Positions 1 to 64,000 of a stretch of 64,000 nt of DNA are shown piece after piece. The stretch lies in contig CAUJJC010000368.1 in the NCBI GenBank assembly GCA_963204975.1, forward strand, positions 1-64,000. Direction: 5' to 3'. This DNA comes from Verrucomicrobiota bacterium (GTDB taxonomy: Bacteria > Verrucomicrobiota > Verrucomicrobiia > Verrucomicrobiales > Verrucomicrobiaceae). Below the pieces are notes generated by a model. That model was not told the origin of the DNA, made no database searches, and was given only the letters and a program-made list of their open reading frames with translations. Numbering within the stretch: the stretch's first letter is position 1; each line of letters opens with the position of its first letter. Both the position numbers and the translations under genes were made by a program.

Positions 1-331
1 CATCATCGAGCTTGCCGTTGATGATGAACATGTCGCGATGAGCCTTCGCGGGTGCCATCTCGCGCCCGTCGATGCACGTCACCGTGCCGTCAGCCGCGCG
101 AATGAGAATGAAGCAACCACCGCCGATGCCGGAGTTGTGCCCATCGACGACGCCAAGAGTCAGCGCTGTGGCGATCGCAGCATCCACCGCATTGCCGCCC
201 TTCTTGAGAGCATTCACGCCGGCATCAGTGGCCAGCGGATGAACGGAAGCGACGGCTCCATTTTTAAAACCTGCGTCAGCGGCGGCGCACGCCACGCTGA
301 AGCCCACGAGAAGAAAAAGGGAACGGATCAT
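1..331 (-). CDS. ggt: Gamma-glutamyltransferase (N-terminal part, runs off the left edge)
   Basis: The reading frame starts at the ATG complementary to 329-331 and stays open to base 1, giving about 110 residues. It begins with a hydrophobic signal peptide ending near 'CAAADA'. It continues with the gamma-glutamyltranspeptidase signature: 'ATDAGVNALKKGGNAVDAA', then 'GVVDGHNSGIGGGCF'. GGT is a periplasmic or secreted Ntn-hydrolase that cleaves gamma-glutamyl bonds of glutathione. The autocatalytic threonine lies in the missing C-terminal half. A small membrane-protein gene on the same strand lies 42 bases upstream. Confidence 0.9.
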   Translation of the reverse strand, partial: MIRSLFLLVGFSVACAAADAGFKNGAVASVHPLATDAGVNALKKGGNAVDAAIATALTLGVVDGHNSGIGGGCFILIRAADGTVTCIDGREMAPAKAHRDMFIINGKLDD

Positions 332-373
332 GCAACCGGACCCGCCTTGTGCCACAGGCTGCAACAAGTGCAA

Positions 374-628
374 TCAGGAACCCGGCTGACGGAAGTTCAG
401 CACGGCGCGCCGAAACGTGAAGGCCACCGCACCAATGCCAATCACCAGCAAGGCCACGCGACTGCTGCGCGCCGGAATCGGCTGGCTGTCCATCGGCAGC
501 GAGGCCACCAGGGCGGAGCCTTCCTCACTGGCTGGTGGCGAACTCGACACATCCGATGAGGCGGTGGTCGCTACAATGACGGCCGCGAATAAAACGGTCC
601 CAAGGTAAGAGAAGGTGCGCCAAGTCAT
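374..628 (-). CDS. Small hypothetical protein with N-terminal signal and C-terminal membrane helix
   Basis: An 84-residue protein. It has a hydrophobic N-terminal segment (about residues 5-24), a Ser/Pro/Glu-rich middle and a second hydrophobic segment (about 57-73, 'VALLVIGIGAVAF'), followed by Arg residues and a short tail. This plan, exported linker plus C-terminal helix plus basic stop-transfer, suggests a small membrane-anchored protein. No family is recognised. It could form a transcription unit with the downstream ggt on the same strand. The opposite strand also has open frames here, but they lack any protein-like pattern. Confidence 0.5.
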   Translation of the reverse strand: MTWRTFSYLGTVLFAAVIVATTASSDVSSSPPASEEGSALVASLPMDSQPIPARSSRVALLVIGIGAVAFTFRRAVLNFRQPGS

Positions 629-808
629 TGCTTTGTAATGTCTATCAGCCGAAACGAATTATGACCTCGTTGTAACAAATCGCGTCTCTTTAGTGGAGAT
701 AAATTTAGAAGTGTTTGAAACTATTTTCTCTAGGTGCCGGAATCGGAGGGAAATCTTTAAAAAATGTGCGCGCTTGATTCGCGTCGTTGGCTCCCCATCG
801 GTGCACAC

Positions 809-1684
809 ATGAAAAGCATGACAGGATTTGGGCGGGGCGATGCAGCAGGCGAAGGCGTGACCTGGGCTGTGGAAGTCAGTTCCGTGAACCGCAAGCAGCT
901 TGAAATCGTGGCCAGCCTGCCCCGCGAGCTAGCTGAACTGGAGCCCATGATCCGCACCGAGGTCTCCGCCTGCTGCTCTCGCGGGCGTGTGGCCGTCCAG
1001 GTGCGCTGCGATTTGGGCACCGAAGGGGCCGCCACCGTGAAGCTCAATGAACCCCTCGCCCGCCACTACCTAGCCGAAGCCACGCGCCTCGCCACCGTGA
1101 TCGGCGTGCCCTCCCAGCTCACGCTCGCCGATGCCATGCGCTGGCCAGGGGTGCTCGAGCAGGAGCGTGCTGCCCCGGATGCCGACAAAGCGGAACCCCT
1201 GGTCCAGTCGGCTCTGCGCTCGGCCCTCGCTCAGTTCATCGCCATGCGCACCAGTGAGGGAGCCAACCTCCAGGCCGACATTGAGGCCCGTCTGAGCGCC
1301 ATCACCAGCCTGCTCAAAGACATCGAAGCCCGCTCCAGCGAAGTGACCGCGCTCTATCGCAAGGCCCTGATGCAACGCCTTGGCGATGCCGGGCTGACCA
1401 TCGACCTCAACGACGAGCGCCTCATCAAGGAGATCGCCTTGTTCGCTGACCGTTGCGACATCAGCGAGGAACTCGCCCGCGCCCGCAGCCACCTCGCCCA
1501 GTTCGCCAAATACATCGCCGCCAAAGAAGCCATGGGCCGCAACATGGACTTCCTCGCTCAGGAGTTGTTCCGCGAGTTCAACACCATGGGCTCCAAAGCC
1601 AACAACGCCGAACTCGCCCACCTCGTCGTCGCCGCCAAAAGCGAGATCGAAAAGATCCGCGAGCAGGTGCAGAACGTGGAGTAG
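809..1684 (+). CDS. yicC: YicC/YloC family endoribonuclease
   Basis: The protein opens with 'MKSMTGFGRG', the hallmark N-terminus of the YicC/YloC family. That decides the start at 809 over an in-frame upstream ATG at 764. The 291-residue length fits the family, and the C-terminal 'MGRNMDFLAQELFREFNTMGSK' followed by 'EIEKIREQVQNVE' is the conserved DUF1732-type end. Members are cytoplasmic endoribonucleases; E. coli YicC is linked to small-RNA turnover. It is convergent with the PDH E2 gene, 11 bases away. Confidence 0.93.
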   Translation: MKSMTGFGRGDAAGEGVTWAVEVSSVNRKQLEIVASLPRELAELEPMIRTEVSACCSRGRVAVQVRCDLGTEGAATVKLNEPLARHYLAEATRLATVIGVPSQLTLADAMRWPGVLEQERAAPDADKAEPLVQSALRSALAQFIAMRTSEGANLQADIEARLSAITSLLKDIEARSSEVTALYRKALMQRLGDAGLTIDLNDERLIKEIALFADRCDISEELARARSHLAQFAKYIAAKEAMGRNMDFLAQELFREFNTMGSKANNAELAHLVVAAKSEIEKIREQVQNVE

Positions 1685-1695
1685 CCAACCTGCGA

Positions 1696-3000
1696 TCAGA
1701 CCAGCATCAAAGCCGGGTTCTCCACCAGCTTGCGCATCTCGGCGAGGAAGCCGGCGGCGACGGCACCATCGACGACGCGGTGGTCGCCGCTGAGGCCGAT
1801 CCACATGCGCTGGCCGGCAACGATTGCGCCTTTGTCATCGACGACGGGCACGTTGCGAATGCTGCCCACGCTGATGATGGCGGCCTGGGGGGGATTGATG
1901 ATGGCGCTGAAGCTATCGATGCCGAAAGCACCGAGGTTGCTGACGGTGATGGTGCCGCCCGCGAAGTCATCGGGGGACAACTTCTTGTTCTTGGCGCGGG
2001 TGGCCATGTCTTTCACCGCGTCGCTGATCTGGAGCAGCGTTTTGGTGTCGGCCTCCTTGATAACGGGGGTGACGAGGCCGTCCTCGACGGCGATGGCGAC
2101 GCTGAGGCCGACGTGCTTGAACTTCACAATCGCATCGCCGTCCCATGAGGCATTGATCGCTGGCGTGGCCTGGGCGGCGCGGACGACGGCTTTGAGGATG
2201 AAATCGTTGACCGTGTATTTCTTGCCGCCGGTCTTCTCGTTCGTGGCGTTCAGATGCGCGCGGAACTTCATCAGCGGCGCGGCATCGACTTCCATGTTGA
2301 GGTAGAAGTGCGGGATCTGCGTCTTGCTGGCCAGGAGGCGGTCGGCAATGATCGTCCGCATACCTGAGACGGCCACGCGTTCATCATCGGGGCCGCAGAC
2401 GGGACGGATGGAGGGAGCCGCCTTGGCAGGGGCTGCGGCACCACCGGAGGCGGGGGCATTCTCCACATCAAAACGGACGATGCGTCCGCCAGGACCGGTG
2501 CCGACCAGGGCGGCGAGGTTGACCCCGCGCTCAGCGGCGATTTTGCGGGCGAGGGGAGAGGCTTTGACGCGGGCTCCGTTGCTGGCCGCTGCGACGTTCC
2601 GGCGATGCTGCGGGGCCGAGGGAGGGAGCTTCAAGCCAACGGCCACGGGTCCGCTGGTGCGGGTAGCTCCACCTGCGGGTTCGGCAGCGGCTTTGGCGGG
2701 CGCGCTGGCCTTGGCCTGGGCGGCGGCGATGAGTTCGTCGATGTTGGCGGGGGCTGCTTCATCCTCTTCCAGCACGACAGCGAGAGGGCTGCTGAGGGCG
2801 ACTTTTTGTCCGGCCTTGATCAGGAGCTTGAGCACCGTGCCTTCATAGGGACTGGCGTATTCCATCGTTGCCTTGTCCGTCTCGATATCTGCCACGACTT
2901 GCCCAGTTTTGAGCGCGTCTCCTTCCTTGATCAGCCACTTCGCAAGGGTGCCCTCGGTCATGGTGTCACTCAGTTTGGGCATCTCGATGAACTTGGGCAT
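1696..3000 (-). CDS. pdhC: Dihydrolipoamide acetyltransferase (pyruvate dehydrogenase E2)
   Basis: A 434-residue E2 subunit that transfers acetyl groups from lipoamide to CoA in the pyruvate dehydrogenase complex. Domains run in order. The lipoyl domain is residues 1-76, with the lipoylated Lys at about 43 in 'ETDKATMEY'. An Ala/Pro-rich hinge follows, then the E3/E1-binding domain (about 144-182, ending 'GTGPGGRI'), a second hinge and the catalytic domain, with active-site His407 and Asp411 in 'GDHRVVDG'. The start at 3000 is chosen because 'MPKFIEMPKLSDTM' is the normal lipoyl N-terminus; the frame extends 41 codons further without homology-like sequence. E1 and E3 genes are not adjacent, which is unusual for pdh operons. 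Confidence 0.95.
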   Translation of the reverse strand: MPKFIEMPKLSDTMTEGTLAKWLIKEGDALKTGQVVADIETDKATMEYASPYEGTVLKLLIKAGQKVALSSPLAVVLEEDEAAPANIDELIAAAQAKASAPAKAAAEPAGGATRTSGPVAVGLKLPPSAPQHRRNVAAASNGARVKASPLARKIAAERGVNLAALVGTGPGGRIVRFDVENAPASGGAAAPAKAAPSIRPVCGPDDERVAVSGMRTIIADRLLASKTQIPHFYLNMEVDAAPLMKFRAHLNATNEKTGGKKYTVNDFILKAVVRAAQATPAINASWDGDAIVKFKHVGLSVAIAVEDGLVTPVIKEADTKTLLQISDAVKDMATRAKNKKLSPDDFAGGTITVSNLGAFGIDSFSAIINPPQAAIISVGSIRNVPVVDDKGAIVAGQRMWIGLSGDHRVVDGAVAAGFLAEMRKLVENPALMLV

Positions 3001-3152
3001 GGCGGAAAGATGAGAGAGGGTTTTTTGAGGGGAATCGGAGCGCGAGTCTAGCCGAGGTTTGCTACGACTCAAACGGCCAATGCGCGACACATCGGCGATG
3101 GCTCGGAGCATTCTCCGAGCCACTTTCGTCGATCAACGAGGGATGTCCGAGA

Positions 3153-4070
3153 TCAACCGAGCAGCGGGCGCAGCATGTCGAGGATCTTCGGCACCTCGAC
3201 GAAGGGATCGTCCTTCTTCTCGTATTCGAGGGTGAACCAGCCCTGGTAATTGGCGTCGCGCATGATCTGAAGGACGCGCTTCACGTCGCTGGGTTCGCTT
3301 TCACCCTTCTTCGCGCCCTTGCGGGAGATTTCCATCTTTAGCTGAACATTGACGGCGTAGGGCGCGATCTTGGCGAGGTCGGCATAGGGGTCCTCGGTGT
3401 GGAAGTTGCCACTGTCGAGATTGATGCCCGCCCAGGGGCTGTTCGCCGCCTTGATCATGGTGACGAGATTGTCCGGCTCGGAGACGATGCCGCCGTGATT
3501 CTCAAGGCCCAGGAACACGCCCTTCGTGGCGGCGTAGTCGAGGCAGTGCTGGTAGGTCTCGGTGCAGATTTTGACGGCGTCCTCGTCGCTCATGTCCTTG
3601 GGCTTGGCACCAGCGAAGACGCGAATGTGCGAGCAGCCCATGATCGCGGCGTTGTCGATCCACTTCTTGGTGTAGGCGATTTGTTCGTCGAGCTTGGGTC
3701 CCTTGGGCAGCACGAAGGTATTGCCCACGGCGGTGCCGCAGAGCTGAACGCCACGGAGGTAAGCACGGCGGCGAAGCTCCAGCAGGAAGGCCTCGTCGCA
3801 GTTTGGTGGGAAGAAGTAACTCGTCACCTCGGCTCCTGGGACGTTGTTGTCCCCGCACCAGTCCACGAAGTCGAGAATGCTCCAGGGCTTGCGATCGCCT
3901 TTGGGCTTCTGCTCCTTGTCGCGCGACCACTGGAAGTATTCACGGAAGCTGTAGGCTGCCACGCCCAGCATCATGCGGCTTTTGCCAGGGCGATTGATGG
4001 GTTCGATGGCGGGCAGGGTTGTGACGCTGAGCGCGCCCAGCGAGGTGGTGAGGAAGTGGCGACGGTTCAT
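3153..4070 (-). CDS. Secreted sugar phosphate isomerase/epimerase-like TIM-barrel protein
   Basis: A 305-residue protein with a Tat-like N-terminus ('MNRRHFLTTSLGALSVTTLP') that fixes the start at 4070; the longer frame would run into the divergent gene. The body is a xylose-isomerase-like AP endonuclease 2 fold. Typical stretches are 'GAEVTSYFF', 'GCSHIRVFAGA', 'FLGLENHGG', 'GINLDSGNF' and the final 'GWFTLEYEKKDDP', whose Glu, His and Asp residues would bind metal. Such exported proteins are abundant in Verrucomicrobia and Planctomycetes and act on sugars, but the substrate cannot be read from the sequence. It is divergent from the esterase at 4147, sharing a 76-bp promoter region. Confidence 0.88.
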   Translation of the reverse strand: MNRRHFLTTSLGALSVTTLPAIEPINRPGKSRMMLGVAAYSFREYFQWSRDKEQKPKGDRKPWSILDFVDWCGDNNVPGAEVTSYFFPPNCDEAFLLELRRRAYLRGVQLCGTAVGNTFVLPKGPKLDEQIAYTKKWIDNAAIMGCSHIRVFAGAKPKDMSDEDAVKICTETYQHCLDYAATKGVFLGLENHGGIVSEPDNLVTMIKAANSPWAGINLDSGNFHTEDPYADLAKIAPYAVNVQLKMEISRKGAKKGESEPSDVKRVLQIMRDANYQGWFTLEYEKKDDPFVEVPKILDMLRPLLG

Positions 4071-4146
4071 GAGTGGAGCGACGATTTGAATTGGAAAGTG
4101 TGAGAGGATGGCCAGGATGAGCCCGACTTGAACAGCCTTATTTCTC

Positions 4147-5319
4147 ATGAACTTTCGCCTATCCTTGCTGCCCGTCCTGATCGCGCTGTCCTCCTTTGGA
4201 GCCGAAGTGCCTAAACTCCCCCTTTGGCCGGCTGGCGCGCCAGGTGCCAAGGGACAGACGGACAAGGACCAGCCCTGGGTGGATGTGTGGCTTGCACCGC
4301 AGGACAAAGCCAACGGCGCAGCGTTCATCGTCGCGCCTGGTGGTGGCTACGGCGGGCTAGCGGCAGACCACGAGGGCGTGCAGGTGGCGAAGTATTTCAA
4401 CGCGCTGGGCGTCTCCGCCTTCGTGCTGCACTACCGCCTTGGCAGCGCCGGTTATCATTACCCGATCGAACTCATGGACGTGCAGCGCGCGATTCGTCTC
4501 GTGCGGTCCAAGGCGGGCGAGTATGCGCTCGACCCCGAGCGCGTGGGCATCATTGGGTTCTCCGCTGGCGGACACCTCACCTCGATGGCCGCGACCTTGT
4601 TCGATGAGAAGCCCGAGGGCATGACCAACGACGCCGTCGATCAGCTCAGCGCCCGACCCACCGTCGCGTGCCCGACTTATCCCGTGATCTCGATGAAGGA
4701 TGAGTTCGGCCACATGGGCTCTCGCAAAAACTTGCTCGGTCCCAATGCCGACAACGCTGCGCTGATGGAGAAGACCACGACCTATCTCCAGGTGACCGAC
4801 AAGACGCCGCCGATCTTCATCTTCCAGACCGATGAAGACACCGCTGTGCCCGCCGAGAACGCCGTGAATTTCTACCTCGCCTGCCGCAAGCACAAGGTCC
4901 CGGCCGAGCTGCACATCTACAAGCCGGGTCCGCACGGCGTCGGCTTGATGCAGGGCGATCCAGTGCTCGGCACATGGCCGCAGCATCTCGCCGCATGGCT
5001 GCGCAATCAGGGCTTTTTCAGCACGGCGAAACGCACAGCCGTCACTGGCAAAGTGACGATCAATGGCCAGCCGGTGAGCTGGGGAGCAATCGCGTTTGAG
5101 AACGCTGACACCAACGCCCCGCGCCCCACCGCGCGGGTGATGAAAGGGAACTTCAAGCTCGATGCCGCGAGCGGCGCGGTGGTGGGCAAGCACAAGCTGC
5201 ACGTCACCTATTCCGCTGCCGATGTGCCGGGGCTCGACACGCCGGATGGCACCGCGCAGCAAACGGTCGAGGCCGAGGTAGTCGAGGGACAGCCGCTGGT
5301 GCTGGACTTGAAACGCTAG
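4147..5319 (+). CDS. Secreted alpha/beta hydrolase (BD-FAE/acetyl-esterase type) with C-terminal transthyretin-like domain
   Basis: A 390-residue protein. A signal peptide ('FRLSLLPVLIALSSFGAEV') is followed by an esterase domain with an oxyanion-hole stretch 'APGGGYGGLA', the nucleophile elbow 'GFSAGGH' (Ser139), an acid in 'FQTDEDTAVP' and the His in 'PGPHGVG'. This resembles acetylxylan and feruloyl esterases of plant-polysaccharide breakdown. From about residue 298 a beta-rich extension ('GKVTINGQPVSWGAIAFEN') looks like the transthyretin/carboxypeptidase-regulatory-like domains common in planctomycete-type proteins. Substrate and the role of the extension are inferred. It is followed by hom, 66 bases later. 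Confidence 0.88.
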   Translation: MNFRLSLLPVLIALSSFGAEVPKLPLWPAGAPGAKGQTDKDQPWVDVWLAPQDKANGAAFIVAPGGGYGGLAADHEGVQVAKYFNALGVSAFVLHYRLGSAGYHYPIELMDVQRAIRLVRSKAGEYALDPERVGIIGFSAGGHLTSMAATLFDEKPEGMTNDAVDQLSARPTVACPTYPVISMKDEFGHMGSRKNLLGPNADNAALMEKTTTYLQVTDKTPPIFIFQTDEDTAVPAENAVNFYLACRKHKVPAELHIYKPGPHGVGLMQGDPVLGTWPQHLAAWLRNQGFFSTAKRTAVTGKVTINGQPVSWGAIAFENADTNAPRPTARVMKGNFKLDAASGAVVGKHKLHVTYSAADVPGLDTPDGTAQQTVEAEVVEGQPLVLDLKR

Positions 5320-5385
5320 GTGCTCGGCGGCTTCCGAGCTTGCACACGCGCCGTCCTGGGGTCCATTAGCGACCCTTTTTCCACC

Positions 5386-6705
5386 ATGCCCAACGGTTCC
5401 CCTCCTCGTCCCATCAAAATCGGTCTCGCCGGACTCGGCAATGTGGGCGCGGGCGTCTTCAAAAACATCCAGAAGAACGCCGCGCTCATTCAGCAGCGCA
5501 CGGGAGCCGATTTGCAGATCGTGCAGGTGGCCGTTCGTGACCTGAGCAAGCCCCGCGATGTGGAGGTGCCTGCCGAGATGCTCACCACCGACTGGCGTGA
5601 GCTGGTGAACAACCCGGACCTGCAAATCATCGTCGAACTCATCGGCGGCACCGGCCAGGCTTTTGAACTCGTCAGCGCCGCGCTGAAGGCCCGGAAGATC
5701 GTGGTGACGGGCAACAAGGCCTTGCTCGCCGAGCATGGCAAAGAACTCTTCGCCCTCGCCGAGCAATGCGGGATGCCAATTTACTTCGAGTCCGCTGTGG
5801 CCGGGGGCATCCCGATCATTCAGGCGCTCCAGGAAGGTCTCGTGGGCAATCACATCCAGTCCATCCACGGCATCATCAACGGCACCTGCAACTACATCCT
5901 CACGCGCATGAGCCAGGCTGGCCTGACGTATGAGGCCGCGCTGCAGGAGGCCCAGGAGAAGGGTTTTGCCGAAGCTGATCCCTACCTCGACGTCAGCGGC
6001 TGGGACGCCGCGCACAAGGCCATCATCCTCGCCTCGCTCTCGTATGGGTTCTGGATTCCGCAGGCTGATGTGTATGTCGAGGGCATCGACAAGGTGAGCG
6101 CCACAGACATCGAGTTCGCCCGCCGCCTGGGCTACACGATCAAGCTCCTCTCCGTCATCCGCGCCGATGCCCAGGGCCGCGTGGAGGTGCGCACGCAGCC
6201 CTCCATGGTGCCGAACTCCCATGTGCTCGCCAGCGTCAGCGGCTCGTTCAATGCCGTCGTCGTGCAAGGCGACATCGTGGGCGAAACGCTTTTCTACGGT
6301 CGCGGCGCAGGCCAGGACCCCACCTCGTCCTCCGTCATCAGCGATCTCTGCGACGCCGCCGCCATTCTCATCTACGGCTTCCGTCACACGGGCTTCGTGC
6401 CCCACGGACTCTACGGCAAATCGAAGCCCATCGACGAGACCGTCAGCCACTACTACCTGAGGCTGCTGGTCAAAGACGAGCCCGGCGTGCTGGCGCAAGT
6501 CGCCACCGTGCTCGGCCAGCGCAACATCGGCATCAGCTCGGTGATGCAGCCCGAGGACCTCGCGTCCGAGACTGGCACAATCCCGCTTTTCCTCATGATT
6601 CATGATGCCTCGCTCGGCCAGATGCGCGCTGCTGTGGAAGCGATTTCCCAGCTCGGCTGCGTGGTCGAAGCGCCGAGCTGGATGCGCGTGGAGACGCTGG
6701 GTTGA
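5386..6705 (+). CDS. hom: Homoserine dehydrogenase
   Basis: A 439-residue NAD(P)-dependent enzyme that reduces aspartate semialdehyde to homoserine in threonine and methionine synthesis. It shows an N-terminal Rossmann motif ('GLAGLGNVGAGVF'), the catalytic core ('ANKALLAEHGKELF'-like stretch, 'INGTCNYILTRM', 'GFAEADPYLDVSGWDAAHK') and a C-terminal ACT regulatory domain (from about residue 360, 'LLVKDEPGVLAQVA'). The start at 5386 is the first ATG before the Rossmann fold. The last 23 codons and the stop are perfectly repeated 3.36 kb downstream, so this 3' end is probably an integration site. Confidence 0.95.
   Translation: MPNGSPPRPIKIGLAGLGNVGAGVFKNIQKNAALIQQRTGADLQIVQVAVRDLSKPRDVEVPAEMLTTDWRELVNNPDLQIIVELIGGTGQAFELVSAALKARKIVVTGNKALLAEHGKELFALAEQCGMPIYFESAVAGGIPIIQALQEGLVGNHIQSIHGIINGTCNYILTRMSQAGLTYEAALQEAQEKGFAEADPYLDVSGWDAAHKAIILASLSYGFWIPQADVYVEGIDKVSATDIEFARRLGYTIKLLSVIRADAQGRVEVRTQPSMVPNSHVLASVSGSFNAVVVQGDIVGETLFYGRGAGQDPTSSSVISDLCDAAAILIYGFRHTGFVPHGLYGKSKPIDETVSHYYLRLLVKDEPGVLAQVATVLGQRNIGISSVMQPEDLASETGTIPLFLMIHDASLGQMRAAVEAISQLGCVVEAPSWMRVETLG
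6634..6705 (+). repeat. Left copy of a 72-bp direct repeat (3' end of hom)
   Basis: This segment is identical base for base to 9991-10062 and ends exactly at the A of the hom TGA stop. Sequence diverges immediately outside; on the left only two further bases match, beyond one mismatch. It contains a perfect 10-bp inverted repeat, CCAGCTCGGC at 6648-6657 and GCCGAGCTGG at 6672-6681, separated by 14 bases. A duplicated gene 3' end bounding a foreign-looking segment is what site-specific integration into a gene end leaves (attL/attR). Confidence 0.9.
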
Positions 6706-7004
6706 CCCGAGAAGCACGAGTCCGAAATAGCAACAGCATGCCCATTCCATAGGTGGGCTAATCTCCCGCCTGGAGTCAACGGGAGCCTCTTGCTCTTGTC
6801 TTTGACAAGGGCTAGCAAAGCCCCAGACGCTGGCGGGCCGTAGCGAGCCAGGCAGTTCTCCTCGTGTTGAATACTTACAGTAACTGTCTGCAATCACTTA
6901 ACGCTCGCGTGCGCGCGATAGCCGGTTGGACATCAGGCACCACAGCCAAAACCTGATCAATTCGCAAAAAAATTTCTTCCATTTTCAGCCATAACTTCAT
7001 AAAA
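6706..7004. other. Non-coding left part of the islet with a stem-loop
   Basis: No convincing gene is seen in these 299 bases. A hairpin is present at 6792-6812, GCTCTTGTC and GACAAGGGC around a TTT loop (9 pairs, one of them G-T). It has no T-run behind it, so it is not a clear terminator. The final 60 bases are AT-rich and probably hold the promoter of the downstream surface-protein gene, but no convincing -35/-10 pair can be assigned. Confidence 0.4.
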
Positions 7005-9340
7005 GTGCAGCCGGTTAGTGAACTCCATTATTCATTAAGTAATTATGAAAGCACATCGGCGCACTCCCGCACTCCCGCACTCCCGCACTCCCTCACTAAG
7101 CGTTTTCTAGAACGCCAGCCTAGCCGACTGCTCGTTGGCTGGATTCAGATTGTCGCTTTGTTCGTATGGATTCTCCATCCCTGGTCCATTTCTAGGGCGG
7201 ACGAGCCTGATGAAGTGTGGACTTTTTATGCGGAGCAGACGTCGCTTTCGGTCGGCGCGACCGTGGTGGGTTCCAGCCATCCGATGAACCCTTTCAGCGG
7301 GCAATCACGGACCATTCGCGTGACACCGACACTCACCTCATGGGGTTACTATCAGAGCAACTACGGACATATTCAAAACGACGCCGTTGTAACGGTTCCT
7401 GCACCCCAGGCATGGGTGACTTCTAGCATCTCGCCAAGTAGTGATATAGGCTCGTCCGGTTATTTGGACATCACATTTACGCCTGATTTCACCTTCATGC
7501 CTTGGGTCACCATACCAATCGATATTACCTCTACAGATTCTAGCAGTGGAAGCAATATCGCCTACACGGCCCACGCTGAATTAACGTTCACGCCACCAGC
7601 AGCCGAGGATGAAACCTGGACGAAGGAATCAGACCAGTCCACGATGGTTACTTCTATCAGAGCTGACGATTACGATCTGCTTCCCGGCGAAACAACCAAC
7701 GTCTATGTCCATGCTGAGTTCCAGACATGGGAAGTTTGGCAGAGCGACTACGACCGCACGGAAATACGCAACCTAGAGTCGAGTCCGGCTTCCGGTGCTG
7801 TGTTGTCGCTCGACCGCCCTTCATTGTTTAGCGTTCCGGATGACCCTGTCGCCAAGTTCAATGGCCCAGGCACTATAATTAACGGGACGCCACTTCTCGA
7901 CGAAGCCGGCAATGGCTGGGGCACCTTCACGCGAGGTGAGGGATCCGATACTCTCTGCCGAATCTGGGCAACAGCCCAATATGGATTCATGGGCTCGAGT
8001 GCTTCGATTGACATAAGAAAGGCCATTGTGCAGGAGGTCTGGACACTGACAGGCACTGAGGGCAGCATCACCGCCGACATGACGGCGGATGGGTCCACAA
8101 CAGGCGTGGCACCCGGTGCGACGCGCGTGCTGTCCGCCGCAGTCACCTACGAAAGCTGGGAGGTCTGGACCAGTAACCTTGGCCATACGGAGCACCGCAA
8201 CCATGCCACCGCTCCGGCGGTGGGAGCCACCGTCGCCTGGTCGGTGGCGGGGGACGCCTCGCTTAATGTCAGCAATTCAACCACGGATTCGAACGGCCAG
8301 TCCTCCGCCTCGTTCACCATGGGCAGTGGCGACGCTGGCGTCCGTGCCGACGTGAGTTTTGTTGGGTGCAGCAGCGTGAGCACCTCACTGGGTTTTTCAC
8401 CGCCAGTTGTTGGAGAGTGGGTATGGGACCACAATGCCGCGTCGCTTTCCGTGTCGTTGAATAGCACCTCAGCGGCGGCCACGGCATCAATGAGCGGGCA
8501 GATAAGCTACAACACTTGGTCTGTTTACCGTCACACTGGGACCGGCGCGACAGAGGACCGGGATTATTCCACAGGAACGGCGGAAGGCGCGCAGCTCAGC
8601 TGGAGCTTCTCTGGCGATGCATCAGCCTCAGGCGACTCATCCTCCACACTGACGGGCGGATTCAATGGCAGTGCGACGCTGGGTGTCACTGCGTCCACCA
8701 TCACTGTTACCGCCAGCTTCGCTGGTTATTCCGCAACGGCTTCAACAGACGTTGCTGTTTGCACACTGGATTCGGATGGCGATGGATTTACGGATGCGGA
8801 GGAGGACAAGGATGGAAGCGATAAGAACGACAAAGATTCGGTTCCAGTGGTAACCATGATCCGTCAAGCATATGGCAGGTATTCGGCAGGTATTCCATTT
8901 CGTATGACAAAATTGAGAAGTGCATGCCCGTGCATATCAAGGTGACTTACACAACAAGTGAGGGTTTATCTTCGACTTCAAACGTAGCACTCGGGCTTGA
9001 CGACACTACAATTGCAAGTCAGCTAAACGTTAGCTTAAGCGCGATCCAATCCAAAGAGACGCAGTATGAATGGACAGTAACGTCTGACCTGTCTAGGCAG
9101 GATGATGACTCTGATATACTTAATCCGTAGGGATTGTGGAACTGCCCTGCAAGCCAATTTGTCCCAACAATTCCACCCGGTTGGAGTTTTTCAAAAATGG
9201 TGGTGCCAGCAACCGATTCCAAAATTGATCACGACATGCAAGTGACAGAAGGCACCGATACTGACGGACTCGCAACGAAGTGGACCACTGGTTACGACAC
9301 GTTCCAATGGTCCGCAGTATATGAAATCAAAAAGAACTGA
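7005..9340 (+). pseudogene. Multi-domain secreted/surface protein gene, broken by a frameshift and an in-frame stop
   Basis: The main frame (7005-8945, about 646 codons from a GTG) has a hydrophobic export segment ('IQIVALFVWILHPWSIS') ending 'RADEPDE'. At least three related beta-sandwich units follow, each with a 'W-x-VW-x(3)-Y/L...' pattern ('TWEVWQSDYDRTEIRN', 'SWEVWTSNLGHTEHRN', 'TWSVYRHTGTGATEDR'), then a calcium-binding-type 'DSDGDGFTDAEED'. Near 8850 the protein-like signal moves to the frame containing 8924 ('GRYSISYDKIEKCMPVHIKV'). That frame meets a TAG at 9128-9130 and continues protein-like to 9340 ('DTFQWSAVYEI'). One frameshift plus one nonsense codon indicate decay, unless a sequencing error is involved. 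An ATG at 7045 lies just before an octamer tract and is one repeat unit out of frame. Confidence 0.65.
7061..7092 (+). repeat. Octanucleotide tandem repeat (GCACTCCC) x4
   Basis: Four perfect copies of GCACTCCC are followed by a degenerate TCACT. The tract lies 13 bases after the ATG at 7045-7047. In the present length that ATG reads into a stop at about 7108; loss of one unit (8 bases) would place it in frame with the large downstream surface-protein frame. This is the geometry of a slipped-strand phase-variation switch. Confidence 0.85.
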
Positions 9341-9343
9341 GCC

Positions 9344-9973
9344 ATGAAAACCAGAAACCAACTCTTCCTCAGCTTCTTACTTGTTTGTTCATGTCTGGCT
9401 CGCTACGTGGCACATGGCCAGGAAGCTATATCAGCGGAAAAAATAAAAGAGAGTATCGCGCCGTTTTATAAGGCACTCCCAAAACGTGATGTCGAACTAA
9501 TCAATCATTATGTGGTTCCCTTCGTCCGTTCGGAACAGTCCTATGTCTACGCAGGTGCATGGTCTGCTGTGAAAGCGGAATCTAAGTGGGAGCTTCAAAA
9601 TTTGATTCCGATGGTGGTGTCGCTCCCACACGAAAAAACGGCAGCCCAAGGCTACCTTGTGATATCCAGTTATGGGCCAGAGCAATCGGGGGATGCCAAC
9701 AAAAGTTCACCATTCATTCCTATTCTCACAAGAATGGACGTTTGGTTGCTTGGCAACGAATCTCCCAGAGTTGTGCCGATGGAATTTCTTAGTTCAAGTG
9801 GTGTGAGTATTACCTCATTGATACCAGGCCCACCTTCAACCGACACATACAAAACATTGGAAGAAGCTGTCAATGCGGCAAAGAAGTTTGATGACATTAA
9901 CATCTTGATGAGAAATCGAGCACAGACAAGGATGTTGGGAACTCGCAGTCAGACAGCGAAAGAGAAAAAATGA
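9344..9973 (+). CDS. Hypothetical exported protein encoded in the hom islet
   Basis: A 209-residue protein beginning three bases after the last frame of the broken surface-protein gene, so probably co-transcribed. It has a clear signal peptide ('QLFLSFLLVCSCLARYVAHGQE') and a soluble remainder rich in Lys and Ser ('VELINHYVVPFVRSEQSYVYAG', 'TYKTLEEAVNAAKKFDDIN') without recognised motifs. Base composition is visibly AT-richer than the neighbouring core genes, consistent with acquisition together with the islet. No function is assigned; a partner or accessory of the surface protein is only a guess from position. Confidence 0.6.
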   Translation: MKTRNQLFLSFLLVCSCLARYVAHGQEAISAEKIKESIAPFYKALPKRDVELINHYVVPFVRSEQSYVYAGAWSAVKAESKWELQNLIPMVVSLPHEKTAAQGYLVISSYGPEQSGDANKSSPFIPILTRMDVWLLGNESPRVVPMEFLSSSGVSITSLIPGPPSTDTYKTLEEAVNAAKKFDDINILMRNRAQTRMLGTRSQTAKEKK

Positions 9974-9990
9974 CTGCTTATAGGACAGCG

Positions 9991-10062
9991 GTGGAAGCGA
10001 TTTCCCAGCTCGGCTGCGTGGTCGAAGCGCCGAGCTGGATGCGCGTGGAGACGCTGGGTTGA
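9991..10062 (+). repeat. Right copy of the 72-bp direct repeat (displaced hom 3' end)
   Basis: Identical to 6634-6705. Here the sequence is not attached to a hom reading frame; it is preceded by AT-rich islet DNA and followed by the secretin promoter region. It therefore looks like the original hom 3' end displaced by the insertion. The same 10-bp inverted repeat occurs at 10005-10014 and 10029-10038. Confidence 0.9.
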
Positions 10063-10113
10063 GGCTCAGCTACACGGCGGAGCCAGATATTATGGAAAAT
10101 TAAAATAGTTTGC

Positions 10114-10141
10114 TTGCTAAAGCATTGTCAGCCTATATAAT
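10114..10141 (+). promoter_or_regulatory. Putative sigma-70-type promoter of the secretin gene
   Basis: TTGCTA (10114-10119), a 16-base spacer and a perfect TATAAT (10136-10141), 20 bases before the ATG at 10162, in a locally very AT-rich stretch. The -35 element matches the consensus at four of six positions. It lies just outside the islet's right repeat. Confidence 0.5.
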
Positions 10142-10161
10142 TATGGTAATTATCTTTATAT

Positions 10162-12621
10162 ATGGCTTCTGCACTTGGTCGTCTCCACTTTCAACGCGTC
10201 CTCTTCCGGGTCATCGCTCTCGGAATGGTAGCAGCGGCTGTCCGCTGGCTCCCCGCTCAGACCTTCACGCCAGCGACTCCTAGCGGCACCACCGCCCCGG
10301 CCATTCAGCCACCGAGTGCCACACCCGGCACGGACGATGGTGCAGCCACCTGGAAGGTGAATTTCCCGAACACCCCGATTCAGGGCATCATGCCAGCCTA
10401 TCAGCAAATGACGGGCAAAAAGATGATCCTCGATGGCTCGCTTCAGGGCGAGAATTTGAAAATCATGAGCCCACGCCCGCTGACGAAGGCACAGGCCATC
10501 GCGTTCATCGAAGCGTCCTTGCTCCTCAACGGCTACGCCATCATCAAGGTGGACGATGAGACCGTGAAAATCATCCACCACAGCGGCGGGAAGGACCCGT
10601 CGGCGGAAGGCATTCCCGTCATCAACTCCATCCGCGATCTGCCCCAAAACGAAGAGATCGTGCATTTCATCCTGCCGCTTCAGCACATCTCTCCCGAGGA
10701 GGCGACGAAGGCCTTCACGACCGTGGTCAAACTGCACGCCTACGGTGCGATCACAGCGGTGAACAACACCTCCAACGTCATCATCAAGGAAAACACCGCG
10801 ACCATTCGCAGCATCTACGAACTGGCCCAGATCATCGACGTTCCGCCAGCCGACATTGCTAATGAACTCATCGAGCTGAAGCGCTCGGACGCCGAGGGCA
10901 TCGCGGAAATCATTCAGGACATCTACGAGGAAAAGGAGAAGTCATCAGTGCCCTCGGCCCCACAGTCGGTGAGTGGCAATACACCTCCAGTTCCAGGCGC
11001 AGCACCCGCTGCTGGCGCTGCCGCAGGTGCAGGAGGCGCGAACACCTCCAACACCAATCCGACAGCCGCCAAGGTAAAAATCATCCCTCACCGCCGCACT
11101 AATTCCATCCTCGTCATCGCCCGCCCGGTGGACATCGAGAACATCAAGGCCTTGGTTTCCAAACTTGATCGCGAAGGCGGTGAATCGAACTTCCTGGAGC
11201 GCAAGCTCCGCTACATGCCGGTCACAGAGTTCCTTGCAGTCGCCAGAGATGCATTGGCTCGTGATACGGATATCGAGAGCGACGACTCCTCCAGCGGAGG
11301 CAGCAGCAGTGGGTCGTCTTCGCGCAGTTCACGTTCATCGTCGGGCCGCAGCAGTCGTAGCAGCCGGTCGAACAACACACCCAGCACTGACAATGCCCTG
11401 GCACGCAACAATGGTTTCCAGAACGGAGGCGGCTATGGCAATGGGATGGGTGGCGGAGGCAGCAGCATCGGCTCAAGCTCATCACTTGATGATCCCGAAG
11501 ATGCAGGAGCACCTGAGTCCGTGGTGGTGGGCAAGACCTTGCTGATCGCAGACACGAGAGCCAACACCTTGATCGTCAATGGCTCGCCCGAGCACATCGC
11601 GGTCGTGGACAAGCTCATCGAGCGCATGGATGTGCGCCCGCAGCAGATCTACATCAGCACGATCATCGGTCAGCTCAATCTGGGCGGCACCTACGACTAC
11701 GGCATCGACCTCCTGCGCGGGCTGGATGATTTCACGCTTCGTTCACAGCCTCGTGATGCAACGAATACCGGCACGAACACGGGGACCAACACCGGAACCA
11801 ATAACGGCACGAACACGGGAACCAATAACGGGATCAATACTGGCACGGGCATCGGCACCACCGCCGGCCAGATCCTTGCCCAAGCCGCCGGCACTCCAGG
11901 CCTGATCGAGATGCCGCTCAACCTCACAGGTTTTGAGTGGGACAAGTTCAACCTCTACGGCCAGATCGGATCGCTGGGGCGTTACCTGCACCTCCTTGAG
12001 GGCAACAAGAACTTCACCGTCCTCAATCGTCCCTCGATGACGGTGCGCAACAACCAGAAGGCCGTCATTGCGAACGGTCAGCGAATCGCCGTTCCCGTCA
12101 GCACCTTGAGCAATGTAGGCTCCGTGGGCAGCACCGCAGCGGTGAGTTCCAGCATTGATTATCGCGATGTGGTGCTCCGCCTGGAAGTCGTGCCGCTCAT
12201 CAACAGCGATGATGAGGTGACGCTCCGAATTCTCCAGGTGAATGACAACGTCGTCGGCCAGCAGAACATCGGCGGCAACAGCATTCCCACCATTGGCACC
12301 CAGGAAATCGAGACCACGGTGTCCGTCAAAGATGGCGAGACCGTCGTGCTCGGCGGCCTGATCACGGAGCGCGAGCAGCATACCGAGAACGGCCTCATCT
12401 TCCTGCGCCGCATCCCGGTGGTGAAGCATCTCTTTAACCGCACTGAGAAGAGCAAGACTCGCGAAGAACTGCTCATCTTCATCCAACCCAAGATCATCCG
12501 CAGTCAGGACCCGCTCGATCTCCCCAACAGCATCGAGGCAGGCCGTTCCAAGGTGTATGCCGAGAGCATTCGCTTCGCCACCGAGACTCCGGAAGTCCGT
12601 CGCGCCGAGCCGGCGCAATAA
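10162..12621 (+). CDS. Type II/IV-like secretin (GspD/PilQ family)
   Basis: An 819-residue outer-membrane secretin. A signal peptide (about 1-33) is followed by an N0-like domain ('TPIQGIMPAYQQMTGKKMIL'), then N1/N2-type repeats ('FILPLQHISPEEATKAF', 'IIPHRRTNSILVIA', 'LIADTRANTLIVNG'). The C-terminal secretin core holds 'FTVLNRPSMTVRNNQKAVI', 'VSVKDGETVVLGGLI', 'RIPVVKHLFN' and 'ELLIFIQPKII'. Two low-complexity inserts stand out: a Ser/Arg-rich stretch (about residues 375-415) and a Thr-Gly-Thr-Asn repeat (about 534-566). No pseudopilin, ATPase or platform genes are adjacent, so the rest of the machine is elsewhere. It is followed after 12 bases by a sensor kinase. Confidence 0.92.
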   Translation: MASALGRLHFQRVLFRVIALGMVAAAVRWLPAQTFTPATPSGTTAPAIQPPSATPGTDDGAATWKVNFPNTPIQGIMPAYQQMTGKKMILDGSLQGENLKIMSPRPLTKAQAIAFIEASLLLNGYAIIKVDDETVKIIHHSGGKDPSAEGIPVINSIRDLPQNEEIVHFILPLQHISPEEATKAFTTVVKLHAYGAITAVNNTSNVIIKENTATIRSIYELAQIIDVPPADIANELIELKRSDAEGIAEIIQDIYEEKEKSSVPSAPQSVSGNTPPVPGAAPAAGAAAGAGGANTSNTNPTAAKVKIIPHRRTNSILVIARPVDIENIKALVSKLDREGGESNFLERKLRYMPVTEFLAVARDALARDTDIESDDSSSGGSSSGSSSRSSRSSSGRSSRSSRSNNTPSTDNALARNNGFQNGGGYGNGMGGGGSSIGSSSSLDDPEDAGAPESVVVGKTLLIADTRANTLIVNGSPEHIAVVDKLIERMDVRPQQIYISTIIGQLNLGGTYDYGIDLLRGLDDFTLRSQPRDATNTGTNTGTNTGTNNGTNTGTNNGINTGTGIGTTAGQILAQAAGTPGLIEMPLNLTGFEWDKFNLYGQIGSLGRYLHLLEGNKNFTVLNRPSMTVRNNQKAVIANGQRIAVPVSTLSNVGSVGSTAAVSSSIDYRDVVLRLEVVPLINSDDEVTLRILQVNDNVVGQQNIGGNSIPTIGTQEIETTVSVKDGETVVLGGLITEREQHTENGLIFLRRIPVVKHLFNRTEKSKTREELLIFIQPKIIRSQDPLDLPNSIEAGRSKVYAESIRFATETPEVRRAEPAQ
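11761..11859 (+). repeat. In-frame 12-bp repeats coding for Thr-Gly-Thr-Asn in the secretin
   Basis: Degenerate copies of an ACN-GGN-ACN-AAY unit, some shortened or altered, encode a run of TGTN/NNGTN. The tract is in frame, so unit gain or loss would change only the length of a loop in the secretin, not the frame. Confidence 0.75.
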
Positions 12622-12633
12622 CGAGTCCAGCAC

Positions 12634-14097
12634 ATGTTGACCGCCAGCACAGCGCTAGACATTCGCACGGCCCCAGCCGCGCAACCCGATGTCAAGATCG
12701 TGCGCGGACAACCTGAGTTCTCGGATCAACGCCTGGCAGAACGGTTCAAGCAAGAGGACCGCGCGCTGACACTGCGCAACGTGCGCAACCTATGCTGGAT
12801 CGCGATGGTCCTGGTCCCTGCCGCCGTGGTTCTCGATTGGTTCGCCTATCCAGAGTTGCTGGTGGAGTTCACGCTGCTTCGCCTCACTTGCACCGCTTGT
12901 CTGGCGATCATCCTTTACACTTCCCGCACGGCCATTGGTCACAGCTACTACCGCGCGATGACCGTGATCGTGCCGATGACGCCCGCGTTCTTTATCAGCC
13001 TCATGATCAAGCAGGCCAATGATCCTGGATCAGGCTACTACGCCGGGCTCACACTGTGTCTGGTCGCCATCGGCTTCATGTTCCACTGGACGTTTCGCGA
13101 GAGCGCCATCGCACTCTTCCTGACGATCGCATTCTACCTTGCTGCCAATGCGCACGCGCTGCGCGCCGGAGTGCCCGCCACCACCATGGCTGCGTTCGTG
13201 AACAACTGCGTGTTCATCATGCTCAATGGTGTGGTGATTCTCAGCGGCAGTTTTTACCATCATCGCATCCGCGTCCGTGAGTTCCTCAATCGCGTGGAGG
13301 TCGAGCAGCAGAAGGAAGAACTCAAAGATCGTAACGAAGAACTCACCAGCACGCTCCGGCAACTGCGCGAGACCGAGAACCAGCTATTCCAAAGCGAAAA
13401 ACTCGCATCCCTGGGCCGCATGAGCGCTGGCATTATCCACGAGATCAACAACCCGCTCAACTTCACCAATCAGGCGCTCTTCGTGCTCAAGAAGAAGGGC
13501 AAGCACATGGCCGAAGCCGAGCGCGAGAACTTTGATCGCATCATCGCCGACATCAAAGAAGGCATCGGCCGCGTCTCGTCCATCGTGACGGATCTTCGCT
13601 GCTTCTCGCATCCTGACTCAACCTCCGCTCACCTCATCGACCTCTACGACGCCGTGCATAACGCCGTGCGCTTGATGGGGAAGGAACTCAAAGACAACGA
13701 GGTGAACCTGGATGCTTCGTTGCCGCGTGGATTGCAGCTCCTGGGGGATCGCAATCAGATCATTCAGATCCTGATCAATCTGATTCAAAACGCAATTGAT
13801 GCCATGCAGCAGAGCGCGGTTCGCTCCATCGAGATCAAGGCGATTGAAACCGAGACGCGCGTTGAGTTGAGCGTCAAGGACACCGGCTGCGGCATTCCCG
13901 CAGAGAATCTGCCAAAGGTGTTTGATCCCTTCTTCACCACCAAGGATGTGGGTGAAGGCATGGGCATGGGCCTCAGCGTGAGCTACCGCCTCATGCACCA
14001 GATGCGGGGCGGCATCGAAGTAGTCAGCACACCTGGTGCAGGCACCATTTTCACCCTTTGGTTCCCACTTTTCACTCCCTCTCCCGACGATGATTGA
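12634..14097 (+). CDS. Membrane-bound sensor histidine kinase
   Basis: A 487-residue kinase. Several membrane helices cover about residues 50-225, then a coiled-coil linker rich in Glu/Lys ('VEQQKEELKDRNEELTSTL'). The dimerisation domain has the H-box 'AGIIHEINNPLNF' (His269). The ATPase domain has an intact N-box ('IQILINLIQNAIDAM'), G1 ('DTGCGIP'), F ('DPFFTTK') and G2 ('GMGMGLSVSYRLM') boxes. It autophosphorylates and should signal to the response regulator whose start overlaps its stop by 8 bases (14090-14097), implying translational coupling. The stimulus is unknown; the upstream secretin suggests an envelope or secretion role. Confidence 0.92.
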   Translation: MLTASTALDIRTAPAAQPDVKIVRGQPEFSDQRLAERFKQEDRALTLRNVRNLCWIAMVLVPAAVVLDWFAYPELLVEFTLLRLTCTACLAIILYTSRTAIGHSYYRAMTVIVPMTPAFFISLMIKQANDPGSGYYAGLTLCLVAIGFMFHWTFRESAIALFLTIAFYLAANAHALRAGVPATTMAAFVNNCVFIMLNGVVILSGSFYHHRIRVREFLNRVEVEQQKEELKDRNEELTSTLRQLRETENQLFQSEKLASLGRMSAGIIHEINNPLNFTNQALFVLKKKGKHMAEAERENFDRIIADIKEGIGRVSSIVTDLRCFSHPDSTSAHLIDLYDAVHNAVRLMGKELKDNEVNLDASLPRGLQLLGDRNQIIQILINLIQNAIDAMQQSAVRSIEIKAIETETRVELSVKDTGCGIPAENLPKVFDPFFTTKDVGEGMGMGLSVSYRLMHQMRGGIEVVSTPGAGTIFTLWFPLFTPSPDDD

Positions 14098-15337
14098 TCT
14101 TGGCCGAAAACATCGAGCTGCTGTGCTCTACGTGGATGATGAAGCCAAGGCCTTGCACTATTTCCGCGAGGCCTTCGAGGATGACTTCACCATCTACACG
14201 GCGAACAACGCAGCGGAGGGGTTCTCGATCCTCATGGAGCGTGGTCAGGACATCGGCGTGCTGATGACGGATCAACGAATGCCTGGGGAAAAAGGCGTGG
14301 ACCTGCTGGAGAAAGCAAGGCGTCTCAATCCCAACCTCGTGCGCATTCTCGTCACGGCCTACACGGACTATGATACCGCTGTTGATGCGGTGAATTCGGG
14401 CCGCATCTACCGTTACTTGCACAAGCCGTGGGACCCGGAAGAGATGCACCTCACGCTGGAGCGCGCGACGGATCTTTACTCAGCTCTCGTTGAGCGTGAA
14501 CGTTTGTTAGGCGAAAAGCTGGACACGATTCGTCATGTGATCATGTCGGACAAGGTTTCCGGACTCGGGATTCTGGCGGAGGGCCTCAATCATCATCTGC
14601 GCAACGCGCTGACGGTGGTGAGGGCGTTCGTCGATCTGGCACCGCTGAAAGTTCGCGAGGAGCTGCATGATCAGTTGCCTGCGGACACCAGCTTCTGGAC
14701 CGACCTGCATGCTCAAGCGCAGGATCAGATGCAGCGCATTCAAACGGTTCTCAACCGTCTAGGCGAAGCCTCCCAGATCCGCGACTTCCCACGCGAGGAC
14801 TTCGTTCATCCTTTGGATGTGCTTGATGAAACCGCAGCTCTTTATCTCCAGTCATTCGAACTCAAGGGCATCCACCTCACGCACTACGTTCATCCCAGCG
14901 TGCCGCCGATTCGCGTGAACGCGGAACGTTTCACCCGCCTGTGGCGTCTGCTCCTCTCAGATCAACTCACGCACCTGTCTCGCGGCGATCAGGTCCATAT
15001 CCATGCGGAGCCGTGCAGCGATTCCTCGGATCGTCCAGCGATTCGGTTCGTCGTTCAAGACACGGGTGCCTGGGCGAACCGTGACAACGTAGGCAATCTC
15101 TTTGATCCCTTCTTTGTCCGCACCCACCAGCCTACCGAGATCGGCGTCAATCTCACCGCGTGTTACGTGATCGTGCATCAGCACGGCGGCAATATCGAAG
15201 CCTCTCCGCGCGAGGGTGGGGGCCTCAACATCGTGATCACGATCCCCGTCGATGCCCAGGAGCCCACACCTGACGCGGATGCCTACTTTCACCGTCTGCT
15301 TGAGCACGAGCGCCGTTGGAAGGAACGGGACAGTTGA
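14090..15337 (+). CDS. Response regulator fused to a degenerate histidine-kinase-like module
   Basis: A 415-residue protein; the start at 14090 is just before 'MIDLGRKHRAAVLYVDDEAK'. The receiver domain (about 8-125) has the acidic pocket 'YVDDE', phospho-acceptor Asp61 in 'MTDQRMPG', Thr in 'LVTAYTD' and Lys in 'LHKPW'. A kinase-like part follows, with an H-box resembling 'LNHHLRNAL' (His168) and a late ATPase-like region ('VVQDTGAW', 'LFDPFFVR', 'VHQHGGNIEASP'). The N-box asparagine is absent ('WRLLLSDQLTHL') and the G2 box is altered ('IGVNLTACYVI'). ATP binding is therefore doubtful, and it may be a pseudokinase output partner of the upstream kinase. It is translationally coupled to that gene. 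Confidence 0.88.
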   Translation: MIDLGRKHRAAVLYVDDEAKALHYFREAFEDDFTIYTANNAAEGFSILMERGQDIGVLMTDQRMPGEKGVDLLEKARRLNPNLVRILVTAYTDYDTAVDAVNSGRIYRYLHKPWDPEEMHLTLERATDLYSALVERERLLGEKLDTIRHVIMSDKVSGLGILAEGLNHHLRNALTVVRAFVDLAPLKVREELHDQLPADTSFWTDLHAQAQDQMQRIQTVLNRLGEASQIRDFPREDFVHPLDVLDETAALYLQSFELKGIHLTHYVHPSVPPIRVNAERFTRLWRLLLSDQLTHLSRGDQVHIHAEPCSDSSDRPAIRFVVQDTGAWANRDNVGNLFDPFFVRTHQPTEIGVNLTACYVIVHQHGGNIEASPREGGGLNIVITIPVDAQEPTPDADAYFHRLLEHERRWKERDS

Positions 15338-15356
15338 GCGTTCCCGAATCACACTG

Positions 15357-15917
15357 CTAGTCCGTCATCATCGGCTCTCCTGGCACATAGCCACGGCAGA
15401 AGACGACTGCACTCTTGCGGGTGAGCAGGATGATCATGGCAATCGCGACGGCCAGCCAGAACAATGCGCCGCCCACAGCACCAACGAGCATGGCAATCTT
15501 CATCGTTGATTGCATGATCGCGGGATCACCACCTTTCGTCATCATGGTAGCGGTCATTTTCTCCATCAATGGATGGACGTAGGTGATGGTCATCCAGGTC
15601 CCTGCGGTAGTGGTGAGCAGCTTTGCCACGGCGAGCCCGATGCCTGCCTTGCGCGACCACTCACGCCCCTTGAAGAGACCCAGTGCGGTGGCGATTCCTG
15701 CGATGGCCAGCACAGCGACGACAGGCGTGGCGATCTTCGAGTAGAGTGCATACTCGGGTGACTCTTTGAGCAGTGCGGCAGAGGCTGCAAAGGGCGAGCC
15801 TTCGCCCTGGGGAACGGCGCTCATCGCCAGATTCGAGACGACACCGAACAAAGCAAAGACCTCAAAGATGAGCAGCAAAATCGCGGGGACGGTGACTGTA
15901 GGCGGGCGCTTCAACAT
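15357..15917 (-). CDS. Hypothetical membrane protein with about four helices
   Basis: 186 residues from the ATG at 15917; a GTG at 15956 would add 13 residues. Hydrophobic helices lie at about 9-32, 60-82, 88-108 and 135-162 ('LLLIFEVFALFGVV', 'VVAVLAIAGIATALGLF', 'GIGLAVAKLLTTTAG', 'AMLVGAVGGALFWLAVAIAMIILL'). No catalytic motif is seen and no family is recognised beyond a general small integral-membrane protein. It is convergent with the response regulator gene. Confidence 0.7.
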   Translation of the reverse strand: MLKRPPTVTVPAILLLIFEVFALFGVVSNLAMSAVPQGEGSPFAASAALLKESPEYALYSKIATPVVAVLAIAGIATALGLFKGREWSRKAGIGLAVAKLLTTTAGTWMTITYVHPLMEKMTATMMTKGGDPAIMQSTMKIAMLVGAVGGALFWLAVAIAMIILLTRKSAVVFCRGYVPGEPMMTD

Positions 15918-15971
15918 GGGTGCATTCTGCGCAGCGGGCCTTGGCGGCGTCAACACCTCATTTCCACCGTC

Positions 15972-16760
15972 TCACAGCCCCGCTTTGCGCACCGTGACAT
16001 TGAAACCCATGCCAAGTTGCTTCAGCGGTCCGCGCGCCTGGTCATCAAGGATGCGAGCGAGGGCGGAGTGAAGGCGCGGCAGTCTGCGATCCAAGGGCGT
16101 GGGCACCAGACCAAAACCATAGTAGGCCACGTCTTCCACGATCAATCCATGCTCTGCCAGTAACTGGCGGTATTCGCCTTCACGATACTCGCGATGCCTA
16201 ACGAGTGAATACGGCGCACGACCCAGCAGACGGCGCAGCGGTTCGACAACGCTCCAGTAGAGTGCATCCCAGCGCCGCCACGGTGCCCAGAAGTGCGGGC
16301 AGGTGATCACCGCCAGTCCACCAGGGCGGAGCACGCGCCGCAGCTCGCGCAGGGCAGCGCGATCATCGTCCAGATACTCCACCACGCCCAGGCAAGTGAT
16401 GGCATCGAAGAACCCATCGGCAAAGTCGAGCGCCTCGATCTTGCCGACTCCGAAATGCGCGCGCGGCTCGCCGCCAAACGTGGCGCAGCATTGCTGAATC
16501 ATTGCAGGAGCGAGGTCCACGCCCCACACCTCGTGCCCTTGAGCCAGCAGTCCCTCGATCAGCACGCCGGGGCCACAACCAATGTCCAGCACCTTGCCTG
16601 GTGACACATTGCGCAGCACTTCGAGCGTGAGTTCACGCCGACGACGAAAGGCAGCGGCCGAGTAGGTTTCGCCTTCATACCACGTCGAGTAATCAGACGC
16701 GCGTGCGTCGAACTTATCACGCACGAGCGTGGCTTGGGAGATGGGGGGAGCAGATGCCAT
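15972..16760 (-). CDS. Class I SAM-dependent methyltransferase
   Basis: A 262-residue cytoplasmic enzyme. Motif I 'VLDIGCGPGVLIE' (about 58-70), the acidic loop 'VWGVDLAPAMI', motif 'FDAITCLGVVEYLDD' and 'LRELRRVLRPGGLAVIT' match the UbiG/methyltransferase-11 family. The substrate cannot be inferred; the divergent neighbour is a carbohydrate-type beta-propeller protein, so a sugar or lipid substrate is possible. The start codon ATG at 16760 gives the usual short N-terminal extension before the fold. Confidence 0.88.
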   Translation of the reverse strand: MASAPPISQATLVRDKFDARASDYSTWYEGETYSAAAFRRRRELTLEVLRNVSPGKVLDIGCGPGVLIEGLLAQGHEVWGVDLAPAMIQQCCATFGGEPRAHFGVGKIEALDFADGFFDAITCLGVVEYLDDDRAALRELRRVLRPGGLAVITCPHFWAPWRRWDALYWSVVEPLRRLLGRAPYSLVRHREYREGEYRQLLAEHGLIVEDVAYYGFGLVPTPLDRRLPRLHSALARILDDQARGPLKQLGMGFNVTVRKAGL

Positions 16761-16852
16761 CAGGAAGAAGAAACGAACGATGACACGCGGTGCGCGCCCA
16801 TGAAATGCACATCTTCTGGCTTTTGCTGTTTGCGCGAGCTAGAGGCAAGTCG

Positions 16853-18421
16853 ATGCCAGAGCCGACTCTAGTGCCTGCCGGGAGACTCGAAACCGCGCCG
16901 TTCGCGGGCAGGCGATTGCGGCTGGGCATTCGTGATGAAGGGCAGCCCTGGCCAGCGTGGGCAGGGGAAGTGATGAACAAGGTGCTGGCCGATCCTCGCA
17001 TCGAGGTGTGGCGAATGCCCGGAGGGACGGTCAAAGCGAAGCCCGTGCGCCGCTGCCTCGTCCAGCGATGGTTTGACCGCTTTGATCGCCGGCGACTGAG
17101 GTCGTGGCTGGAGACACGCGGCATTGAGCAGCTCCCCCCGCTCTTGATTGACCTGCCCGCTTGGCCGGGCGTGGAGCCGGATATCATCTGGCACCTTGGT
17201 GAGCTAGATTCGGGTTTCTTTGAAGCACCGCCCTTGGGTGTCTGGCACTACCGTCCGCAGGATGCGATGCGAGAGGTCTTCGAAGGCGAGAGCATCTCAA
17301 CGACGAGGCTGATGGCTCGGCTGGCCGATGGCGATCACTTGCTGGGCACGGCTGAGGCGCGAGTGCATTCGAGTTCGCCCGCGATCACGGCTTTTCAACG
17401 CGATGAAGCTGGAGCCCGGTTGATGATGGATGCGCTGGAGCGATTGCTCGGCGGGCAGTGGAGTGCGACCGCGCTCGCCCAGCGTCATCCCCTGATGCAG
17501 GAGGCGAGGGGTTCGCGTCTGGCTTCGAATATCACGCTAGGCTGTTGGTTGCTCAGTCGCTGGATTCCGAGGGTGCTGGCAGCGAAGCGTGCGCCCAGGG
17601 CACTGGACCAGTGGACCGTGGGCCTTGTGCAACGCGAGCCCGATGCCGCCCCTGGTGAGATTCGCCTGGATCAGATCGCCTGGCTGACACCGCCCTCCGA
17701 TGCCTTCGTGGCCGATCCCTTCCTGTGGCAGCACGAGGGTCAGTGGTATGTCTTTGCCGAGGTATTGCCCTTCGCCACGGGGAAAGGTCATCTCGCTGTC
17801 TGCACCTGGAGCACGAGCGAGGGATTCGGCCCGCTCGAGACCGTGTTGTGCGAGGAAACGCATCTGTCCTATCCCTTTCTCTTCGAGCACGAGGGCAGGT
17901 TGTATCTAATGCCGGAGCGTTACAATGGCGGCGAGTTGTGCGCCTATGAGTGCGTGGAGTTTCCCCATCACTGGCGGCTGGCACGAGTGGTGAAGGCCGG
18001 GCTGCGCTGTGCTGATGCCACGCTGCTCAGCCACGAGGGGCGCTGGTGGTTGTTTTACACAGCCGTGCATGGGGGTGCCTCGGAAGACAGCCTGTATGCG
18101 TGCTACGGGGATACGCCGTTTGGTCCCTGGACGGCGCATCCGCTCAACCCCTTGCGCAGCGGCTTGCGCGGCTCTCGCATGGCCGGGGGCTTCATCAGGC
18201 TGAAGGATGGACGACTGCTCCGGCCCGGTCAGGATGCCTCGGCCCGTTATGGGGGAGCCACCATCCTTCACGAGGTGGATATGCTGACACCCGATCACTA
18301 CCAGGAGCACGAGTGCGCGGTGATTGATCCCACCCGGTTTTCACCACCATGGAACGAGCGCTGCCACACCTGGAACGAAGACGCCGGGCTAATCGCCTTG
18401 GATGCTTGCCGAACACTCTGA
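16853..18421 (+). CDS. Two-part protein with C-terminal GH43-like five-bladed propeller (glucosamine inositolphosphorylceramide transferase N-domain type)
   Basis: About 522 residues from the ATG at 16853; GTG 16790 and ATG 16805 are in-frame alternatives. The N-terminal half ('LRLGIRDEGQPWPAWAGEVMNKVL', then 'PDIIWHLGELDSGFFEAPPLGVWHYRPQD') resembles formyltransferase/glycosyltransferase-like domains. The C-terminal half has repeated propeller motifs: 'VADPFLWQHEGQWYVFAEV', 'LSYPFLFEHEGRLYLMPE', 'CADATLLSHEGRWWLFYT'. These are typical of the plant-GIPC-transferase N-domain and GH43-like folds found in bacterial surface-glycan loci. The activity is unproven. It is divergent from the methyltransferase gene. 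Confidence 0.7.
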   Translation: MPEPTLVPAGRLETAPFAGRRLRLGIRDEGQPWPAWAGEVMNKVLADPRIEVWRMPGGTVKAKPVRRCLVQRWFDRFDRRRLRSWLETRGIEQLPPLLIDLPAWPGVEPDIIWHLGELDSGFFEAPPLGVWHYRPQDAMREVFEGESISTTRLMARLADGDHLLGTAEARVHSSSPAITAFQRDEAGARLMMDALERLLGGQWSATALAQRHPLMQEARGSRLASNITLGCWLLSRWIPRVLAAKRAPRALDQWTVGLVQREPDAAPGEIRLDQIAWLTPPSDAFVADPFLWQHEGQWYVFAEVLPFATGKGHLAVCTWSTSEGFGPLETVLCEETHLSYPFLFEHEGRLYLMPERYNGGELCAYECVEFPHHWRLARVVKAGLRCADATLLSHEGRWWLFYTAVHGGASEDSLYACYGDTPFGPWTAHPLNPLRSGLRGSRMAGGFIRLKDGRLLRPGQDASARYGGATILHEVDMLTPDHYQEHECAVIDPTRFSPPWNERCHTWNEDAGLIALDACRTL

Positions 18422-18497
18422 GTGCAAAGGCCAAAGATTTGGTGATTGCCAGCCGTTGGAGCCGCTCCCACTATCGCGCCCTCTCTCAAACTCCACC

Positions 18498-19517
18498 ATG
18501 AAGTTGCTTCCAGCCTCCGCCCTCGTTGTCACCCTGCTCGTCGCCTGCGGAAAGCAGGAGTCCACGCCGCCTGCCCAGGCGAAGGTGGAAGCCCCCGCTG
18601 CTCCAGCAGCAAACGCTCCCGAGCCTAAGGCCGAGCCTGCGAAAGCCGAGGCCGCCAAGCCCGCTCCCGCAGCCAGCAAGGCGGCACCTGCGGACGCCGA
18701 TGCAGGCTTTGGTGATTTCGGCACGGACGATCCCGTGGAGCGCCCGGATATGCCCAAGCGTGGCGTGCTCAGCTTCCTGCCCAAGGACGGCGTCATGCAC
18801 ATGATGGATCACTGGGCACAGTATGACTGGAAGTTCACCGCCAAGCGCTCCGGCCACTACCTCGTGCGCCTAAACTATCGCCTCGACCACGCCTCGCTGG
18901 GCATCCAGTTCAAGCAAGGCGAGACCCGCCTGCGCAAGCAAATCACTGCCGCACCCTCCGGGCGCAAAACTTACCTCGGAGAGGTTTTCATCGCTGAGCC
19001 CTCAGACCAGTTCTTCGCGATTTACACGCCTTCGAGCGCGAACTCGGCAGGCTTTGACCTCCTCGGAGTGGATCTCATTCCCAGCTACGAGGGTGAATCC
19101 GCACTCGCTCAAGGAGATGATGGCAGCGTCATGTTGCTGGCCAAGAACGCGACCACCTGGTCAGAGACCATGCGCTACGAATCCAAGCCGGAGAAAAATT
19201 GCCTCGGCTTCTGGACCGATCCCGAGGACTTCGCCGAGTGGGAATTCCAGATGAAAAAGCCCGGTCGCTACCAAGTCGTCGTCAGCCAAGGCTGCGGCAC
19301 AGGCAATGGCGGCAGCGAAGTGGCCGTGCGCATCGCTGGCCAGGAGCTGAAGTTCACCGTGAAAGACACCGGTGGATTCCAGAAGTGGGAAGACGTGGTC
19401 GTGGGTGAGATCGAGATCAAACAGCCCGGTATCGAGCGCCTCGTCGTCGATCCCGTGAACAAAGCAAAGGCCGCCGTGCTCGATGTGCAGAAGGTGACGC
19501 TCAAGCCTGTGGGCTGA
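18498..19517 (+). CDS. Lipoprotein with carbohydrate-binding-like modules
   Basis: 339 residues. The start at 18498 gives a lipoprotein signal peptide with lipobox 'LLVAC' (Cys about 17). A long Ala/Pro/Glu/Lys-rich tether (about 20-75) follows, then two beta-sandwich-like segments. The second ('KKPGRYQVVVSQGCGTGNGGSEVAVRIAGQELKFTVKDTGGFQKWEDV') resembles the CBM-like modules attached to verrucomicrobial sulfatases and glycosidases. No catalytic residues are evident. It is likely an envelope-anchored binding or scaffold protein. A longer in-frame start at 18402 is rejected because it would bury the lipobox. Confidence 0.72.
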   Translation: MKLLPASALVVTLLVACGKQESTPPAQAKVEAPAAPAANAPEPKAEPAKAEAAKPAPAASKAAPADADAGFGDFGTDDPVERPDMPKRGVLSFLPKDGVMHMMDHWAQYDWKFTAKRSGHYLVRLNYRLDHASLGIQFKQGETRLRKQITAAPSGRKTYLGEVFIAEPSDQFFAIYTPSSANSAGFDLLGVDLIPSYEGESALAQGDDGSVMLLAKNATTWSETMRYESKPEKNCLGFWTDPEDFAEWEFQMKKPGRYQVVVSQGCGTGNGGSEVAVRIAGQELKFTVKDTGGFQKWEDVVVGEIEIKQPGIERLVVDPVNKAKAAVLDVQKVTLKPVG

Positions 19518-19536
19518 GGCGTGACCGAGCCACCGC

Positions 19537-20352
19537 TCACGGCAACCGCCACGCCACGCGCAGCGCCGCGTAGTCCGCCGCTGGCAGCAAGACGTAGTGC
19601 GGCGACGCTTGCGGATTGAGCCAGCGGATCATCGCTTCCAGATTCTCCACGGCCATCGTGGTGCAGCCAGCACTCGGTTTGGTCGGGCCGCGACGGACGT
19701 GGAAGAAGATCGCGCTGCCGTAGCCGGGCGCAGCGGGTGGGGGATTGTGGCGGATTTCCAGCATCCATTTGTAGGCGCTGTCGCCGAGGCGCATCTTCGC
19801 CTTCTCGAACCACGGCGGGATGTTGTTCGGGTCCACGCGGACGTGTTGGTTGTAGAGCGGACTGCGCGGATCGTCGATGAAGGCATCCAACGGTCCCACC
19901 TTCACATACGGCCAGTTCGCGCCCTTCGGTGGCGAGGCGGCGTAGCCAAATAACTGCCCAAGCTGAAACACACCCGCAGGAGCCTTCCAATCCTTCTCCA
20001 CCTTGAGCGGAATGCCGTTCTGCGGCGGATTGAAAACACCGCGTCCCCAGGCCAATCCTGAGCGGCCCAGCAGCACCGGCCACGTCTTCGTAAACACCGG
20101 CTGCCACGGTGCATCGGCCGAGGCGCGCTGATAGCACTGCATGGTCGCGTTGCTGGAATTCCAGGCCGGTGCTTGAGCGACGATGAGCTGCCTGACGGCG
20201 GGTCCAATTTGTGCCGAGGCGGGGATTTTTGAAAAAACAACGAGCCCTAACCCCAAAAGTGCCGCTCCAACCCCTCGAAGGCCCCTCGCTGGAATCTTGA
20301 TGGCACAAGGGCTGGCCAGCTTTCTCTGTGTTGTGTGACTTTTTGTTTGCAT
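19537..20352 (-). CDS. L,D-transpeptidase (YkuD family)
   Basis: A 271-residue exported protein with a signal peptide ending at about 'KIPASAQIG'. The catalytic YkuD motif is near the C-terminus: His218 in 'FFHVRRG' and Cys230 in 'KPSAGCTTM'. The central region ('PLDAFIDDPRSPLYNQHV') is typical of the COG3786 branch. Such enzymes make 3-3 cross-links in peptidoglycan or attach proteins to it, in the periplasm. It is convergent with the lipoprotein gene 19 bases away; its promoter region contains an 11-bp inverted repeat. Confidence 0.9.
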   Translation of the reverse strand: MQTKSHTTQRKLASPCAIKIPARGLRGVGAALLGLGLVVFSKIPASAQIGPAVRQLIVAQAPAWNSSNATMQCYQRASADAPWQPVFTKTWPVLLGRSGLAWGRGVFNPPQNGIPLKVEKDWKAPAGVFQLGQLFGYAASPPKGANWPYVKVGPLDAFIDDPRSPLYNQHVRVDPNNIPPWFEKAKMRLGDSAYKWMLEIRHNPPPAAPGYGSAIFFHVRRGPTKPSAGCTTMAVENLEAMIRWLNPQASPHYVLLPAADYAALRVAWRLP

Positions 20353-20383
20353 CTTTTTTCGATTTTTTGCAGCATAGCTCTAT

Positions 20384-20452
20384 CAACCCTGTCGGGTTAT
20401 TCGGCTTCAGGTTTTGGGGGTTTTTTTCCTGAATGTCGACTCGACAGGGTTG
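20384..20452. repeat. 11-bp inverted repeat between the transpeptidase and the toxin-antitoxin genes
   Basis: CAACCCTGTCG at 20384-20394 is the exact reverse complement of CGACAGGGTTG at 20442-20452, with a 47-base spacer. The left arm also starts a small hairpin, AACCC-tgtc-GGGTT (20385-20398). It lies in the 172-base region between divergent genes, so it could be a paired regulator-binding site for either of them. No T-run supports a terminator. Confidence 0.5.
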
Positions 20453-20524
20453 CTTTGTATCTACGACTCGCGGTCTGCTCACGGGCAAACTTGAACCACC
20501 CCACCGCACGGGTTATTCTTCCTT

Positions 20525-20776
20525 ATGACTGCTTCATTTGAATCTGTCCTGGCCAGCGCCTTGAACCTGCCCGTCGAGGAGCGCTCTCGAATGGCGTCCC
20601 GGCTGATCCAGAGCGTGGATGACGATGGAGATTCAAGTCTGAGCGCCGCTTGGGAGTCGGAGATTGATCGTCGGCTGGATGCGGCTCGCAACGGCACGGT
20701 CGCGAGCGTTTCTCATGATGATGTCATGGCTGGTGCGCGCATCCTTCTGCGGCAACTGAAACCCCAAGGTGCATGA
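20525..20776 (+). CDS. Antitoxin, putative addiction module component family
   Basis: An 83-residue protein of the unstable-antitoxin type: 'ALNLPVEERSRMASRLIQSVDDD' followed by 'AWESEIDRRLDAARNGTVASVSHDDVMAGARI'. This is the characteristic helix plus 'W...EI.RR....' pattern of the PF09720 family. It would neutralise the RelE/ParE-like toxin encoded immediately downstream; the ATGA overlap (20773-20776) indicates translational coupling. The pair probably autoregulates from the spacer upstream. Confidence 0.88.
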   Translation: MTASFESVLASALNLPVEERSRMASRLIQSVDDDGDSSLSAAWESEIDRRLDAARNGTVASVSHDDVMAGARILLRQLKPQGA

Positions 20777-21078
20777 CCTCCATCGCCTGGGATCCCGAGG
20801 CGCAATGCGAGTTGAACTGCTCAGCTCTTTTCTATGCGAAGCGTGGTGGCGAGGAACTGGCGGAAAGGTTCTTGCAGAAGGTCGAGGCTGCAATTGCCAG
20901 CGCGAAGGCCATGCCCGCCAGCTATCGGAAGATTCGCGATGATGCCCAGCGAGTGCGCGTGGAGAGGTTTCCGTTTCACGTCGTCTTCTGGCATGACGAA
21001 GTGAACGACTGTCTGCACGTGCTCGCCATCGCCCACGCGAATCGCGAACCGGGCTACTGGCGCGACCGCATTCCCTGA
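20773..21078 (+). CDS. RelE/ParE-family toxin
   Basis: A 101-residue protein with the RelE/ParE fold signature: 'AQCELNCSALFYAKRGGEELAERFLQKVEAAI', 'YRKIRDDAQRVRVERFPFHVVFWH' and C-terminal 'LHVLAIAHANREPGYWRDR'. The beta-strand 'RVRVERFPFHVVF' is the usual core. Targets differ within the superfamily (ribosome-dependent mRNA cleavage or gyrase), and the sequence does not settle which applies. It overlaps the antitoxin gene by 4 bases. Confidence 0.9.
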   Translation: MTSIAWDPEAQCELNCSALFYAKRGGEELAERFLQKVEAAIASAKAMPASYRKIRDDAQRVRVERFPFHVVFWHDEVNDCLHVLAIAHANREPGYWRDRIP

Positions 21079-21135
21079 CGGCTGCGTGCTTTCGAGATGC
21101 GAGAAGCCACCAGCCGCAGGCGTATCTGCCTACCC

Positions 21136-24100
21136 ATGATGAACCGCCCCCTGCTCATCGCTCTCGCCCTTGGCGCGGCCTTGCCTCTGCGTGCCGCGAC
21201 GAAGCTCGATTTCAATCGCGACATCCGTCCGATCCTCTCGGACAACTGCTTCGCGTGCCATGGCTTTGACGCGAAGAAACGCAAAGCCGACCTGCGTCTC
21301 GACGTGGCGGAAGGTGCCTTCGCGAAGAACAAGGACGGCGTGGCCGCGATCATCGCTGGCAAGGCAGACGCGAGCGAACTGATCAAGCGCATCGTCACGA
21401 AGGATGCTGATGATTTGATGCCGCCGCCAGACTCGCACAAGAAGCTGACCGCCGCGCAGATCGAGACGCTGAAGCGCTGGGTGAACGAAGGTGCAGGCTA
21501 CAAGAAGCACTGGGCGTTTGAGGCACCGGTGAAGTTCTCAGTTCCCAGTTCTCAGTTCTCGGTTCCCGCAGCCAAGGGTGCTCAACCGGGAACTCCCATC
21601 GATGCCTTCGTCGGTGCTGCGCAATCTGAGCATGGACTCGCCTTCTCGCCGGAGGCCACGCCTACCGAACTCGTGCGCCGGGTGACGCTTGACCTGACGG
21701 GCCTGCCGCCGACGCCAGCCGAGGTGGATGACTTTGTCCTCTCCACATCTCACTTCTCCACCTCTCACGCGCTGAACCTGCTGGTGGATCGCCTCATGAA
21801 GTCCCCGCGCTACGGCGAGCACATGGCGCGCTACTGGCTCGATGCGGCGCGTTACGGCGACACGCACGGGCTGCACCTCGACAACGAGCGCAGCATGTGG
21901 CCGTATCGCGACTGGGTGGTGAAGGCGTTCAATGACAACCTCTCGTTCGACAAGTTCACCGTCTGGCAGCTCGCCGGCGATCTGCTGCCGAACGCCACGC
22001 AGGAGCAAGTCGTCGCCTCTGGGTTCAATCGTTGCAACGTCACCACCAGCGAGGGCGGCTCCATCAATGAGGAGTGGATCTACCGCTACGCCGTGGATCG
22101 CACCGACGCGATGATCTCCGTGTGGATGGGGCTCACGGGCGGCTGCGCGGTGTGCCACGATCACAAGTATGACCCGCTCACACAGAAGGAGTTCTACTCG
22201 CTGTATGCCTTCTTCAACAGCGCCGCCGATCCCGCGATGGATGGCAACATCCTGCTCACCAAGCCGATCCTGCAACTCACGAACAGCGAGCAAAAGAAGC
22301 AGCTCGCTGACTACGATGCCGCGATTGGCGAGAAGCAGAAGGCCATTCGCGAGGCGCTCGCGAAGCTGAACTACGTCGATCCCGCGACGGCCAAACCTGC
22401 GCCGCCCGTGCAGACGAGCGAGGTTGTGTGGTTCGATGACGCGTTCCCTGCCGCAGCCAAGGTGCAATCGTCCGGCGGGCACGCGACCACCTTGATCACG
22501 AAGAAAGACGGCCCCGTGTTCTCGGGCAGCCAGGCACTGAAACGCACGGGCAAGGATGTCACGCAGGACTTCTTCGAGACCGGCGCGAAGTTCGAGATCC
22601 CGCCGAACGGCAAGCTCTCCGTGCAGTGCTACATCGACCCGGCGAACAAGCCGAAGTCCGTCATGCTCCAGTTCTTCGTCGGTGGCTGGAACCATCGCGC
22701 CGTGTGGGGCGAGGAAGGCGCGATTCCCTTCGGCAAGGTGCGCACCACCGAGCGCGTGATGATCGGTGCATTGCCCGAAGCCGGCGCGTGGCAGAAGCTC
22801 GAGTTCGCTGCCGATCGACTCGGCCTCAAGCCAGGCATGAAGGTCACTGGCTTCGCCTTCACGCAATTTGGCGGCACCGTGTATTGGGATCGCCTCGTGA
22901 TGAGTTCGCGCGTCGATCCGGCCAAGGATCCGCAGTGGTCGTGGTCGAAGTGGATCGAAAAGAATCAAGGCAAGCGCGTGGAAGGATTGCCCAACGACTT
23001 GCTCACCCTCGTGCGCGGCAAGAAGTCCGCCGAGTGGCCCGCTGCGGATGCGAAACGCGTGCAGGACTGGTGGTTTGAAAACGAATATCAGGGCGCGAAG
23101 CAGATCATCGACGGACCGCGCGCCGAGATGCTGGCGATCCAGGCGAAGAAGAAGGCGCTCGACGATACCATCCCCGCGACCTTCGTGATGGCCGACCTGC
23201 CGCCCAACGAGCAGCGCGAGGCCTTCGTGATGATGCGCGGGCAATACGACAAGCCCGGCGAGAAGGTCACGCGCGGCACGCCCGCTGCCTTCCCACCGCT
23301 GCCGAAGAAGGACAACTACAACCGCCTCGACCTCGCGCAGTGGCTCGTCAGCCCGCAGCATCCGTTGACTGCGCGCGTGACGGTGAATCGCTTCTGGCAG
23401 CAGTTCTTCGGCACCGGCTTGGTGAAGACGAGCAACGACTTCGGCAGCCAGGGATCGCCGCCCACGCACCCCGAGCTGCTCGACTGGCTGGCCATCGACT
23501 TCCGCGAGCACGGCTGGGACGTGAAGCGCTTCGTGAAGCAGCTCGTCATGTCCAAGACCTACCGCCAGAGCAGTCGCGCCACGCCTGAGCTGCTCGCGAC
23601 CGACCCCGAGAACAAGTGGCTCGCGCACGGCCCGCGCCATCGCCTGGATGCCGAGGTGCTGCGCGATCAGGCGCTCTACGTTTCCGGCCTGCTCAATCCC
23701 ACCATCGGCGGCAAAGGCGTGAAGCCTTACCAGCCGGACAATATCTGGGAGCCCGTCGCCTACTCCGGCAGCAACACCCGCAGCTACGTCCGCGACACCG
23801 GCGACGCGCTGTATCGCCGCAGCCTCTACACCTTCTTCAAGCGCACCGCACCGCCGCCCAGCATGACCACCTTCGACGCGCCCAGCCGCGAGCAGGTTTG
23901 CCTGCGTCGCGAGCGCAGCAACACACCGCTGCAAGCACTCGCGCTGATGAACGACATCCAGCACATGGAAGCCGCGCGCAACTTCGCCCAGCGCATCCTC
24001 ATCGAAGGCGGCACCAGCTTCGACTCGCGACTCAACTTCGCCTTCCGCCACGTCGTGGCCCGCTACCCGCACAGCGACGAGGCCGCGATCATCGAGAGCA

Positions 24101-24267
24101 CGCTCGCCGAGCACGCCACGCGCTACGCGAAGAACGTCGAAGCCGCGAAGCAACTCATCACCTTCGGCGACTCCAAGCCCGATGCGAAGCTCAACCCCAG
24201 CGAACTCGCCGCATGGACCATGATTGGCAACCTGCTGCTGAATCTGGACGAGACGGTGAACCAATAA
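21136..24267 (+). CDS. PSD1 family protein: cytochrome c, DUF1549 and DUF1553 domains
   Basis: 1043 residues from 'MMNRPLLIALALGAALPLRA', an export signal that decides the start at 21136. A planctomycete-type cytochrome-c domain follows, with haem motif 'CFACH' (about 39-43), then DUF1549 ('LTLDLTGLPPTPAEVDDF', 'RYGEHMARYWLDAARYGDTHG', 'CHDHKYDPLTQKEFY'), a middle region with a concanavalin-like insertion and DUF1553 ('LTARVTVNRFWQQFFGTGLV', 'PRHRLDAEVLRDQALYVSGLL', 'CLRRERSNTPLQALALMND'). These exported proteins are hallmarks of Planctomycetes and Verrucomicrobia and are linked to polysaccharide metabolism. The usual DUF1501 partner gene is not adjacent. Two linkers contain short tandem repeats. 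Confidence 0.93.
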   Translation: MMNRPLLIALALGAALPLRAATKLDFNRDIRPILSDNCFACHGFDAKKRKADLRLDVAEGAFAKNKDGVAAIIAGKADASELIKRIVTKDADDLMPPPDSHKKLTAAQIETLKRWVNEGAGYKKHWAFEAPVKFSVPSSQFSVPAAKGAQPGTPIDAFVGAAQSEHGLAFSPEATPTELVRRVTLDLTGLPPTPAEVDDFVLSTSHFSTSHALNLLVDRLMKSPRYGEHMARYWLDAARYGDTHGLHLDNERSMWPYRDWVVKAFNDNLSFDKFTVWQLAGDLLPNATQEQVVASGFNRCNVTTSEGGSINEEWIYRYAVDRTDAMISVWMGLTGGCAVCHDHKYDPLTQKEFYSLYAFFNSAADPAMDGNILLTKPILQLTNSEQKKQLADYDAAIGEKQKAIREALAKLNYVDPATAKPAPPVQTSEVVWFDDAFPAAAKVQSSGGHATTLITKKDGPVFSGSQALKRTGKDVTQDFFETGAKFEIPPNGKLSVQCYIDPANKPKSVMLQFFVGGWNHRAVWGEEGAIPFGKVRTTERVMIGALPEAGAWQKLEFAADRLGLKPGMKVTGFAFTQFGGTVYWDRLVMSSRVDPAKDPQWSWSKWIEKNQGKRVEGLPNDLLTLVRGKKSAEWPAADAKRVQDWWFENEYQGAKQIIDGPRAEMLAIQAKKKALDDTIPATFVMADLPPNEQREAFVMMRGQYDKPGEKVTRGTPAAFPPLPKKDNYNRLDLAQWLVSPQHPLTARVTVNRFWQQFFGTGLVKTSNDFGSQGSPPTHPELLDWLAIDFREHGWDVKRFVKQLVMSKTYRQSSRATPELLATDPENKWLAHGPRHRLDAEVLRDQALYVSGLLNPTIGGKGVKPYQPDNIWEPVAYSGSNTRSYVRDTGDALYRRSLYTFFKRTAPPPSMTTFDAPSREQVCLRRERSNTPLQALALMNDIQHMEAARNFAQRILIEGGTSFDSRLNFAFRHVVARYPHSDEAAIIESTLAEHATRYAKNVEAAKQLITFGDSKPDAKLNPSELAAWTMIGNLLLNLDETVNQ
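21533..21567 (+). repeat. Heptanucleotide repeat, five units, inside the PSD1 gene
   Basis: Five consecutive 7-base units: AGTTCTC, AGTTCCC, AGTTCTC, AGTTCTC, GGTTCCC. They encode a linker ('FSVPSSQFSVPAA') between the cytochrome and DUF1549 domains. The same core (CAGTTCTCAGTTC) occurs at 25621-25634 and 31243-31277. One unit is 7 bases, so gain or loss would shift the frame. Confidence 0.8.
21740..21769 (+). repeat. 15-bp direct repeat in the PSD1 gene
   Basis: TCTCCACATCTCACT is followed directly by TCTCCACCTCTCACG (two differences). It codes for the linker 'STSHFSTSHA'. The unit is a multiple of three, so changes in copy number would preserve the frame. Confidence 0.65.
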
Positions 24268-24274
24268 AAAGGAA

Positions 24275-24302
24275 GCGGAGCACGCCTCCCAACGTGCCCC
24301 GC
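24275..24302 (+). terminator. Stem-loop downstream of the PSD1 gene, possible terminator
   Basis: GCGGAGCACG (24275-24284) pairs with CGTGCCCCGC (24293-24302) at nine of ten positions around an 8-base loop, 7 bases after the stop codon. There is no T-run behind it, so it may be an mRNA-stabilising hairpin rather than an intrinsic terminator. Confidence 0.4.
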
Positions 24303-24411
24303 TCGTGACATCGGTGGCGCCCAAACGAGAACCGCCGACTTACACATATAACGACGCTGGTGCCGGAAACGGTGCCAACTTTTCCTTTTCCTCTGTCCCC
24401 GCCCCGGCAGA

Positions 24412-25617
24412 ATGCCGCCAGTGATCCACGCCCCTGCACCCGAGCGCCACAAGCTCTCCACGATGTTTTTCATCGTGGGCATGGCGCTAGGCCTCTGGAA
24501 CATCAACCTCAGCAGCGTGCTGGCTGCTCATGGGTATGCGGCGGCGATCATCGACAACGTGTGGTGCACGAGCGCCATCGCGGCCATCATTTCCCCTCTG
24601 ATCGTGGGGGCGCTGGCCGACCAAAGCTACTCAAGTGAACGTGTTTTGCGGTGGCTTGGACTGGGCGCGGCCATCTTTGTTTGCCTGCTGTTTTACGGCA
24701 TCCACGAGCGCTGGCACGGCGGCGTGATCATATTGCTCGCGCAAGTCCATGCCCTGTGGTGCGCGCCGTCGTTCGGTCTGGCGACAAGCTTGGTAATCAG
24801 CCGGCTGGCGGACGCGAAGTCGCAGTTCGGACCCATCCGCGTCTGGGCCACGCTGGGCTGGATGCTGGCCGGGCCGGTGGTCAGCTATGTGCTCCACTCG
24901 GATGATGGCGTGACCGCAGGTTTCACGGCGGCTGGCGTCTGGCTCATTGCCATCGGTTTCACCTTCACACTCAAAGCCATGCCGCCGCCTGAGCGGAAGG
25001 AGAAGCGCACATGGAGTGATTTTCTCGGACTGGAAGCGTGGTCCCTCCTCCGTCAGCGAGATCATCGCGTGGTCTTCATTGGTGCCGCCTTGTTCAATAT
25101 CCCGCTCGCCGCCTTTTATCCGCACACGGCGCTGCATCTCAAGGAACTCGGCGTCCAGCACACAACCGCGCTGATGAGCCTCGCCCAGATCATGGAGGCG
25201 ATCGGTTTGCTCGCGCTGTCGTGGTTGCTCACGCGAGTGCGTTTGAAATGGCTTTTCCTCGGCGGGATCGCGGCCGGCGTGCTGCGCTACGGCTTGTATG
25301 CGCATGGCACCGTGGTCTCGCTTTGCCTCGGCATCGCCCTGCACGGCGTTTGCTTCACGCTGTTTTACATGACGGCGCAGATCTACCTGGAGCATCGCAT
25401 TCCTGCCGCGATGCGCAGCCGAGCCCAGGCGCTGCTCTCGCTGATGATGTCCGGCATAGGCAATCTCATCGGCTACCAAGGCTGCGGCTGGTGGCGGCAC
25501 GCGTGCATGGCGAACGGGCACATGGACTGGCAGACTTACTGGACCGGACTCGCCGCTCTCATCGCCGTGATTTGGATGTGGTTCGCTCTCAGCTACAAAG
25601 GCAGGCACAACGTATGA
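24412..25617 (+). CDS. MFS transporter, nucleoside:H+ symporter-like
   Basis: A 401-residue membrane protein with about 12 hydrophobic segments. The N-terminal half has 'FFIVGMALGLWNINLSSVL' and 'PLIVGALADQSYSSERVLRWLG', the latter the MFS loop 2-3 motif. A central loop ('PPPERKEKRTWSDFLGLEAW') is followed by six further helices. The NupG/XapB-type (nucleoside:H+ symporter) branch is suggested by the loop pattern. Its stop overlaps the start of the downstream sugar kinase-MurQ fusion (ATGA, 25614-25617). A substrate such as MurNAc, GlcNAc or a muropeptide sugar is therefore more likely than a nucleoside; this is inference from the neighbour. Confidence 0.85.
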   Translation: MPPVIHAPAPERHKLSTMFFIVGMALGLWNINLSSVLAAHGYAAAIIDNVWCTSAIAAIISPLIVGALADQSYSSERVLRWLGLGAAIFVCLLFYGIHERWHGGVIILLAQVHALWCAPSFGLATSLVISRLADAKSQFGPIRVWATLGWMLAGPVVSYVLHSDDGVTAGFTAAGVWLIAIGFTFTLKAMPPPERKEKRTWSDFLGLEAWSLLRQRDHRVVFIGAALFNIPLAAFYPHTALHLKELGVQHTTALMSLAQIMEAIGLLALSWLLTRVRLKWLFLGGIAAGVLRYGLYAHGTVVSLCLGIALHGVCFTLFYMTAQIYLEHRIPAAMRSRAQALLSLMMSGIGNLIGYQGCGWWRHACMANGHMDWQTYWTGLAALIAVIWMWFALSYKGRHNV

Positions 25618-27440
25618 AGTCAGTTCTCAGTTCGCACTACCTCGGTATCGAAGGCGGCGGCACGCGCTCCACGCTGGTGCTTGCCGATGCTGATGGCCAA
25701 GCCATCGCCGAACTCCAGGGCGGTCCAGCTAATCTCAAGCTCCTCTCGGATCGTCAGCTGCTGTGGTTGCTGAAGTCCTTCGCCGCCCGGCTGCCGAGGG
25801 TGCCGATCAACGCCATCGCCATCGGGCTGGCGGGTGCGCGCAGCGATGCCGACAAGGACCGCATTCGTCGCGCCGCCGCTCGCGTTTGGCCGCGCGTGCC
25901 TTGTTATGCGACAAACGATCTCGAAACCGCGCTTGCCGCTGCGCCCGAGGAGAAGGAGGTAACCGCGCGCGTGCTCATTCTCAGCGGCACCGGCAGTTGC
26001 TGCTTCGGGCATTCGAGCGATGGTCGCACGGCCAAGGTGGGCGGACGCGGTCACGTCATTGGTGATCGCGGCAGTGCCTGTGACATCGGGCAGCGAGCGC
26101 TGAAGGCGGTGATGGCCGACTACGATCATCGCGGGCGCTGGCCCCGACTGGGCGAGCACATCCTGCAAACGCTCCTGCTCAACGATCCCGAGGACCTGAT
26201 TCCCTGGTCGATGGAGGCGGACAAGACGCAGATCGCAGCGCTAGCGCTGTCCGTCTTCACGATGGCGAAGCAACGCGATGCCTTGTCTCGCGAGCTGCTC
26301 GATCACGCTGCCCAGGCGCTCGCCGACGACGGTGACGCATGTGCGTCCCGGCTGAGCAAACGCAGTGCTCGTGTGCAGTTCGTGTTCAACGGCGGCGTGC
26401 TGCTCAAGAACCCTGCCTTCGCCAACGATGTGGTGAAGCGTCTCAAGCTGCGCTGGCCTCAAGCCATCATCACCAAGGTGGAGGGCAGCAGCTCGTGGGG
26501 TGCCGTCGCGCTGGCCCGTCAGCATGTCCCGACCACGCGGGCCAAGGCCCTGCCCAAGGCGCACGATGCTCTGCCAGCCGACCATCCGGCCTTTGATCGC
26601 GAGTTGCTAAAACAATCACCCACCGAGCAGCGCAATCCGCAGTCGATGAAGCTCGACACCATGCCGCTCAAGGCAGCCGTCGAACTCATGCTCAGCGAGG
26701 ACGCCAGCATTCCCGAGGCCCTGCGTGCCGAGCGTCCCGCGATCACCTGGGTGATCCAGCAAGTGATTGCCGCGTTCCAAAACGACGGTCGTCTGTTCTA
26801 TGTGGGTGCAGGCACCAGTGGGCGGCTCGGCGTGCTCGATGCCAGCGAATGCCCGCCTACTTTTCGTGCTCCGCGCGAGCAGGTGCAAGGCATCATCGCT
26901 GGCGGACAGCGCGCGCTGTGGAGCGCCGTGGAAGGTGCGGAAGACGATCCTGCCAGCGGAGCGGCGGCGATCCAGCATCGCGGCATTGGCAAGCGCGATG
27001 TCGTGATAGGCATCGCCGCCAGCGGACGCACGCCGTTTGTCTGGGGAGCGCTGGCCGAGGCATCGAAGCGCGGTGCCGTCACCGTGCTCGTGTGTTTCCA
27101 CCCTGGCTTCAAGAAGCTGCCACGGCGCAAAGGTTTGTTTTATCCGAACAAGATCATCGCACCCAACTTAGGTCCCGAGGTGCTCACGGGTTCCACCCGC
27201 CTGAAGAGCGGCACCGCTACCAAGCTGCTGCTCAATCTTTTCACCACGCTCGCCATGACGCACAGTGGCAAGGTGATCAGCAACCTCATGGTTGATCTCA
27301 ATCCGTCCAACGTGAAGCTACGTGTTCGTGCCGTGGGCATCGTGCAGCAACTGACAGGTTGCGATGCTGCTGCCGCGCGTGCCGCTCTCGAACAGACCGG
27401 CTGGGTGGTGAAGGACGCGTGGCGAAGGCTCAAGCCCTGA
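25614..27440 (+). CDS. murQ: Fusion of BadF/BadG-type amino-sugar kinase and N-acetylmuramic acid 6-phosphate etherase
   Basis: 608 residues. The start at 25614 overlaps the transporter stop and gives 'MKSVLSSHYLGIEGGGTRSTLVLAD', the phosphate-binding N-terminus of GlcNAc/MurNAc kinases. 'GTGSCCFG', 'GGRGHVIGDRGSACDIG' and 'FNGGVLLKN' complete that fold to about residue 330. From about 345 ('MKLDTMPLKAAVELM') the MurQ etherase follows: 'YVGAGTSGRLGVLDASECPPTF', 'VEGAEDD', 'IGIAASGRTPFVWGAL', 'GSTRLKSGTATKLLLN' and a C-terminal helix bundle. One polypeptide could thus phosphorylate MurNAc and split MurNAc-6P into GlcNAc-6P and lactate, in peptidoglycan recycling. The kinase specificity is inferred from the fusion. 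Confidence 0.92.
   Translation: MKSVLSSHYLGIEGGGTRSTLVLADADGQAIAELQGGPANLKLLSDRQLLWLLKSFAARLPRVPINAIAIGLAGARSDADKDRIRRAAARVWPRVPCYATNDLETALAAAPEEKEVTARVLILSGTGSCCFGHSSDGRTAKVGGRGHVIGDRGSACDIGQRALKAVMADYDHRGRWPRLGEHILQTLLLNDPEDLIPWSMEADKTQIAALALSVFTMAKQRDALSRELLDHAAQALADDGDACASRLSKRSARVQFVFNGGVLLKNPAFANDVVKRLKLRWPQAIITKVEGSSSWGAVALARQHVPTTRAKALPKAHDALPADHPAFDRELLKQSPTEQRNPQSMKLDTMPLKAAVELMLSEDASIPEALRAERPAITWVIQQVIAAFQNDGRLFYVGAGTSGRLGVLDASECPPTFRAPREQVQGIIAGGQRALWSAVEGAEDDPASGAAAIQHRGIGKRDVVIGIAASGRTPFVWGALAEASKRGAVTVLVCFHPGFKKLPRRKGLFYPNKIIAPNLGPEVLTGSTRLKSGTATKLLLNLFTTLAMTHSGKVISNLMVDLNPSNVKLRVRAVGIVQQLTGCDAAAARAALEQTGWVVKDAWRRLKP
25621..25634 (+). repeat. Two-unit heptamer repeat directly after the murKQ start codon
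   Basis: CAGTTCT and CAGTTCG, the same units as at 31243-31256, begin 7 bases after the start of the ATG. They encode residues 3-7 of the kinase-etherase fusion. It is a short member of the dispersed heptamer family seen at three places in the window. Confidence 0.6.
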
Positions 27441-27447
27441 GTGTGTT

Positions 27448-27472
27448 AGCCGACGTTTTTCGTTCGGCTTTT
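27448..27472. terminator. Putative bidirectional terminator between convergent genes
   Basis: AGCCGACG (27448-27455) pairs with CGTTCGGCT (27461-27469) with one bulged T around a TTTTT loop, followed by a short T-run on the plus strand. It sits in the 44-base gap between the kinase-MurQ gene (ending 27440) and the convergent esterase gene (ending 27485). Confidence 0.6.
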
Positions 27473-27484
27473 CACCCTAGTTCA

Positions 27485-28453
27485 TCAATCGCGGGGTGCG
27501 TTGCGCCGCTGCGCGAAGATCCAGTCGTGCAGTTCCGCCTTGGAATACACCACGCCCGTGATGCCATGGCCTTCGCCAGTGAGTTCGGTGTATTTGCCGA
27601 TCTTGCCACCTGCCGATTCGATGGCCTTCATCACATTGCGAGTGCGCTCCACGGGCACCATCTCATCTTTGTCACCGTGGAAAGCCCAGAGCGGCACCTC
27701 CTTGAGCACCTCCGCGTTTTTGGGATCACTGCCACCGCAGAGAGGAACGACGGCGGCAAAGACCTTGGGATACTTCGTGGCGAGGCTGAAGGAGCCAAAA
27801 CCGCCCATGCTGGAGCCGGTGAGGTAGAGGCGGTTGGTGTCGATGGGCAGCTTGTCGGTGAGGTCGGCGATGAGCGCCATGAGGTTGTCGGCCACCTGCT
27901 TGTTCCAGCCGATGTCGGCATCAGGACACTGCGGCGCGATCATGAAGCAGGGGTTCTTCGCCTGGTTCTCCGACTTGGTGAAAACTCCGGTAGCACCGCC
28001 CATCTGTGAGGTGTTGTCGCTGCCGCTCTGACCCGAGCCATGCAGCCAGATGACGAGCGGGTAGCGCTGCTTGTTGTCCCACTTCGGATTGCCATAGATC
28101 TGGTAGTTGAGGCCTTGCTTGGAAGTGGCCTGAACAAACGCTCCCGTGATCTTCTCGGTGTAAGGTCCCTTGGTGAGGCTCTCATCGAGCGCTCGCTCGT
28201 GCAGCAGTCCACCAACGAATGCCTGATCTTCCTTCGAGAAGGCACTGAGCGGCACCTTCATGATCTGGAGATCGGTGGCGCGCTTGATGCGGATTTCCTG
28301 AGCATCATATTCCAGCAACTCGGCATCGAGTGCCCGACCATCAGCCGACTTCCAGGTGCGGGTGATTTTTTCCGCTGCACCCTGGCGCGCTGGCAAGGCG
28401 GCCATGGTGGAACCCAGAACAAGGAGGCAAAGACTGGCGCAAAGGCATTTCAT
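27485..28453 (-). CDS. Secreted esterase/peptidase (PHB-depolymerase-like) with N-terminal SHD1 domain
   Basis: About 322 residues from 'MKCLCASLCLLVLGSTMAAL' (the preceding codon at 28456 is also ATG). After the signal peptide comes an SLA1-homology-1-like domain ('TRTWKSADGRALDAELLEYDAQEIRIKR'), frequent in planctomycete and verrucomicrobial exported proteins. The alpha/beta hydrolase follows: 'PLVIWLHGSGQSGSDN', nucleophile 'GSSMGGFG', acid in 'AFHGDKDEMVP' and His in 'GEGHGI'. The fold matches the phospholipase/carboxylesterase group with polyhydroxybutyrate-depolymerase-like members. The natural substrate is not evident. Confidence 0.86.
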   Translation of the reverse strand: MKCLCASLCLLVLGSTMAALPARQGAAEKITRTWKSADGRALDAELLEYDAQEIRIKRATDLQIMKVPLSAFSKEDQAFVGGLLHERALDESLTKGPYTEKITGAFVQATSKQGLNYQIYGNPKWDNKQRYPLVIWLHGSGQSGSDNTSQMGGATGVFTKSENQAKNPCFMIAPQCPDADIGWNKQVADNLMALIADLTDKLPIDTNRLYLTGSSMGGFGSFSLATKYPKVFAAVVPLCGGSDPKNAEVLKEVPLWAFHGDKDEMVPVERTRNVMKAIESAGGKIGKYTELTGEGHGITGVVYSKAELHDWIFAQRRNAPRD

Positions 28454-28567
28454 CATGGCAGTGTAGGCGAGCGTGGAGATTGGAGGCAAGACGTTCCAGC
28501 GCCCGGTCTCTTAGCAGGCGGCGGATTTCGGCTTTGATCGGAGCCAATTACAGCGTTCTGATCGGGC

Positions 28568-29011
28568 ATGTCCAAGCCCCAAGTCCCACCTGTCGATCCC
28601 GCTGAAGTCCCCGCGCTTGCGCTCGCGACGATCAAGGCCGCGAAGTTCCCCATGCTCGCCACGATGGACGGCGATCAGCCACGGTTGCGCCCCGTGTCAC
28701 CCGTGCGCACGGAGGGCTTCACCATTTACGTGGCCAACCTGCGTCGCTATGGCAAGACGGCTGAGATCGCCGCGAATCCGAAGGTGGAACTCTGCTACTG
28801 CGACGCCGACCATCACCAGGTGCGCATCACGGGCGTGGCCGAGGTGCTCACCGAACGTCCACTGCTGGAGGAAATCTGGGCAGGCAATCCTTTGCTCCGC
28901 GCCTACCTCGGCTCCCTCGACAATCCAGAGCTGATCATCTATCGCATCGTGCCAAATCGAGTGCGCTACATGCGCGAGTGGGCGCTGGAATACTTCGAAG
29001 TGCCGCTCTGA
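28568..29011 (+). CDS. Pyridoxamine 5'-phosphate oxidase family (flavin-binding split-barrel) protein
   Basis: A 147-residue protein with the small PNPOx-like barrel: 'FPMLATMDGDQPRLRPVSPVRTEGFTIYVANLRRYGKTAEIAANPKVELCYCD' and 'VRITGVAEVL'. It is much shorter than PdxH, so it belongs to the general stress/FMN-binding branch rather than vitamin B6 synthesis. It may bind FMN, F420 or haem; the sequence does not decide. It is divergent from the SHD1 esterase and convergent with a GDSL esterase 3 bases away. Confidence 0.88.
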   Translation: MSKPQVPPVDPAEVPALALATIKAAKFPMLATMDGDQPRLRPVSPVRTEGFTIYVANLRRYGKTAEIAANPKVELCYCDADHHQVRITGVAEVLTERPLLEEIWAGNPLLRAYLGSLDNPELIIYRIVPNRVRYMREWALEYFEVPL

Positions 29012-29014
29012 TTC

Positions 29015-29668
29015 TCAGCCCATCGCACGCAGGCTGGCGGCAATCGCTTTGCCGAGCTTCTCATGCTCAGGCGCATCGAAGTGGATGCCGTCCACCGGGC
29101 TCGGCGTGATGACGTCTTGAGCATTGAGAAATTCCACCCCGTGCTGCCGTGCGATGGCGGCGTAGTGCTTGGGGAATTGCAGCGACTTCGCGCGACCATT
29201 GGCCACGCGCGCGGCCAGGTCCGGCATGGTGGAGAAGTCGCCCACTGCCGCCGGGCAGACTAGCAGCACGCGCGGTGCCTTGCCATCCGGTCCTGCATCG
29301 CTCTCGCGAATGATGCGGACCAGCACGCCTGCGCCATTGGCAATGTCTTGCGGCGGCAGATTGAAGAAGGTCTTGAGATCATTGGTGCCGAGCATGAGCA
29401 CCACGATGTCGATCGGCTTGTGCGACTCGAGCACCACGGGCAGATGCGCACGCCCACTGCGCGAGGCCCAGGCCGTGGGATCGTCGTGCACGGTGGTGCG
29501 GCCGTTTTGCCCTTCTTCAATGATGCGAAAGCCAGCCCCCAGCTCATTCGCGAGCACACCGGTCCATCGAACCTCAGGTGCATAACGAATCGGGAACGGC
29601 GAGATCGAGGTCGCCGTGGGATCGTAACCCCAAGTGTTGGAATCGCCAAAGCAGAGAATGGTGCGCAT
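29015..29668 (-). CDS. SGNH/GDSL hydrolase (arylesterase-like)
   Basis: 217 residues from 'MRTILCFGDSNTWGYDP', which carries block I with the catalytic Ser (FGDSNTWG) and fixes the start at 29668. Block III is 'VLMLGTNDLK' and block V 'PVDGIHFDAPEHEKLG' supplies Asp and His. Close to the arylesterase/acetylxylan-esterase type (TesA/AxeA2-like). No signal peptide is seen, so it is probably cytoplasmic and acts on acetylated or aryl esters. It is on the minus strand 40 bases downstream of the HNH gene. Confidence 0.9.
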   Translation of the reverse strand: MRTILCFGDSNTWGYDPTATSISPFPIRYAPEVRWTGVLANELGAGFRIIEEGQNGRTTVHDDPTAWASRSGRAHLPVVLESHKPIDIVVLMLGTNDLKTFFNLPPQDIANGAGVLVRIIRESDAGPDGKAPRVLLVCPAAVGDFSTMPDLAARVANGRAKSLQFPKHYAAIARQHGVEFLNAQDVITPSPVDGIHFDAPEHEKLGKAIAASLRAMG

Positions 29669-29708
29669 GGGCGGGGAGCTAGCTTTCGTCATCACGATCT
29701 GCAAGCGC

Positions 29709-30110
29709 TCAGAGCGGCTTCGTCATGGCAAGTCTCTCTTCGATGCGTTCTTCCGTATTGAACCCAAGCAGCCTTGCTGTTCCAAATCCGACGTTGGTCA
29801 GAGACTGAATGCAAGCCTCCTGAAAAACGAAGTGATCAGTCCACCTGTCCAGACGAGGATGAAACAAGCGAGTGAGCTGCCCATGGTCATCAAGAGTGGC
29901 GATGTCACTGCCTTTGGATCGGTTACAAAAGGTGCAGGCGTAAGCGAGATTATCCGCCGTGGTTTGACCTCCATGCTTTTCGCTGAGGATGTGATCGACC
30001 TGACAGCCCATGAAGGTGTCGCTCTCGTGAATGAGGCAGTATTCACAACGACGCGAAGCACGGGCCGCAACCAAGCGGCGCAGTTCCTGACTGATGTAGC
30101 TGTCACTCAC
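29709..30110 (-). CDS. HNH endonuclease
   Basis: A 133-residue protein from a GTG start at 30110. It shows a complete HNH nuclease motif with zinc-knuckle cysteines: 'RCEYCLIHE', 'VDHILSEKHGGQTTADNLAYACTFCNRSKGSDI'. The His of 'DHI', the Asn of 'DNL' and the second CxxC are all present. Its start overlaps the upstream small gene by 8 bases, so the two are translationally coupled. HNH proteins of this size occur in restriction, repair and solitary contexts; no methyltransferase is nearby, so the role is open. Confidence 0.88.
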   Translation of the reverse strand: MSDSYISQELRRLVAARASRRCEYCLIHESDTFMGCQVDHILSEKHGGQTTADNLAYACTFCNRSKGSDIATLDDHGQLTRLFHPRLDRWTDHFVFQEACIQSLTNVGFGTARLLGFNTEERIEERLAMTKPL

Positions 30111-30339
30111 GACCGATCAGGGCTCGTGCTTGGGCCTTGGCCAGCCGCATCAGGTGCTCCAGCCGCATGTAGTCGTCCAGCTCCCGTTGTTCTTCAGGGA
30201 GCAGCCCATCGGTTTTCTCTTTCCGAATCAGCATCTCTACACGGTCGCGCACTTCCACCGAAGGTTGAAAGCTGGCGACTTGCTGGCTGGTGACTCCAGA
30301 TGCGATGAAACGAATGATCTCGTCGTGGGCCTTGGTCAT
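30103..30339 (-). CDS. Small helical protein paired with the HNH endonuclease
   Basis: 78 residues from the ATG at 30339; a TTG at 30369 would add ten residues. It is highly charged and helical ('RDRVEMLIRKEKTDGLLPEEQRELDDYMRLEHLMRLAKAQARALI'), without recognised catalytic residues. The 8-base overlap with the HNH gene and the head of the pair lying just beyond the LysR stop suggest a two-gene unit. Such small charged proteins often precede HNH nucleases and could act as partner or inhibitor; this is inference. Confidence 0.7.
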   Translation of the reverse strand: MTKAHDEIIRFIASGVTSQQVASFQPSVEVRDRVEMLIRKEKTDGLLPEEQRELDDYMRLEHLMRLAKAQARALIGRE

Positions 30340-30365
30340 GGCTTCAATCTGCGGTGCTTGCGTCC

Positions 30366-31238
30366 TCAATGCAAGCCCGCCGAAACACTGCGGGCCTCTT
30401 CCATGAGCGCCTCAAGGATCGGCGTGGCCTTTCCCACCCAGAGGGCGGTGTAAGGCACGACGGGGAAGTCCGCGAGCGGGACAAGGCGGGTGCCTTTAGG
30501 CAACGGGCGATCCTTTTGCACCGGCACCAAACCGATGCCGAACCCCTCGGCGGCGTAACGATGCACGAGGTCGAGGGAGTTGAGTTCCAGCGTGGGGAAC
30601 CAGTCGATCTTCCGCCGCTGCAGCTCCTGCTGGAAGTGCAGATAAAACGGATCGTAGGTGGGCACCGTGATGAGCGGCACTTCGATGCGATCCATGCGCC
30701 AGAGCTGCTCTGCGTTCTTTAAGCCACTGCGTTCAGTGACCAGGAGCGCCATGGGCAGACGGACGATTTCTTCGTGGCGAATGCCAGCCTGGGGCTTCGA
30801 ATGAATGGCGGTGAAAGCGATGTCGATCTGTTGATCGAGCAATTGCCTCTCCAGTTCATCCTGTCGGCCACTCGCGAGCGTGAACTCGAGCGATGGGTAA
30901 CGCTTCTTCATGCCTCGCAGCAAGGGCGGCAAATAATGCTGCTGAATCGCCTCGGGTGCCCCGATGCGCACGAGCACTTCACGTCCCCCACGAAGCTTGT
31001 CCGCGATCTGTGGCAGGCCTTTGAAGAAGGGCTCGATGAAGGTGTAAAGATCCTTCCCCGCCTGGGTCAGCTCGAAGGGCCGACGATGAAACAAGGTGGT
31101 GCCCACACTGTCTTCCAACTGAATGATCTGCGCGCTGATCGCCGGCTGCTGAATGCCATACGGAATGTGCCGCGCTGCCGCGCTCACCCCCTGATGCTTG
31201 GCGACGTAGTAGAAGAGTTCGAGGTGGTGGACGTTCAT
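30366..31238 (-). CDS. LysR-family transcriptional regulator
   Basis: A 290-residue regulator. The N-terminal winged helix-turn-helix is 'HHLELFYYVAKHQGVSAAARHIPYGIQQPAISAQIIQLEDSVGTTLFHRRPFELTQAG'. A periplasmic-binding-protein-like effector domain follows from about 90 ('VRIGAPEAIQQHYLP', 'DIAFTAIHSKP'), with 'HRYAAEGFGIGLVPV' near the end. The HTH has a slightly longer turn than usual ('HIPYGIQQPAIS'). The target is not evident. Its start codon lies 4 bases from a five-unit heptamer repeat that occupies its 5' leader. Confidence 0.92.
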   Translation of the reverse strand: MNVHHLELFYYVAKHQGVSAAARHIPYGIQQPAISAQIIQLEDSVGTTLFHRRPFELTQAGKDLYTFIEPFFKGLPQIADKLRGGREVLVRIGAPEAIQQHYLPPLLRGMKKRYPSLEFTLASGRQDELERQLLDQQIDIAFTAIHSKPQAGIRHEEIVRLPMALLVTERSGLKNAEQLWRMDRIEVPLITVPTYDPFYLHFQQELQRRKIDWFPTLELNSLDLVHRYAAEGFGIGLVPVQKDRPLPKGTRLVPLADFPVVPYTALWVGKATPILEALMEEARSVSAGLH

Positions 31239-31242
31239 GGTG

Positions 31243-31277
31243 CAGTTCTCAGTTCGCGGTTCACAGTGCTCAGTTGG
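31243..31277. repeat. Five-unit heptanucleotide repeat in the leader of the LysR gene
   Basis: Consecutive units on the plus strand: CAGTTCT, CAGTTCG, CGGTTCA, CAGTGCT, CAGTTGG. It directly precedes the minus-strand start codon at 31238, where the ribosome-binding region and spacer should lie. A change in unit number would alter promoter-to-start or leader spacing. It shares its core with the repeats at 21533 and 25621. Confidence 0.75.
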
Positions 31278-31332
31278 GGAACGATGCAGCGAGTAGCGTG
31301 ATCGAGATATTGAATTTTTGGCCTGCGGGAAC

Positions 31333-31632
31333 TCAAGACGCGCCTTTCACGTTCGTGCGCAACTGCACCCACGTCGCGCCCCAGCCGCCGTAGTTCGCGG
31401 CGGCTGGCCACGTCCAGGACTGGACCATAGGCAGCGAAGGCAGCAAGCGATGCACGCCTTCGCGCAAGGCCCCCGTGCCTTTGCCATGCACGACTCTGAC
31501 ATTGAAGATGCCATGCGCCAGGCACTCAGCGAAGTAGGTGGGCAAGAGATCGCCGATCTCGGCTGGACGGAAGGTGTGGAGGTCCAGCTCATCGGTGATG
31601 GGCAGGGGGACGGGCTCCAGGTCGTCAGTCAT
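31333..31632 (-). CDS. Smr-domain protein
   Basis: 99 residues from the ATG at 31632; ATGs at 31659 and 31698 are possible but crowd the divergent gene. The sequence is a bare Smr domain: 'ELDLHTFRPAEIGDLLPTYFAECLAHGIFNVRVVHGKGTGALREGVHRLL', with the LDxH-type and 'HGKGTGxLR' motifs. Smr domains of MutS2 and stand-alone proteins are nucleases or ribosome-associated factors. Being under 100 residues, it is among the shortest forms. It is divergent from the glycoside hydrolase gene. Confidence 0.88.
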   Translation of the reverse strand: MTDDLEPVPLPITDELDLHTFRPAEIGDLLPTYFAECLAHGIFNVRVVHGKGTGALREGVHRLLPSLPMVQSWTWPAAANYGGWGATWVQLRTNVKGAS

Positions 31633-31696
31633 CGCAGAATGTGGCGCGGAGGAAAGCATGGTGGCAAGTGCATTGACGAACGTAATGTCCGGCACC

Positions 31697-33148
31697 ATGC
31701 GCTCTGTGCTCTGCCTCCTGCTCCTCACCATGACAGCCACTGCTGCTGACACGCTCCGGCTTCATCCCGAGAACCCCCGCTACTTCGAGTGGCGAGGGAA
31801 GCCCACCGTGTTGATCAGCTCGGGCGATCACTACGGGGCGGTGCTGAATCTGGACTTCGATTTCACCAAGTATCTCGCCACGCTGGAGCGCGACGGGCTG
31901 AACCTCACCCGCACGTTCACAGGTGCAGGCTACGTGGAGCCTGAGCAGGCGTTCAACATCACCAAGAACAACCTGGCTCCCAAGCCGGGCCGTTACCTCG
32001 CTCCGTGGGCGCGATCCGATCAGCCGGGTGCCTGGGATGGTGGCCACAAATGGGATCTCTCGCGTTGGAACGAAGACTATTTCACACGCTTCAAGGCCTT
32101 CGTTACCGAAGCCTCCAAACGTAGCGTGGTGGTGGAAGTCACCTTGTTCTGCCCGTTCTACCCTAACAAGGATGACAAGACCAAATCAACCATGTGGCCC
32201 CTGAGCCCCTGGAACGCTGCCAACAACATCAACGGCCTGGGCAACGTGCCCTTCGCCAACGTTCACTCGATGGAGGGCCACGGTGGCCTGCTTGCCGTGC
32301 AGGAACGCTTTGTGAAAAGGATCGTCGAGGAGCTGAAGGACTCCGACAACGTGTATTACGAGATCTGCAACGAGCCCTACTTCGCCGGGGCCAGCCTCGA
32401 CTGGGAGCGCCACATGGCCGAGGTGATCGCCCGCGCCCAAGACGGGCACAGGAACCCGAAGCTCATCTCCCAAAACGTAGCCAACAAGACGGCGAAGGTG
32501 AAGGACCCGAGTCCTCACGTCTCGATCTTCAACTTCCACTACACCTACCCGCCCACGGTCGTGGCCGAGAACTGGGAATTGAACAAGCCTATCGGCGAAA
32601 ACGAGACCGGCTTCCGAGGTCAGGCCGACGAGGTTTATCGAAGCGAGGCGTGGGACTTCATCCTGGCGGGCGGTGCCTTGTTCAATCACCTGGATTACAG
32701 CTTCGCCGTCGGCCACGAAGACGGGACCTTCGCCTACCCACCCACACAACCCGGTGGCGGCAGTGCTGCGTTGCGGAAGCAACTCGGCATTCTGAAGCGC
32801 TTCATCGAGAGCTTCGACTTCGTGCGCATGAAACCGGCCAAGGTGAAGGATCAAAGCAGCGCCAAGAGCTTCTCCGTCGAGGTGCTCGGCGATCCGGGCA
32901 AGGCCTACGCTGGCTACGTCCATCGCAGCGAGAAGAAGGGCTGGAAGAACAAGCGAGAGCTGAACAAGGGCGAGTTTGAGAACTGGTTCGTTTTCGACGT
33001 GCCCGAAGGTCGCTATCAGGCCGAGTGGATCGACCCCACCACCGGCAACGCAGTGCAAACCTCCCGAATCAAGCACGCCGGCGGCGATCTGCGTCTCGAC
33101 ACCCCCGTCTATGAAATGGATTTGGCGCTGAGTTTGAGACGCTTGTGA
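31697..33148 (+). CDS. Secreted glycoside hydrolase, cellulase-superfamily (apiosidase-like) with C-terminal beta domain
   Basis: 483 residues from the ATG at 31697, with signal peptide 'RSVLCLLLLTMTATAAD'. A TIM barrel follows: 'RYFEWRGKPTVLISSGDHYGAVLN', the acid/base stretch 'YYEICNEPYF' (Glu226) and the probable nucleophile in 'GENETGF' (Glu301 or Glu303). A C-terminal beta domain ('GRYQAEWIDPTTGNAV') resembles the collagen-binding-like tails of this group. It probably degrades plant or algal polysaccharide; the family assignment within the clan is tentative. Confidence 0.85.
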   Translation: MRSVLCLLLLTMTATAADTLRLHPENPRYFEWRGKPTVLISSGDHYGAVLNLDFDFTKYLATLERDGLNLTRTFTGAGYVEPEQAFNITKNNLAPKPGRYLAPWARSDQPGAWDGGHKWDLSRWNEDYFTRFKAFVTEASKRSVVVEVTLFCPFYPNKDDKTKSTMWPLSPWNAANNINGLGNVPFANVHSMEGHGGLLAVQERFVKRIVEELKDSDNVYYEICNEPYFAGASLDWERHMAEVIARAQDGHRNPKLISQNVANKTAKVKDPSPHVSIFNFHYTYPPTVVAENWELNKPIGENETGFRGQADEVYRSEAWDFILAGGALFNHLDYSFAVGHEDGTFAYPPTQPGGGSAALRKQLGILKRFIESFDFVRMKPAKVKDQSSAKSFSVEVLGDPGKAYAGYVHRSEKKGWKNKRELNKGEFENWFVFDVPEGRYQAEWIDPTTGNAVQTSRIKHAGGDLRLDTPVYEMDLALSLRRL

Positions 33149-33401
33149 GTGATTTCAGAAACGTGACGAAGCGCGAGATGAACCAAAATTCCATGATTGA
33201 AGTGTGGGGCTCGTGACCCGCACCGTTGGCTGTTTGGGCCTTCTCTTCCATGTAGTCACAAACGGGTGCCAACCCTGGCAACGGCCTCCGTGTTTGTGCT
33301 TCCGGCCCAGGTGCATCAGACGAAAGTCGTAGAACCTTAGTCCCATATCGTGACGCGTGGGAATGCTCCATGCTGGTGATGTCACTCCCACCTCTTCACC
33401 C

Positions 33402-33875
33402 ATGAATCCAACCTTGAAACGCACCATCGGCTTTGTGCTCCTCGCCCTCGGCATCACTGGCGTCATCTCACTTTGCATGAAGGAATTCCCGCTCGCTCTC
33501 TTCGGTGAGCGCAGCACGGGCGTGGTAAAGAGAGTCGAGAAAGTGACCACCAGCACCGGCTCGGAGGGCAAGATCCGCAATGGCGTGCGCGTGGGCAAAA
33601 AATACGGCAGCGACCTGACCTTCCTGCATATCGATTTCACCACCAAGGATGGCAAGGCGATGCAAGTGAAGACGCTGGCCACCTTCAACACCGAGGCCAG
33701 GGAAGGTGATCAACATCCGATGATCTACCTGCCATCGAAGCCGGAGACAGCAAAGATCTACTCGGCGAAGCAGCTCTGGCTGCCGATGGGCATCGGCATC
33801 GTCTTCAGCACAATATGGCTGATCGGTGGCTGGCTCATGATCCAGAGACCACGCCCACTAATGGCCGGAGATTAG
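33402..33875 (+). CDS. DUF3592-like membrane protein
   Basis: 157 residues from the ATG at 33402. One membrane helix lies near the N-terminus ('TIGFVLLALGITGVISLCM') and one near the C-terminus ('LWLPMGIGIVFSTIWLIGGWLMI'). Between them is a beta-rich extracytoplasmic segment ('DLTFLHIDFTTKDGKAMQVKTLATFNTEAREGD') with a 'VxVxYxPxxPxxAxI'-like turn ('MIYLPSKPETAKIY'). This is the usual DUF3592 layout. The function is unknown. Two small genes follow on the same strand. Confidence 0.78.
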   Translation: MNPTLKRTIGFVLLALGITGVISLCMKEFPLALFGERSTGVVKRVEKVTTSTGSEGKIRNGVRVGKKYGSDLTFLHIDFTTKDGKAMQVKTLATFNTEAREGDQHPMIYLPSKPETAKIYSAKQLWLPMGIGIVFSTIWLIGGWLMIQRPRPLMAGD

Positions 33876-33908
33876 CGGTTTTTCACCCAGTCGCCTGACT
33901 TCACCACC

Positions 33909-34226
33909 ATGAGTAACTCCACCATTTCACCGCTCCCGGGCTCTTTGGGCGCTCCAGTTCCACCACTTCGCCATGCCGAGTGGCGGGTGGGTCACACCGG
34001 TCGGGACATGACGTATTACGAGGAAAAGATCAACGGCACCTGGCAACGCATCGACATCGACGGTGAGATGCTCATGGGCCGCGCGCATCATGTCATCTAC
34101 TTCAAGTCCGCCACCGACTGGCAGCGCTATCCTGAGTGGGCACGGCACCGGCGTGGAGAGATCATCTCACGCATCAAGATCCAGTTCCGCGAGCCGGACT
34201 ACGAATATCACGGCGATGAACCATAA
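33909..34226 (+). CDS. Hypothetical protein
   Basis: A 105-residue soluble protein without recognised motifs ('WRVGHTGRDMTYYEEKINGTWQRIDIDGEMLMGRAHHVIYFKSATDWQRYPEWARHRR'). It is reading-frame-like in amino-acid usage, with many aromatic and charged residues. Its stop overlaps the next gene by 11 bases, supporting real translation. It lies 33 bases after the DUF3592-like gene, likely in one operon. Confidence 0.6.
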   Translation: MSNSTISPLPGSLGAPVPPLRHAEWRVGHTGRDMTYYEEKINGTWQRIDIDGEMLMGRAHHVIYFKSATDWQRYPEWARHRRGEIISRIKIQFREPDYEYHGDEP

Positions 34227-34500
34227 ACCGGCAGCGAGCACTACAAAGCAACAGCGCCGCGCACTAGCGGCAGCCATCCTCATTATGACAGCCATCAGCG
34301 TGGGCGTGGGATGGCTTGCCATCTCCGCCCTGCACAACAGCAAGACGGTTCTGCCCTTGCATCGGCCGTCACACCAGCGGTCGGTTGAAAGGACGAAGGA
34401 GCCAGCCCTCTTCTGGTTCGTGACCGGTTTGTATGTCACCGCCAGTCTTGCCGCCGGGGCGGGAGCCCTTTGGCTCGCACGCCAGGGATCAGGTGATTGA
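34216..34500 (+). CDS. Small membrane protein with two helices
   Basis: 94 residues from the ATG at 34216, inside the end of the previous gene. The two hydrophobic segments are 'ALAAAILIMTAISVGVGWLAISAL' (about 16-39) and 'FWFVTGLYVTASLAAGAGALWLA' (about 65-88), separated by a basic loop. No family is recognised. The position suggests co-expression with the two preceding small genes. Confidence 0.62.
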   Translation: MNHKPAASTTKQQRRALAAAILIMTAISVGVGWLAISALHNSKTVLPLHRPSHQRSVERTKEPALFWFVTGLYVTASLAAGAGALWLARQGSGD

Positions 34501-34603
34501 TGACCGCCGCTCCCTGTGCCCCCTTTCGCGTGAACAGGCGACGACGATTATCCATTTTCATCAGCGCTTGTCCCTTGAAGCGGAGAACCTTCTCCATGGC
34601 CGC

Positions 34604-34621
34604 TTGTGAAATTTTTCACAA
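34604..34621. promoter_or_regulatory. 18-bp palindrome upstream of nuoD, possible operator
   Basis: TTGTGAAA-TT-TTTCACAA is a perfect 8-bp inverted repeat with a 2-base centre, 42 bases before the nuoD start. Its size and symmetry suit a dimeric regulator. No bases behind it suggest a terminator. Confidence 0.5.
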
Positions 34622-34663
34622 AATCGGGTTGCCGCTCTGCGGGCGGGGCGGATACTCGCCGCC

Positions 34664-35923
34664 ATGCCCACTGTTACGAGAGAAATTGAAGCCCTCGACC
34701 CCGCGACACGCGCGGCGCTGCAGCTTGAAGCCAGCGAGGAAACCACGACCGACATCGTGGGCGAGAAGCTCGTCTTGAACATGGGCCCGTCCCACCCCGC
34801 GACGCACGGCGTGCTTCGTCTGGTGCTGGAGATGGACGGCGAAATCATCACCAAGGCCGATCCGGTGGTCGGCTACCTGCATCGCGGCGACGAGAAAATC
34901 GCCGAGAACATGCACTACAACCAGTTCGTGCCCTACACGGACCGCCTTGATTACCTCGCTCCGCTGGCCAATAACGTGGCCTACGCCATGGCCGTGGAAA
35001 AGCTGCTGGGCTGGGAGCTGCCAGCTCGTGGCCAGGCCATTCGTCTGATGTGCTGCGAGATCGCGCGCATCTCATCGCATCTGCTCGGCGTCGGCGTTTA
35101 CGCCATGGATGTGGGAGCGATGACGGTGTTCCTCTACACCTTCCAGCAACGCGAATACATCTACAACCTGACCGAGCAGCTGACCGGCGCTCGCTTCACC
35201 ACGAGCTACACCCGCATTGGCGGCCAGACGCGTGACTTGCCGACGAACTTCCTCGGCGAGCTGACGAAGTTCCTCGATGGCCTGGAGCCCGTCGTCGAAG
35301 AGACGGACAAACTGTTGACCCGCAACGCCATCTTCATGGCCCGCACCGAGGGCGTTGGTGTCATCTCGAAGGAAGACGCCATCGCCTACGGCCTCTCGGG
35401 CCCGAACCTCCGCGGCTCGGGTGTCGATTTCGACCTGCGCAAAGCGCATCCGTATCTGGGCTACGAGCAGTTCGACTTCGACATCCCCATCGGCACCAAG
35501 GGCGACTGCTATGATCGCTACCTCGTGCGAATGGAGGAGACCCGTCAGTCGATTCGCATCCTGCGCCAGTTGATCAAGAACTTCCCCACTGGCGAGATCA
35601 ACGTCGCCAACAAGAAGGGCTTCCTTCCCAAGAAGGAAAAGGTGCTCATGTCGATGGAGGAACTCATCCATCACTTCATCATTGCCACGCAAGGCATCGA
35701 CGTGCCGCCGGGCGAGATTTACTTCGGCGCGGAGAATCCGAAGGGCGAGCTGGGCTTCTACATCCACAGCAAGGGCGGTGGTGTGCCGTATCGCCTGAAG
35801 ATCCGCAGCCCCAGCTTCGTGAATCTGAGCATCCTGCCGAAGCTCCTGCTGGGCCACACGATGAGCGACCTCGTCGCCATCCTAGGGTCGCTCGACTTCG
35901 TGATGGGCGAGTGCGATCGCTGA
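34664..35923 (+). CDS. nuoD: NADH-quinone oxidoreductase subunit D
   Basis: A 419-residue, full-length NuoD, the 49-kDa-type subunit of respiratory complex I on the cytoplasmic peripheral arm, forming the quinone site. Visible signatures are 'MGPSHPATHGVLRLVLEMDGE', 'GYLHRGDEKIAE', 'PYTDRLDYLAP', 'CCEIARISSHLL', 'YTRIGGQTRDLP' and C-terminal 'SILPKLLLGHTMSDLVAILGSLDFVMGECDR'. No other nuo gene is in the window, which is unusual because nuoD normally sits between nuoC and nuoE. A degenerate copy of about 65 bases of its 3' end occurs at 41955. The 'DFVMGECDR' end is complete. Confidence 0.95.
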   Translation: MPTVTREIEALDPATRAALQLEASEETTTDIVGEKLVLNMGPSHPATHGVLRLVLEMDGEIITKADPVVGYLHRGDEKIAENMHYNQFVPYTDRLDYLAPLANNVAYAMAVEKLLGWELPARGQAIRLMCCEIARISSHLLGVGVYAMDVGAMTVFLYTFQQREYIYNLTEQLTGARFTTSYTRIGGQTRDLPTNFLGELTKFLDGLEPVVEETDKLLTRNAIFMARTEGVGVISKEDAIAYGLSGPNLRGSGVDFDLRKAHPYLGYEQFDFDIPIGTKGDCYDRYLVRMEETRQSIRILRQLIKNFPTGEINVANKKGFLPKKEKVLMSMEELIHHFIIATQGIDVPPGEIYFGAENPKGELGFYIHSKGGGVPYRLKIRSPSFVNLSILPKLLLGHTMSDLVAILGSLDFVMGECDR

Positions 35924-36609
35924 GCAAGCCACTCCCGAATCGAACACTCTCAAGCCCCACCACAAACGCGCAAGCGTGCGCTGTCGTTTGCCCGGCCACC
36001 GCGCAGAAGTCTTACGGCTTCGGATTCGCCCCTGATTCCCACTTTGCGCGTTGGGGGGCTCAGGAAGAAAATTCGCGCCAGTGATGATCCCGCTCAGAGT
36101 CACGCTCTCGCCGGGCAGAACGCCCGCGTGTCAGCCGATGGCACGTTTGGAACCCTTGACGAATGTGGGGCGCGGTGGGCAGGATTTGACCAGGCAGGCC
36201 ATCGATCAAGCAGCCAACACAAGCCCTCAAGCCGCGCAGTGAGGTGAAATTCCACACCTCCCTCCACATACTTCGTGCTCCGATGCTCGTAGCCTTCACG
36301 CACTCCCCATCCCTCTTCACAAACTCCGCACCAACTTCCCGGATGAACCGGATTCTCCGCAACGGCTCATGCTCTTATTCAAGTGTCATTCACGCCAGGC
36401 ATTTTTATCTTCTGAAGATCATTCCCCGGACAAGGCCACAAGGGGACGCCGTTGTTCTTCGAATGCCTGAGTTACTCAACTTTGCTTTGAAGCAGGTGCG
36501 ATGACGCTGCCAGACTCTCGCGGCGGCGGCAAGAGGAGGTCTTAGCTTCCGCGATGCTGAGCGCAGGAATTCACATCGCTTTTGCAAAGGCGACTACGAC
36601 GAAAGTCTG
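35924..36609. other. 686-bp gap after nuoD; no confident gene
   Basis: This stretch follows the nuoD stop and precedes the phospholipid operon. Short open frames exist on both strands; for example, minus-strand 36100-36303 reads 'YVEGGVEFHLTARLEGLCWLLDRWP'. They are overlapping and none has a start, length or motif that makes it convincing. It could be a decayed gene or a dispersed non-coding repeat. The operon promoter probably lies in the last 200 bases, but no clear -35/-10 pair was found. Confidence 0.45.
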
Positions 36610-37287
36610 ATGGCCGGATGGTTGACCACTCTCCGGCATCCTATTGATTACCGCATGCTTCGTCCTCTCGCGGTTACTCTGACCCGGCTCATCACCGGTG
36701 CGAACGCGACGTGGGTGAACTGTGAGCCGCGCGCGGATCGGGTGCGCGTTTACTTTGCCAATCACGGCAGTCACCTGGACTTCGCCACGTTGTGGGCGGC
36801 GCTTCCTGGCGATGTGCGTGACAAAACACGGCCCGTGGCGGCGCGCGATTACTGGGGCCGCACGCGGCTTTCCCGCGCGACGATCAACGTATTCAACGGA
36901 CTGCTCATTGCTCGCGAGGGCATCACACGTCGGGACAACCCAATCGAGCAAATGGCCGAGGCGATGCGTGCGGGGCATTCGCTTATCTTGTTTCCCGAAG
37001 GCACACGCTCGCGCGATGGCGTGATCGGTGAGTTCAAAGCCGGCTTGTATCATCTCGCTTCAAAGGTGCCCGATGCAGAGCTGGTGCCGGTGTATTTGCA
37101 GAACCTCAACCGCATCCTGCCCAAGGGGCATCTCCTGCCTATTCCGTTGATCAGCAGTGTCGTGTTCGGCGCGCCGATGCTCATGGAGGCTGGCGAGCGC
37201 AAGCACGACTTCCTCGCCCGTGCAAAGCAGTCGGTGATGAACTTGATGGCGCATACGCCGGGCACTTCAACTCCTCAGTCCTCATGA
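36610..37287 (+). CDS. 1-acyl-sn-glycerol-3-phosphate acyltransferase-like (PlsC family)
   Basis: A 225-residue acyltransferase with motif I 'NHGSHLDFATLW' (the NHxxxxD His and Asp), motif II 'NVFNGLLIAREG' and motif III 'LILFPEGTRSRDG' with the EGTRS signature, plus a downstream 'VPVYLQNL'. It should acylate a lyso-phosphatidate or related glycerolipid at the membrane. It is the first gene of a five-gene unit; its stop overlaps the CdsA-like gene by 4 bases (37284-37287), so acyl transfer is probably the first step of that pathway. Confidence 0.88.
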   Translation: MAGWLTTLRHPIDYRMLRPLAVTLTRLITGANATWVNCEPRADRVRVYFANHGSHLDFATLWAALPGDVRDKTRPVAARDYWGRTRLSRATINVFNGLLIAREGITRRDNPIEQMAEAMRAGHSLILFPEGTRSRDGVIGEFKAGLYHLASKVPDAELVPVYLQNLNRILPKGHLLPIPLISSVVFGAPMLMEAGERKHDFLARAKQSVMNLMAHTPGTSTPQSS

Positions 37288-38234
37288 ACTGGTCCTCTCC
37301 CGTCACACATCATGTGCTGCTCGTCGTCTTCGGCGTGCTCGGCATTTCCAGCCTCATTGGATTGATCTTGTCCAAACGTGCGACCACGGATGCTGGCAGA
37401 GCCACCGTGGCGAATCTGAACGCGCGCACAAATAGCTGGTGGGTGATGGTGCTGGTCATTTTCAGCGCGCTGGCGCTGGGCAGCATCGGCACCACGATCA
37501 TCTTCGCTCTCGTTTCGTTTCTCGCGTTGCGCGAGTTTCTCACCGTGACACCCACGCGAAGTGCTGACCACGCGGCGCTGTTTGTTTCCTTCTTCATGGT
37601 GCTGCCCTACCAATTCTGGCTCGTGCATACACAGTGGTATGGGATGTTCGTCATCATGATACCGGTGTATGCTTTCGTTCTGATCCCGATGCTGGCCACA
37701 CTAGGCGGTGATGTGACGGACTTCCTGGAGCGCAGTGCACGCACGCAGTGGGGGCTCATGGTGTGCGTGTATTTCATCAGCCACATCCCCATGCTCATGA
37801 GCCTGAAGGTGGAGCCGCTGCGCATGGGACCAGCGGGGCCGGTGCTGTTCCTGATCGCCGTCACGCAGGGCTCGGATGTGTTTCAATACGTGTGGGGCAA
37901 GCTCTGCGGCAAACGGCCCATCGTGCCGAAGCTGAGTCCCAAGAAGACCGTAGAAGGTTTCGTCGGAGGCGTGCTCACGGCTTCGGTCGTGGGTGCCTGC
38001 ATGTTCCGGCTGACGCCCTTCAATCCCTGGCAGGCCGGACTTGTGGCGCTGCTGCTGTGCATCACCGGCTTCTTCGGCGGCCTCGTGATGTCGGCGATCA
38101 AACGCGCGCGTGGCATCAAGGACTGGGGCACGCTTATCGAAGGCCACGGCGGCATGATGGACCGCATCGACTCGCTTTGCTTCTCCGCTCCCGTCTATTT
38201 CCACGTTCTCCGCTACTTCTTCGCGAAGGATTGA
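37284..38234 (+). CDS. Phosphatidate cytidylyltransferase-like protein (CdsA paralogue, YnbB-like)
   Basis: A 316-residue polytopic membrane protein with about eight helices and the CdsA signature near the C-terminus: 'KLSPKKTVEGFVGG' and 'RARGIKDWGTLIEGHGGMMDRIDSL' (S/T-x-x-x-R/K-x-x-K-D-x-x-x-x-x-x-GHGGxxDRxD). It converts phosphatidate and CTP to CDP-diacylglycerol. Because it is embedded in the phospholipid operon, it is probably a pathway-dedicated paralogue like E. coli YnbB rather than the housekeeping enzyme. It is followed after 28 bases by the CDP-alcohol phosphatidyltransferase. Confidence 0.9.
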   Translation: MNWSSPVTHHVLLVVFGVLGISSLIGLILSKRATTDAGRATVANLNARTNSWWVMVLVIFSALALGSIGTTIIFALVSFLALREFLTVTPTRSADHAALFVSFFMVLPYQFWLVHTQWYGMFVIMIPVYAFVLIPMLATLGGDVTDFLERSARTQWGLMVCVYFISHIPMLMSLKVEPLRMGPAGPVLFLIAVTQGSDVFQYVWGKLCGKRPIVPKLSPKKTVEGFVGGVLTASVVGACMFRLTPFNPWQAGLVALLLCITGFFGGLVMSAIKRARGIKDWGTLIEGHGGMMDRIDSLCFSAPVYFHVLRYFFAKD

Positions 38235-38262
38235 TCCGCTTTATTTCCACCACTGCTCTCCT

Positions 38263-38916
38263 ATGTCGAACGATCCCTCTGCACGTCGTCCCTTGAAGTC
38301 CCGTGGCACTGCCTGGGCGCAGTTCTTCTCGCGTGCCATGCTTGGCATTGGACTCAAGCCCAACTCTGTGTCGCTGCTCAGCCTTGTCTGCGCAGCCATC
38401 GGCGGAGCCTCCGCATGGCATGCGTCGCAGCTAGGATCGTCGCCAGGGTTTTGGTTCCTGGCAGCGACGGGCATTCAGCTTCGCCTCTTCTGCAATCTGA
38501 TGGACGGCATGCTCGCAGTGGAAGGCGGGCTCAAGTCACCGACCGGTGAGCTGTTCAATGAAATCCCGGATCGTATCGCCGACGCGCTGATCCTGGTGCC
38601 GCTGGGTTATGCGACGCACACCGATCTGGGTATCGCGCTGGGCTGGAGCGCAGCGGTGGGGGCGGTGTTTACCGCTTACATTCGTGCAGTGGGGGCGAGC
38701 CTGCTGCACAAACACGACTTTTGCGGTCCGATGGCAAAACCACATCGCATGGCCGCTGCGACGCTCGGATGTCTCGGCACTCTCGTGCTACGTTGGCTGC
38801 ATGTCGATGTGCCACTGATTCTCTGGACCATCGTTGTCATCAATACTGGTATCGTGATTACCAGTTGGAGACGAATCGCGCATCTCGCGACAGCTCTGCG
38901 TCAACCTCAGTCATGA
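38263..38916 (+). CDS. CDP-alcohol phosphatidyltransferase (YnbA-like) with a degenerate signature
   Basis: A 217-residue membrane enzyme that would exchange CMP of CDP-diacylglycerol for an alcohol or phosphorylated alcohol. The family motif DGxxARx8Gx3Dx3D appears as 'NLMDGMLAVEGGLKSPTGELFNEIPDRIAD': the first Asp-Gly, the Gly and the last Asp are kept, while Arg is Val and the third Asp is Asn. Such substitutions near the metal and CDP site may mark a specialised acceptor. Several hydrophobic helices flank the motif. Its stop overlaps the next gene by 4 bases (38913-38916). Confidence 0.88.
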   Translation: MSNDPSARRPLKSRGTAWAQFFSRAMLGIGLKPNSVSLLSLVCAAIGGASAWHASQLGSSPGFWFLAATGIQLRLFCNLMDGMLAVEGGLKSPTGELFNEIPDRIADALILVPLGYATHTDLGIALGWSAAVGAVFTAYIRAVGASLLHKHDFCGPMAKPHRMAAATLGCLGTLVLRWLHVDVPLILWTIVVINTGIVITSWRRIAHLATALRQPQS

Positions 38917-40649
38917 ACTCACAACGCCTCCAATTCACCACCGACGACGGCCTGTCGTTGCACTACAAAACCTGGAACGTCGATGGTGCCAAGCGTGCCC
39001 TCGTGCTGCTGCATCGCGGCCACGAACATGCTGACCGCTGGGACACCGTGGTGCCATCGCTCGCGATGCCAGACACCGCCATCTATGCATGGGAGGCGCG
39101 TGGTCACGGCCAGTCGCCCGGACGTCGAGGCCACGCGGCAGGCTTCATGGAGTATGTGCGCGATCTCGACACCTTCTTCCATCATCTGCAAACAGCGCAC
39201 GGCCTGGTGCCAGAGCAGACGGTGGTCATCGCGCATAGCGTTGGCGCAGTGATCGGAGCGACGTGGGTGCATGACTTCGCTCCGCGCATCGCAGGGCTGG
39301 TGCTGGCGACGCCTGCTCTCGAAGTGAACCTCATCGTGCCCGGTGCTCTCACCAGCATCCGTGTGCTGCAGAAGTTGAAGTCCGACGCCACGATCAAGAG
39401 CTATGTCCGAGGCTCATGGCTCACCCGCGATCACAGCGCGGCTGGGATTTACGATGCCGATCAGTCGATCTCGAAAGACATCTCGGCGAAGATCCTGACG
39501 GAGTTGTTCGACACGGGCAAGCGGGTCATCAGCGATGCCGAGGTCATGGATCGTCCGCTGCTGCTTTTCTCCGCAAGTGCGGACAAGGTGGTGAAGCGCC
39601 GGGCGATTGATGCGCTCTACGACAACTACGGCAGTGACCAGAAGGTGCATCTCACACTCAAAGGCGCGCGTCATGCCATCTTCCACGATCTCTGCCGTCA
39701 GGAAGTCTGCGACGCGATCAAGCGCTTCGCTGAACGTTGCTTCACATCGTTCACGCCAACGCGACTCGAAGCCGACATGAGCCATCCGGCGACGACGGCG
39801 GAGTTCATCGAACTCAAGAAACCACTGCCATCGCCTTCACTCAAAGGTCTGTCGTTTATCATGCAGCGCGCGAGCCTCGGCTCGTTGGGCAAGCTGAGCC
39901 AAGGCATCCGCATCGGACATGCGACCGGCTTCGACTCCGGCGAGTCGCTTGACTATGTGTATGAAAACAAGGCGCGTGGAAGTCTCGGCCTTGGCCAGAT
40001 CATCGACTACTTCTACCTCAATGCCATCGGCTGGCGTGGCATTCGCCAGCGACGCGCGTGTATGAACCAAGCGCTGCGATATGCCTTGCAGCACGTCCGC
40101 TCATCGAATCTGCCTCTACAGCTCATGGACGTCGCAGGCGGTGCTGGTCGATACTTGCTCGATGTCCTCGCCGACCCCGAGGCAGGTGCGGGACTGCATG
40201 TGCTGTGTCGCGACTGGAGCGAGTCCGCACTCGCGACAGGTCGTGCCACAGCAAAAAAGATGGAACTGACTGATCGCATTGATCATATCCGGGGCGACGC
40301 GTTTGATGAAGCATCGTTCGCCAATGTGGAGCCAAAGCCCAGCATCGCGGTCGTCTCCGGCCTTTATGAACTGTTTCCGGAAAACGACAAACTCCAGCGC
40401 TCGTTGCGCGGCATCTTTAATGCGGTGAATCCCGGCGGCTGGATCATCTACACTGGCCAGCCCTGGCATCCGCAAGTGGAAATGATCGCGCGCACGCTGA
40501 CGAATCGCGATGGCCAATACTGGATCATGCGCCGTCGTCCGCAGGGTGAGATGGACGCACTGATCGAAGCGGCTGGCTTCAAGAAGGAGAAGCAGTGGAT
40601 CGATGACTTCGGCATCTTCACCGTCAGCATCGCACGCAAGCCTGCATGA
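38913..40649 (+). CDS. Alpha/beta hydrolase fused to SAM methyltransferase (YnbC-like)
   Basis: 578 residues from the ATG at 38913. The N-terminal lysophospholipase-type hydrolase (about 1-290) has 'LVLLHRGHEHADRW', nucleophile Ser109 in 'VIAHSVGAV', an acid in 'LLLFSASADKVV' and His in 'KGARHAIFHD'. After a linker, the C-terminal methyltransferase begins near residue 400, with 'LMDVAGGAGRYLLDVL' as the SAM-binding loop and 'CRDWSESALATGRA' next. E. coli YnbC has the same fusion. The enzyme could hydrolyse an acyl ester and methylate a headgroup or fatty product; the chemistry is inferred. It overlaps both neighbours by 4 bases. Confidence 0.88.
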   Translation: MNSQRLQFTTDDGLSLHYKTWNVDGAKRALVLLHRGHEHADRWDTVVPSLAMPDTAIYAWEARGHGQSPGRRGHAAGFMEYVRDLDTFFHHLQTAHGLVPEQTVVIAHSVGAVIGATWVHDFAPRIAGLVLATPALEVNLIVPGALTSIRVLQKLKSDATIKSYVRGSWLTRDHSAAGIYDADQSISKDISAKILTELFDTGKRVISDAEVMDRPLLLFSASADKVVKRRAIDALYDNYGSDQKVHLTLKGARHAIFHDLCRQEVCDAIKRFAERCFTSFTPTRLEADMSHPATTAEFIELKKPLPSPSLKGLSFIMQRASLGSLGKLSQGIRIGHATGFDSGESLDYVYENKARGSLGLGQIIDYFYLNAIGWRGIRQRRACMNQALRYALQHVRSSNLPLQLMDVAGGAGRYLLDVLADPEAGAGLHVLCRDWSESALATGRATAKKMELTDRIDHIRGDAFDEASFANVEPKPSIAVVSGLYELFPENDKLQRSLRGIFNAVNPGGWIIYTGQPWHPQVEMIARTLTNRDGQYWIMRRRPQGEMDALIEAAGFKKEKQWIDDFGIFTVSIARKPA

Positions 40650-41902
40650 ACCGAGCCCCACGCGAGCCCGGCCTGCTCTGGCCTGCGGTGCTCAGACTCG
40701 CACTCGCGGGTGCCGTCTTCGTCGGTGTCTATGGCACCTGCAATCAACTCACTGCGCAGCGCGAGCCGGTGCCCACGCTGATGCTACCGTGGGAGATTCA
40801 CATGCCGTTCGTGAAGGAGCTGGTAGTCCCGTATTGGTCGCTCGATCTTTTCTTCTGCGGAGCCTTCTTCCTTTGCGCAAATCGCGTGCAGCTCAACCTG
40901 CTCACGAAGCGCCTCATCGCCGTCACTCTCGCGAGCGGATTGTTCTACCTGATCTTCCCGCTCAAGCTCGGCTTCCCCCGCCCGATGCCAGATGGCTGGA
41001 CAGCACCATTGTTCAAGGCGCTCTACTTCAATGACCTGCCCTACAACCTCGCGCCCTCGCTCCACATCAGCCTCCGCTCGCTCGTCTGGGTGTTCTATGG
41101 CGCGCAGCTCACTGGCTGGGTGCGCCGGATGGTAAAGGTGTGGTTCATGCTCATCGGCGCTTCGACGCTGCTCGTGTGGCAGCATCACCTGCTCGATGTC
41201 GCCAGCGGCTTCGTCATGGGCTGGGCCATCGCCGCCATTATTCCCGACCCGCGCCAGAGTCACACGCGCAATCCCTCGCTCAAACTCGCTATGCGCTACG
41301 GGCTCGGCGCTACGATCTGTGGACTGCTTTGTTTCGCGTCGATCTACTTCATCTGGCCCGCTGTGGCGTGTGGTATCGTTGCGCTTGCTTACGCGACAGG
41401 TCATTCACGTTTGCTCGGCAAGGAGAACGGCACACTCTCGCCATCCGCCGAATGGTGCCTGCTGCCCGTCCTGCTCGCGACGAAGCTCGTGCAACGGAAG
41501 TGGCTCCAACGTCAGCCCGGCTGGCACGAAGTCACTAACGGTGTGCTCTTCGGTCGCAAAGTCACCAACGCCGAAGCCGAGACACTCGCCCAAGACGGCA
41601 ACCTCGCCGTCCTTGATCTTACGGCCGAGTCCACCGCTCCCGTCGCCTTCCGCGAGCACGCGCGCTATCACAGCCTACCGTTGCTCGATCTCGTGCCGCT
41701 GCAGCCCGAGCACATCACGGCTGCGCTCAGCACCATCCGCGAACAACGCACCGCTGGCCGACGAGTGTATCTGCACTGCCAGCTCGGCTTGCAGCGCTCG
41801 GCATTGATAGCAGCGCACTGGCTGGTGGAATGCGGAAAGGCAAAGGACCTCGACGACGCCCGCCAGCAAGTGCGTGCGCTTGAACCAGCAGTGGTCGTCT
41901 GA
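40646..41902 (+). CDS. PAP2-like membrane phosphatase fused to a dual-specificity phosphatase (YnbD-like)
   Basis: 418 residues. The N-terminal polytopic PAP2-type part has 'NLAPSLHISL' (in place of PSGH) and 'LVWQHHLLDVASGFVMGW', the third phosphatase motif with His and Asp. The cytoplasmic C-terminal domain carries the Cys-based loop 'VYLHCQLGLQRSALIAAHW' (Cys378, Arg384), the HCx5R signature of dual-specificity phosphatases. E. coli YnbD has this arrangement. A lipid-phosphate intermediate made by the phosphatidyltransferase may be dephosphorylated here, as PTPMT1-type enzymes do for PG-phosphate. It is the last gene of the operon. Confidence 0.88.
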   Translation: MNRAPREPGLLWPAVLRLALAGAVFVGVYGTCNQLTAQREPVPTLMLPWEIHMPFVKELVVPYWSLDLFFCGAFFLCANRVQLNLLTKRLIAVTLASGLFYLIFPLKLGFPRPMPDGWTAPLFKALYFNDLPYNLAPSLHISLRSLVWVFYGAQLTGWVRRMVKVWFMLIGASTLLVWQHHLLDVASGFVMGWAIAAIIPDPRQSHTRNPSLKLAMRYGLGATICGLLCFASIYFIWPAVACGIVALAYATGHSRLLGKENGTLSPSAEWCLLPVLLATKLVQRKWLQRQPGWHEVTNGVLFGRKVTNAEAETLAQDGNLAVLDLTAESTAPVAFREHARYHSLPLLDLVPLQPEHITAALSTIREQRTAGRRVYLHCQLGLQRSALIAAHWLVECGKAKDLDDARQQVRALEPAVVV

Positions 41903-41954
41903 TCGGCGGTGAGACCACGCGGTGACAAGCAAGGCATTGTTTGGCTGGTATGTT

Positions 41955-42021
41955 CCCCAGCTTCGTGAACCTCAGCATCCTGCCCAAGCTCCTGCTAAGG
42001 CCACACGATGAGCGACCGCGT
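41955..42021 (+). pseudogene. Degenerate fragment of a nuoD 3' region
   Basis: These 67 bases align to 35809-35874 within nuoD with about five substitutions and one inserted base. The first three substitutions are synonymous (AAT/AAC, CTG/CTC, CCG/CCC), so the source was a translated nuoD that diverged before the piece decayed. It would read 'PSFVNLSILPKLLL' and then lose frame. It lies in the same orientation as nuoD, just after the phospholipid operon. Confidence 0.75.
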
Positions 42022-42068
42022 CGAGCTTGCAGCCGAACAAGTCGTTGAGGCTAACTCAGTGACTCGAC

Positions 42069-42096
42069 AAAAAAGAGGGGGCATTGCTGCCCCCTC
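42069..42096 (-). terminator. Intrinsic terminator of the Gfo/Idh/MocA gene
   Basis: On the minus strand the perfect 8-bp stem GAGGGGGC-agcaat-GCCCCCTC is followed directly by TTTTTT, 30 bases after the stop of the gene ending at 42126. This is the clearest intrinsic terminator in the window. Confidence 0.9.
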
Positions 42097-42125
42097 GATG
42101 GTTTATAGGATCGTTGCTGGATCGG

Positions 42126-43478
42126 CTAGACTTTGAACTGGCCGCGATACTCGCGGGTGAGCCACTTGGGATCGCCGCCGCTGATGAACTCGCGCTTGGC
42201 GGGGTCCCACTTGATGTTGGCACCGTGCCAGTAGGCCATGTTCATGAGGTGGCAGGAGATGGCGGTGGTGGCACCGATTTCCACATCGCAGACAGGGCGT
42301 GTGCCAGCGCGGATGGCATCGACGAAGTCGTCGTGATGGCTCTTCTTGGTCTTGTAGAGCTTCACTTTGGCGTCTGCGAGATACTGGCTTTCCAGCTTGG
42401 TGGTCTCACGCAGGAGCGTGGTCTTCTTGCAGGCTTCGTCCTTGCTGTCGTAGTAGGCCACGGTCTCGCCTTTGACGATGACCTTGATCTTGCCGCGATT
42501 GACGTGGACCTCGCCGCTGGTGCCGTAGAAGGACACGCCGAAGCCTTCGCCGTGGGTGAGCACGACGCCGTTCTGGTAGATGAGCTTCGCGCCGCGCTTG
42601 GCGTTGGCGTGATCAACTGGTGCCACGATTTCCACCGGGCCGTGGCCGTCTTCGTTGAGGCCCCACTGGGCGATGTCGATGTGATGCGCGCCCCAGTCGG
42701 TGATCATGCCGCCGCCGAACTCGCGCGTCATGCGCCAGGCCGGGAAGTGATTGTGGATGCCGCGCGGGCTGAGCACGGAGCTGTAAGGCACCTTCGGGCC
42801 TGGGCCGCACCACATGTCCCAGTCGAGGCCGGGTTCCATGGCTTCTTCGGGATTCGCGTTGGGCTTGCAGGGATCGCCGAAGGAGGTGGTGATCGTCTTG
42901 ATGTCGCCAACGACGCCGTTGCGAACGAGTTCGCAGGCGATGCGGAACTCGCCGGACGAGCGCTGCTGCGAACCGGTCTGGAAGGTGGTGTTCTTTGCGC
43001 GCACGGCTTTGATGAGTTCCACGGACTCGTGGATGTTGTGCGTGAGGGGCTTCTCGCAATAGACGTGCTTCCCGGCATTCACGGCGGCGATGGCGACGAC
43101 GGCATGCCAGTGGTCAGGCGTGGCAATCACGACGGTGTCGATGTCGCTGCGGCCGATCAGCTCGCGGAAGTCGTTGTAGGCGTCCACGTTCTTGGCGGGC
43201 GCGCCGTCCTTCTTCTTCGCGTAGGACTCGTTGGCGCGCTTCTGAGCGGCTTCACGGCGCGTGGTGTCCACATCGCACACGGCGAGGACTTGCGCGTCAT
43301 CGCGACCGAGGAAGTGGCCGAGGTGGCCACCCATCTGCTTGCCCATGCCGACGAAGCCGACGTTGAGGCGGTTGCTAGGAGCGTTCTGGCCGCGAAGGAA
43401 GCCAGAGGGAAGAATGAAGGGAGCCGCGGCGGCGCCAGCGGCCTTGGTCAGGAAGGATCGACGTGAGGTAGTGCTCAT
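42126..43478 (-). CDS. Tat-exported Gfo/Idh/MocA family oxidoreductase
   Basis: 450 residues with a twin-arginine signal ('STTSRRSFLTKAAGAAAAPF'), a Rossmann domain ('LNVGFVGMGKQMGGHLGHFLGRDDAQVLAVCDVD') and the family motif 'DTVVIATPDHWHAVVAIAAVNAGKHVYCEKPLTHNI' with the EKP lysine. A beta-sheet substrate domain follows ('MITDWGAHHIDIAQWGLNED'). Exported members in Verrucomicrobia and Planctomycetes are thought to act on sugars, some with a non-dissociating NAD. The gene is monocistronic and ends in a strong terminator. Confidence 0.93.
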   Translation of the reverse strand: MSTTSRRSFLTKAAGAAAAPFILPSGFLRGQNAPSNRLNVGFVGMGKQMGGHLGHFLGRDDAQVLAVCDVDTTRREAAQKRANESYAKKKDGAPAKNVDAYNDFRELIGRSDIDTVVIATPDHWHAVVAIAAVNAGKHVYCEKPLTHNIHESVELIKAVRAKNTTFQTGSQQRSSGEFRIACELVRNGVVGDIKTITTSFGDPCKPNANPEEAMEPGLDWDMWCGPGPKVPYSSVLSPRGIHNHFPAWRMTREFGGGMITDWGAHHIDIAQWGLNEDGHGPVEIVAPVDHANAKRGAKLIYQNGVVLTHGEGFGVSFYGTSGEVHVNRGKIKVIVKGETVAYYDSKDEACKKTTLLRETTKLESQYLADAKVKLYKTKKSHHDDFVDAIRAGTRPVCDVEIGATTAISCHLMNMAYWHGANIKWDPAKREFISGGDPKWLTREYRGQFKV

Positions 43479-43567
43479 GGTTTGAATCGGTTGGTGAGAT
43501 TTGGGGGATGGGCTTTACGAAGGCAGGTTCCCCATCTTGCCTCCGCGAGCGGACAAAGTTTAGGCCA

Positions 43568-44053
43568 TTACTGCCACACGACGTCGTGCGAGAGCATCGT
43601 GTCGTCGTCAAAGCAGAAGCGACCGGTGAAGTGCTTCTGCTCGATCAAGACCTCGCGCAGCCAGAAGCGATCATCCGCCCACATCTCGTCGAGAGGCAAG
43701 GCATCGAGCGGCGTCCACACCGGCAGCGCCTCAGGCGTCTCGGTCGGTTCGCCCGTCCACTGCGTCGCGCGATACACGCCCACGACCATCTGCAGGCCAT
43801 CCACAAAGTGGAACCACAACTCGCCATGCTTCACCGGATCGAGCGCCGTGACGTGCAGCTCCTCCTGCGTCTCACGCACCGCGCATTCCATCTCTGTCTC
43901 ACCGGGATCGAGCTTGCCACCCGGCCCGTTCATCTTGCCCGCGCCCAGGCCGCGCTTCTTCCGAATCAGCAGCACCTGCCGCTTCGCTTCATCAACGACG
44001 AACATCAGCGTCGCGCGCTGGTTGGGCTGCCAGGTGGTCCAGTCGGGAATCAT
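43568..44053 (-). CDS. NUDIX hydrolase (8-oxo-dGTP diphosphatase-like)
   Basis: A 161-residue protein with a complete Nudix box 'GGKLDPGETEMECAVRETQEELHV' (Gx5Ex7REUxEExGU type). It has the 'VLLIRKKRGLGAGKMNGPGGK' lead-in seen in MTH1-like 8-oxo-dGTPases. Activity on oxidised nucleotides is likely but not proven by sequence. It starts 3 bases after the gcvP stop on the same strand, so it is probably co-transcribed with gcvP. Confidence 0.92.
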   Translation of the reverse strand: MIPDWTTWQPNQRATLMFVVDEAKRQVLLIRKKRGLGAGKMNGPGGKLDPGETEMECAVRETQEELHVTALDPVKHGELWFHFVDGLQMVVGVYRATQWTGEPTETPEALPVWTPLDALPLDEMWADDRFWLREVLIEQKHFTGRFCFDDDTMLSHDVVWQ

Positions 44054-44056
44054 AAG

Positions 44057-46897
44057 TTAATGAGCGGCAGCTTCCTCCACGCTCGTGCAGGTGCAGATGA
44101 GGTGGCGGTCGCCATAGACGTTGTCGATGCGGGCGACGGGCGGCCAGTATTTGTTCTCCTTCACCCAGGGCAGCGGGAAGGCGGCGGCCTCGCGAGAATA
44201 CGGATGCGTCCACTCGGTGGTGAGCACGGACTCGGCGGTGTGTGGCGCGTTCTTGAGCGGGTTGTCCTTGTCGCTGATGGCACCGGATTCGATGGCCATG
44301 ATCTCGGCGTAGATCTGCTCCATCGCTTCGCAGAAGCGGTCTAGCTCGGCTTTGCTTTCGCTCTCGGTCGGCTCGATCATCAGCGTGCCAGCGACCGGCC
44401 AGCTCATCGTTGGAGCATGGTAACCGAAGTCCATGAGACGCTTCGCGACGTCTTCGACTGTCACCTTCTTGAAGCTGCGGAAGTCCAGGATGCACTCGTG
44501 TGCGACGCGGCCATTGCGGCCCGAGTAAAGCACCGGGAAGCACTTGCCCAGGCGCGTGGCGATGTAGTTCGCGTTCAGGATCGCATACATCGTCGCGTCC
44601 GTGAGACCGGCGGTGCCCATCATCGCGATATACATCCAACTGATCACCGTGATGCTCGCGCTGCCCCACGGCGCACTCGCCACGGCACCAGCGTGTTGTT
44701 CTTCATCAAAGGAACCGTGACCCGGCAAGAAGGGCACAAGATGCGCGGCGACACCGATCGGGCCAACGCCTGGACCACCGCCGCCATGCGGAATGCAGAA
44801 GGTCTTGTGCAGATTGAGATGGCACACGTCGGCACCAATGTGACCGGGCGAAGTGAGACCGACCTGCGCGTTCATGTTAGCGCCGTCCATGTAAACCTGG
44901 CCGCCGTGCAGATGCACCAGCGCGCAGATCTCGGAGATGCTTTCCTCGAAGACGCCGTGCGTGCTCGGATACGTGACCATGAGCGCCGCAAGGTTCGCGC
45001 TGTGCGCGGTGATCTGAGCGCGCAGATCGTCGAGCGAGATGTTGCCGTGGTCATCGCACTTCACCGCGACGACTTTGAAGCCCGCCATCACAGCGCTCGC
45101 TGGATTGGTGCCGTGCGCGGACACCGGAATGAGGCACACATCGCGATGCGCCTCGCTGCGTGCCTCGTGGTAACGACGAATCGCCAGCAGGCCGGCATAC
45201 TCGCCCTGCGATCCCGCATTGGGCTGCAAGGACACGGCGGCAAAGCCAGTGATCGTCGCGAGCCAAGCCTCCAGATCGGCAAACATGTCCTGGTAGCCTT
45301 CGCTTTGTTCGGCAGGCGCGAAGGGATGCAAGGCGTTGACTTCCGGCCAGCTCACAGGCTGCATCTCGGCGGCCGCGTTGAGCTTCATCGTGCATGAGCC
45401 GAGCGGGATCATGCTGCGATTCAGCGCGATGTCCTTGGTCTCCAGGCGATGCAGGTAGCGCATCATCTCGGTCTCGCTGTGGTAGCGATTGAAGACGGGA
45501 TGGGTGAGGAAGTCGGACGTGCGCTGGAGGTTCTCCGGGATCAGCGTCACATCGGCGGTGGAGTCAGCGACGAGTTCGAGCGGCGCATGAATCTCCTCAA
45601 CGCCGAACGCACCGAGCAGGTTGTGCAGCTCTTCTTCCGTGACGCGTTCATCGAGTGCGATCACCACCGTGTGCTCGTCGGCGCAGCCGAGATTGAAGCC
45701 GACATCCGCGGCGTGCTGGAGCAGGGTCTCTGCGTCCTCGACTTGCACCGTCACGGTGTCGAAGAACTCATCGCCCGCGATCTCGTAGCCCGCAGCCACG
45801 AGTTCATCCGCGAGCCAGCACGCGGCGCGATGCACACGACGCGCGATGCTGCGCAGACCTTCGGGACCATGATAAACCGCATACATGCTGGCCATCACGG
45901 CGAGGAGCACCTGCGCGGTGCAGATGTTGCTCGTCGCCTTCTCGCGACGAATGTGCTGCTCGCGCGTCTGGAGCGAAAGCCGATACGCGGGGCGACCGGC
46001 GGCATCTACGGACTGACCGACGAGGCGGCCCGGCATGCGGCGCTTGAGATCATCCTTCACCGACATGAAAGCCGCGTGCGGTCCACCGAACCCAAGCGGC
46101 ACGCCGAAGCGCTGGCTGTTGCCCACGCAGATGTCGGCACCGAACTCGCCCGGCGGCTTCAGCAACGTCAGCGCCAGCAAGTCCGCGCAGACGATGAAGA
46201 GCGCACCCGCCTCATGCACCGCAGGCGCGAGGTCGGTGAAGTCGCGCACCACACCGAGCGTGTCGGGATACTGCACCATCACGGCGGCCAGATCCTTCTC
46301 GCCGTCCGGATTCCAGTTCATGATGTCACCCACCTCGACCTCAATGCCCAGCGGCTCCATGCGCGTGAGCACCACGTCGATCGTCTGCGGATGACACATG
46401 TCAGACACGAAGACGCGCTTGGCCTTGCCATGCTGCGCGATCGCCAGCGCCAGTGCCTCGGCAGCCGCAGTGCCTTCGTCAAGCAACGATGCGTTCGCGA
46501 CCGGCAGCGCCGTCAGATCGCAGATCATCGTCTGGTAATTCATGAGCGCCTCCAGGCGACCCTGCGCGATCTCCGCCTGATAAGGGGTGTAGGCCGTATA
46601 CCAGCCCGGGTTCTCCAGGATGTTTAGCTGGATCACCGGCGGCGTGAAGGTGTCGTGGTAGCCCATGCCGATGAACGACCGCATCACACTGTTGGGCAGC
46701 AGCTTCTGGCAAAGGCGCAGCAGGGCTTCTTCTTCAGTGAGCGCATCCGGCAGATCGAGCGGCTCCGGAAACCGAATGCCCTCAGGCACCACTTGATCAA
46801 TGAGCAGGTCCAGCGTGTCGCAACCGAGCGCCTTCAGCATCTCGGTGGTTTCGTGTGCAGAGGGACCGATGTGGCGGCGGGCAAAAGGAGTCGGCAT
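44057..46897 (-). CDS. gcvP: Glycine dehydrogenase (decarboxylating), P protein
   Basis: 946 residues, the full-length homodimeric P protein that decarboxylates glycine on PLP and passes aminomethyl to the lipoyl-H protein. The N-terminal half starts '[21 protein letters not shown]' and contains '[41 protein letters not shown]'. The C-terminal half has '[10 protein letters not shown]', '[14 protein letters not shown]' and the PLP-lysine stretch '[19 protein letters not shown]'. gcvH is on the same strand 8.8 kb upstream, separated by a plus-strand four-gene cassette. A NUDIX gene follows 3 bases downstream. gcvT is not in the window. Confidence 0.97.
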
Positions 46898-47106
46898 GAC
46901 GGCGAGCGACTTAGCAAGCTAGGCACGCATGAAAAGCAGCGATTGAACTGAATTGCCGTGAAAGCTCTCCTCAGCGGCCCGACACACAACACATGCGCAA
47001 GAAACAACCTGCGCGTCCCTCAGAAGCGTCACTCCAAACGATGGTGGGTTTTTGTAGTCGCCAAGGTGGAGTCTCTTTGATTGAATCCGGGCCGTCACTC
47101 CTCCCC

Positions 47107-47772
47107 ATGACAGAACTCGTCTCAGAAGCCATTGCTCTGCACAACCTGCCAGCCACTCTGCTGCTCGGTCTGATCGTGGGTTACTGGCTCCTCGTTCTCC
47201 TGGGCGTCGCGGACTCCGACACGGAGGCGATGGACATCGATGGCGATGGCGTGGCAGATGTGTCGAGTTCGCCCAATGGACTGTGGCCCACTTGCGGACG
47301 CTTTCTTTACCTCGGGCAGGTGCCCATCATGGTGGTCGTCAGCTTCATGGCCGTGAGCCTGTGGATGATCTCGATGATCTCGAACTACTACTTCAATGGC
47401 GAGCCTGGACACCGCAGCGCAGGTGTGGCGGTGCTGCTCCTGATTCCCAATGCGCTCATCAGCCTCGTCATCACCCGCATCGCTGCGACTCCGTTCCGCA
47501 AGCTCTTCAGCGCCATGGACAAGGGCTCGACCGAAGTCGAATCCGTGATCGACCGCGAAGCCATCGTCACCAGCGCCCAGGTCGATGAGCGCTACGGTCA
47601 GGTCGCCATCGCCACCGGTGCCGCCCCATTGCTGGTCAATGCCCGCACCTCGCCTGGCGATCCACCTTTGATCAAAGGCACCGCCGTCCGCATCCACAGC
47701 GCCGGAGCCGATCACGCCTTTTATTTCGTCGAACCCAATCCATCCATCACCCCAACCACCAGCCATCCATGA
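47107..47772 (+). CDS. YqiJ-like inner-membrane protein with C-terminal OB/NfeD-like domain
   Basis: 221 residues from the ATG at 47107 ('MTELVSEAIALHN'). Membrane helices at about 15-37, 62-88 and 98-120 are followed by a cytoplasmic beta-rich tail ('VIDREAIVTSAQVDERYGQVAIATGAAPLLVNARTSPGDPPLIKGTAVRIHSAG') of the OB-fold type found in YqiJ and NfeD proteins. Such proteins accompany flotillins, and here the stop overlaps the flotillin start by 4 bases (47769-47772). An acidic 'DSDTEAMDIDGDGVADVSS' loop lies between helices 1 and 2. Confidence 0.85.
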   Translation: MTELVSEAIALHNLPATLLLGLIVGYWLLVLLGVADSDTEAMDIDGDGVADVSSSPNGLWPTCGRFLYLGQVPIMVVVSFMAVSLWMISMISNYYFNGEPGHRSAGVAVLLLIPNALISLVITRIAATPFRKLFSAMDKGSTEVESVIDREAIVTSAQVDERYGQVAIATGAAPLLVNARTSPGDPPLIKGTAVRIHSAGADHAFYFVEPNPSITPTTSHP

Positions 47773-49844
47773 GTCCACCCATGCTAGCCTTCATCCCTGA
47801 AACCGTCCTCGTCGGCGCTGCCGTCGTTGTCGCAATTGTGTTCGGCATCGTCATCATGTTCTCTCGGTTTTACCGAAAGGTGCAGCAAGGCCAGGCCATC
47901 GTGCGCAACGGTGTCGGCGGCACCAAGGTCTCGTTCAATGGCATGGTCGTCGTGCCCGTGGTGCATCAGATCGAGCACATGGACATCTCCGTGAAGCGCA
48001 TCGAGATCGAGCGCCAGGGCGCTGAGGGCTTGATCTGCAAAGACAACATCCGCGCCGACATCAAGGTGGCCTTCTTCGTCCGCGTGAACAAGACCGACCC
48101 AGACGTGCTGCGTGTCGCGCAGTCCATCGGATGCCAGCGTGCAAGCAGCGTGGACATGATCCGCGTGCTGTTCGATGCGAAGTTCTCCGAAGCCCTCAAG
48201 ACCGTGGGCAAGCGCTTCGACTTCGTGCAGCTCTACAATGAGCGCGATCACTTCAAAGATGAGATCCTCAAGGTCATCGGCACCGATCTCAATGGCTTCG
48301 CACTGGATGACTGCGCCATCGACTTCCTGGAGCAGACCGCGCTGGAGAACCTCGATCCCGACAACATTCTCGACGCTGAAGGCATCAAGAAGATCACCGA
48401 GCTGACTGCCGCCCAGGCCAAGCTGGCGAACAACATCCAGCGCGACAAAGAGCAGGTCATCAAGAAGCAGGACGTGCAGGCGCGCGAAGCCATCCTGGAA
48501 CTCGAACGCCAGCTCGCCGAAACCGAAGCCAAGCAGAAGCGCGACGTGGAAAGCGTGAAGGCACGCGAGACCGCCGAGATGATGAAGGTGCAGGAAGAAG
48601 AGCGTCTCAAAGCCGAGCGCGCCAAGATCGCCGCCGATGAGGAGATCGCCGTCGCCACGCAGAACAAGGACCGCCAGGTGCTCGTTGCCCAGCGCAACAA
48701 GGAGCGCACCGACGCCGTGGAAGTCGAACGCGTTACTCGTGACCGCGATCTGGAAATCATTGATCGTGAGCGCGTCACCACCTTGAAATCCATTGAGAAG
48801 GAAAAGGCCGTCGAAGTGGAGAAGAAGAATATCCAGGAAGTCATCAAAGAACGCGTCGCCCTGGAGAAGACCGTCGTCGTCGAGCAGCAGAAGATGAAGG
48901 ACACCGAAGCCTTCGCCACCGCTGACCGCGAGAAGCAAGTCGCCCTGACGAACGCCGAGAAGAACGCGCAGGAACAATTGATCCAGAAGATCAAAGAAGC
49001 CGAGGCCGCGAAGCAAGCCGCACAACTTGCTGCCGAACAAGCCGCCTTCGCCCAAACCAAGGCTGCCGAGGCCGCAAAGCTCGCCGCTGAACTCCACGCT
49101 CAAGAGTTGCTCACCCTTGCCGAAGCCCGTCAAGAAGCCGCTGGCAAAGATGCAACGGCCACGAAAGCGCTCGCCGAAGCGGAAGCCGCACGCTCTGCGG
49201 CTTCAGGCCTGGGCGAAGCTCAGGTGTTGATGGCAAAGGCCGAGGCCTCGCAGAAGCAGGGCCAGGTCGATGCCGAGGTCGCGCAGCTCAAGCTCGCCGC
49301 CGAAGCCGATGGCATCACGAAGAAAGCCGAGGCCATGAAGTTGCTCGAGAACGCCGGTCGCGAGCACGAGGAGTTCAAGCTCAACCTCGAGAAGACCAAG
49401 GCCGTCGAACTCGCGCAGATCAGTGTGCAAAAGGACATCGCCGTCGCCCAAGCCGATGTGCTGGGGGAGGCGATGAAGTCCGCGAAGATCGAGATCGTCG
49501 GCGGCGAGAGCCAGTTCTTCGACAAGATCACGCAAGCCATCGGCAATGGTCGCGCCATCGACCGCATGGTTGAAGGCAGCCGCACCTTGACCGACGTGAA
49601 GGAGACCTTCTTCAACGGCGATCCCGACTATTTCAAAGCTCAGGTCCGAGGTCTGGTTGATCAGTTTGGCCTCACCGCCGAAGATACGAAGAACCTCACC
49701 ATCAGCGCCCTGCTGATCAAGATGCTCGGCCTCAACCCCGACGCTGGCACCACCAGCAAACTGACCAGCCTCGTGGGTTCCATGGCCCGCTTCGGCCTCA
49801 CCGAAGAAGTCGCGAGCAAGGTGCTCGGTGGGGGAAAGAAGTGA
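47769..49844 (+). CDS. Flotillin (YqiK/FloT family SPFH protein)
   Basis: A 691-residue protein. One N-terminal membrane segment ('VLVGAAVVVAIVFGIVIMF', about 13-31) is followed by the SPFH/PHB domain (about 35-210: 'GQAIVRNGVGGTKVSFNGMVVVPVVHQIEHMDISVKRIEIERQGAEGLICKDNIRADIKVAFFVRV'). A very long Ala/Glu/Lys coiled coil with the flotillin EA-repeat pattern (about 215-560) and a C-terminal helical tail ('FFDKITQAIGNGRAIDRMVEGS') complete it. Flotillins oligomerise and scaffold ordered membrane domains. It sits between a YqiJ-like gene and a giant ATPase gene, as part of a putative complex. Confidence 0.94.
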   Translation: MSPPMLAFIPETVLVGAAVVVAIVFGIVIMFSRFYRKVQQGQAIVRNGVGGTKVSFNGMVVVPVVHQIEHMDISVKRIEIERQGAEGLICKDNIRADIKVAFFVRVNKTDPDVLRVAQSIGCQRASSVDMIRVLFDAKFSEALKTVGKRFDFVQLYNERDHFKDEILKVIGTDLNGFALDDCAIDFLEQTALENLDPDNILDAEGIKKITELTAAQAKLANNIQRDKEQVIKKQDVQAREAILELERQLAETEAKQKRDVESVKARETAEMMKVQEEERLKAERAKIAADEEIAVATQNKDRQVLVAQRNKERTDAVEVERVTRDRDLEIIDRERVTTLKSIEKEKAVEVEKKNIQEVIKERVALEKTVVVEQQKMKDTEAFATADREKQVALTNAEKNAQEQLIQKIKEAEAAKQAAQLAAEQAAFAQTKAAEAAKLAAELHAQELLTLAEARQEAAGKDATATKALAEAEAARSAASGLGEAQVLMAKAEASQKQGQVDAEVAQLKLAAEADGITKKAEAMKLLENAGREHEEFKLNLEKTKAVELAQISVQKDIAVAQADVLGEAMKSAKIEIVGGESQFFDKITQAIGNGRAIDRMVEGSRTLTDVKETFFNGDPDYFKAQVRGLVDQFGLTAEDTKNLTISALLIKMLGLNPDAGTTSKLTSLVGSMARFGLTEEVASKVLGGGKK

Positions 49845-49870
49845 TTCAAAACCGCTTCTGAACGGACTTC

Positions 49871-52800
49871 ATGCCCGACACTCCCACAACGCCCCCTCCA
49901 TCCCAGCTCGAAGCTGGAGCCTACGAGGTCATTCGTGCGCGGCTGGACAAGCACGCGGGCGAGCTGCGCCGTCGGCTCGATCTTCTGAACACGGACCGCA
50001 AGGAACTGTTCGGTGGCATTGAGACAGCGTTGGCGGCCACGGTTCGCCTCACGACGGAGAACAACTGCGTGCCGCGCGACCTCGCGGCCATTGGACCGAA
50101 ACGGTTTGTCTTCGGCTACAACGTGCATCTCGGACTGCGCTCGCAGATGCAGGTGGCGGATGTCTTTGCCGTCTATGACTACCACGCGGAGGATCACTCC
50201 TTCCATCCGAACAGGGATGGCCTTCTTGCCGATCCGAAGTTCGCGGAGGACTTCGATTACCTGTATCGCTACTACAAGTCGGCCACATTCCTGAAGTTCC
50301 ATCGCATCGGACCGCACCTCTACATGGGCATGTCGGTCGGTCGCGATGTGGCGGAGGTGAAGGCCTTCAAATGGCTGGTCAATGACGAGACCGGCACGCT
50401 GCAATACCTGGGCAATCGCTTCGATCACGAGTTTGTCTTTCCCGCCGCGCAGGAGTTCGAGTGGAAGCGCGCTCGCCGCGAGATGTATCGCCACGGCGAG
50501 CATCCGCATGTGTCGATCGAGGACCGTGTGTTCGTCGAGACCATCGGCGGCGATCTGACGATCAAGGTGGAGAACAACACCGACAGCGGCAAAGGCATCT
50601 ACTCCGAGCCGGTTGAGAACAAGGACCAGACGCTCGACGACGCCGAGGTCCACTATGCGATCATTGGCAATCTCATCCTGCTCAAGGTGCTGTCGTATCA
50701 GGAGAAGGCGTATCGTTATCTCGTCTTCAACGAACGCACCCAGGACGTGCGGCGCATGGATGCCATCTCGGAGTCCTGCGTGCTGCTGCCCGACGATCAC
50801 GGCGTCATTTTCCCGCGTGGCTACGTGCTGCAGACGGGCGAGGTGAAGACTTTTGAGACCGGTCTGGAGAATATGCGCTTCGAGCGTCGCATCGCATCCG
50901 CGAATGGCGAGGACACGCTCTTCATCTTCCACAATCTGGCGACGGGATCCTACCTCCTGTTCGCTTACAATCTCATCGAGCAGAGCGTGGGCACGCCGTT
51001 GATCTGCAATGGTTTTAGCCTTTTTCCCACGGGCGAATTGACCTTGTTCCAAGGCGATCCCGAACCGCGCAAGCATCACGTCATCCAGGTCTGGCGCACG
51101 CCGTTCCTCAGTGATGCCGTGTCGCAGGCGCAGCAGAAGGACACCTTCCTCGCGAAGATCGGCAATGCCGACATCGTGCGCTGCATGGCGGAGTGTCGCG
51201 GCGTGCTCACCCTGCTGGCGAAGGAAGACACGTTCAGCGGCTTGTATGTCGAGCTGTCGCGACGCGCAGGAGACATCACGGACAGCTACTTCTGGATCGA
51301 CAAAGGCGAGGCGCACGACCTGAAGTCAGCGCTCGTGGAGATCAAGGGCGCGGCTGAGGCAGCGCTCGGCGAGTTCGAGAAGGTGCGCCGCATGAGAAAG
51401 GCGGCGAAGGATCAAACCGAAGCTCTACGCACCAAGACGTCCAAGGCACTCAACGAAGCCAGCGGCTCTGATGCGAACGACATCCTAGGCTTCGTGAAGC
51501 ACCTCACCACGTTGCGCGAGCTGCGTGGCCAGATCCTCGCGGCGCGTGATGTGCGCTACGTCGTGCTCGATGATCTCGCGGCGATGGAGAAGTCCGTCGT
51601 GGAGGGCACGGATCGCCTGAGCCAGCACTGCATCACCTTCCTGCTGAAGCCGGAGGCGCTCGACCCGTATCGCAGGCAAGTCGCCGAGCAGAAGGCCCGC
51701 ATCGATCAGGTCAAGAAGGTCGCGGAAGCCAACGAGGTGGAGCAGGCGCTCACGCAATCCGGCACCGAGATGGAGATGCTGATCAGTGTGGTGAGCGGCC
51801 TGAAGATTGCCGATGCCACCGAGACCACGCGCATCATCGAGAGCATCTCCGAGTTGTATGCGCAGCTCAATCAAGTGCGCTCTGTGCTGCGCAACAAGCG
51901 CAACGAACTGGCCAAGGCGGAAGGCTCCGCCGAGTTCCAAGCGCAGCTTAGCTTGCTCAATCAGAGCGTGCAGAACTACCTGGAAGTCGCCAGCACGCCG
52001 GAGAAGTGCGACGAGGCGCTCACCCGTGTGATGGTGCAGGTGGAGGAAGTCGAGGGACGCTTCTCGGAGTTCGATGACTTCACCGTGCAGCTCAGCACGA
52101 AGCGCGAGGAGATTTACTCCGCCTTTCAGACACGCCGACAAAGCTTGGTCGAGACACGCAACAAGCGTTGCCAGTCGCTCGGCCAGTCAGCGGAACGCAT
52201 CCTGGCGAGCTTGCGCAATCGCGTGGTGACCTTCGCCAAGCCGGAGGAAGTTCACGCCCATCTCGCCTCCGATGTGATGGCGGCGAAGCTGCGCGACCTC
52301 ATCGAAGAATTGCGCGGCCTGGGCGACAGCGTGCGCGCGGATGAGCTGGGCACGCGCTTCAAGACCTTGCGCGAGGACGCGCTGAAGCAGATTCGCGACA
52401 AGGCGGAATTGTTCTCCGAGGGCGGAGATCTCATTCAGCTCGGCAGGCACATGTTCACCGTCAATCGCCAGCCGCTGGAGCTGACCATTCTGCCTCGCGA
52501 TGGCGGCTTGTTTTATCACCTCACGGGCACGCGATTCTTCGAAAAGCTGGAGCATCCCGATCTCGATTCGTTGCGCGCAGTCTGGGAGCAAAGCGTCGTG
52601 TCCGAGGATGCGACGGTCTATCGCGCGGAGTTCCTGGCCTGGCGTTTCCTTCAGTCCCTTCAGCACGACGACACAGCGCTCGCAGCCTTCGAGACTTCTT
52701 CGCCCGAGACCAAGACCGAGCGCCTGCGCGAGTTCATGCACCAGCGTTACAGCGAAGGCTACACCAAGGGCGTGCATGACCATGATGCTGCATTGATCGC

Positions 52801-54922
52801 GGCGACGCTGGTGCAGATGCATCGTGCGCTGGGCTTGTTGAAGCATTCGCCTGCGGCACGCGCGGAAGCTTTGGTCGCGTGGCATTGCTGGGCTGACAGC
52901 GCCGAGAAGACGGCGTTCCAGGCAGCGATGATGGCGCGGGGTCGGATGGGCTCGCAGGTTGGCGGCGTTCGTGAACAACCTGTGCCTGCCTTGGAAAACA
53001 CTGCCGGAGTTCACGCCTTGCTTGATGAGCTGCGTGTCTTGTCCGCGAAGCATCCGCGACTGCCCTTCACGCGCTCGTTCGAGGCGGTGGAGTTGCTGCG
53101 TTCCTTCAAGAAGACGCTCACGGCCAAGCGCATGACCGCCGACTTCGAGGCTGCGATGGAGGCGCTGAAGTCGCAGCCACGCACGCAGTATCAGATCATC
53201 TTCGAGTGGCTGCGCGCCACGCATCCAGAAGGAGGCGAGGGCATTGCCCGAGAGGCTGCGGCCTTGATCTTGATGAATGATCAACCGCCCGCAACGCTGC
53301 CCACACCGCCGCCGTCCAAGGCCACGATCACTGGCTTGACCGGTGCCCACGCACGCATCGTTGATGGCGCACTGGCACTCGATTACCATGAGTTCACCGC
53401 GCGGCTCTCGCACTACGATGCCACGGTGGTGCCCGCGTTTGAAGCCTTCACAAAGCTGAAGCACGACCTCGGTGAGCAGAAGCGCAAGGCGCTGCGCTTG
53501 CATGAGTTCAAGGCCAGCGTGCTCAGCTCCTTCGTGCGCAATCGCTTGCTCGATCAGGTGTATCTGCCGGTCATCGGAGCGAACCTCGCGAAGCAACTCG
53601 GTGCCGCTGGCGATCAGACGCGCACGGATCGCATGGGCTTGCTGATGCTCATTTCGCCACCCGGCTACGGCAAGACGACGCTGATGGAGTATGTGGCGAA
53701 TCGTCTGGGCATCACCTTCGTAAAAATCAATGGTCCCGCCATCGGGCATCGCGTGACTTCACTGGATCCAGCGGAGGCACCGAACGCCAGCGCGCGTGAG
53801 GAAGTGGAGAAGCTGAACCTCGCCTTCGAGATGGGCGACAACGTCATCATCTACGTGGATGACATTCAGCACACGAATCCTGAGTTCCTGCAAAAGTTCA
53901 TCTCGCTCTGCGATGGCTCGCGCAAGATCGAAGGCGTCTTCAAGGGCGTCGCGCGCACTTATGATTTGCGTGGTCGCAAGGTCGCCGTGGTGATGGCGGG
54001 CAATCCCTACACCGAGGTCGGTGGCAAGTTCCAGGTGCCCGACATGCTGGCCAATCGCGCTGACACTTACAACCTGGGCGACATCCTCGGCGGCCATGAA
54101 GCGGCCTTTAAAGACAGTTACATCGAGAACGCGCTGACCAGTAATGCCACGCTGGCGAAGATCGCAGCGCGCAGCCACAAAGACGCGCTCACCGTGTTGC
54201 AGATCGCGCAGACCGGTAGCCGCGAGGGCGTTGAGTTCGAAGGCAACTTCGGTGCGGACGAGATCAACGAAGCCGTGGCTGTGATGGAACGACTGCTGCG
54301 CATTCGCGAAGTGATCCTGCGTGTGAACCAGGAATACATTCGCAGCGCCGCGCAGGAGGACGCGTATCGCACCGAGCCGCCGTTCAAGCTGCAAGGCAGC
54401 TATCGCAACATGAACCGCATCGCCGAGAAAGTGCTGCCGCTCATGACCGAGGCCGAGGTGCAGTCGCTCATCGAAGATCACTATCGCGGCGAGTCGCAAA
54501 CCCTCAGCCAGGCTGCCGAAGCGAACCTGCTCAAATGGCGCGAGATCAACGGCTTGCTCGATGACACGAGCACGAAGCGCTGGGACGAAATCAAGCGCAC
54601 CTTCGGTCGCAACCTGCTGACTGGCGGCGGTGGTGACAACGATCCCATTAGCCGCATCACGGGCCAAATGAACGCCTTCAACGCGGGCCTGGAGAAGATT
54701 AGCGATGCGGTGTCGAAGCCCACGCTCAGTGAAGCGACGATGCTCAGCTTGCAAAAGATCATTGATGGCCTGCGCGCCGTGCCGGTGAATGTCGAGATCA
54801 AGGTGATCCCCGTCGAACCCCAAGCGAACGATCCCGACATGCTCGTGGGCATTCAGAGCGATGTGCTCCAAGGCGATGCCGCACCCGCGCCAACCAAGAA
54901 ACGCAAACCCAACCCGTCATGA
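49871..54922 (+). CDS. Giant 'DNA repair ATPase' family protein, DUF3686 plus AAA domain
   Basis: 1683 residues. The N-terminal part (about 60-520: 'RLTTENNCVPRDLAAIGPKRFVFGYNVHLGLRSQMQVADVFAVYD') matches the DUF3686 type often annotated as ATPase involved in DNA repair. Long helical and coiled-coil regions follow (about 500-900). A C-terminal AAA module has Walker A 'PPGYGKTT' (Lys1268) and Walker B 'VIIYVDDIQH' (Asp1330/1331), then 'VVMAGNPYTEVGGKFQVPDMLANR', a sensor-like Asn in the MoxR/McrB style. The DNA-repair name has little visible support; no nuclease or DNA-binding motif is evident. It starts 26 bases after the flotillin and overlaps the CorA-like gene by 4 bases. Confidence 0.88.
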   Translation: MPDTPTTPPPSQLEAGAYEVIRARLDKHAGELRRRLDLLNTDRKELFGGIETALAATVRLTTENNCVPRDLAAIGPKRFVFGYNVHLGLRSQMQVADVFAVYDYHAEDHSFHPNRDGLLADPKFAEDFDYLYRYYKSATFLKFHRIGPHLYMGMSVGRDVAEVKAFKWLVNDETGTLQYLGNRFDHEFVFPAAQEFEWKRARREMYRHGEHPHVSIEDRVFVETIGGDLTIKVENNTDSGKGIYSEPVENKDQTLDDAEVHYAIIGNLILLKVLSYQEKAYRYLVFNERTQDVRRMDAISESCVLLPDDHGVIFPRGYVLQTGEVKTFETGLENMRFERRIASANGEDTLFIFHNLATGSYLLFAYNLIEQSVGTPLICNGFSLFPTGELTLFQGDPEPRKHHVIQVWRTPFLSDAVSQAQQKDTFLAKIGNADIVRCMAECRGVLTLLAKEDTFSGLYVELSRRAGDITDSYFWIDKGEAHDLKSALVEIKGAAEAALGEFEKVRRMRKAAKDQTEALRTKTSKALNEASGSDANDILGFVKHLTTLRELRGQILAARDVRYVVLDDLAAMEKSVVEGTDRLSQHCITFLLKPEALDPYRRQVAEQKARIDQVKKVAEANEVEQALTQSGTEMEMLISVVSGLKIADATETTRIIESISELYAQLNQVRSVLRNKRNELAKAEGSAEFQAQLSLLNQSVQNYLEVASTPEKCDEALTRVMVQVEEVEGRFSEFDDFTVQLSTKREEIYSAFQTRRQSLVETRNKRCQSLGQSAERILASLRNRVVTFAKPEEVHAHLASDVMAAKLRDLIEELRGLGDSVRADELGTRFKTLREDALKQIRDKAELFSEGGDLIQLGRHMFTVNRQPLELTILPRDGGLFYHLTGTRFFEKLEHPDLDSLRAVWEQSVVSEDATVYRAEFLAWRFLQSLQHDDTALAAFETSSPETKTERLREFMHQRYSEGYTKGVHDHDAALIAATLVQMHRALGLLKHSPAARAEALVAWHCWADSAEKTAFQAAMMARGRMGSQVGGVREQPVPALENTAGVHALLDELRVLSAKHPRLPFTRSFEAVELLRSFKKTLTAKRMTADFEAAMEALKSQPRTQYQIIFEWLRATHPEGGEGIAREAAALILMNDQPPATLPTPPPSKATITGLTGAHARIVDGALALDYHEFTARLSHYDATVVPAFEAFTKLKHDLGEQKRKALRLHEFKASVLSSFVRNRLLDQVYLPVIGANLAKQLGAAGDQTRTDRMGLLMLISPPGYGKTTLMEYVANRLGITFVKINGPAIGHRVTSLDPAEAPNASAREEVEKLNLAFEMGDNVIIYVDDIQHTNPEFLQKFISLCDGSRKIEGVFKGVARTYDLRGRKVAVVMAGNPYTEVGGKFQVPDMLANRADTYNLGDILGGHEAAFKDSYIENALTSNATLAKIAARSHKDALTVLQIAQTGSREGVEFEGNFGADEINEAVAVMERLLRIREVILRVNQEYIRSAAQEDAYRTEPPFKLQGSYRNMNRIAEKVLPLMTEAEVQSLIEDHYRGESQTLSQAAEANLLKWREINGLLDDTSTKRWDEIKRTFGRNLLTGGGGDNDPISRITGQMNAFNAGLEKISDAVSKPTLSEATMLSLQKIIDGLRAVPVNVEIKVIPVEPQANDPDMLVGIQSDVLQGDAAPAPTKKRKPNPS

Positions 54923-55680
54923 CTCCACGTCACTCCCTCGGACCCGCGAAGCCCGAATTGTATCCCGTTCCCAAGGCCTGGGACATTCCCGAGTCCATCC
55001 GTCATCGCCTCGGCATCGAGGCCGGACCTCAGCGCTCGATCTTCGAGGACGGGCACCTCCTGGTGATCCTGCATCACATTCCCAAGCCCGATCAGACTGA
55101 TCGCGTGCCCGCCTTCTTCTGGCGCAACGCCGCTGGCGAATGGCGCAGCACGGAAGGCAAAGGCATGGGACCCGTCGCCTTGCAGAACTTCATGGATGCC
55201 TGGGAGACAAAGCTGCAAGCTCTGGAAGTGGCCGAGCAGAAGGCCACGACGGCCACCGAGTATCATGCCCTGCTGGAGGAAGCCGGCCCCGTCCTGCGCA
55301 CCACGCGCGGGCTGCATCGCGCACTGCAACAGGCTCGCGAACTGGTGAAGGACGACCGTGACTTGATCAACTTCCGCGACATCTCAGCCGGCCTGGAACG
55401 CACCGCCGAACTGCTGCTGCAGGACGCGCAGTTCGGACTCAACTTCATCGCTGCTCGTCAATCCGAGCATCAGGCCACCATGGCCCAGCAGATGAATTCC
55501 ACCGCCCACCGGCTCAACATCATCGCAGCCTTGTTCCTGCCTGTGACCGCTATCGCCAGCATCCTGAGCATGGACGTCTCCAGCGGCCTAGCCAACACAC
55601 GCTCGAACTTCTGGCTCGTGCTCGCCGCTGGCTGCGTGCTCGGCGGCAGTCTGGCGACTTGGGTGAGTCGGAGGAAGTGA
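54919..55680 (+). CDS. CorA-like membrane protein lacking the GMN motif
   Basis: 253 residues. The soluble helical N-terminal part includes 'ALQQARELVKDDRDLINFRDISAGLERTAELLLQDAQFGLNFIAARQSEHQATMAQQMNS'. A CorA-like C-terminal pair of helices follows: 'LNIIAALFLPVTAIASILSMDVSSGL', then 'FWLVLAAGCVLGGSLATWVSRRK'. Where true Mg2+ channels have Gly-Met-Asn, this protein has Ser-Met-Asp, so cation transport by the CorA mechanism is doubtful. It is probably a membrane anchor or sensor for the ATPase with whose gene it overlaps. Its stop codon abuts the convergent gcvH stop with no gap. Confidence 0.8.
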   Translation: MTPRHSLGPAKPELYPVPKAWDIPESIRHRLGIEAGPQRSIFEDGHLLVILHHIPKPDQTDRVPAFFWRNAAGEWRSTEGKGMGPVALQNFMDAWETKLQALEVAEQKATTATEYHALLEEAGPVLRTTRGLHRALQQARELVKDDRDLINFRDISAGLERTAELLLQDAQFGLNFIAARQSEHQATMAQQMNSTAHRLNIIAALFLPVTAIASILSMDVSSGLANTRSNFWLVLAAGCVLGGSLATWVSRRK

Positions 55681-56061
55681 CTACGCGATGTGCGTGCGGT
55701 AGGCGTCGGCGGCGAGGAGCTTGTCGAACTCGGCGGGGTTGGACGCCTTGATTTTGAACATCCAGCCGTTGAGATACGGGTCGCGATTCACGAGACCGGG
55801 ATCGTTGAGCAGGGTCTCGTTCACCTCGACCACTTCGCCGGAAATTGGGGCATACACGTCATTGGCTGCCTTCACGGACTCGATGGTGCAGATGGCTTCA
55901 CCGGCGCTGACCACACGGCCGACCTTGGGCAGTTCGACGAAGACGACGTCGGTCAGCTCGTGCTGAGCGTGGTCGGAGATGCCGCAGATGACGGGATCTG
56001 AGGAGGGATCGCACCATTCGTGCGAATCACGGTAGCGGAGGTTGTCGGCGACGGCGCTCAT
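55681..56061 (-). CDS. gcvH: Glycine cleavage system H protein
   Basis: 126 residues from the ATG at 56061 ('MSAVADNLRYRDSHEW'). It has the full lipoyl-domain fold: 'GISDHAQHELTDVVFVELPKVGRVV', the lipoylation site in 'ESVKAANDVYAPISGEV' and the end 'NPAEFDKLLAADAYRTHIA'. It shuttles the aminomethyl group between the P, T and L proteins. An upstream in-frame start at 56109 is unlikely. gcvP lies further along on the same strand but is separated by the flotillin-ATPase cassette. Confidence 0.95.
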   Translation of the reverse strand: MSAVADNLRYRDSHEWCDPSSDPVICGISDHAQHELTDVVFVELPKVGRVVSAGEAICTIESVKAANDVYAPISGEVVEVNETLLNDPGLVNRDPYLNGWMFKIKASNPAEFDKLLAADAYRTHIA

Positions 56062-56215
56062 GAGTTGGGATGGCTGTGAAGATTCAGTGCAGGAACGGAG
56101 CGGGAGCATGAACGGGATTCGCCGCGATGAAAAGACAATCTGTCGTGAGATGACATTCTATGTCCTGCGCTGCGGAGGCTTGATTCGAGCGCGCCGCTGC
56201 GGATAGCTGCGGATC

Positions 56216-58774
56216 ATGCGCTCTGCTTTTGTCCTCGCTCTTCTTTGCAGTTTATCAGTTCAGGCCGCCATCGAGGTGAGTCTCGAACTCGGCACTCCGA
56301 TTGCCAATCTCCAGTCCGCACGCGATGCCGTGCGCGCGAAGCGCAAGGCGGGCGAGACGGGTCCTGCGACGATCTGGGTGGAGCATGGCACTTACTTGCA
56401 GACGCAGGCGATCACTTTGGACGCACAGGATTCGGACCTCACCATTCGTGGGGTCGATGGGGCCAAGCCGTTGTTCATCGGTGCTCCGGTGGTGACTGGT
56501 TTCGTGCCTCACGAGGGGATGATTGTGAAGGCTGATGTGTCCAAGCTGGTGACGAAGGGCTCCAGGTATCGTCAGGTGCTGCTCGATGGCGAGCGCATGA
56601 TCCTCGCCCGGTGGCCGAACTTTGACGCCAGCGATCCGCTCTACGGTGGCTGGGCTTTTGTCGATGAGATTCCGCGCGCGGTGATCGAGCAGCATCAGTG
56701 GAAGAGCGAACTCTATGTGAAGGCGGGCGATGTGCGGACCTGGGCGCATCCTGAGGAGGTGGAGCTGGATATTTTTGCTCAATACGGATGGTGGAATTTC
56801 ATCCAGCCTGTGAAGTCGCTGGATGCCAGCACGCGCAAGCTGACACTGGCCAAGCCGTGCAGCTACGATCTGCACCCGCACAATCGCTTCCATTTTCAGA
56901 ACGCACTGGAGGAACTCGATGCTCCTGGCGAGTGGTATCTCGATCCACGCACAAGCACCCTGTATGTTTGGCCGACCAAGGATGTTAGCCAGCAGGAAGT
57001 GCGCTTGGTCACGCTCGATAGCTTCATCAAGCTCGCTCCCGAGGCGAGCAACATCCGCCTTCAGCACCTGGCGTTCACCGGTTGCAATGGCTCCGCTGTG
57101 ACCCTGAGCAATACCAAGGGCTGCGAGGTGGCGGGTTGCACCTTCGAGAGGGTGGGGGACTTTCACGGCAGTGCCATCGGCATCGCAGGTGGCACGGGCA
57201 ATGCCGCGATCAGCAATGACATCAGCTACACGGGCAGCAATGGCATCAGCCTGAGCGGTGGTGATCGGATCACGCTCACGGAATGCCATAACAAGGCCGT
57301 GAACAATCACATCCATCACATGGGCGTCTTCAACAAGAACGCCTGTGGTGTGGGCGCGACGGGCTGCGGTATCACGATCTCGCACAACCTCATCCACGAT
57401 GGCCCGCGCATGGGCGTGCAGATGAGCGGCAACAACATCATCGTGGAATACAACCACATGCACCATCTGGTGATGGAGACGCAGGATGGGGGCGCGATCT
57501 ACACAGGTGGTCGCGACTGGATCAGCTCACGCGGCAGCAAGTGGCAATACAATCGCATCCACGACATCATCGGCTGCGGGCAGGAGGCAGGGGGCCTGAA
57601 GCATCCGTGGTTCACCTTTGGCCTCTACCCGGACGACAACACGGGCGGCGTCGATATCATCGGCAATCTGGTTTATCGCTGTGCCCACACGCCGATTCAT
57701 CTGCACAACTCGCGCGATTGCATCGTGGAGAACAACGTCTTCGCCTTCGGTGAGCGCTTCCAGTTTGATCTGCATGGCTGGACGAAGGAGCAGCACTACT
57801 GGAAGGACCACGGACCCACCATGGTGAAGGGCTACGAGAGTGTGATGGGCCAGCCAGCGTGGAAGGGGATGCGTGGCATGGAGCTGCATCCCAAGGACGC
57901 TTTCCGTGAAGATGACACAATGATGAGCGGGGACATCGTGCGGCGGAACATCATGTATTCGAACAAGCCAGGCGTGAAGTATGGCGACCTCCGCAACGTG
58001 TCGCCGAAGTGGAACACGATTGATGAGAACCTCGCCTGGAACGGCGGGCATCCCATCGTGACGGGCATTAACAAGGTAGGTGCAGACAAAGGTGATCCGG
58101 TCCTCGTCGAGGCCTTTGACTCGGCAGTGGCAGGGCAGACTCCCAAGGGCTGGGGATTCAATCATCGGCCCAAGGACGTGCAGCTTGTGGCCGCAGAAAG
58201 TGCGTTGCGTGTGGATTGCGGGCCGAACATCGACCCCAAGAACACGCACAGCGTTTTCCATGGACCCAATCTCCCGATCAAACCCGGTGCCGCCTATCGT
58301 GTGCGGCTACGCGTGAAGAGCACAGAGGCAAATAGCAGGGTAGGTCTTGCCTTGGCCAGCTTTGAGAACGGGCATGGCTACTGGCAATCGAACAGCACCA
58401 GTGTGATGGCATCGACTGAGTGGCAGAATGTGGAGACCACTGGCCGGATGCCCAGGGAAGGGGAGGCGAACTGGAAGGCGTGGATGAAGACTTTCTGGCT
58501 TCGCGTGGATTGTCACCACGAGGTCGGTCAGGTGTTCATTGATGATGTGCGGATCTCGGAAGCCGAGCCTCTTGATGAGTGGAAAGCATGGCAGGAAGCG
58601 GGATGGGACAAGAACAGCCTCGTGGCCGATCCACTCTTCATGGATGTGGACAAGGATGACTTCCGTCTCCGCGCCGACTCGCCAGCCCTCACCAAACTGG
58701 GTTTCAAACCGCTGCCTATCGAGAAGATGGGGCTCTACAAGGATGAGTGGCGCACCCGCTTGCCAACTCCCTAA
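56216..58774 (+). CDS. Secreted right-handed beta-helix protein with C-terminal carbohydrate-binding-like domain
   Basis: 852 residues. The signal peptide is 'RSAFVLALLCSLSVQAAIEV', then 'NLQSARDAVRAKR...GPATIWVEHGTYLQTQAITL', the entry of a pectate-lyase-like helix. Many helix coils follow ('NGSAVTLSNTKGCEVAGCTFERVG', 'NHIHHMGVFNKN', 'HNLIHDGPRMGVQMSGNNIIVEYNHMHHL'). A beta-sandwich module occurs near 640-780 ('YRVRLRVKSTEANSRVGLAL'). This plan matches exported GH141-like or polysaccharide-lyase-like enzymes, but catalytic residues cannot be placed with confidence. Its stop abuts the convergent phosphatase-fold gene. Confidence 0.82.
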   Translation: MRSAFVLALLCSLSVQAAIEVSLELGTPIANLQSARDAVRAKRKAGETGPATIWVEHGTYLQTQAITLDAQDSDLTIRGVDGAKPLFIGAPVVTGFVPHEGMIVKADVSKLVTKGSRYRQVLLDGERMILARWPNFDASDPLYGGWAFVDEIPRAVIEQHQWKSELYVKAGDVRTWAHPEEVELDIFAQYGWWNFIQPVKSLDASTRKLTLAKPCSYDLHPHNRFHFQNALEELDAPGEWYLDPRTSTLYVWPTKDVSQQEVRLVTLDSFIKLAPEASNIRLQHLAFTGCNGSAVTLSNTKGCEVAGCTFERVGDFHGSAIGIAGGTGNAAISNDISYTGSNGISLSGGDRITLTECHNKAVNNHIHHMGVFNKNACGVGATGCGITISHNLIHDGPRMGVQMSGNNIIVEYNHMHHLVMETQDGGAIYTGGRDWISSRGSKWQYNRIHDIIGCGQEAGGLKHPWFTFGLYPDDNTGGVDIIGNLVYRCAHTPIHLHNSRDCIVENNVFAFGERFQFDLHGWTKEQHYWKDHGPTMVKGYESVMGQPAWKGMRGMELHPKDAFREDDTMMSGDIVRRNIMYSNKPGVKYGDLRNVSPKWNTIDENLAWNGGHPIVTGINKVGADKGDPVLVEAFDSAVAGQTPKGWGFNHRPKDVQLVAAESALRVDCGPNIDPKNTHSVFHGPNLPIKPGAAYRVRLRVKSTEANSRVGLALASFENGHGYWQSNSTSVMASTEWQNVETTGRMPREGEANWKAWMKTFWLRVDCHHEVGQVFIDDVRISEAEPLDEWKAWQEAGWDKNSLVADPLFMDVDKDDFRLRADSPALTKLGFKPLPIEKMGLYKDEWRTRLPTP

Positions 58775-59677
58775 TCACTCGAAGGCTGAAATCACGGGCT
58801 TGCCATCGAACTCCGCCGGGATCGGCAAATCGAGCAGCCAGAGTGCCGTCGCCGCAGTGTCGTAGGTGGTGACGGGCTCGGTGATGGTGAAATTCTTTTT
58901 CACGCCTTTGCCCCAGGCAACCCAAGGGATGATCATGTCGTCCGGGATGTTATCGCCGTGAGTCTTGAGGTGGCCACCGTGGTCGGCAGTGACGATGATC
59001 ACCGAGGTGTCGGCGATGCCTGCCTCTTTGATGGCTTGAGTAATTTGCCAGAAGGCCTGATCGGAAACCTTGAAGGCTTCTTTTTGCTCGGGCGATCCCC
59101 AGCCGCTGGCATGGCCCGCGCTGTCGCCATCGGTCAGGTGGAGGAAGGCGAGCGTGGGTTTCTTTTCCTTGATGAGGGCGACGGCTTGCTTTGCTACTTC
59201 CTGCGAGGGTTTCTTGCCTTTTTCGAGTTCGGGCGTTCCGGCCACGGGGCCTGGTGCCTGCACACCGCCGTAGTCGAAAATGTCGAGCGAGTCCTTGATC
59301 CACAAATGGCGGAACTTCATCTTGCCCACGGCCATCGCAGTGATCGCATCGGGACGCGCTGCCTTGAGCAACGAAAAGATGGTGGGCACTTTAACGACTC
59401 CACGAATCGGCATGAAGTCATTCCACAGCACCTGATGCTTGTCCGGTCCGACGCCCGTCATCATCGAGGTGTGTGAGGGCAAGGTCTTTGAGGGGAAGAT
59501 CGTGCTGGCCTGCCAGGTGACGGCACCTTCCGCCGCTAGTTTTTTGAGAGTCGGCATTTCACTCTCGGCGATGACGGAGGGCTTGCCGCCATCGAAGCTG
59601 ACGATGAACACATGCTCGGCGCGAGGCGCGGCATGAGCGGACAGGGCGAGGGCGAGAAGGGGAACGAGGAATCGCAT
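58775..59677 (-). CDS. Secreted alkaline-phosphatase-fold hydrolase (type I phosphodiesterase/nucleotide pyrophosphatase-like)
   Basis: 300 residues with signal peptide 'RFLVPLLALALSAHAA'. Metal and nucleophile motifs are 'VFIVSFDGGKP' (Asp), the Thr nucleophile in 'FPSKTLPSHTSMMTGVGPDKH', 'LAFLHLTDGDSAGHASGW' and 'IIVTADHGGH'. This is the NPP/AP superfamily set of Asp and His ligands. It probably cleaves phosphodiesters or phospho-sugars outside the cytoplasm. It lies 69 bases downstream of the squalene synthase-like gene on the same strand and may be co-transcribed. Confidence 0.88.
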   Translation of the reverse strand: MRFLVPLLALALSAHAAPRAEHVFIVSFDGGKPSVIAESEMPTLKKLAAEGAVTWQASTIFPSKTLPSHTSMMTGVGPDKHQVLWNDFMPIRGVVKVPTIFSLLKAARPDAITAMAVGKMKFRHLWIKDSLDIFDYGGVQAPGPVAGTPELEKGKKPSQEVAKQAVALIKEKKPTLAFLHLTDGDSAGHASGWGSPEQKEAFKVSDQAFWQITQAIKEAGIADTSVIIVTADHGGHLKTHGDNIPDDMIIPWVAWGKGVKKNFTITEPVTTYDTAATALWLLDLPIPAEFDGKPVISAFE

Positions 59678-59746
59678 AAAGGGCCATGATTAACGGCTCA
59701 TCGTCACCTTGGCTTCCAAAAAGGTTGAGCCTGGATTACGCTGCGA

Positions 59747-60796
59747 TCACACGGACCACTGCTTGTCGAACAAGCGTGCGAGTCCGTCGGGGGAGTTCGA
59801 GAGTGTGGTGTCGAGCAAGACTTTGGCCACATCGAGTCGGGAGACTTTGATGCCTGCGAGAAGCTGCGCGTCAGTCGCCTTGCGCAGATGGGCGAGCGTT
59901 CGGATTCCGAGGATCAACGGCAGCGCGGTGGCATAGCGTAGCTTGCTGTGCTCGATCTTTTGCAGGTAGGCGAGGCCGGCGCGGAGATGCTCGGCGGCGG
60001 TCTCGAACCACGAGTTCCAGACCGGTCGGAGCCGCGCGGGATTTTGTTGGATCTGCTCAAGCGTCAGCCCGTGCGCCTGCCATTGCTCGGAAGGGAGGTA
60101 GCAGCGGCCGAGCTTGGCGTCCTTGCCGATGTCCCGCAGGATGTTGACGAGTTGCAGTCCTTTGCCGAAGCGTATGCCCAGCTCGCAGGCGAGTGCGGGT
60201 GTGATGCTGGGGGAAAAGACGCTGTGCATTTCGCTGAAGCAGAGCTTGGTCCAGAACTCGCCCACGCAACCGGCGACGCGGTAGGTGTAGTCGTCGAGTT
60301 CGGCGGCGGTGGTCAGCGAGTGAAGTTCCGAGTCGGAAGGAAAGCGCGTGAGGTCAGCCTGCTGGCCACTGATGATCGTGGCGAGCACGGCGCGGATGTT
60401 GGCGAGCACTTCGCCGGACATCGTGCCGAGCCACGCGAGCGATTCTTGGGTGTGCTCCATCAGCGAGCGCTCGGCGGGATCGCTTTGGTGAGTCGCAAAT
60501 TCTTGTCGGACTTGTTGAGCGAACCCCTCGGTCTCGATGGATGCAGCGGTGCCGCTCTGGATGAGTTGGTCGAAGTTGGCGAGCAGTTTGAGCCGGGTGC
60601 TGGTTCTGACTGCGGTGGTGTCGGCGATCGTGTCAGCCGTGCGCGCGAGGAGGTAGGCGAGAGAAATGGGCTCGCGCAGCTCCCGAGGCAGAGCTTTCAG
60701 CGTGAGGTAAAAGGACCGCGAGACGGAGGCGAGAAGCTTCCCGCCCAGGGCTTTTTCGTGATGGCTTTCGTCGCTCAAGGTGTGTCTGGATGCCAT
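59747..60796 (-). CDS. Squalene/phytoene synthase family protein
   Basis: 349 residues from the ATG at 60796 ('MASRHTLSDESHHEKALGGKLLASVSRSFYLTL'); the longer frame overlaps the divergent gene and is rejected. The two aspartate-rich motifs are present: 'ARTADTIADTT' and 'LVNILRDIGKDAKLGRCYLP', as is 'RVAGCVGEFWTKLC'. These head-to-head prenyl synthases make squalene or phytoene. Squalene for hopanoids fits this lineage, but the sequence alone does not separate the options and no other hopanoid or carotenoid gene is adjacent. Confidence 0.9.
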   Translation of the reverse strand: MASRHTLSDESHHEKALGGKLLASVSRSFYLTLKALPRELREPISLAYLLARTADTIADTTAVRTSTRLKLLANFDQLIQSGTAASIETEGFAQQVRQEFATHQSDPAERSLMEHTQESLAWLGTMSGEVLANIRAVLATIISGQQADLTRFPSDSELHSLTTAAELDDYTYRVAGCVGEFWTKLCFSEMHSVFSPSITPALACELGIRFGKGLQLVNILRDIGKDAKLGRCYLPSEQWQAHGLTLEQIQQNPARLRPVWNSWFETAAEHLRAGLAYLQKIEHSKLRYATALPLILGIRTLAHLRKATDAQLLAGIKVSRLDVAKVLLDTTLSNSPDGLARLFDKQWSV

Positions 60797-60954
60797 CGGC
60801 GACCGTGCGGCGCAAGGCCTGAGATGAGTTCGCCGCACCAGGAGTTGTTGGTGTAGTCCGCTACGAGAACAAGATATAGTGGTTATAGAAAACGATGCGG
60901 AGGGGGAAAAGCGGACAGTTGCACGCCAAGGGCGGTTAGCGCTATGCTGAGTCC

Positions 60955-61905
60955 ATGGCAGTCTCTCGTCCTTCAGTTTTTGTGGCCGGTCATCGCGGCA
61001 TGGTGGGTTCAGCGCTCGTGCGGGCAATTCAGGCGAAGGGGGAAATGGACCTCATCACGGCCACCCGACAGGAGTGCGACCTGACGAATCAGGCGTCGGT
61101 CGAGGCCTTCATCAGCGCTCGGAAGCCCGACGTCATGATCGTTGCTGCCGCCAAGGTGGGTGGGATTCACGCCAACGCGACCTATCCGGCGGATTTCATT
61201 TATGAGAACCTCATGATTGCCGCGAACTGCGTTCACTCGGCCTTTCGTCATGGCGTGAAGCGACTTCTGTTTCTGGGCAGTTCCTGCATCTATCCCCGGC
61301 TCGCCCCGCAACCCATGCCCGAAGATTGCCTCCTCACCAGTCCACTCGAGCCAACAAACGAAGCCTACGCCATCGCCAAGATCGCCGGTCTCAAACTCTG
61401 CCAGCACTACCGGAAGCAGCATGGCGTCCTGTTTCACTCGGCCATGCCGACGAATCTTTATGGGCCAGGCGACAATTACCACTCCGAAAACTCACATGTA
61501 ATCCCGGCTCTGCTCCGGCGCTTTCATGAGGCCAAGATCAGCGGTGCCCCCGAAGTGCTCTGCTGGGGCACCGGCACGCCGATGCGGGAGTTTCTGTTTG
61601 TCGATGATCTCGCCGATGGATGCCTCCATTTGCTGGGCATCGAGAATCCGCCTGACTGGGTGAACCTGGGCACTGGCACCGACGTGTCGATCCGGGCCTT
61701 GGTCGAACTCGTGAAGCAGACCGTTGGATACCAAGGCGAGATTCGCTGGGATGCTTCCAAGCCAGACGGCACCCCTCGCAAGCTGATGGACGTCTCTCGA
61801 ATGACTGAACTCGGCTGGTCAGCATCCACCACTCTGGAGGCAGGGCTCGCGGTCGCGTATCAATCGTTTCTTGAGCACCTTCATCAAGGTGACGCCCGGC
61901 TTTGA
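60955..61905 (+). CDS. fcl: GDP-L-fucose synthase
   Basis: A 316-residue short-chain dehydrogenase of extended type. It shows '[18 protein letters not shown]' (NADPH-binding Gly motif), '[25 protein letters not shown]', '[19 protein letters not shown]' (Ser), the YxxxK of '[11 protein letters not shown]', 'YGPGDNYH' and '[14 protein letters not shown]'. It performs the epimerase-reductase step from GDP-4-keto-6-deoxymannose to GDP-fucose for surface glycans. GMD, the usual partner, is not in the window. It is divergent from the squalene synthase gene. Confidence 0.94.
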
Positions 61906-61917
61906 GTTTTCCGCTCG

Positions 61918-63780
61918 TTACTTGCGGAGCACGATCGCCAGAAGCGCAATGTCTGCGGGCGTCACACCTTGCACCCTTGATGCCTGACCCAGGGTCGCGG
62001 GGCGGATGGTCGAGAGCTTGATTTGTGCTTCGCGCTTGAGGCCGTGGATGGTGTTGTAATCCAACTGCATCGGTATCGCCGTGTCCTCCATGCGCGCCGT
62101 TTTCTCGATCAGCAATTCCTGGCGCGTGATGTAGCCCTCGTATTTGAGGTGGTTCTCCAGCAGCGACCAAATCTCGTCCGTGAAGCGGGCGCGCAGTTCG
62201 GCAGGCAATTTGTCCGGGGAATTCTCCGGGCGACGAAGCCAGCGGTCCAGCTTGATGCCGTCCAGGTTTTCGCTCGTTGCCAGCACGGTGGCCTCGGCCA
62301 ACTGCGCTGCTTTGGCTTGGGTGTGATTCGCTCTGAACTTGGAAGCCAACCCGATCTCCGCAGCCTTGGGAGTGAGGCGGAGATCGCAATTGTCCTGCCG
62401 CAGCAGGAGGCGATGCTCGGCACGGCTGGTGAACAGGCGATAGGGTTCCGTGGTCCCCTTGGTCACCAAGTCATCCACCATCACCCCGAGGTAGGCTTCA
62501 CTTCGGGACAAGATGAAGGGTGCCCGGCCTTGCACTTTCAGCGCGGCATTGGTTCCCGCCAGCAGGCCCTGCCCGGCAGCTTCTTCGTAGCCGGAGGTGC
62601 CATTGATTTGACCGGCAAAGTAGAGCCCGCTCACCCGCTTCGTTTCCAGGGTGGGGGAGAGCTGGGTAGGGGGGCAGTAATCGTATTCTACGGCATATCC
62701 GGGGCGAAGAATTTCGGCCTGCTCTAGTCCCTCAATCGAACGGATGAAGTCCAGTTGCACCTCGAACGGGAGGCTCGTGGACACGCCATTGATGTAGTAT
62801 TCCTGGGTGTGGCGGCCTTCAGGTTCGAGGAAAACTTGATGCCTGTCCTTCTCGGCGAAGCGCACCACCTTGTCCTCAATGGAGGGGCAATAGCGCGGAC
62901 CCACCCCCTCGATTCGTCCGCAATACATCGGCGAGCGGTCCAGGTTGGCTCGGATGACATCGTGAGTTCGCGAGTTAGTGTAGGTGATCCAGCAGGGCAT
63001 TTGTTCCACATGGAACAATTTCGGGTCCCAGGAATTGAGGGTAAACAGGCCTTTCGACTCCGATTCCGCCTCCCCAGACAGATAGCTGAAGCGGGGTGGG
63101 GGAGAATCCCCCTGCTGCTCCTCGCACTTCTCGAAGCGAATCGAGCGGCCATTGATCCGGCACGGGGTGCCTGTTTTGAATCGCTTCACCTCAAACCCCA
63201 ACTCTTTGAGCGAGTCCGAGAGCGTCGAAATCGTGTCTCCCATGCGTCCGCCCGACTGGTTCTGAAGACCCACATGCAGCAATCCGCGCATGAAAGTGCC
63301 CGCAGATACAACCACCGCCTTCGACCGATAAATCATCCCCAGGGAGGTTCGAACCCCCACCACCGAGTCATTTTCCACCAGAATCTCCGCCGCGTTACCC
63401 TGATGAAGATCGAGGTTAGGCTCATTCTCCAGCAGCCATTTCATCCGAAACTGATAGGCCTTCTTATCGCACTGGGCACGAGGTGCCTTCACGCTTGGAC
63501 CCTTGCTCGCGTTCAGCATCCGAAACTGAATCCCCGTGGCATCCGTGTTGAGCCCCATCATGCCGCCCAGCGCATCGATCTCGCGAACGACATGCCCTTT
63601 GGCCAGTCCGCCGATGGCAGGATTGCAGGACATCTGGCTGATCGTATCCAGGTTCTGCGTGAGAATTGCAGTGCGGCAACCCATGCGCGCCGACGCAAAA
63701 GCAGCCTCAACGCCAGCGTGCCCGGCACCGCAAACGATGACATCATAGTGAGTGGGGAAGGTGAAAGCGCTGCTCGACAT
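61918..63780 (-). CDS. mnmG: tRNA uridine-5-carboxymethylaminomethyl modification enzyme MnmG (GidA)
   Basis: 620 residues from the ATG at 63780; a TTG at 63789 is also in frame. The FAD site is '[23 protein letters not shown]', and '[24 protein letters not shown]' and '[17 protein letters not shown]' are conserved GidA blocks. The cysteine motif 'GTPCRI', 'YCPSIEDKV' and the C-terminal helical domain are present. With MnmE it modifies U34 of tRNAs. mnmG is classically next to the chromosome origin, and a parS-type site is embedded in this gene at 63002. Confidence 0.97.
63002..63017. promoter_or_regulatory. parS-type ParB-binding site inside mnmG
   Basis: TGTTCCACATGGAACA is nearly palindromic (7-bp arms TGTTCCA/TGGAACA) and close to the bacterial parS consensus TGTTTCACGTGAAACA. 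Its exact reverse complement occurs at 63879-63894. Within mnmG it codes for 'LFHVEQ'. Confidence 0.75.
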
Positions 63781-63878
63781 GGGGGTCAATGCTAGCAGGC
63801 CTTGAACGCACTGTCACTTTGCTACTCGATTTCGGTGCATCCATGGCATTCGAATCCAGCCACTTCGAGCGTCGAAAA

Positions 63879-63894
63879 TGTTCCATGTGGAACA
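63879..63894. promoter_or_regulatory. parS-type ParB-binding site upstream of mnmG
   Basis: TGTTCCATGTGGAACA is the exact reverse complement of the site at 63002-63017, 99 bases beyond the mnmG start codon. Two identical 16-mers of parS form within 900 bases, one in the mnmG gene, point to the centromere region near oriC. Confidence 0.8.
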
Positions 63895-63906
63895 AAACCG
63901 AGCCGG

Positions 63907-64000
63907 ATGCTGATGCTAACGGAAGCCAAATTCCACGCTCCGGCCATCACACTCCGAGTTGCCCGAGGCACCAAACTTGCTAATCTCCGCCCACACCATC
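63907..64000 (+). CDS. Possible start of a gene running off the right edge
   Basis: From the ATG at 63907 (or 63913) the plus strand is open to the end of the window and reads 'MLTEAKFHAPAITLRVARG' and on, with protein-like composition. It would be divergent from mnmG. At about 31 codons this is too short to recognise, and it could be chance. Confidence 0.3.
   Translation, partial: MLMLTEAKFHAPAITLRVARGTKLANLRPHH

Follow-up and report, generated by a model that had tools for sequence, protein, structure and literature searches.

Insertions that duplicate a gene end

Insertion with long target duplication was first described for restriction-modification (R-M) genes of Helicobacter pylori by Nobusato, Uchiyama, Ohashi and Kobayashi (Nobusato et al. 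2000, cited in PMC3031569, PMC1643837 and PMC4978471). As portrayed in these citing papers, it leaves a segment that is absent from a relative and bordered by long direct repeats that are single in the empty genome, without a transposase or integrase; association with R-M genes is frequent and not a strict requirement. A related outcome has been obtained in E. coli, where a molecule homologous to the 3′ end of lacZ was cut, trimmed and recircularised and a RecA-dependent single crossover gave lacZ-end duplications of 109–950 bp (PMC3240628). Gene 3′ ends are also targeted by integrative elements and genomic islands; these restore the gene end and leave a repeat at both borders, with one copy in the empty site, but they encode an integrase and their sites are reused by related elements.

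The locus described here lies behind hom, the homoserine dehydrogenase gene of amino-acid biosynthesis, on contig C368 of assembly G000 (369 contigs, 87.6% complete), which represents an uncultured member of the Verrucomicrobiaceae; the window is the whole 64-kb stretch of this contig that was analysed. The locus shares with long target duplication, as far as the citing papers describe it, a segment absent in a relative, long direct flanks that are single in the empty genome and the lack of a transposase or integrase, and R-M cargo is found at a second G000 locus (contig C34). Unlike the cases summarised there, the cargo at hom is a broken Ig/TSP3-like gene with an orphan gene and not an R-M pair, and the duplicated stretch terminates precisely with a stop codon. 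With the trimmed-circle crossover of E. coli, or homology-facilitated illegitimate recombination, it has in common a duplicated gene 3′ end, an arbitrary trimmed border and no special enzyme, although the lacZ duplications were longer and laboratory-selected, whereas that at hom is 72 bp and natural, and a role for RecA at hom is our proposal. The restored gene end, the repeat at both borders and the single copy in the empty site recall integrative elements; unlike these, the islet has no integrase, and no reuse of the site was found among 56 relatives. The hom islet is most likely the product of a known but little-studied type of insertion rather than a novel mobile element that brings its own enzyme. 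The original prediction's suggestion of a new class of non-autonomous cassette finds no backing, given the missing recombinase, the lack of recurrence in 56 relatives and an islet gene without relatives.

The hom-end repeat and the islet-free site

Intact hom (5386–6705, forward strand) encodes a protein of 439 aa (Pfam Homoserine_dh, 4e-64; NAD_binding_3; ACT) with 99% amino acid identity to the Hom protein of G001 (MAG JAEUHN010000040, Verrucomicrobiaceae), the sole other available genome of the genus. Its last 23 codons plus stop (6634–6705, forward) recur as a direct repeat at 9991–10062 (forward), where the right copy adjoins the native downstream flank that aligns to G001. On rechecking, the original prediction described this repeat accurately: the two 72-bp copies have no mismatch, identity stops in both at the final base of the hom TGA, and nothing else of hom is duplicated. 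If the next 3 bases upstream are included, the match grows to 75 bp and contains one mismatch, and the 5′ border is an arbitrary point within hom. The copies are spaced 3357 bp apart and enclose an islet of 3285 bp (6706–9990).

Throughout the 6.18-Mb assembly the 72-mer occurs at two sites only, both in the window, where the hom ends form the sole repeat pair of at least 26 bp (spacing at least 300 bp). In about 1.11 Mb drawn from further G000 contigs, one more pair of repeats (50 bp or longer, no more than 20 kb apart) was found, so that the scan, which covered about 1.17 Mb of the assembly, gave two such pairs, the hom end and a comEA-like locus on C34. This rarity excludes a chance origin of the 72-bp pair. 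The core of the 72-mer was not found in the viral contigs searched, and an Rfam scan of 5300–10400 returned no match and hence no known RNA target. A perfect 10-bp inverted repeat with a 14-nt spacer (CCAGCTCGGC ... GCCGAGCTGG; 6648–6681, forward) lies within the repeat and is absent from G001; its significance under synonymous randomisation is weak (P = 0.016), too weak for it to be taken as a recombinase core. The right copy, read in the hom frame, is part of a 30-codon open frame (9970–10062, forward) whose ATG overlaps the stop of the preceding 209-aa gene and which is probably fortuitous. Several direct repeats of 29–86 bp, spaced 0.6–2 kb, occur close to the contig end (L101 11391–13510, about 71390–73510 on C368) and probably represent a repetitive gene or array.

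G001 has a single hom end and no islet, and its secretin gene starts 97 bp past the hom stop, which provides the empty site that the original prediction had proposed to look for between hom and the secretin gene. Its alignments to the window (1700–6703 at 93.9% and 9988–15332 at 85.0% identity) overlap at this one hom end, which is identical to the G000 copies at 56 of 72 positions. The secretin gene (10162–12621, forward; Pfam Secretin, 1e-42), whose product shares 94% amino acid identity with the G001 copy, is accordingly the native downstream neighbour of hom. This empty site backs the prediction of an insertion that lies behind hom and leaves the gene undamaged; the arrangement is shared by no relative, and the repeat is not explained by any larger duplication. 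Gain of the islet by insertion appears to be the simplest and best-supported reading of the two genomes, and the locus offers a clean natural pair of occupied and empty sites for a gene-end-duplication insertion without a mobility enzyme, with a second case in the same genome.

Loss is the converse of this reading: an islet ancestral in the genus could have been removed from G001 through recombination between two hom ends, which would produce precisely the arrangement seen in G001. The genus is represented by just two available genomes, and the decay of the first islet gene implies that the islet has some age. However, a hom-end copy before the secretin gene would still require an earlier insertion, and the perfect identity of the repeats together with the foreign composition of the islet suggests a recent arrival; we regard ancestry with loss as very improbable. 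An artefact of assembly or binning, in which an unrelated molecule was joined into the contig by way of the hom end, deserves as little credence. G000, from which the arrangement is read, is fragmented and incomplete, but a false path would need another molecule with the same 72-mer at both ends of the islet, which would itself have to be an islet in circular or tandem form that includes a hom end, and the islet is internal to a 74-kb contig.

Divergence around the islet and possible routes of entry

Comparison with G001 revealed a sharp jump in divergence at 6609, 25 bp before the repeat starts, which the original prediction had missed. The 3′ tract of hom (6609–6705, forward) differs at 23 of 97 positions, as against 60 of 1223 upstream, and none of 2000 codon shuffles gave an equally strong change point. 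The rise runs on through the secretin, kinase and regulator genes: third-codon divergence is 10–20% left of 6609 and 35–45% in the hom end, secretin, kinase and regulator, where the regulator figure was read in a shifted register and the high column therefore comes first. Other segments in the stretch compared are mostly 91–94% identical. The islet thus sits at the edge of a mosaic block, and on these divergence patterns 6609–15332 appears to have been exchanged by recombination, in either G000 or G001, with a lineage that is more distantly related.

Such an exchange could itself have delivered the islet, if a block from a distant congener (hom end, islet, second hom end, secretin, kinase and regulator) had replaced the resident one with its left crossover at 6609. 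Ordinary homologous recombination would then bring in an islet already flanked by repeats, and both the sharp change at 6609 and the contrast in third-codon divergence would follow. This shifts the origin of the repeat to the donor and does not explain it, the exchange may have occurred in G001 instead, and no donor genome is known; we think replacement of the block improbable. The repeat itself has a further property that any account must accommodate: 16 of its 72 positions differ from G001, yet both G000 copies are identical, so that both would stem from one recent source. Identity despite so many differences from the sister species is better explained by a copy of the target itself or of a conspecific donor than by a foreign attP.

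The reading we prefer, with our confidence in it evenly balanced, is insertion with long target duplication, in which a circularised fragment bearing a trimmed hom end integrated through a single crossover by RecA. The donor would have been a DNA fragment, derived from this strain or one very close to it, that carried the islet immediately after a hom 3′ end; its hom arm would have been trimmed to the last 72 bp, the trimmed fragment circularised, and the circle would have entered the chromosome through one RecA crossover inside the 72 bp. The outcome would be an intact hom on the left, the islet right behind its stop and a 72-bp hom remnant before the old downstream flank. Gain rather than loss, the circular intermediate, RecA and the donor are all elements that we infer.

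Support for a single crossover comes from the islet-free site in G001, the absence of a recombinase from the islet and the second long-duplication insertion in G000. This route would require no recombinase in the islet, would keep hom intact and would leave identical copies; it would also explain the 5′ border, whose arbitrary position inside hom is as expected for a trimmed arm. The jump at 6609 marks the spot as a recombination junction, and DNA uptake is possible because ComEC- and DprA-type genes are present. Several observations count against it. The end of the repeat exactly at the stop codon is more naturally explained by a gene-restoring attachment site, and under a single crossover it requires an assumed donor with the islet directly behind hom. 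No donor with hom followed by the islet was found, whether by searching 37 relatives for islet DNA or the family, phylum and GTDB scans for the 209-aa protein. In addition, a stretch of 72 bp offers little length for RecA exchange and falls short of the duplications seen in E. coli (PMC3240628). The break at 6609, situated 25 bp away from the repeat, calls for another event or a more complicated one, and the perfect inverted repeat within the 72-mer is a further, weak counterargument.

The main rival to the single crossover is a trans-acting integrase. The repeats would then be the attL and attR of a non-autonomous element, as originally predicted, and a tyrosine or serine recombinase encoded elsewhere would have joined a hom-end attP to attB and so restored hom. 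The geometry agrees well, with hom restored, the repeat ending exactly at the stop and one copy in the islet-free site. A length of 72 bp is within the usual range of att sites, the core contains the 10-bp inverted repeat, and among the matches listed G000 has 11 resembling tyrosine recombinases that could act in trans. Other findings weigh against it. No recombinase or transposase was found among the islet proteins searched (Pfam, NCBIfam), in agreement with the original prediction, and the islet DNA had no real match in 37 relatives, where only short, mostly repeat-derived matches appeared. A search for other segments bounded by hom ends, also proposed originally, gave no second hom-end copy in any of 56 relatives, at a sensitivity that is limited where short ends have diverged, and no exact repeat of at least 20 bp linked the hom end to downstream DNA in the 20 genomes whose downstream regions were inspected. 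Synonymous differences would be expected in an attP brought from another host, whereas the two copies are identical where G001 differs. Only one integrase match among those listed lies near hom (G048, about 7 kb off), which we guess to be a Xer-type housekeeping recombinase, and our literature search found no report of hom as an attachment site. We consider the attachment-site reading rather unlikely; its weight and that given to the single crossover are matters of judgement and were not computed.

Islet content and a second insertion

The interior is AT-richer than its surroundings, as predicted, with 52.4% GC against 62.8% in the left flank and 58.0% in the right, and the final islet gene falls to 45.6%. 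Two gene units are present, each with an N-terminal hydrophobic stretch as judged by eye, which upholds the predicted export of accessory proteins in part, since the first unit is broken. This gene (7005–9340, forward), for a secreted protein resembling bacterial Ig and TSP3 domains, survives as open pieces at 7005–8945, 8924–9130 and 9134–9340; its frame is shifted by an 11-bp tandem duplication (8874–8895) and contains an in-frame TAG (9128–9130). Relatives were identified in nine other genomes of the family with E-values down to 2.8e-32, a sporadic distribution (10 of 68 genomes, G000 included). Apart from one internal repeat in L100, their loci have no flanking repeats of at least 26 bp, and the Ig/TSP3-like family is therefore not generally bounded by repeats. 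At the start of the gene, 4.8 copies of the 8-bp unit CGCACTCC form a tandem array (7060–7097, forward) that is possibly a slippage or phase-variation tract; sequence similar to this array also occurs in G012 and G018.

The second gene (9344–9973, forward) encodes a 209-aa protein with an N-terminal signal-like stretch and no Pfam or NCBIfam match. No relative was found in the family sample, the phylum sample, a GTDB pattern scan, plasmids or phages, and an AlphaFold model made without an alignment was unusable (mean pLDDT 39).

The second case in G000, missed by the original prediction, is an R-M pair on C34 (L135 1–2770) consisting of a HindIII-type restriction endonuclease and an N6/N4 methyltransferase. 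The pair is flanked by two copies of a comEA-like helix-hairpin-helix gene, one shortened and one full, with 106 bp of 94% identity and 98 bp of 78% identity between them, and, like the islet at hom, it lies directly behind a stop codon, here that of the left copy. The 3′ part of this left copy is about as far from the G000 gene as from its G001 counterpart (78–80%), as if the cargo had arrived attached to a foreign copy of the gene end. The equivalent interval in G001 contains other coding DNA and is thus not a simple empty site. With its R-M cargo, this second insertion matches the published recombinase-free pattern.

Should such insertions turn out to be common, they would account for the entry of small accessory islets into genomes with neither an integrase nor a transposase involved, and gene-end direct repeats alone would be no proof of an integrase-dependent island. 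A broader proposal is that Verrucomicrobiaceae have recurrent recombinase-less cassettes of R-M pairs or secreted proteins behind host stop codons, with the gene-end piece as the sole mobility signal and movement by host recombination or a trans-acting integrase; this is speculative, and we think it improbable. In another member of the family (MAG JAQGPI010000503; L070 3400–3600), the same secretin–kinase–regulator operon is found behind an apparent gcvP end instead of hom, which indicates that this operon changes neighbours.
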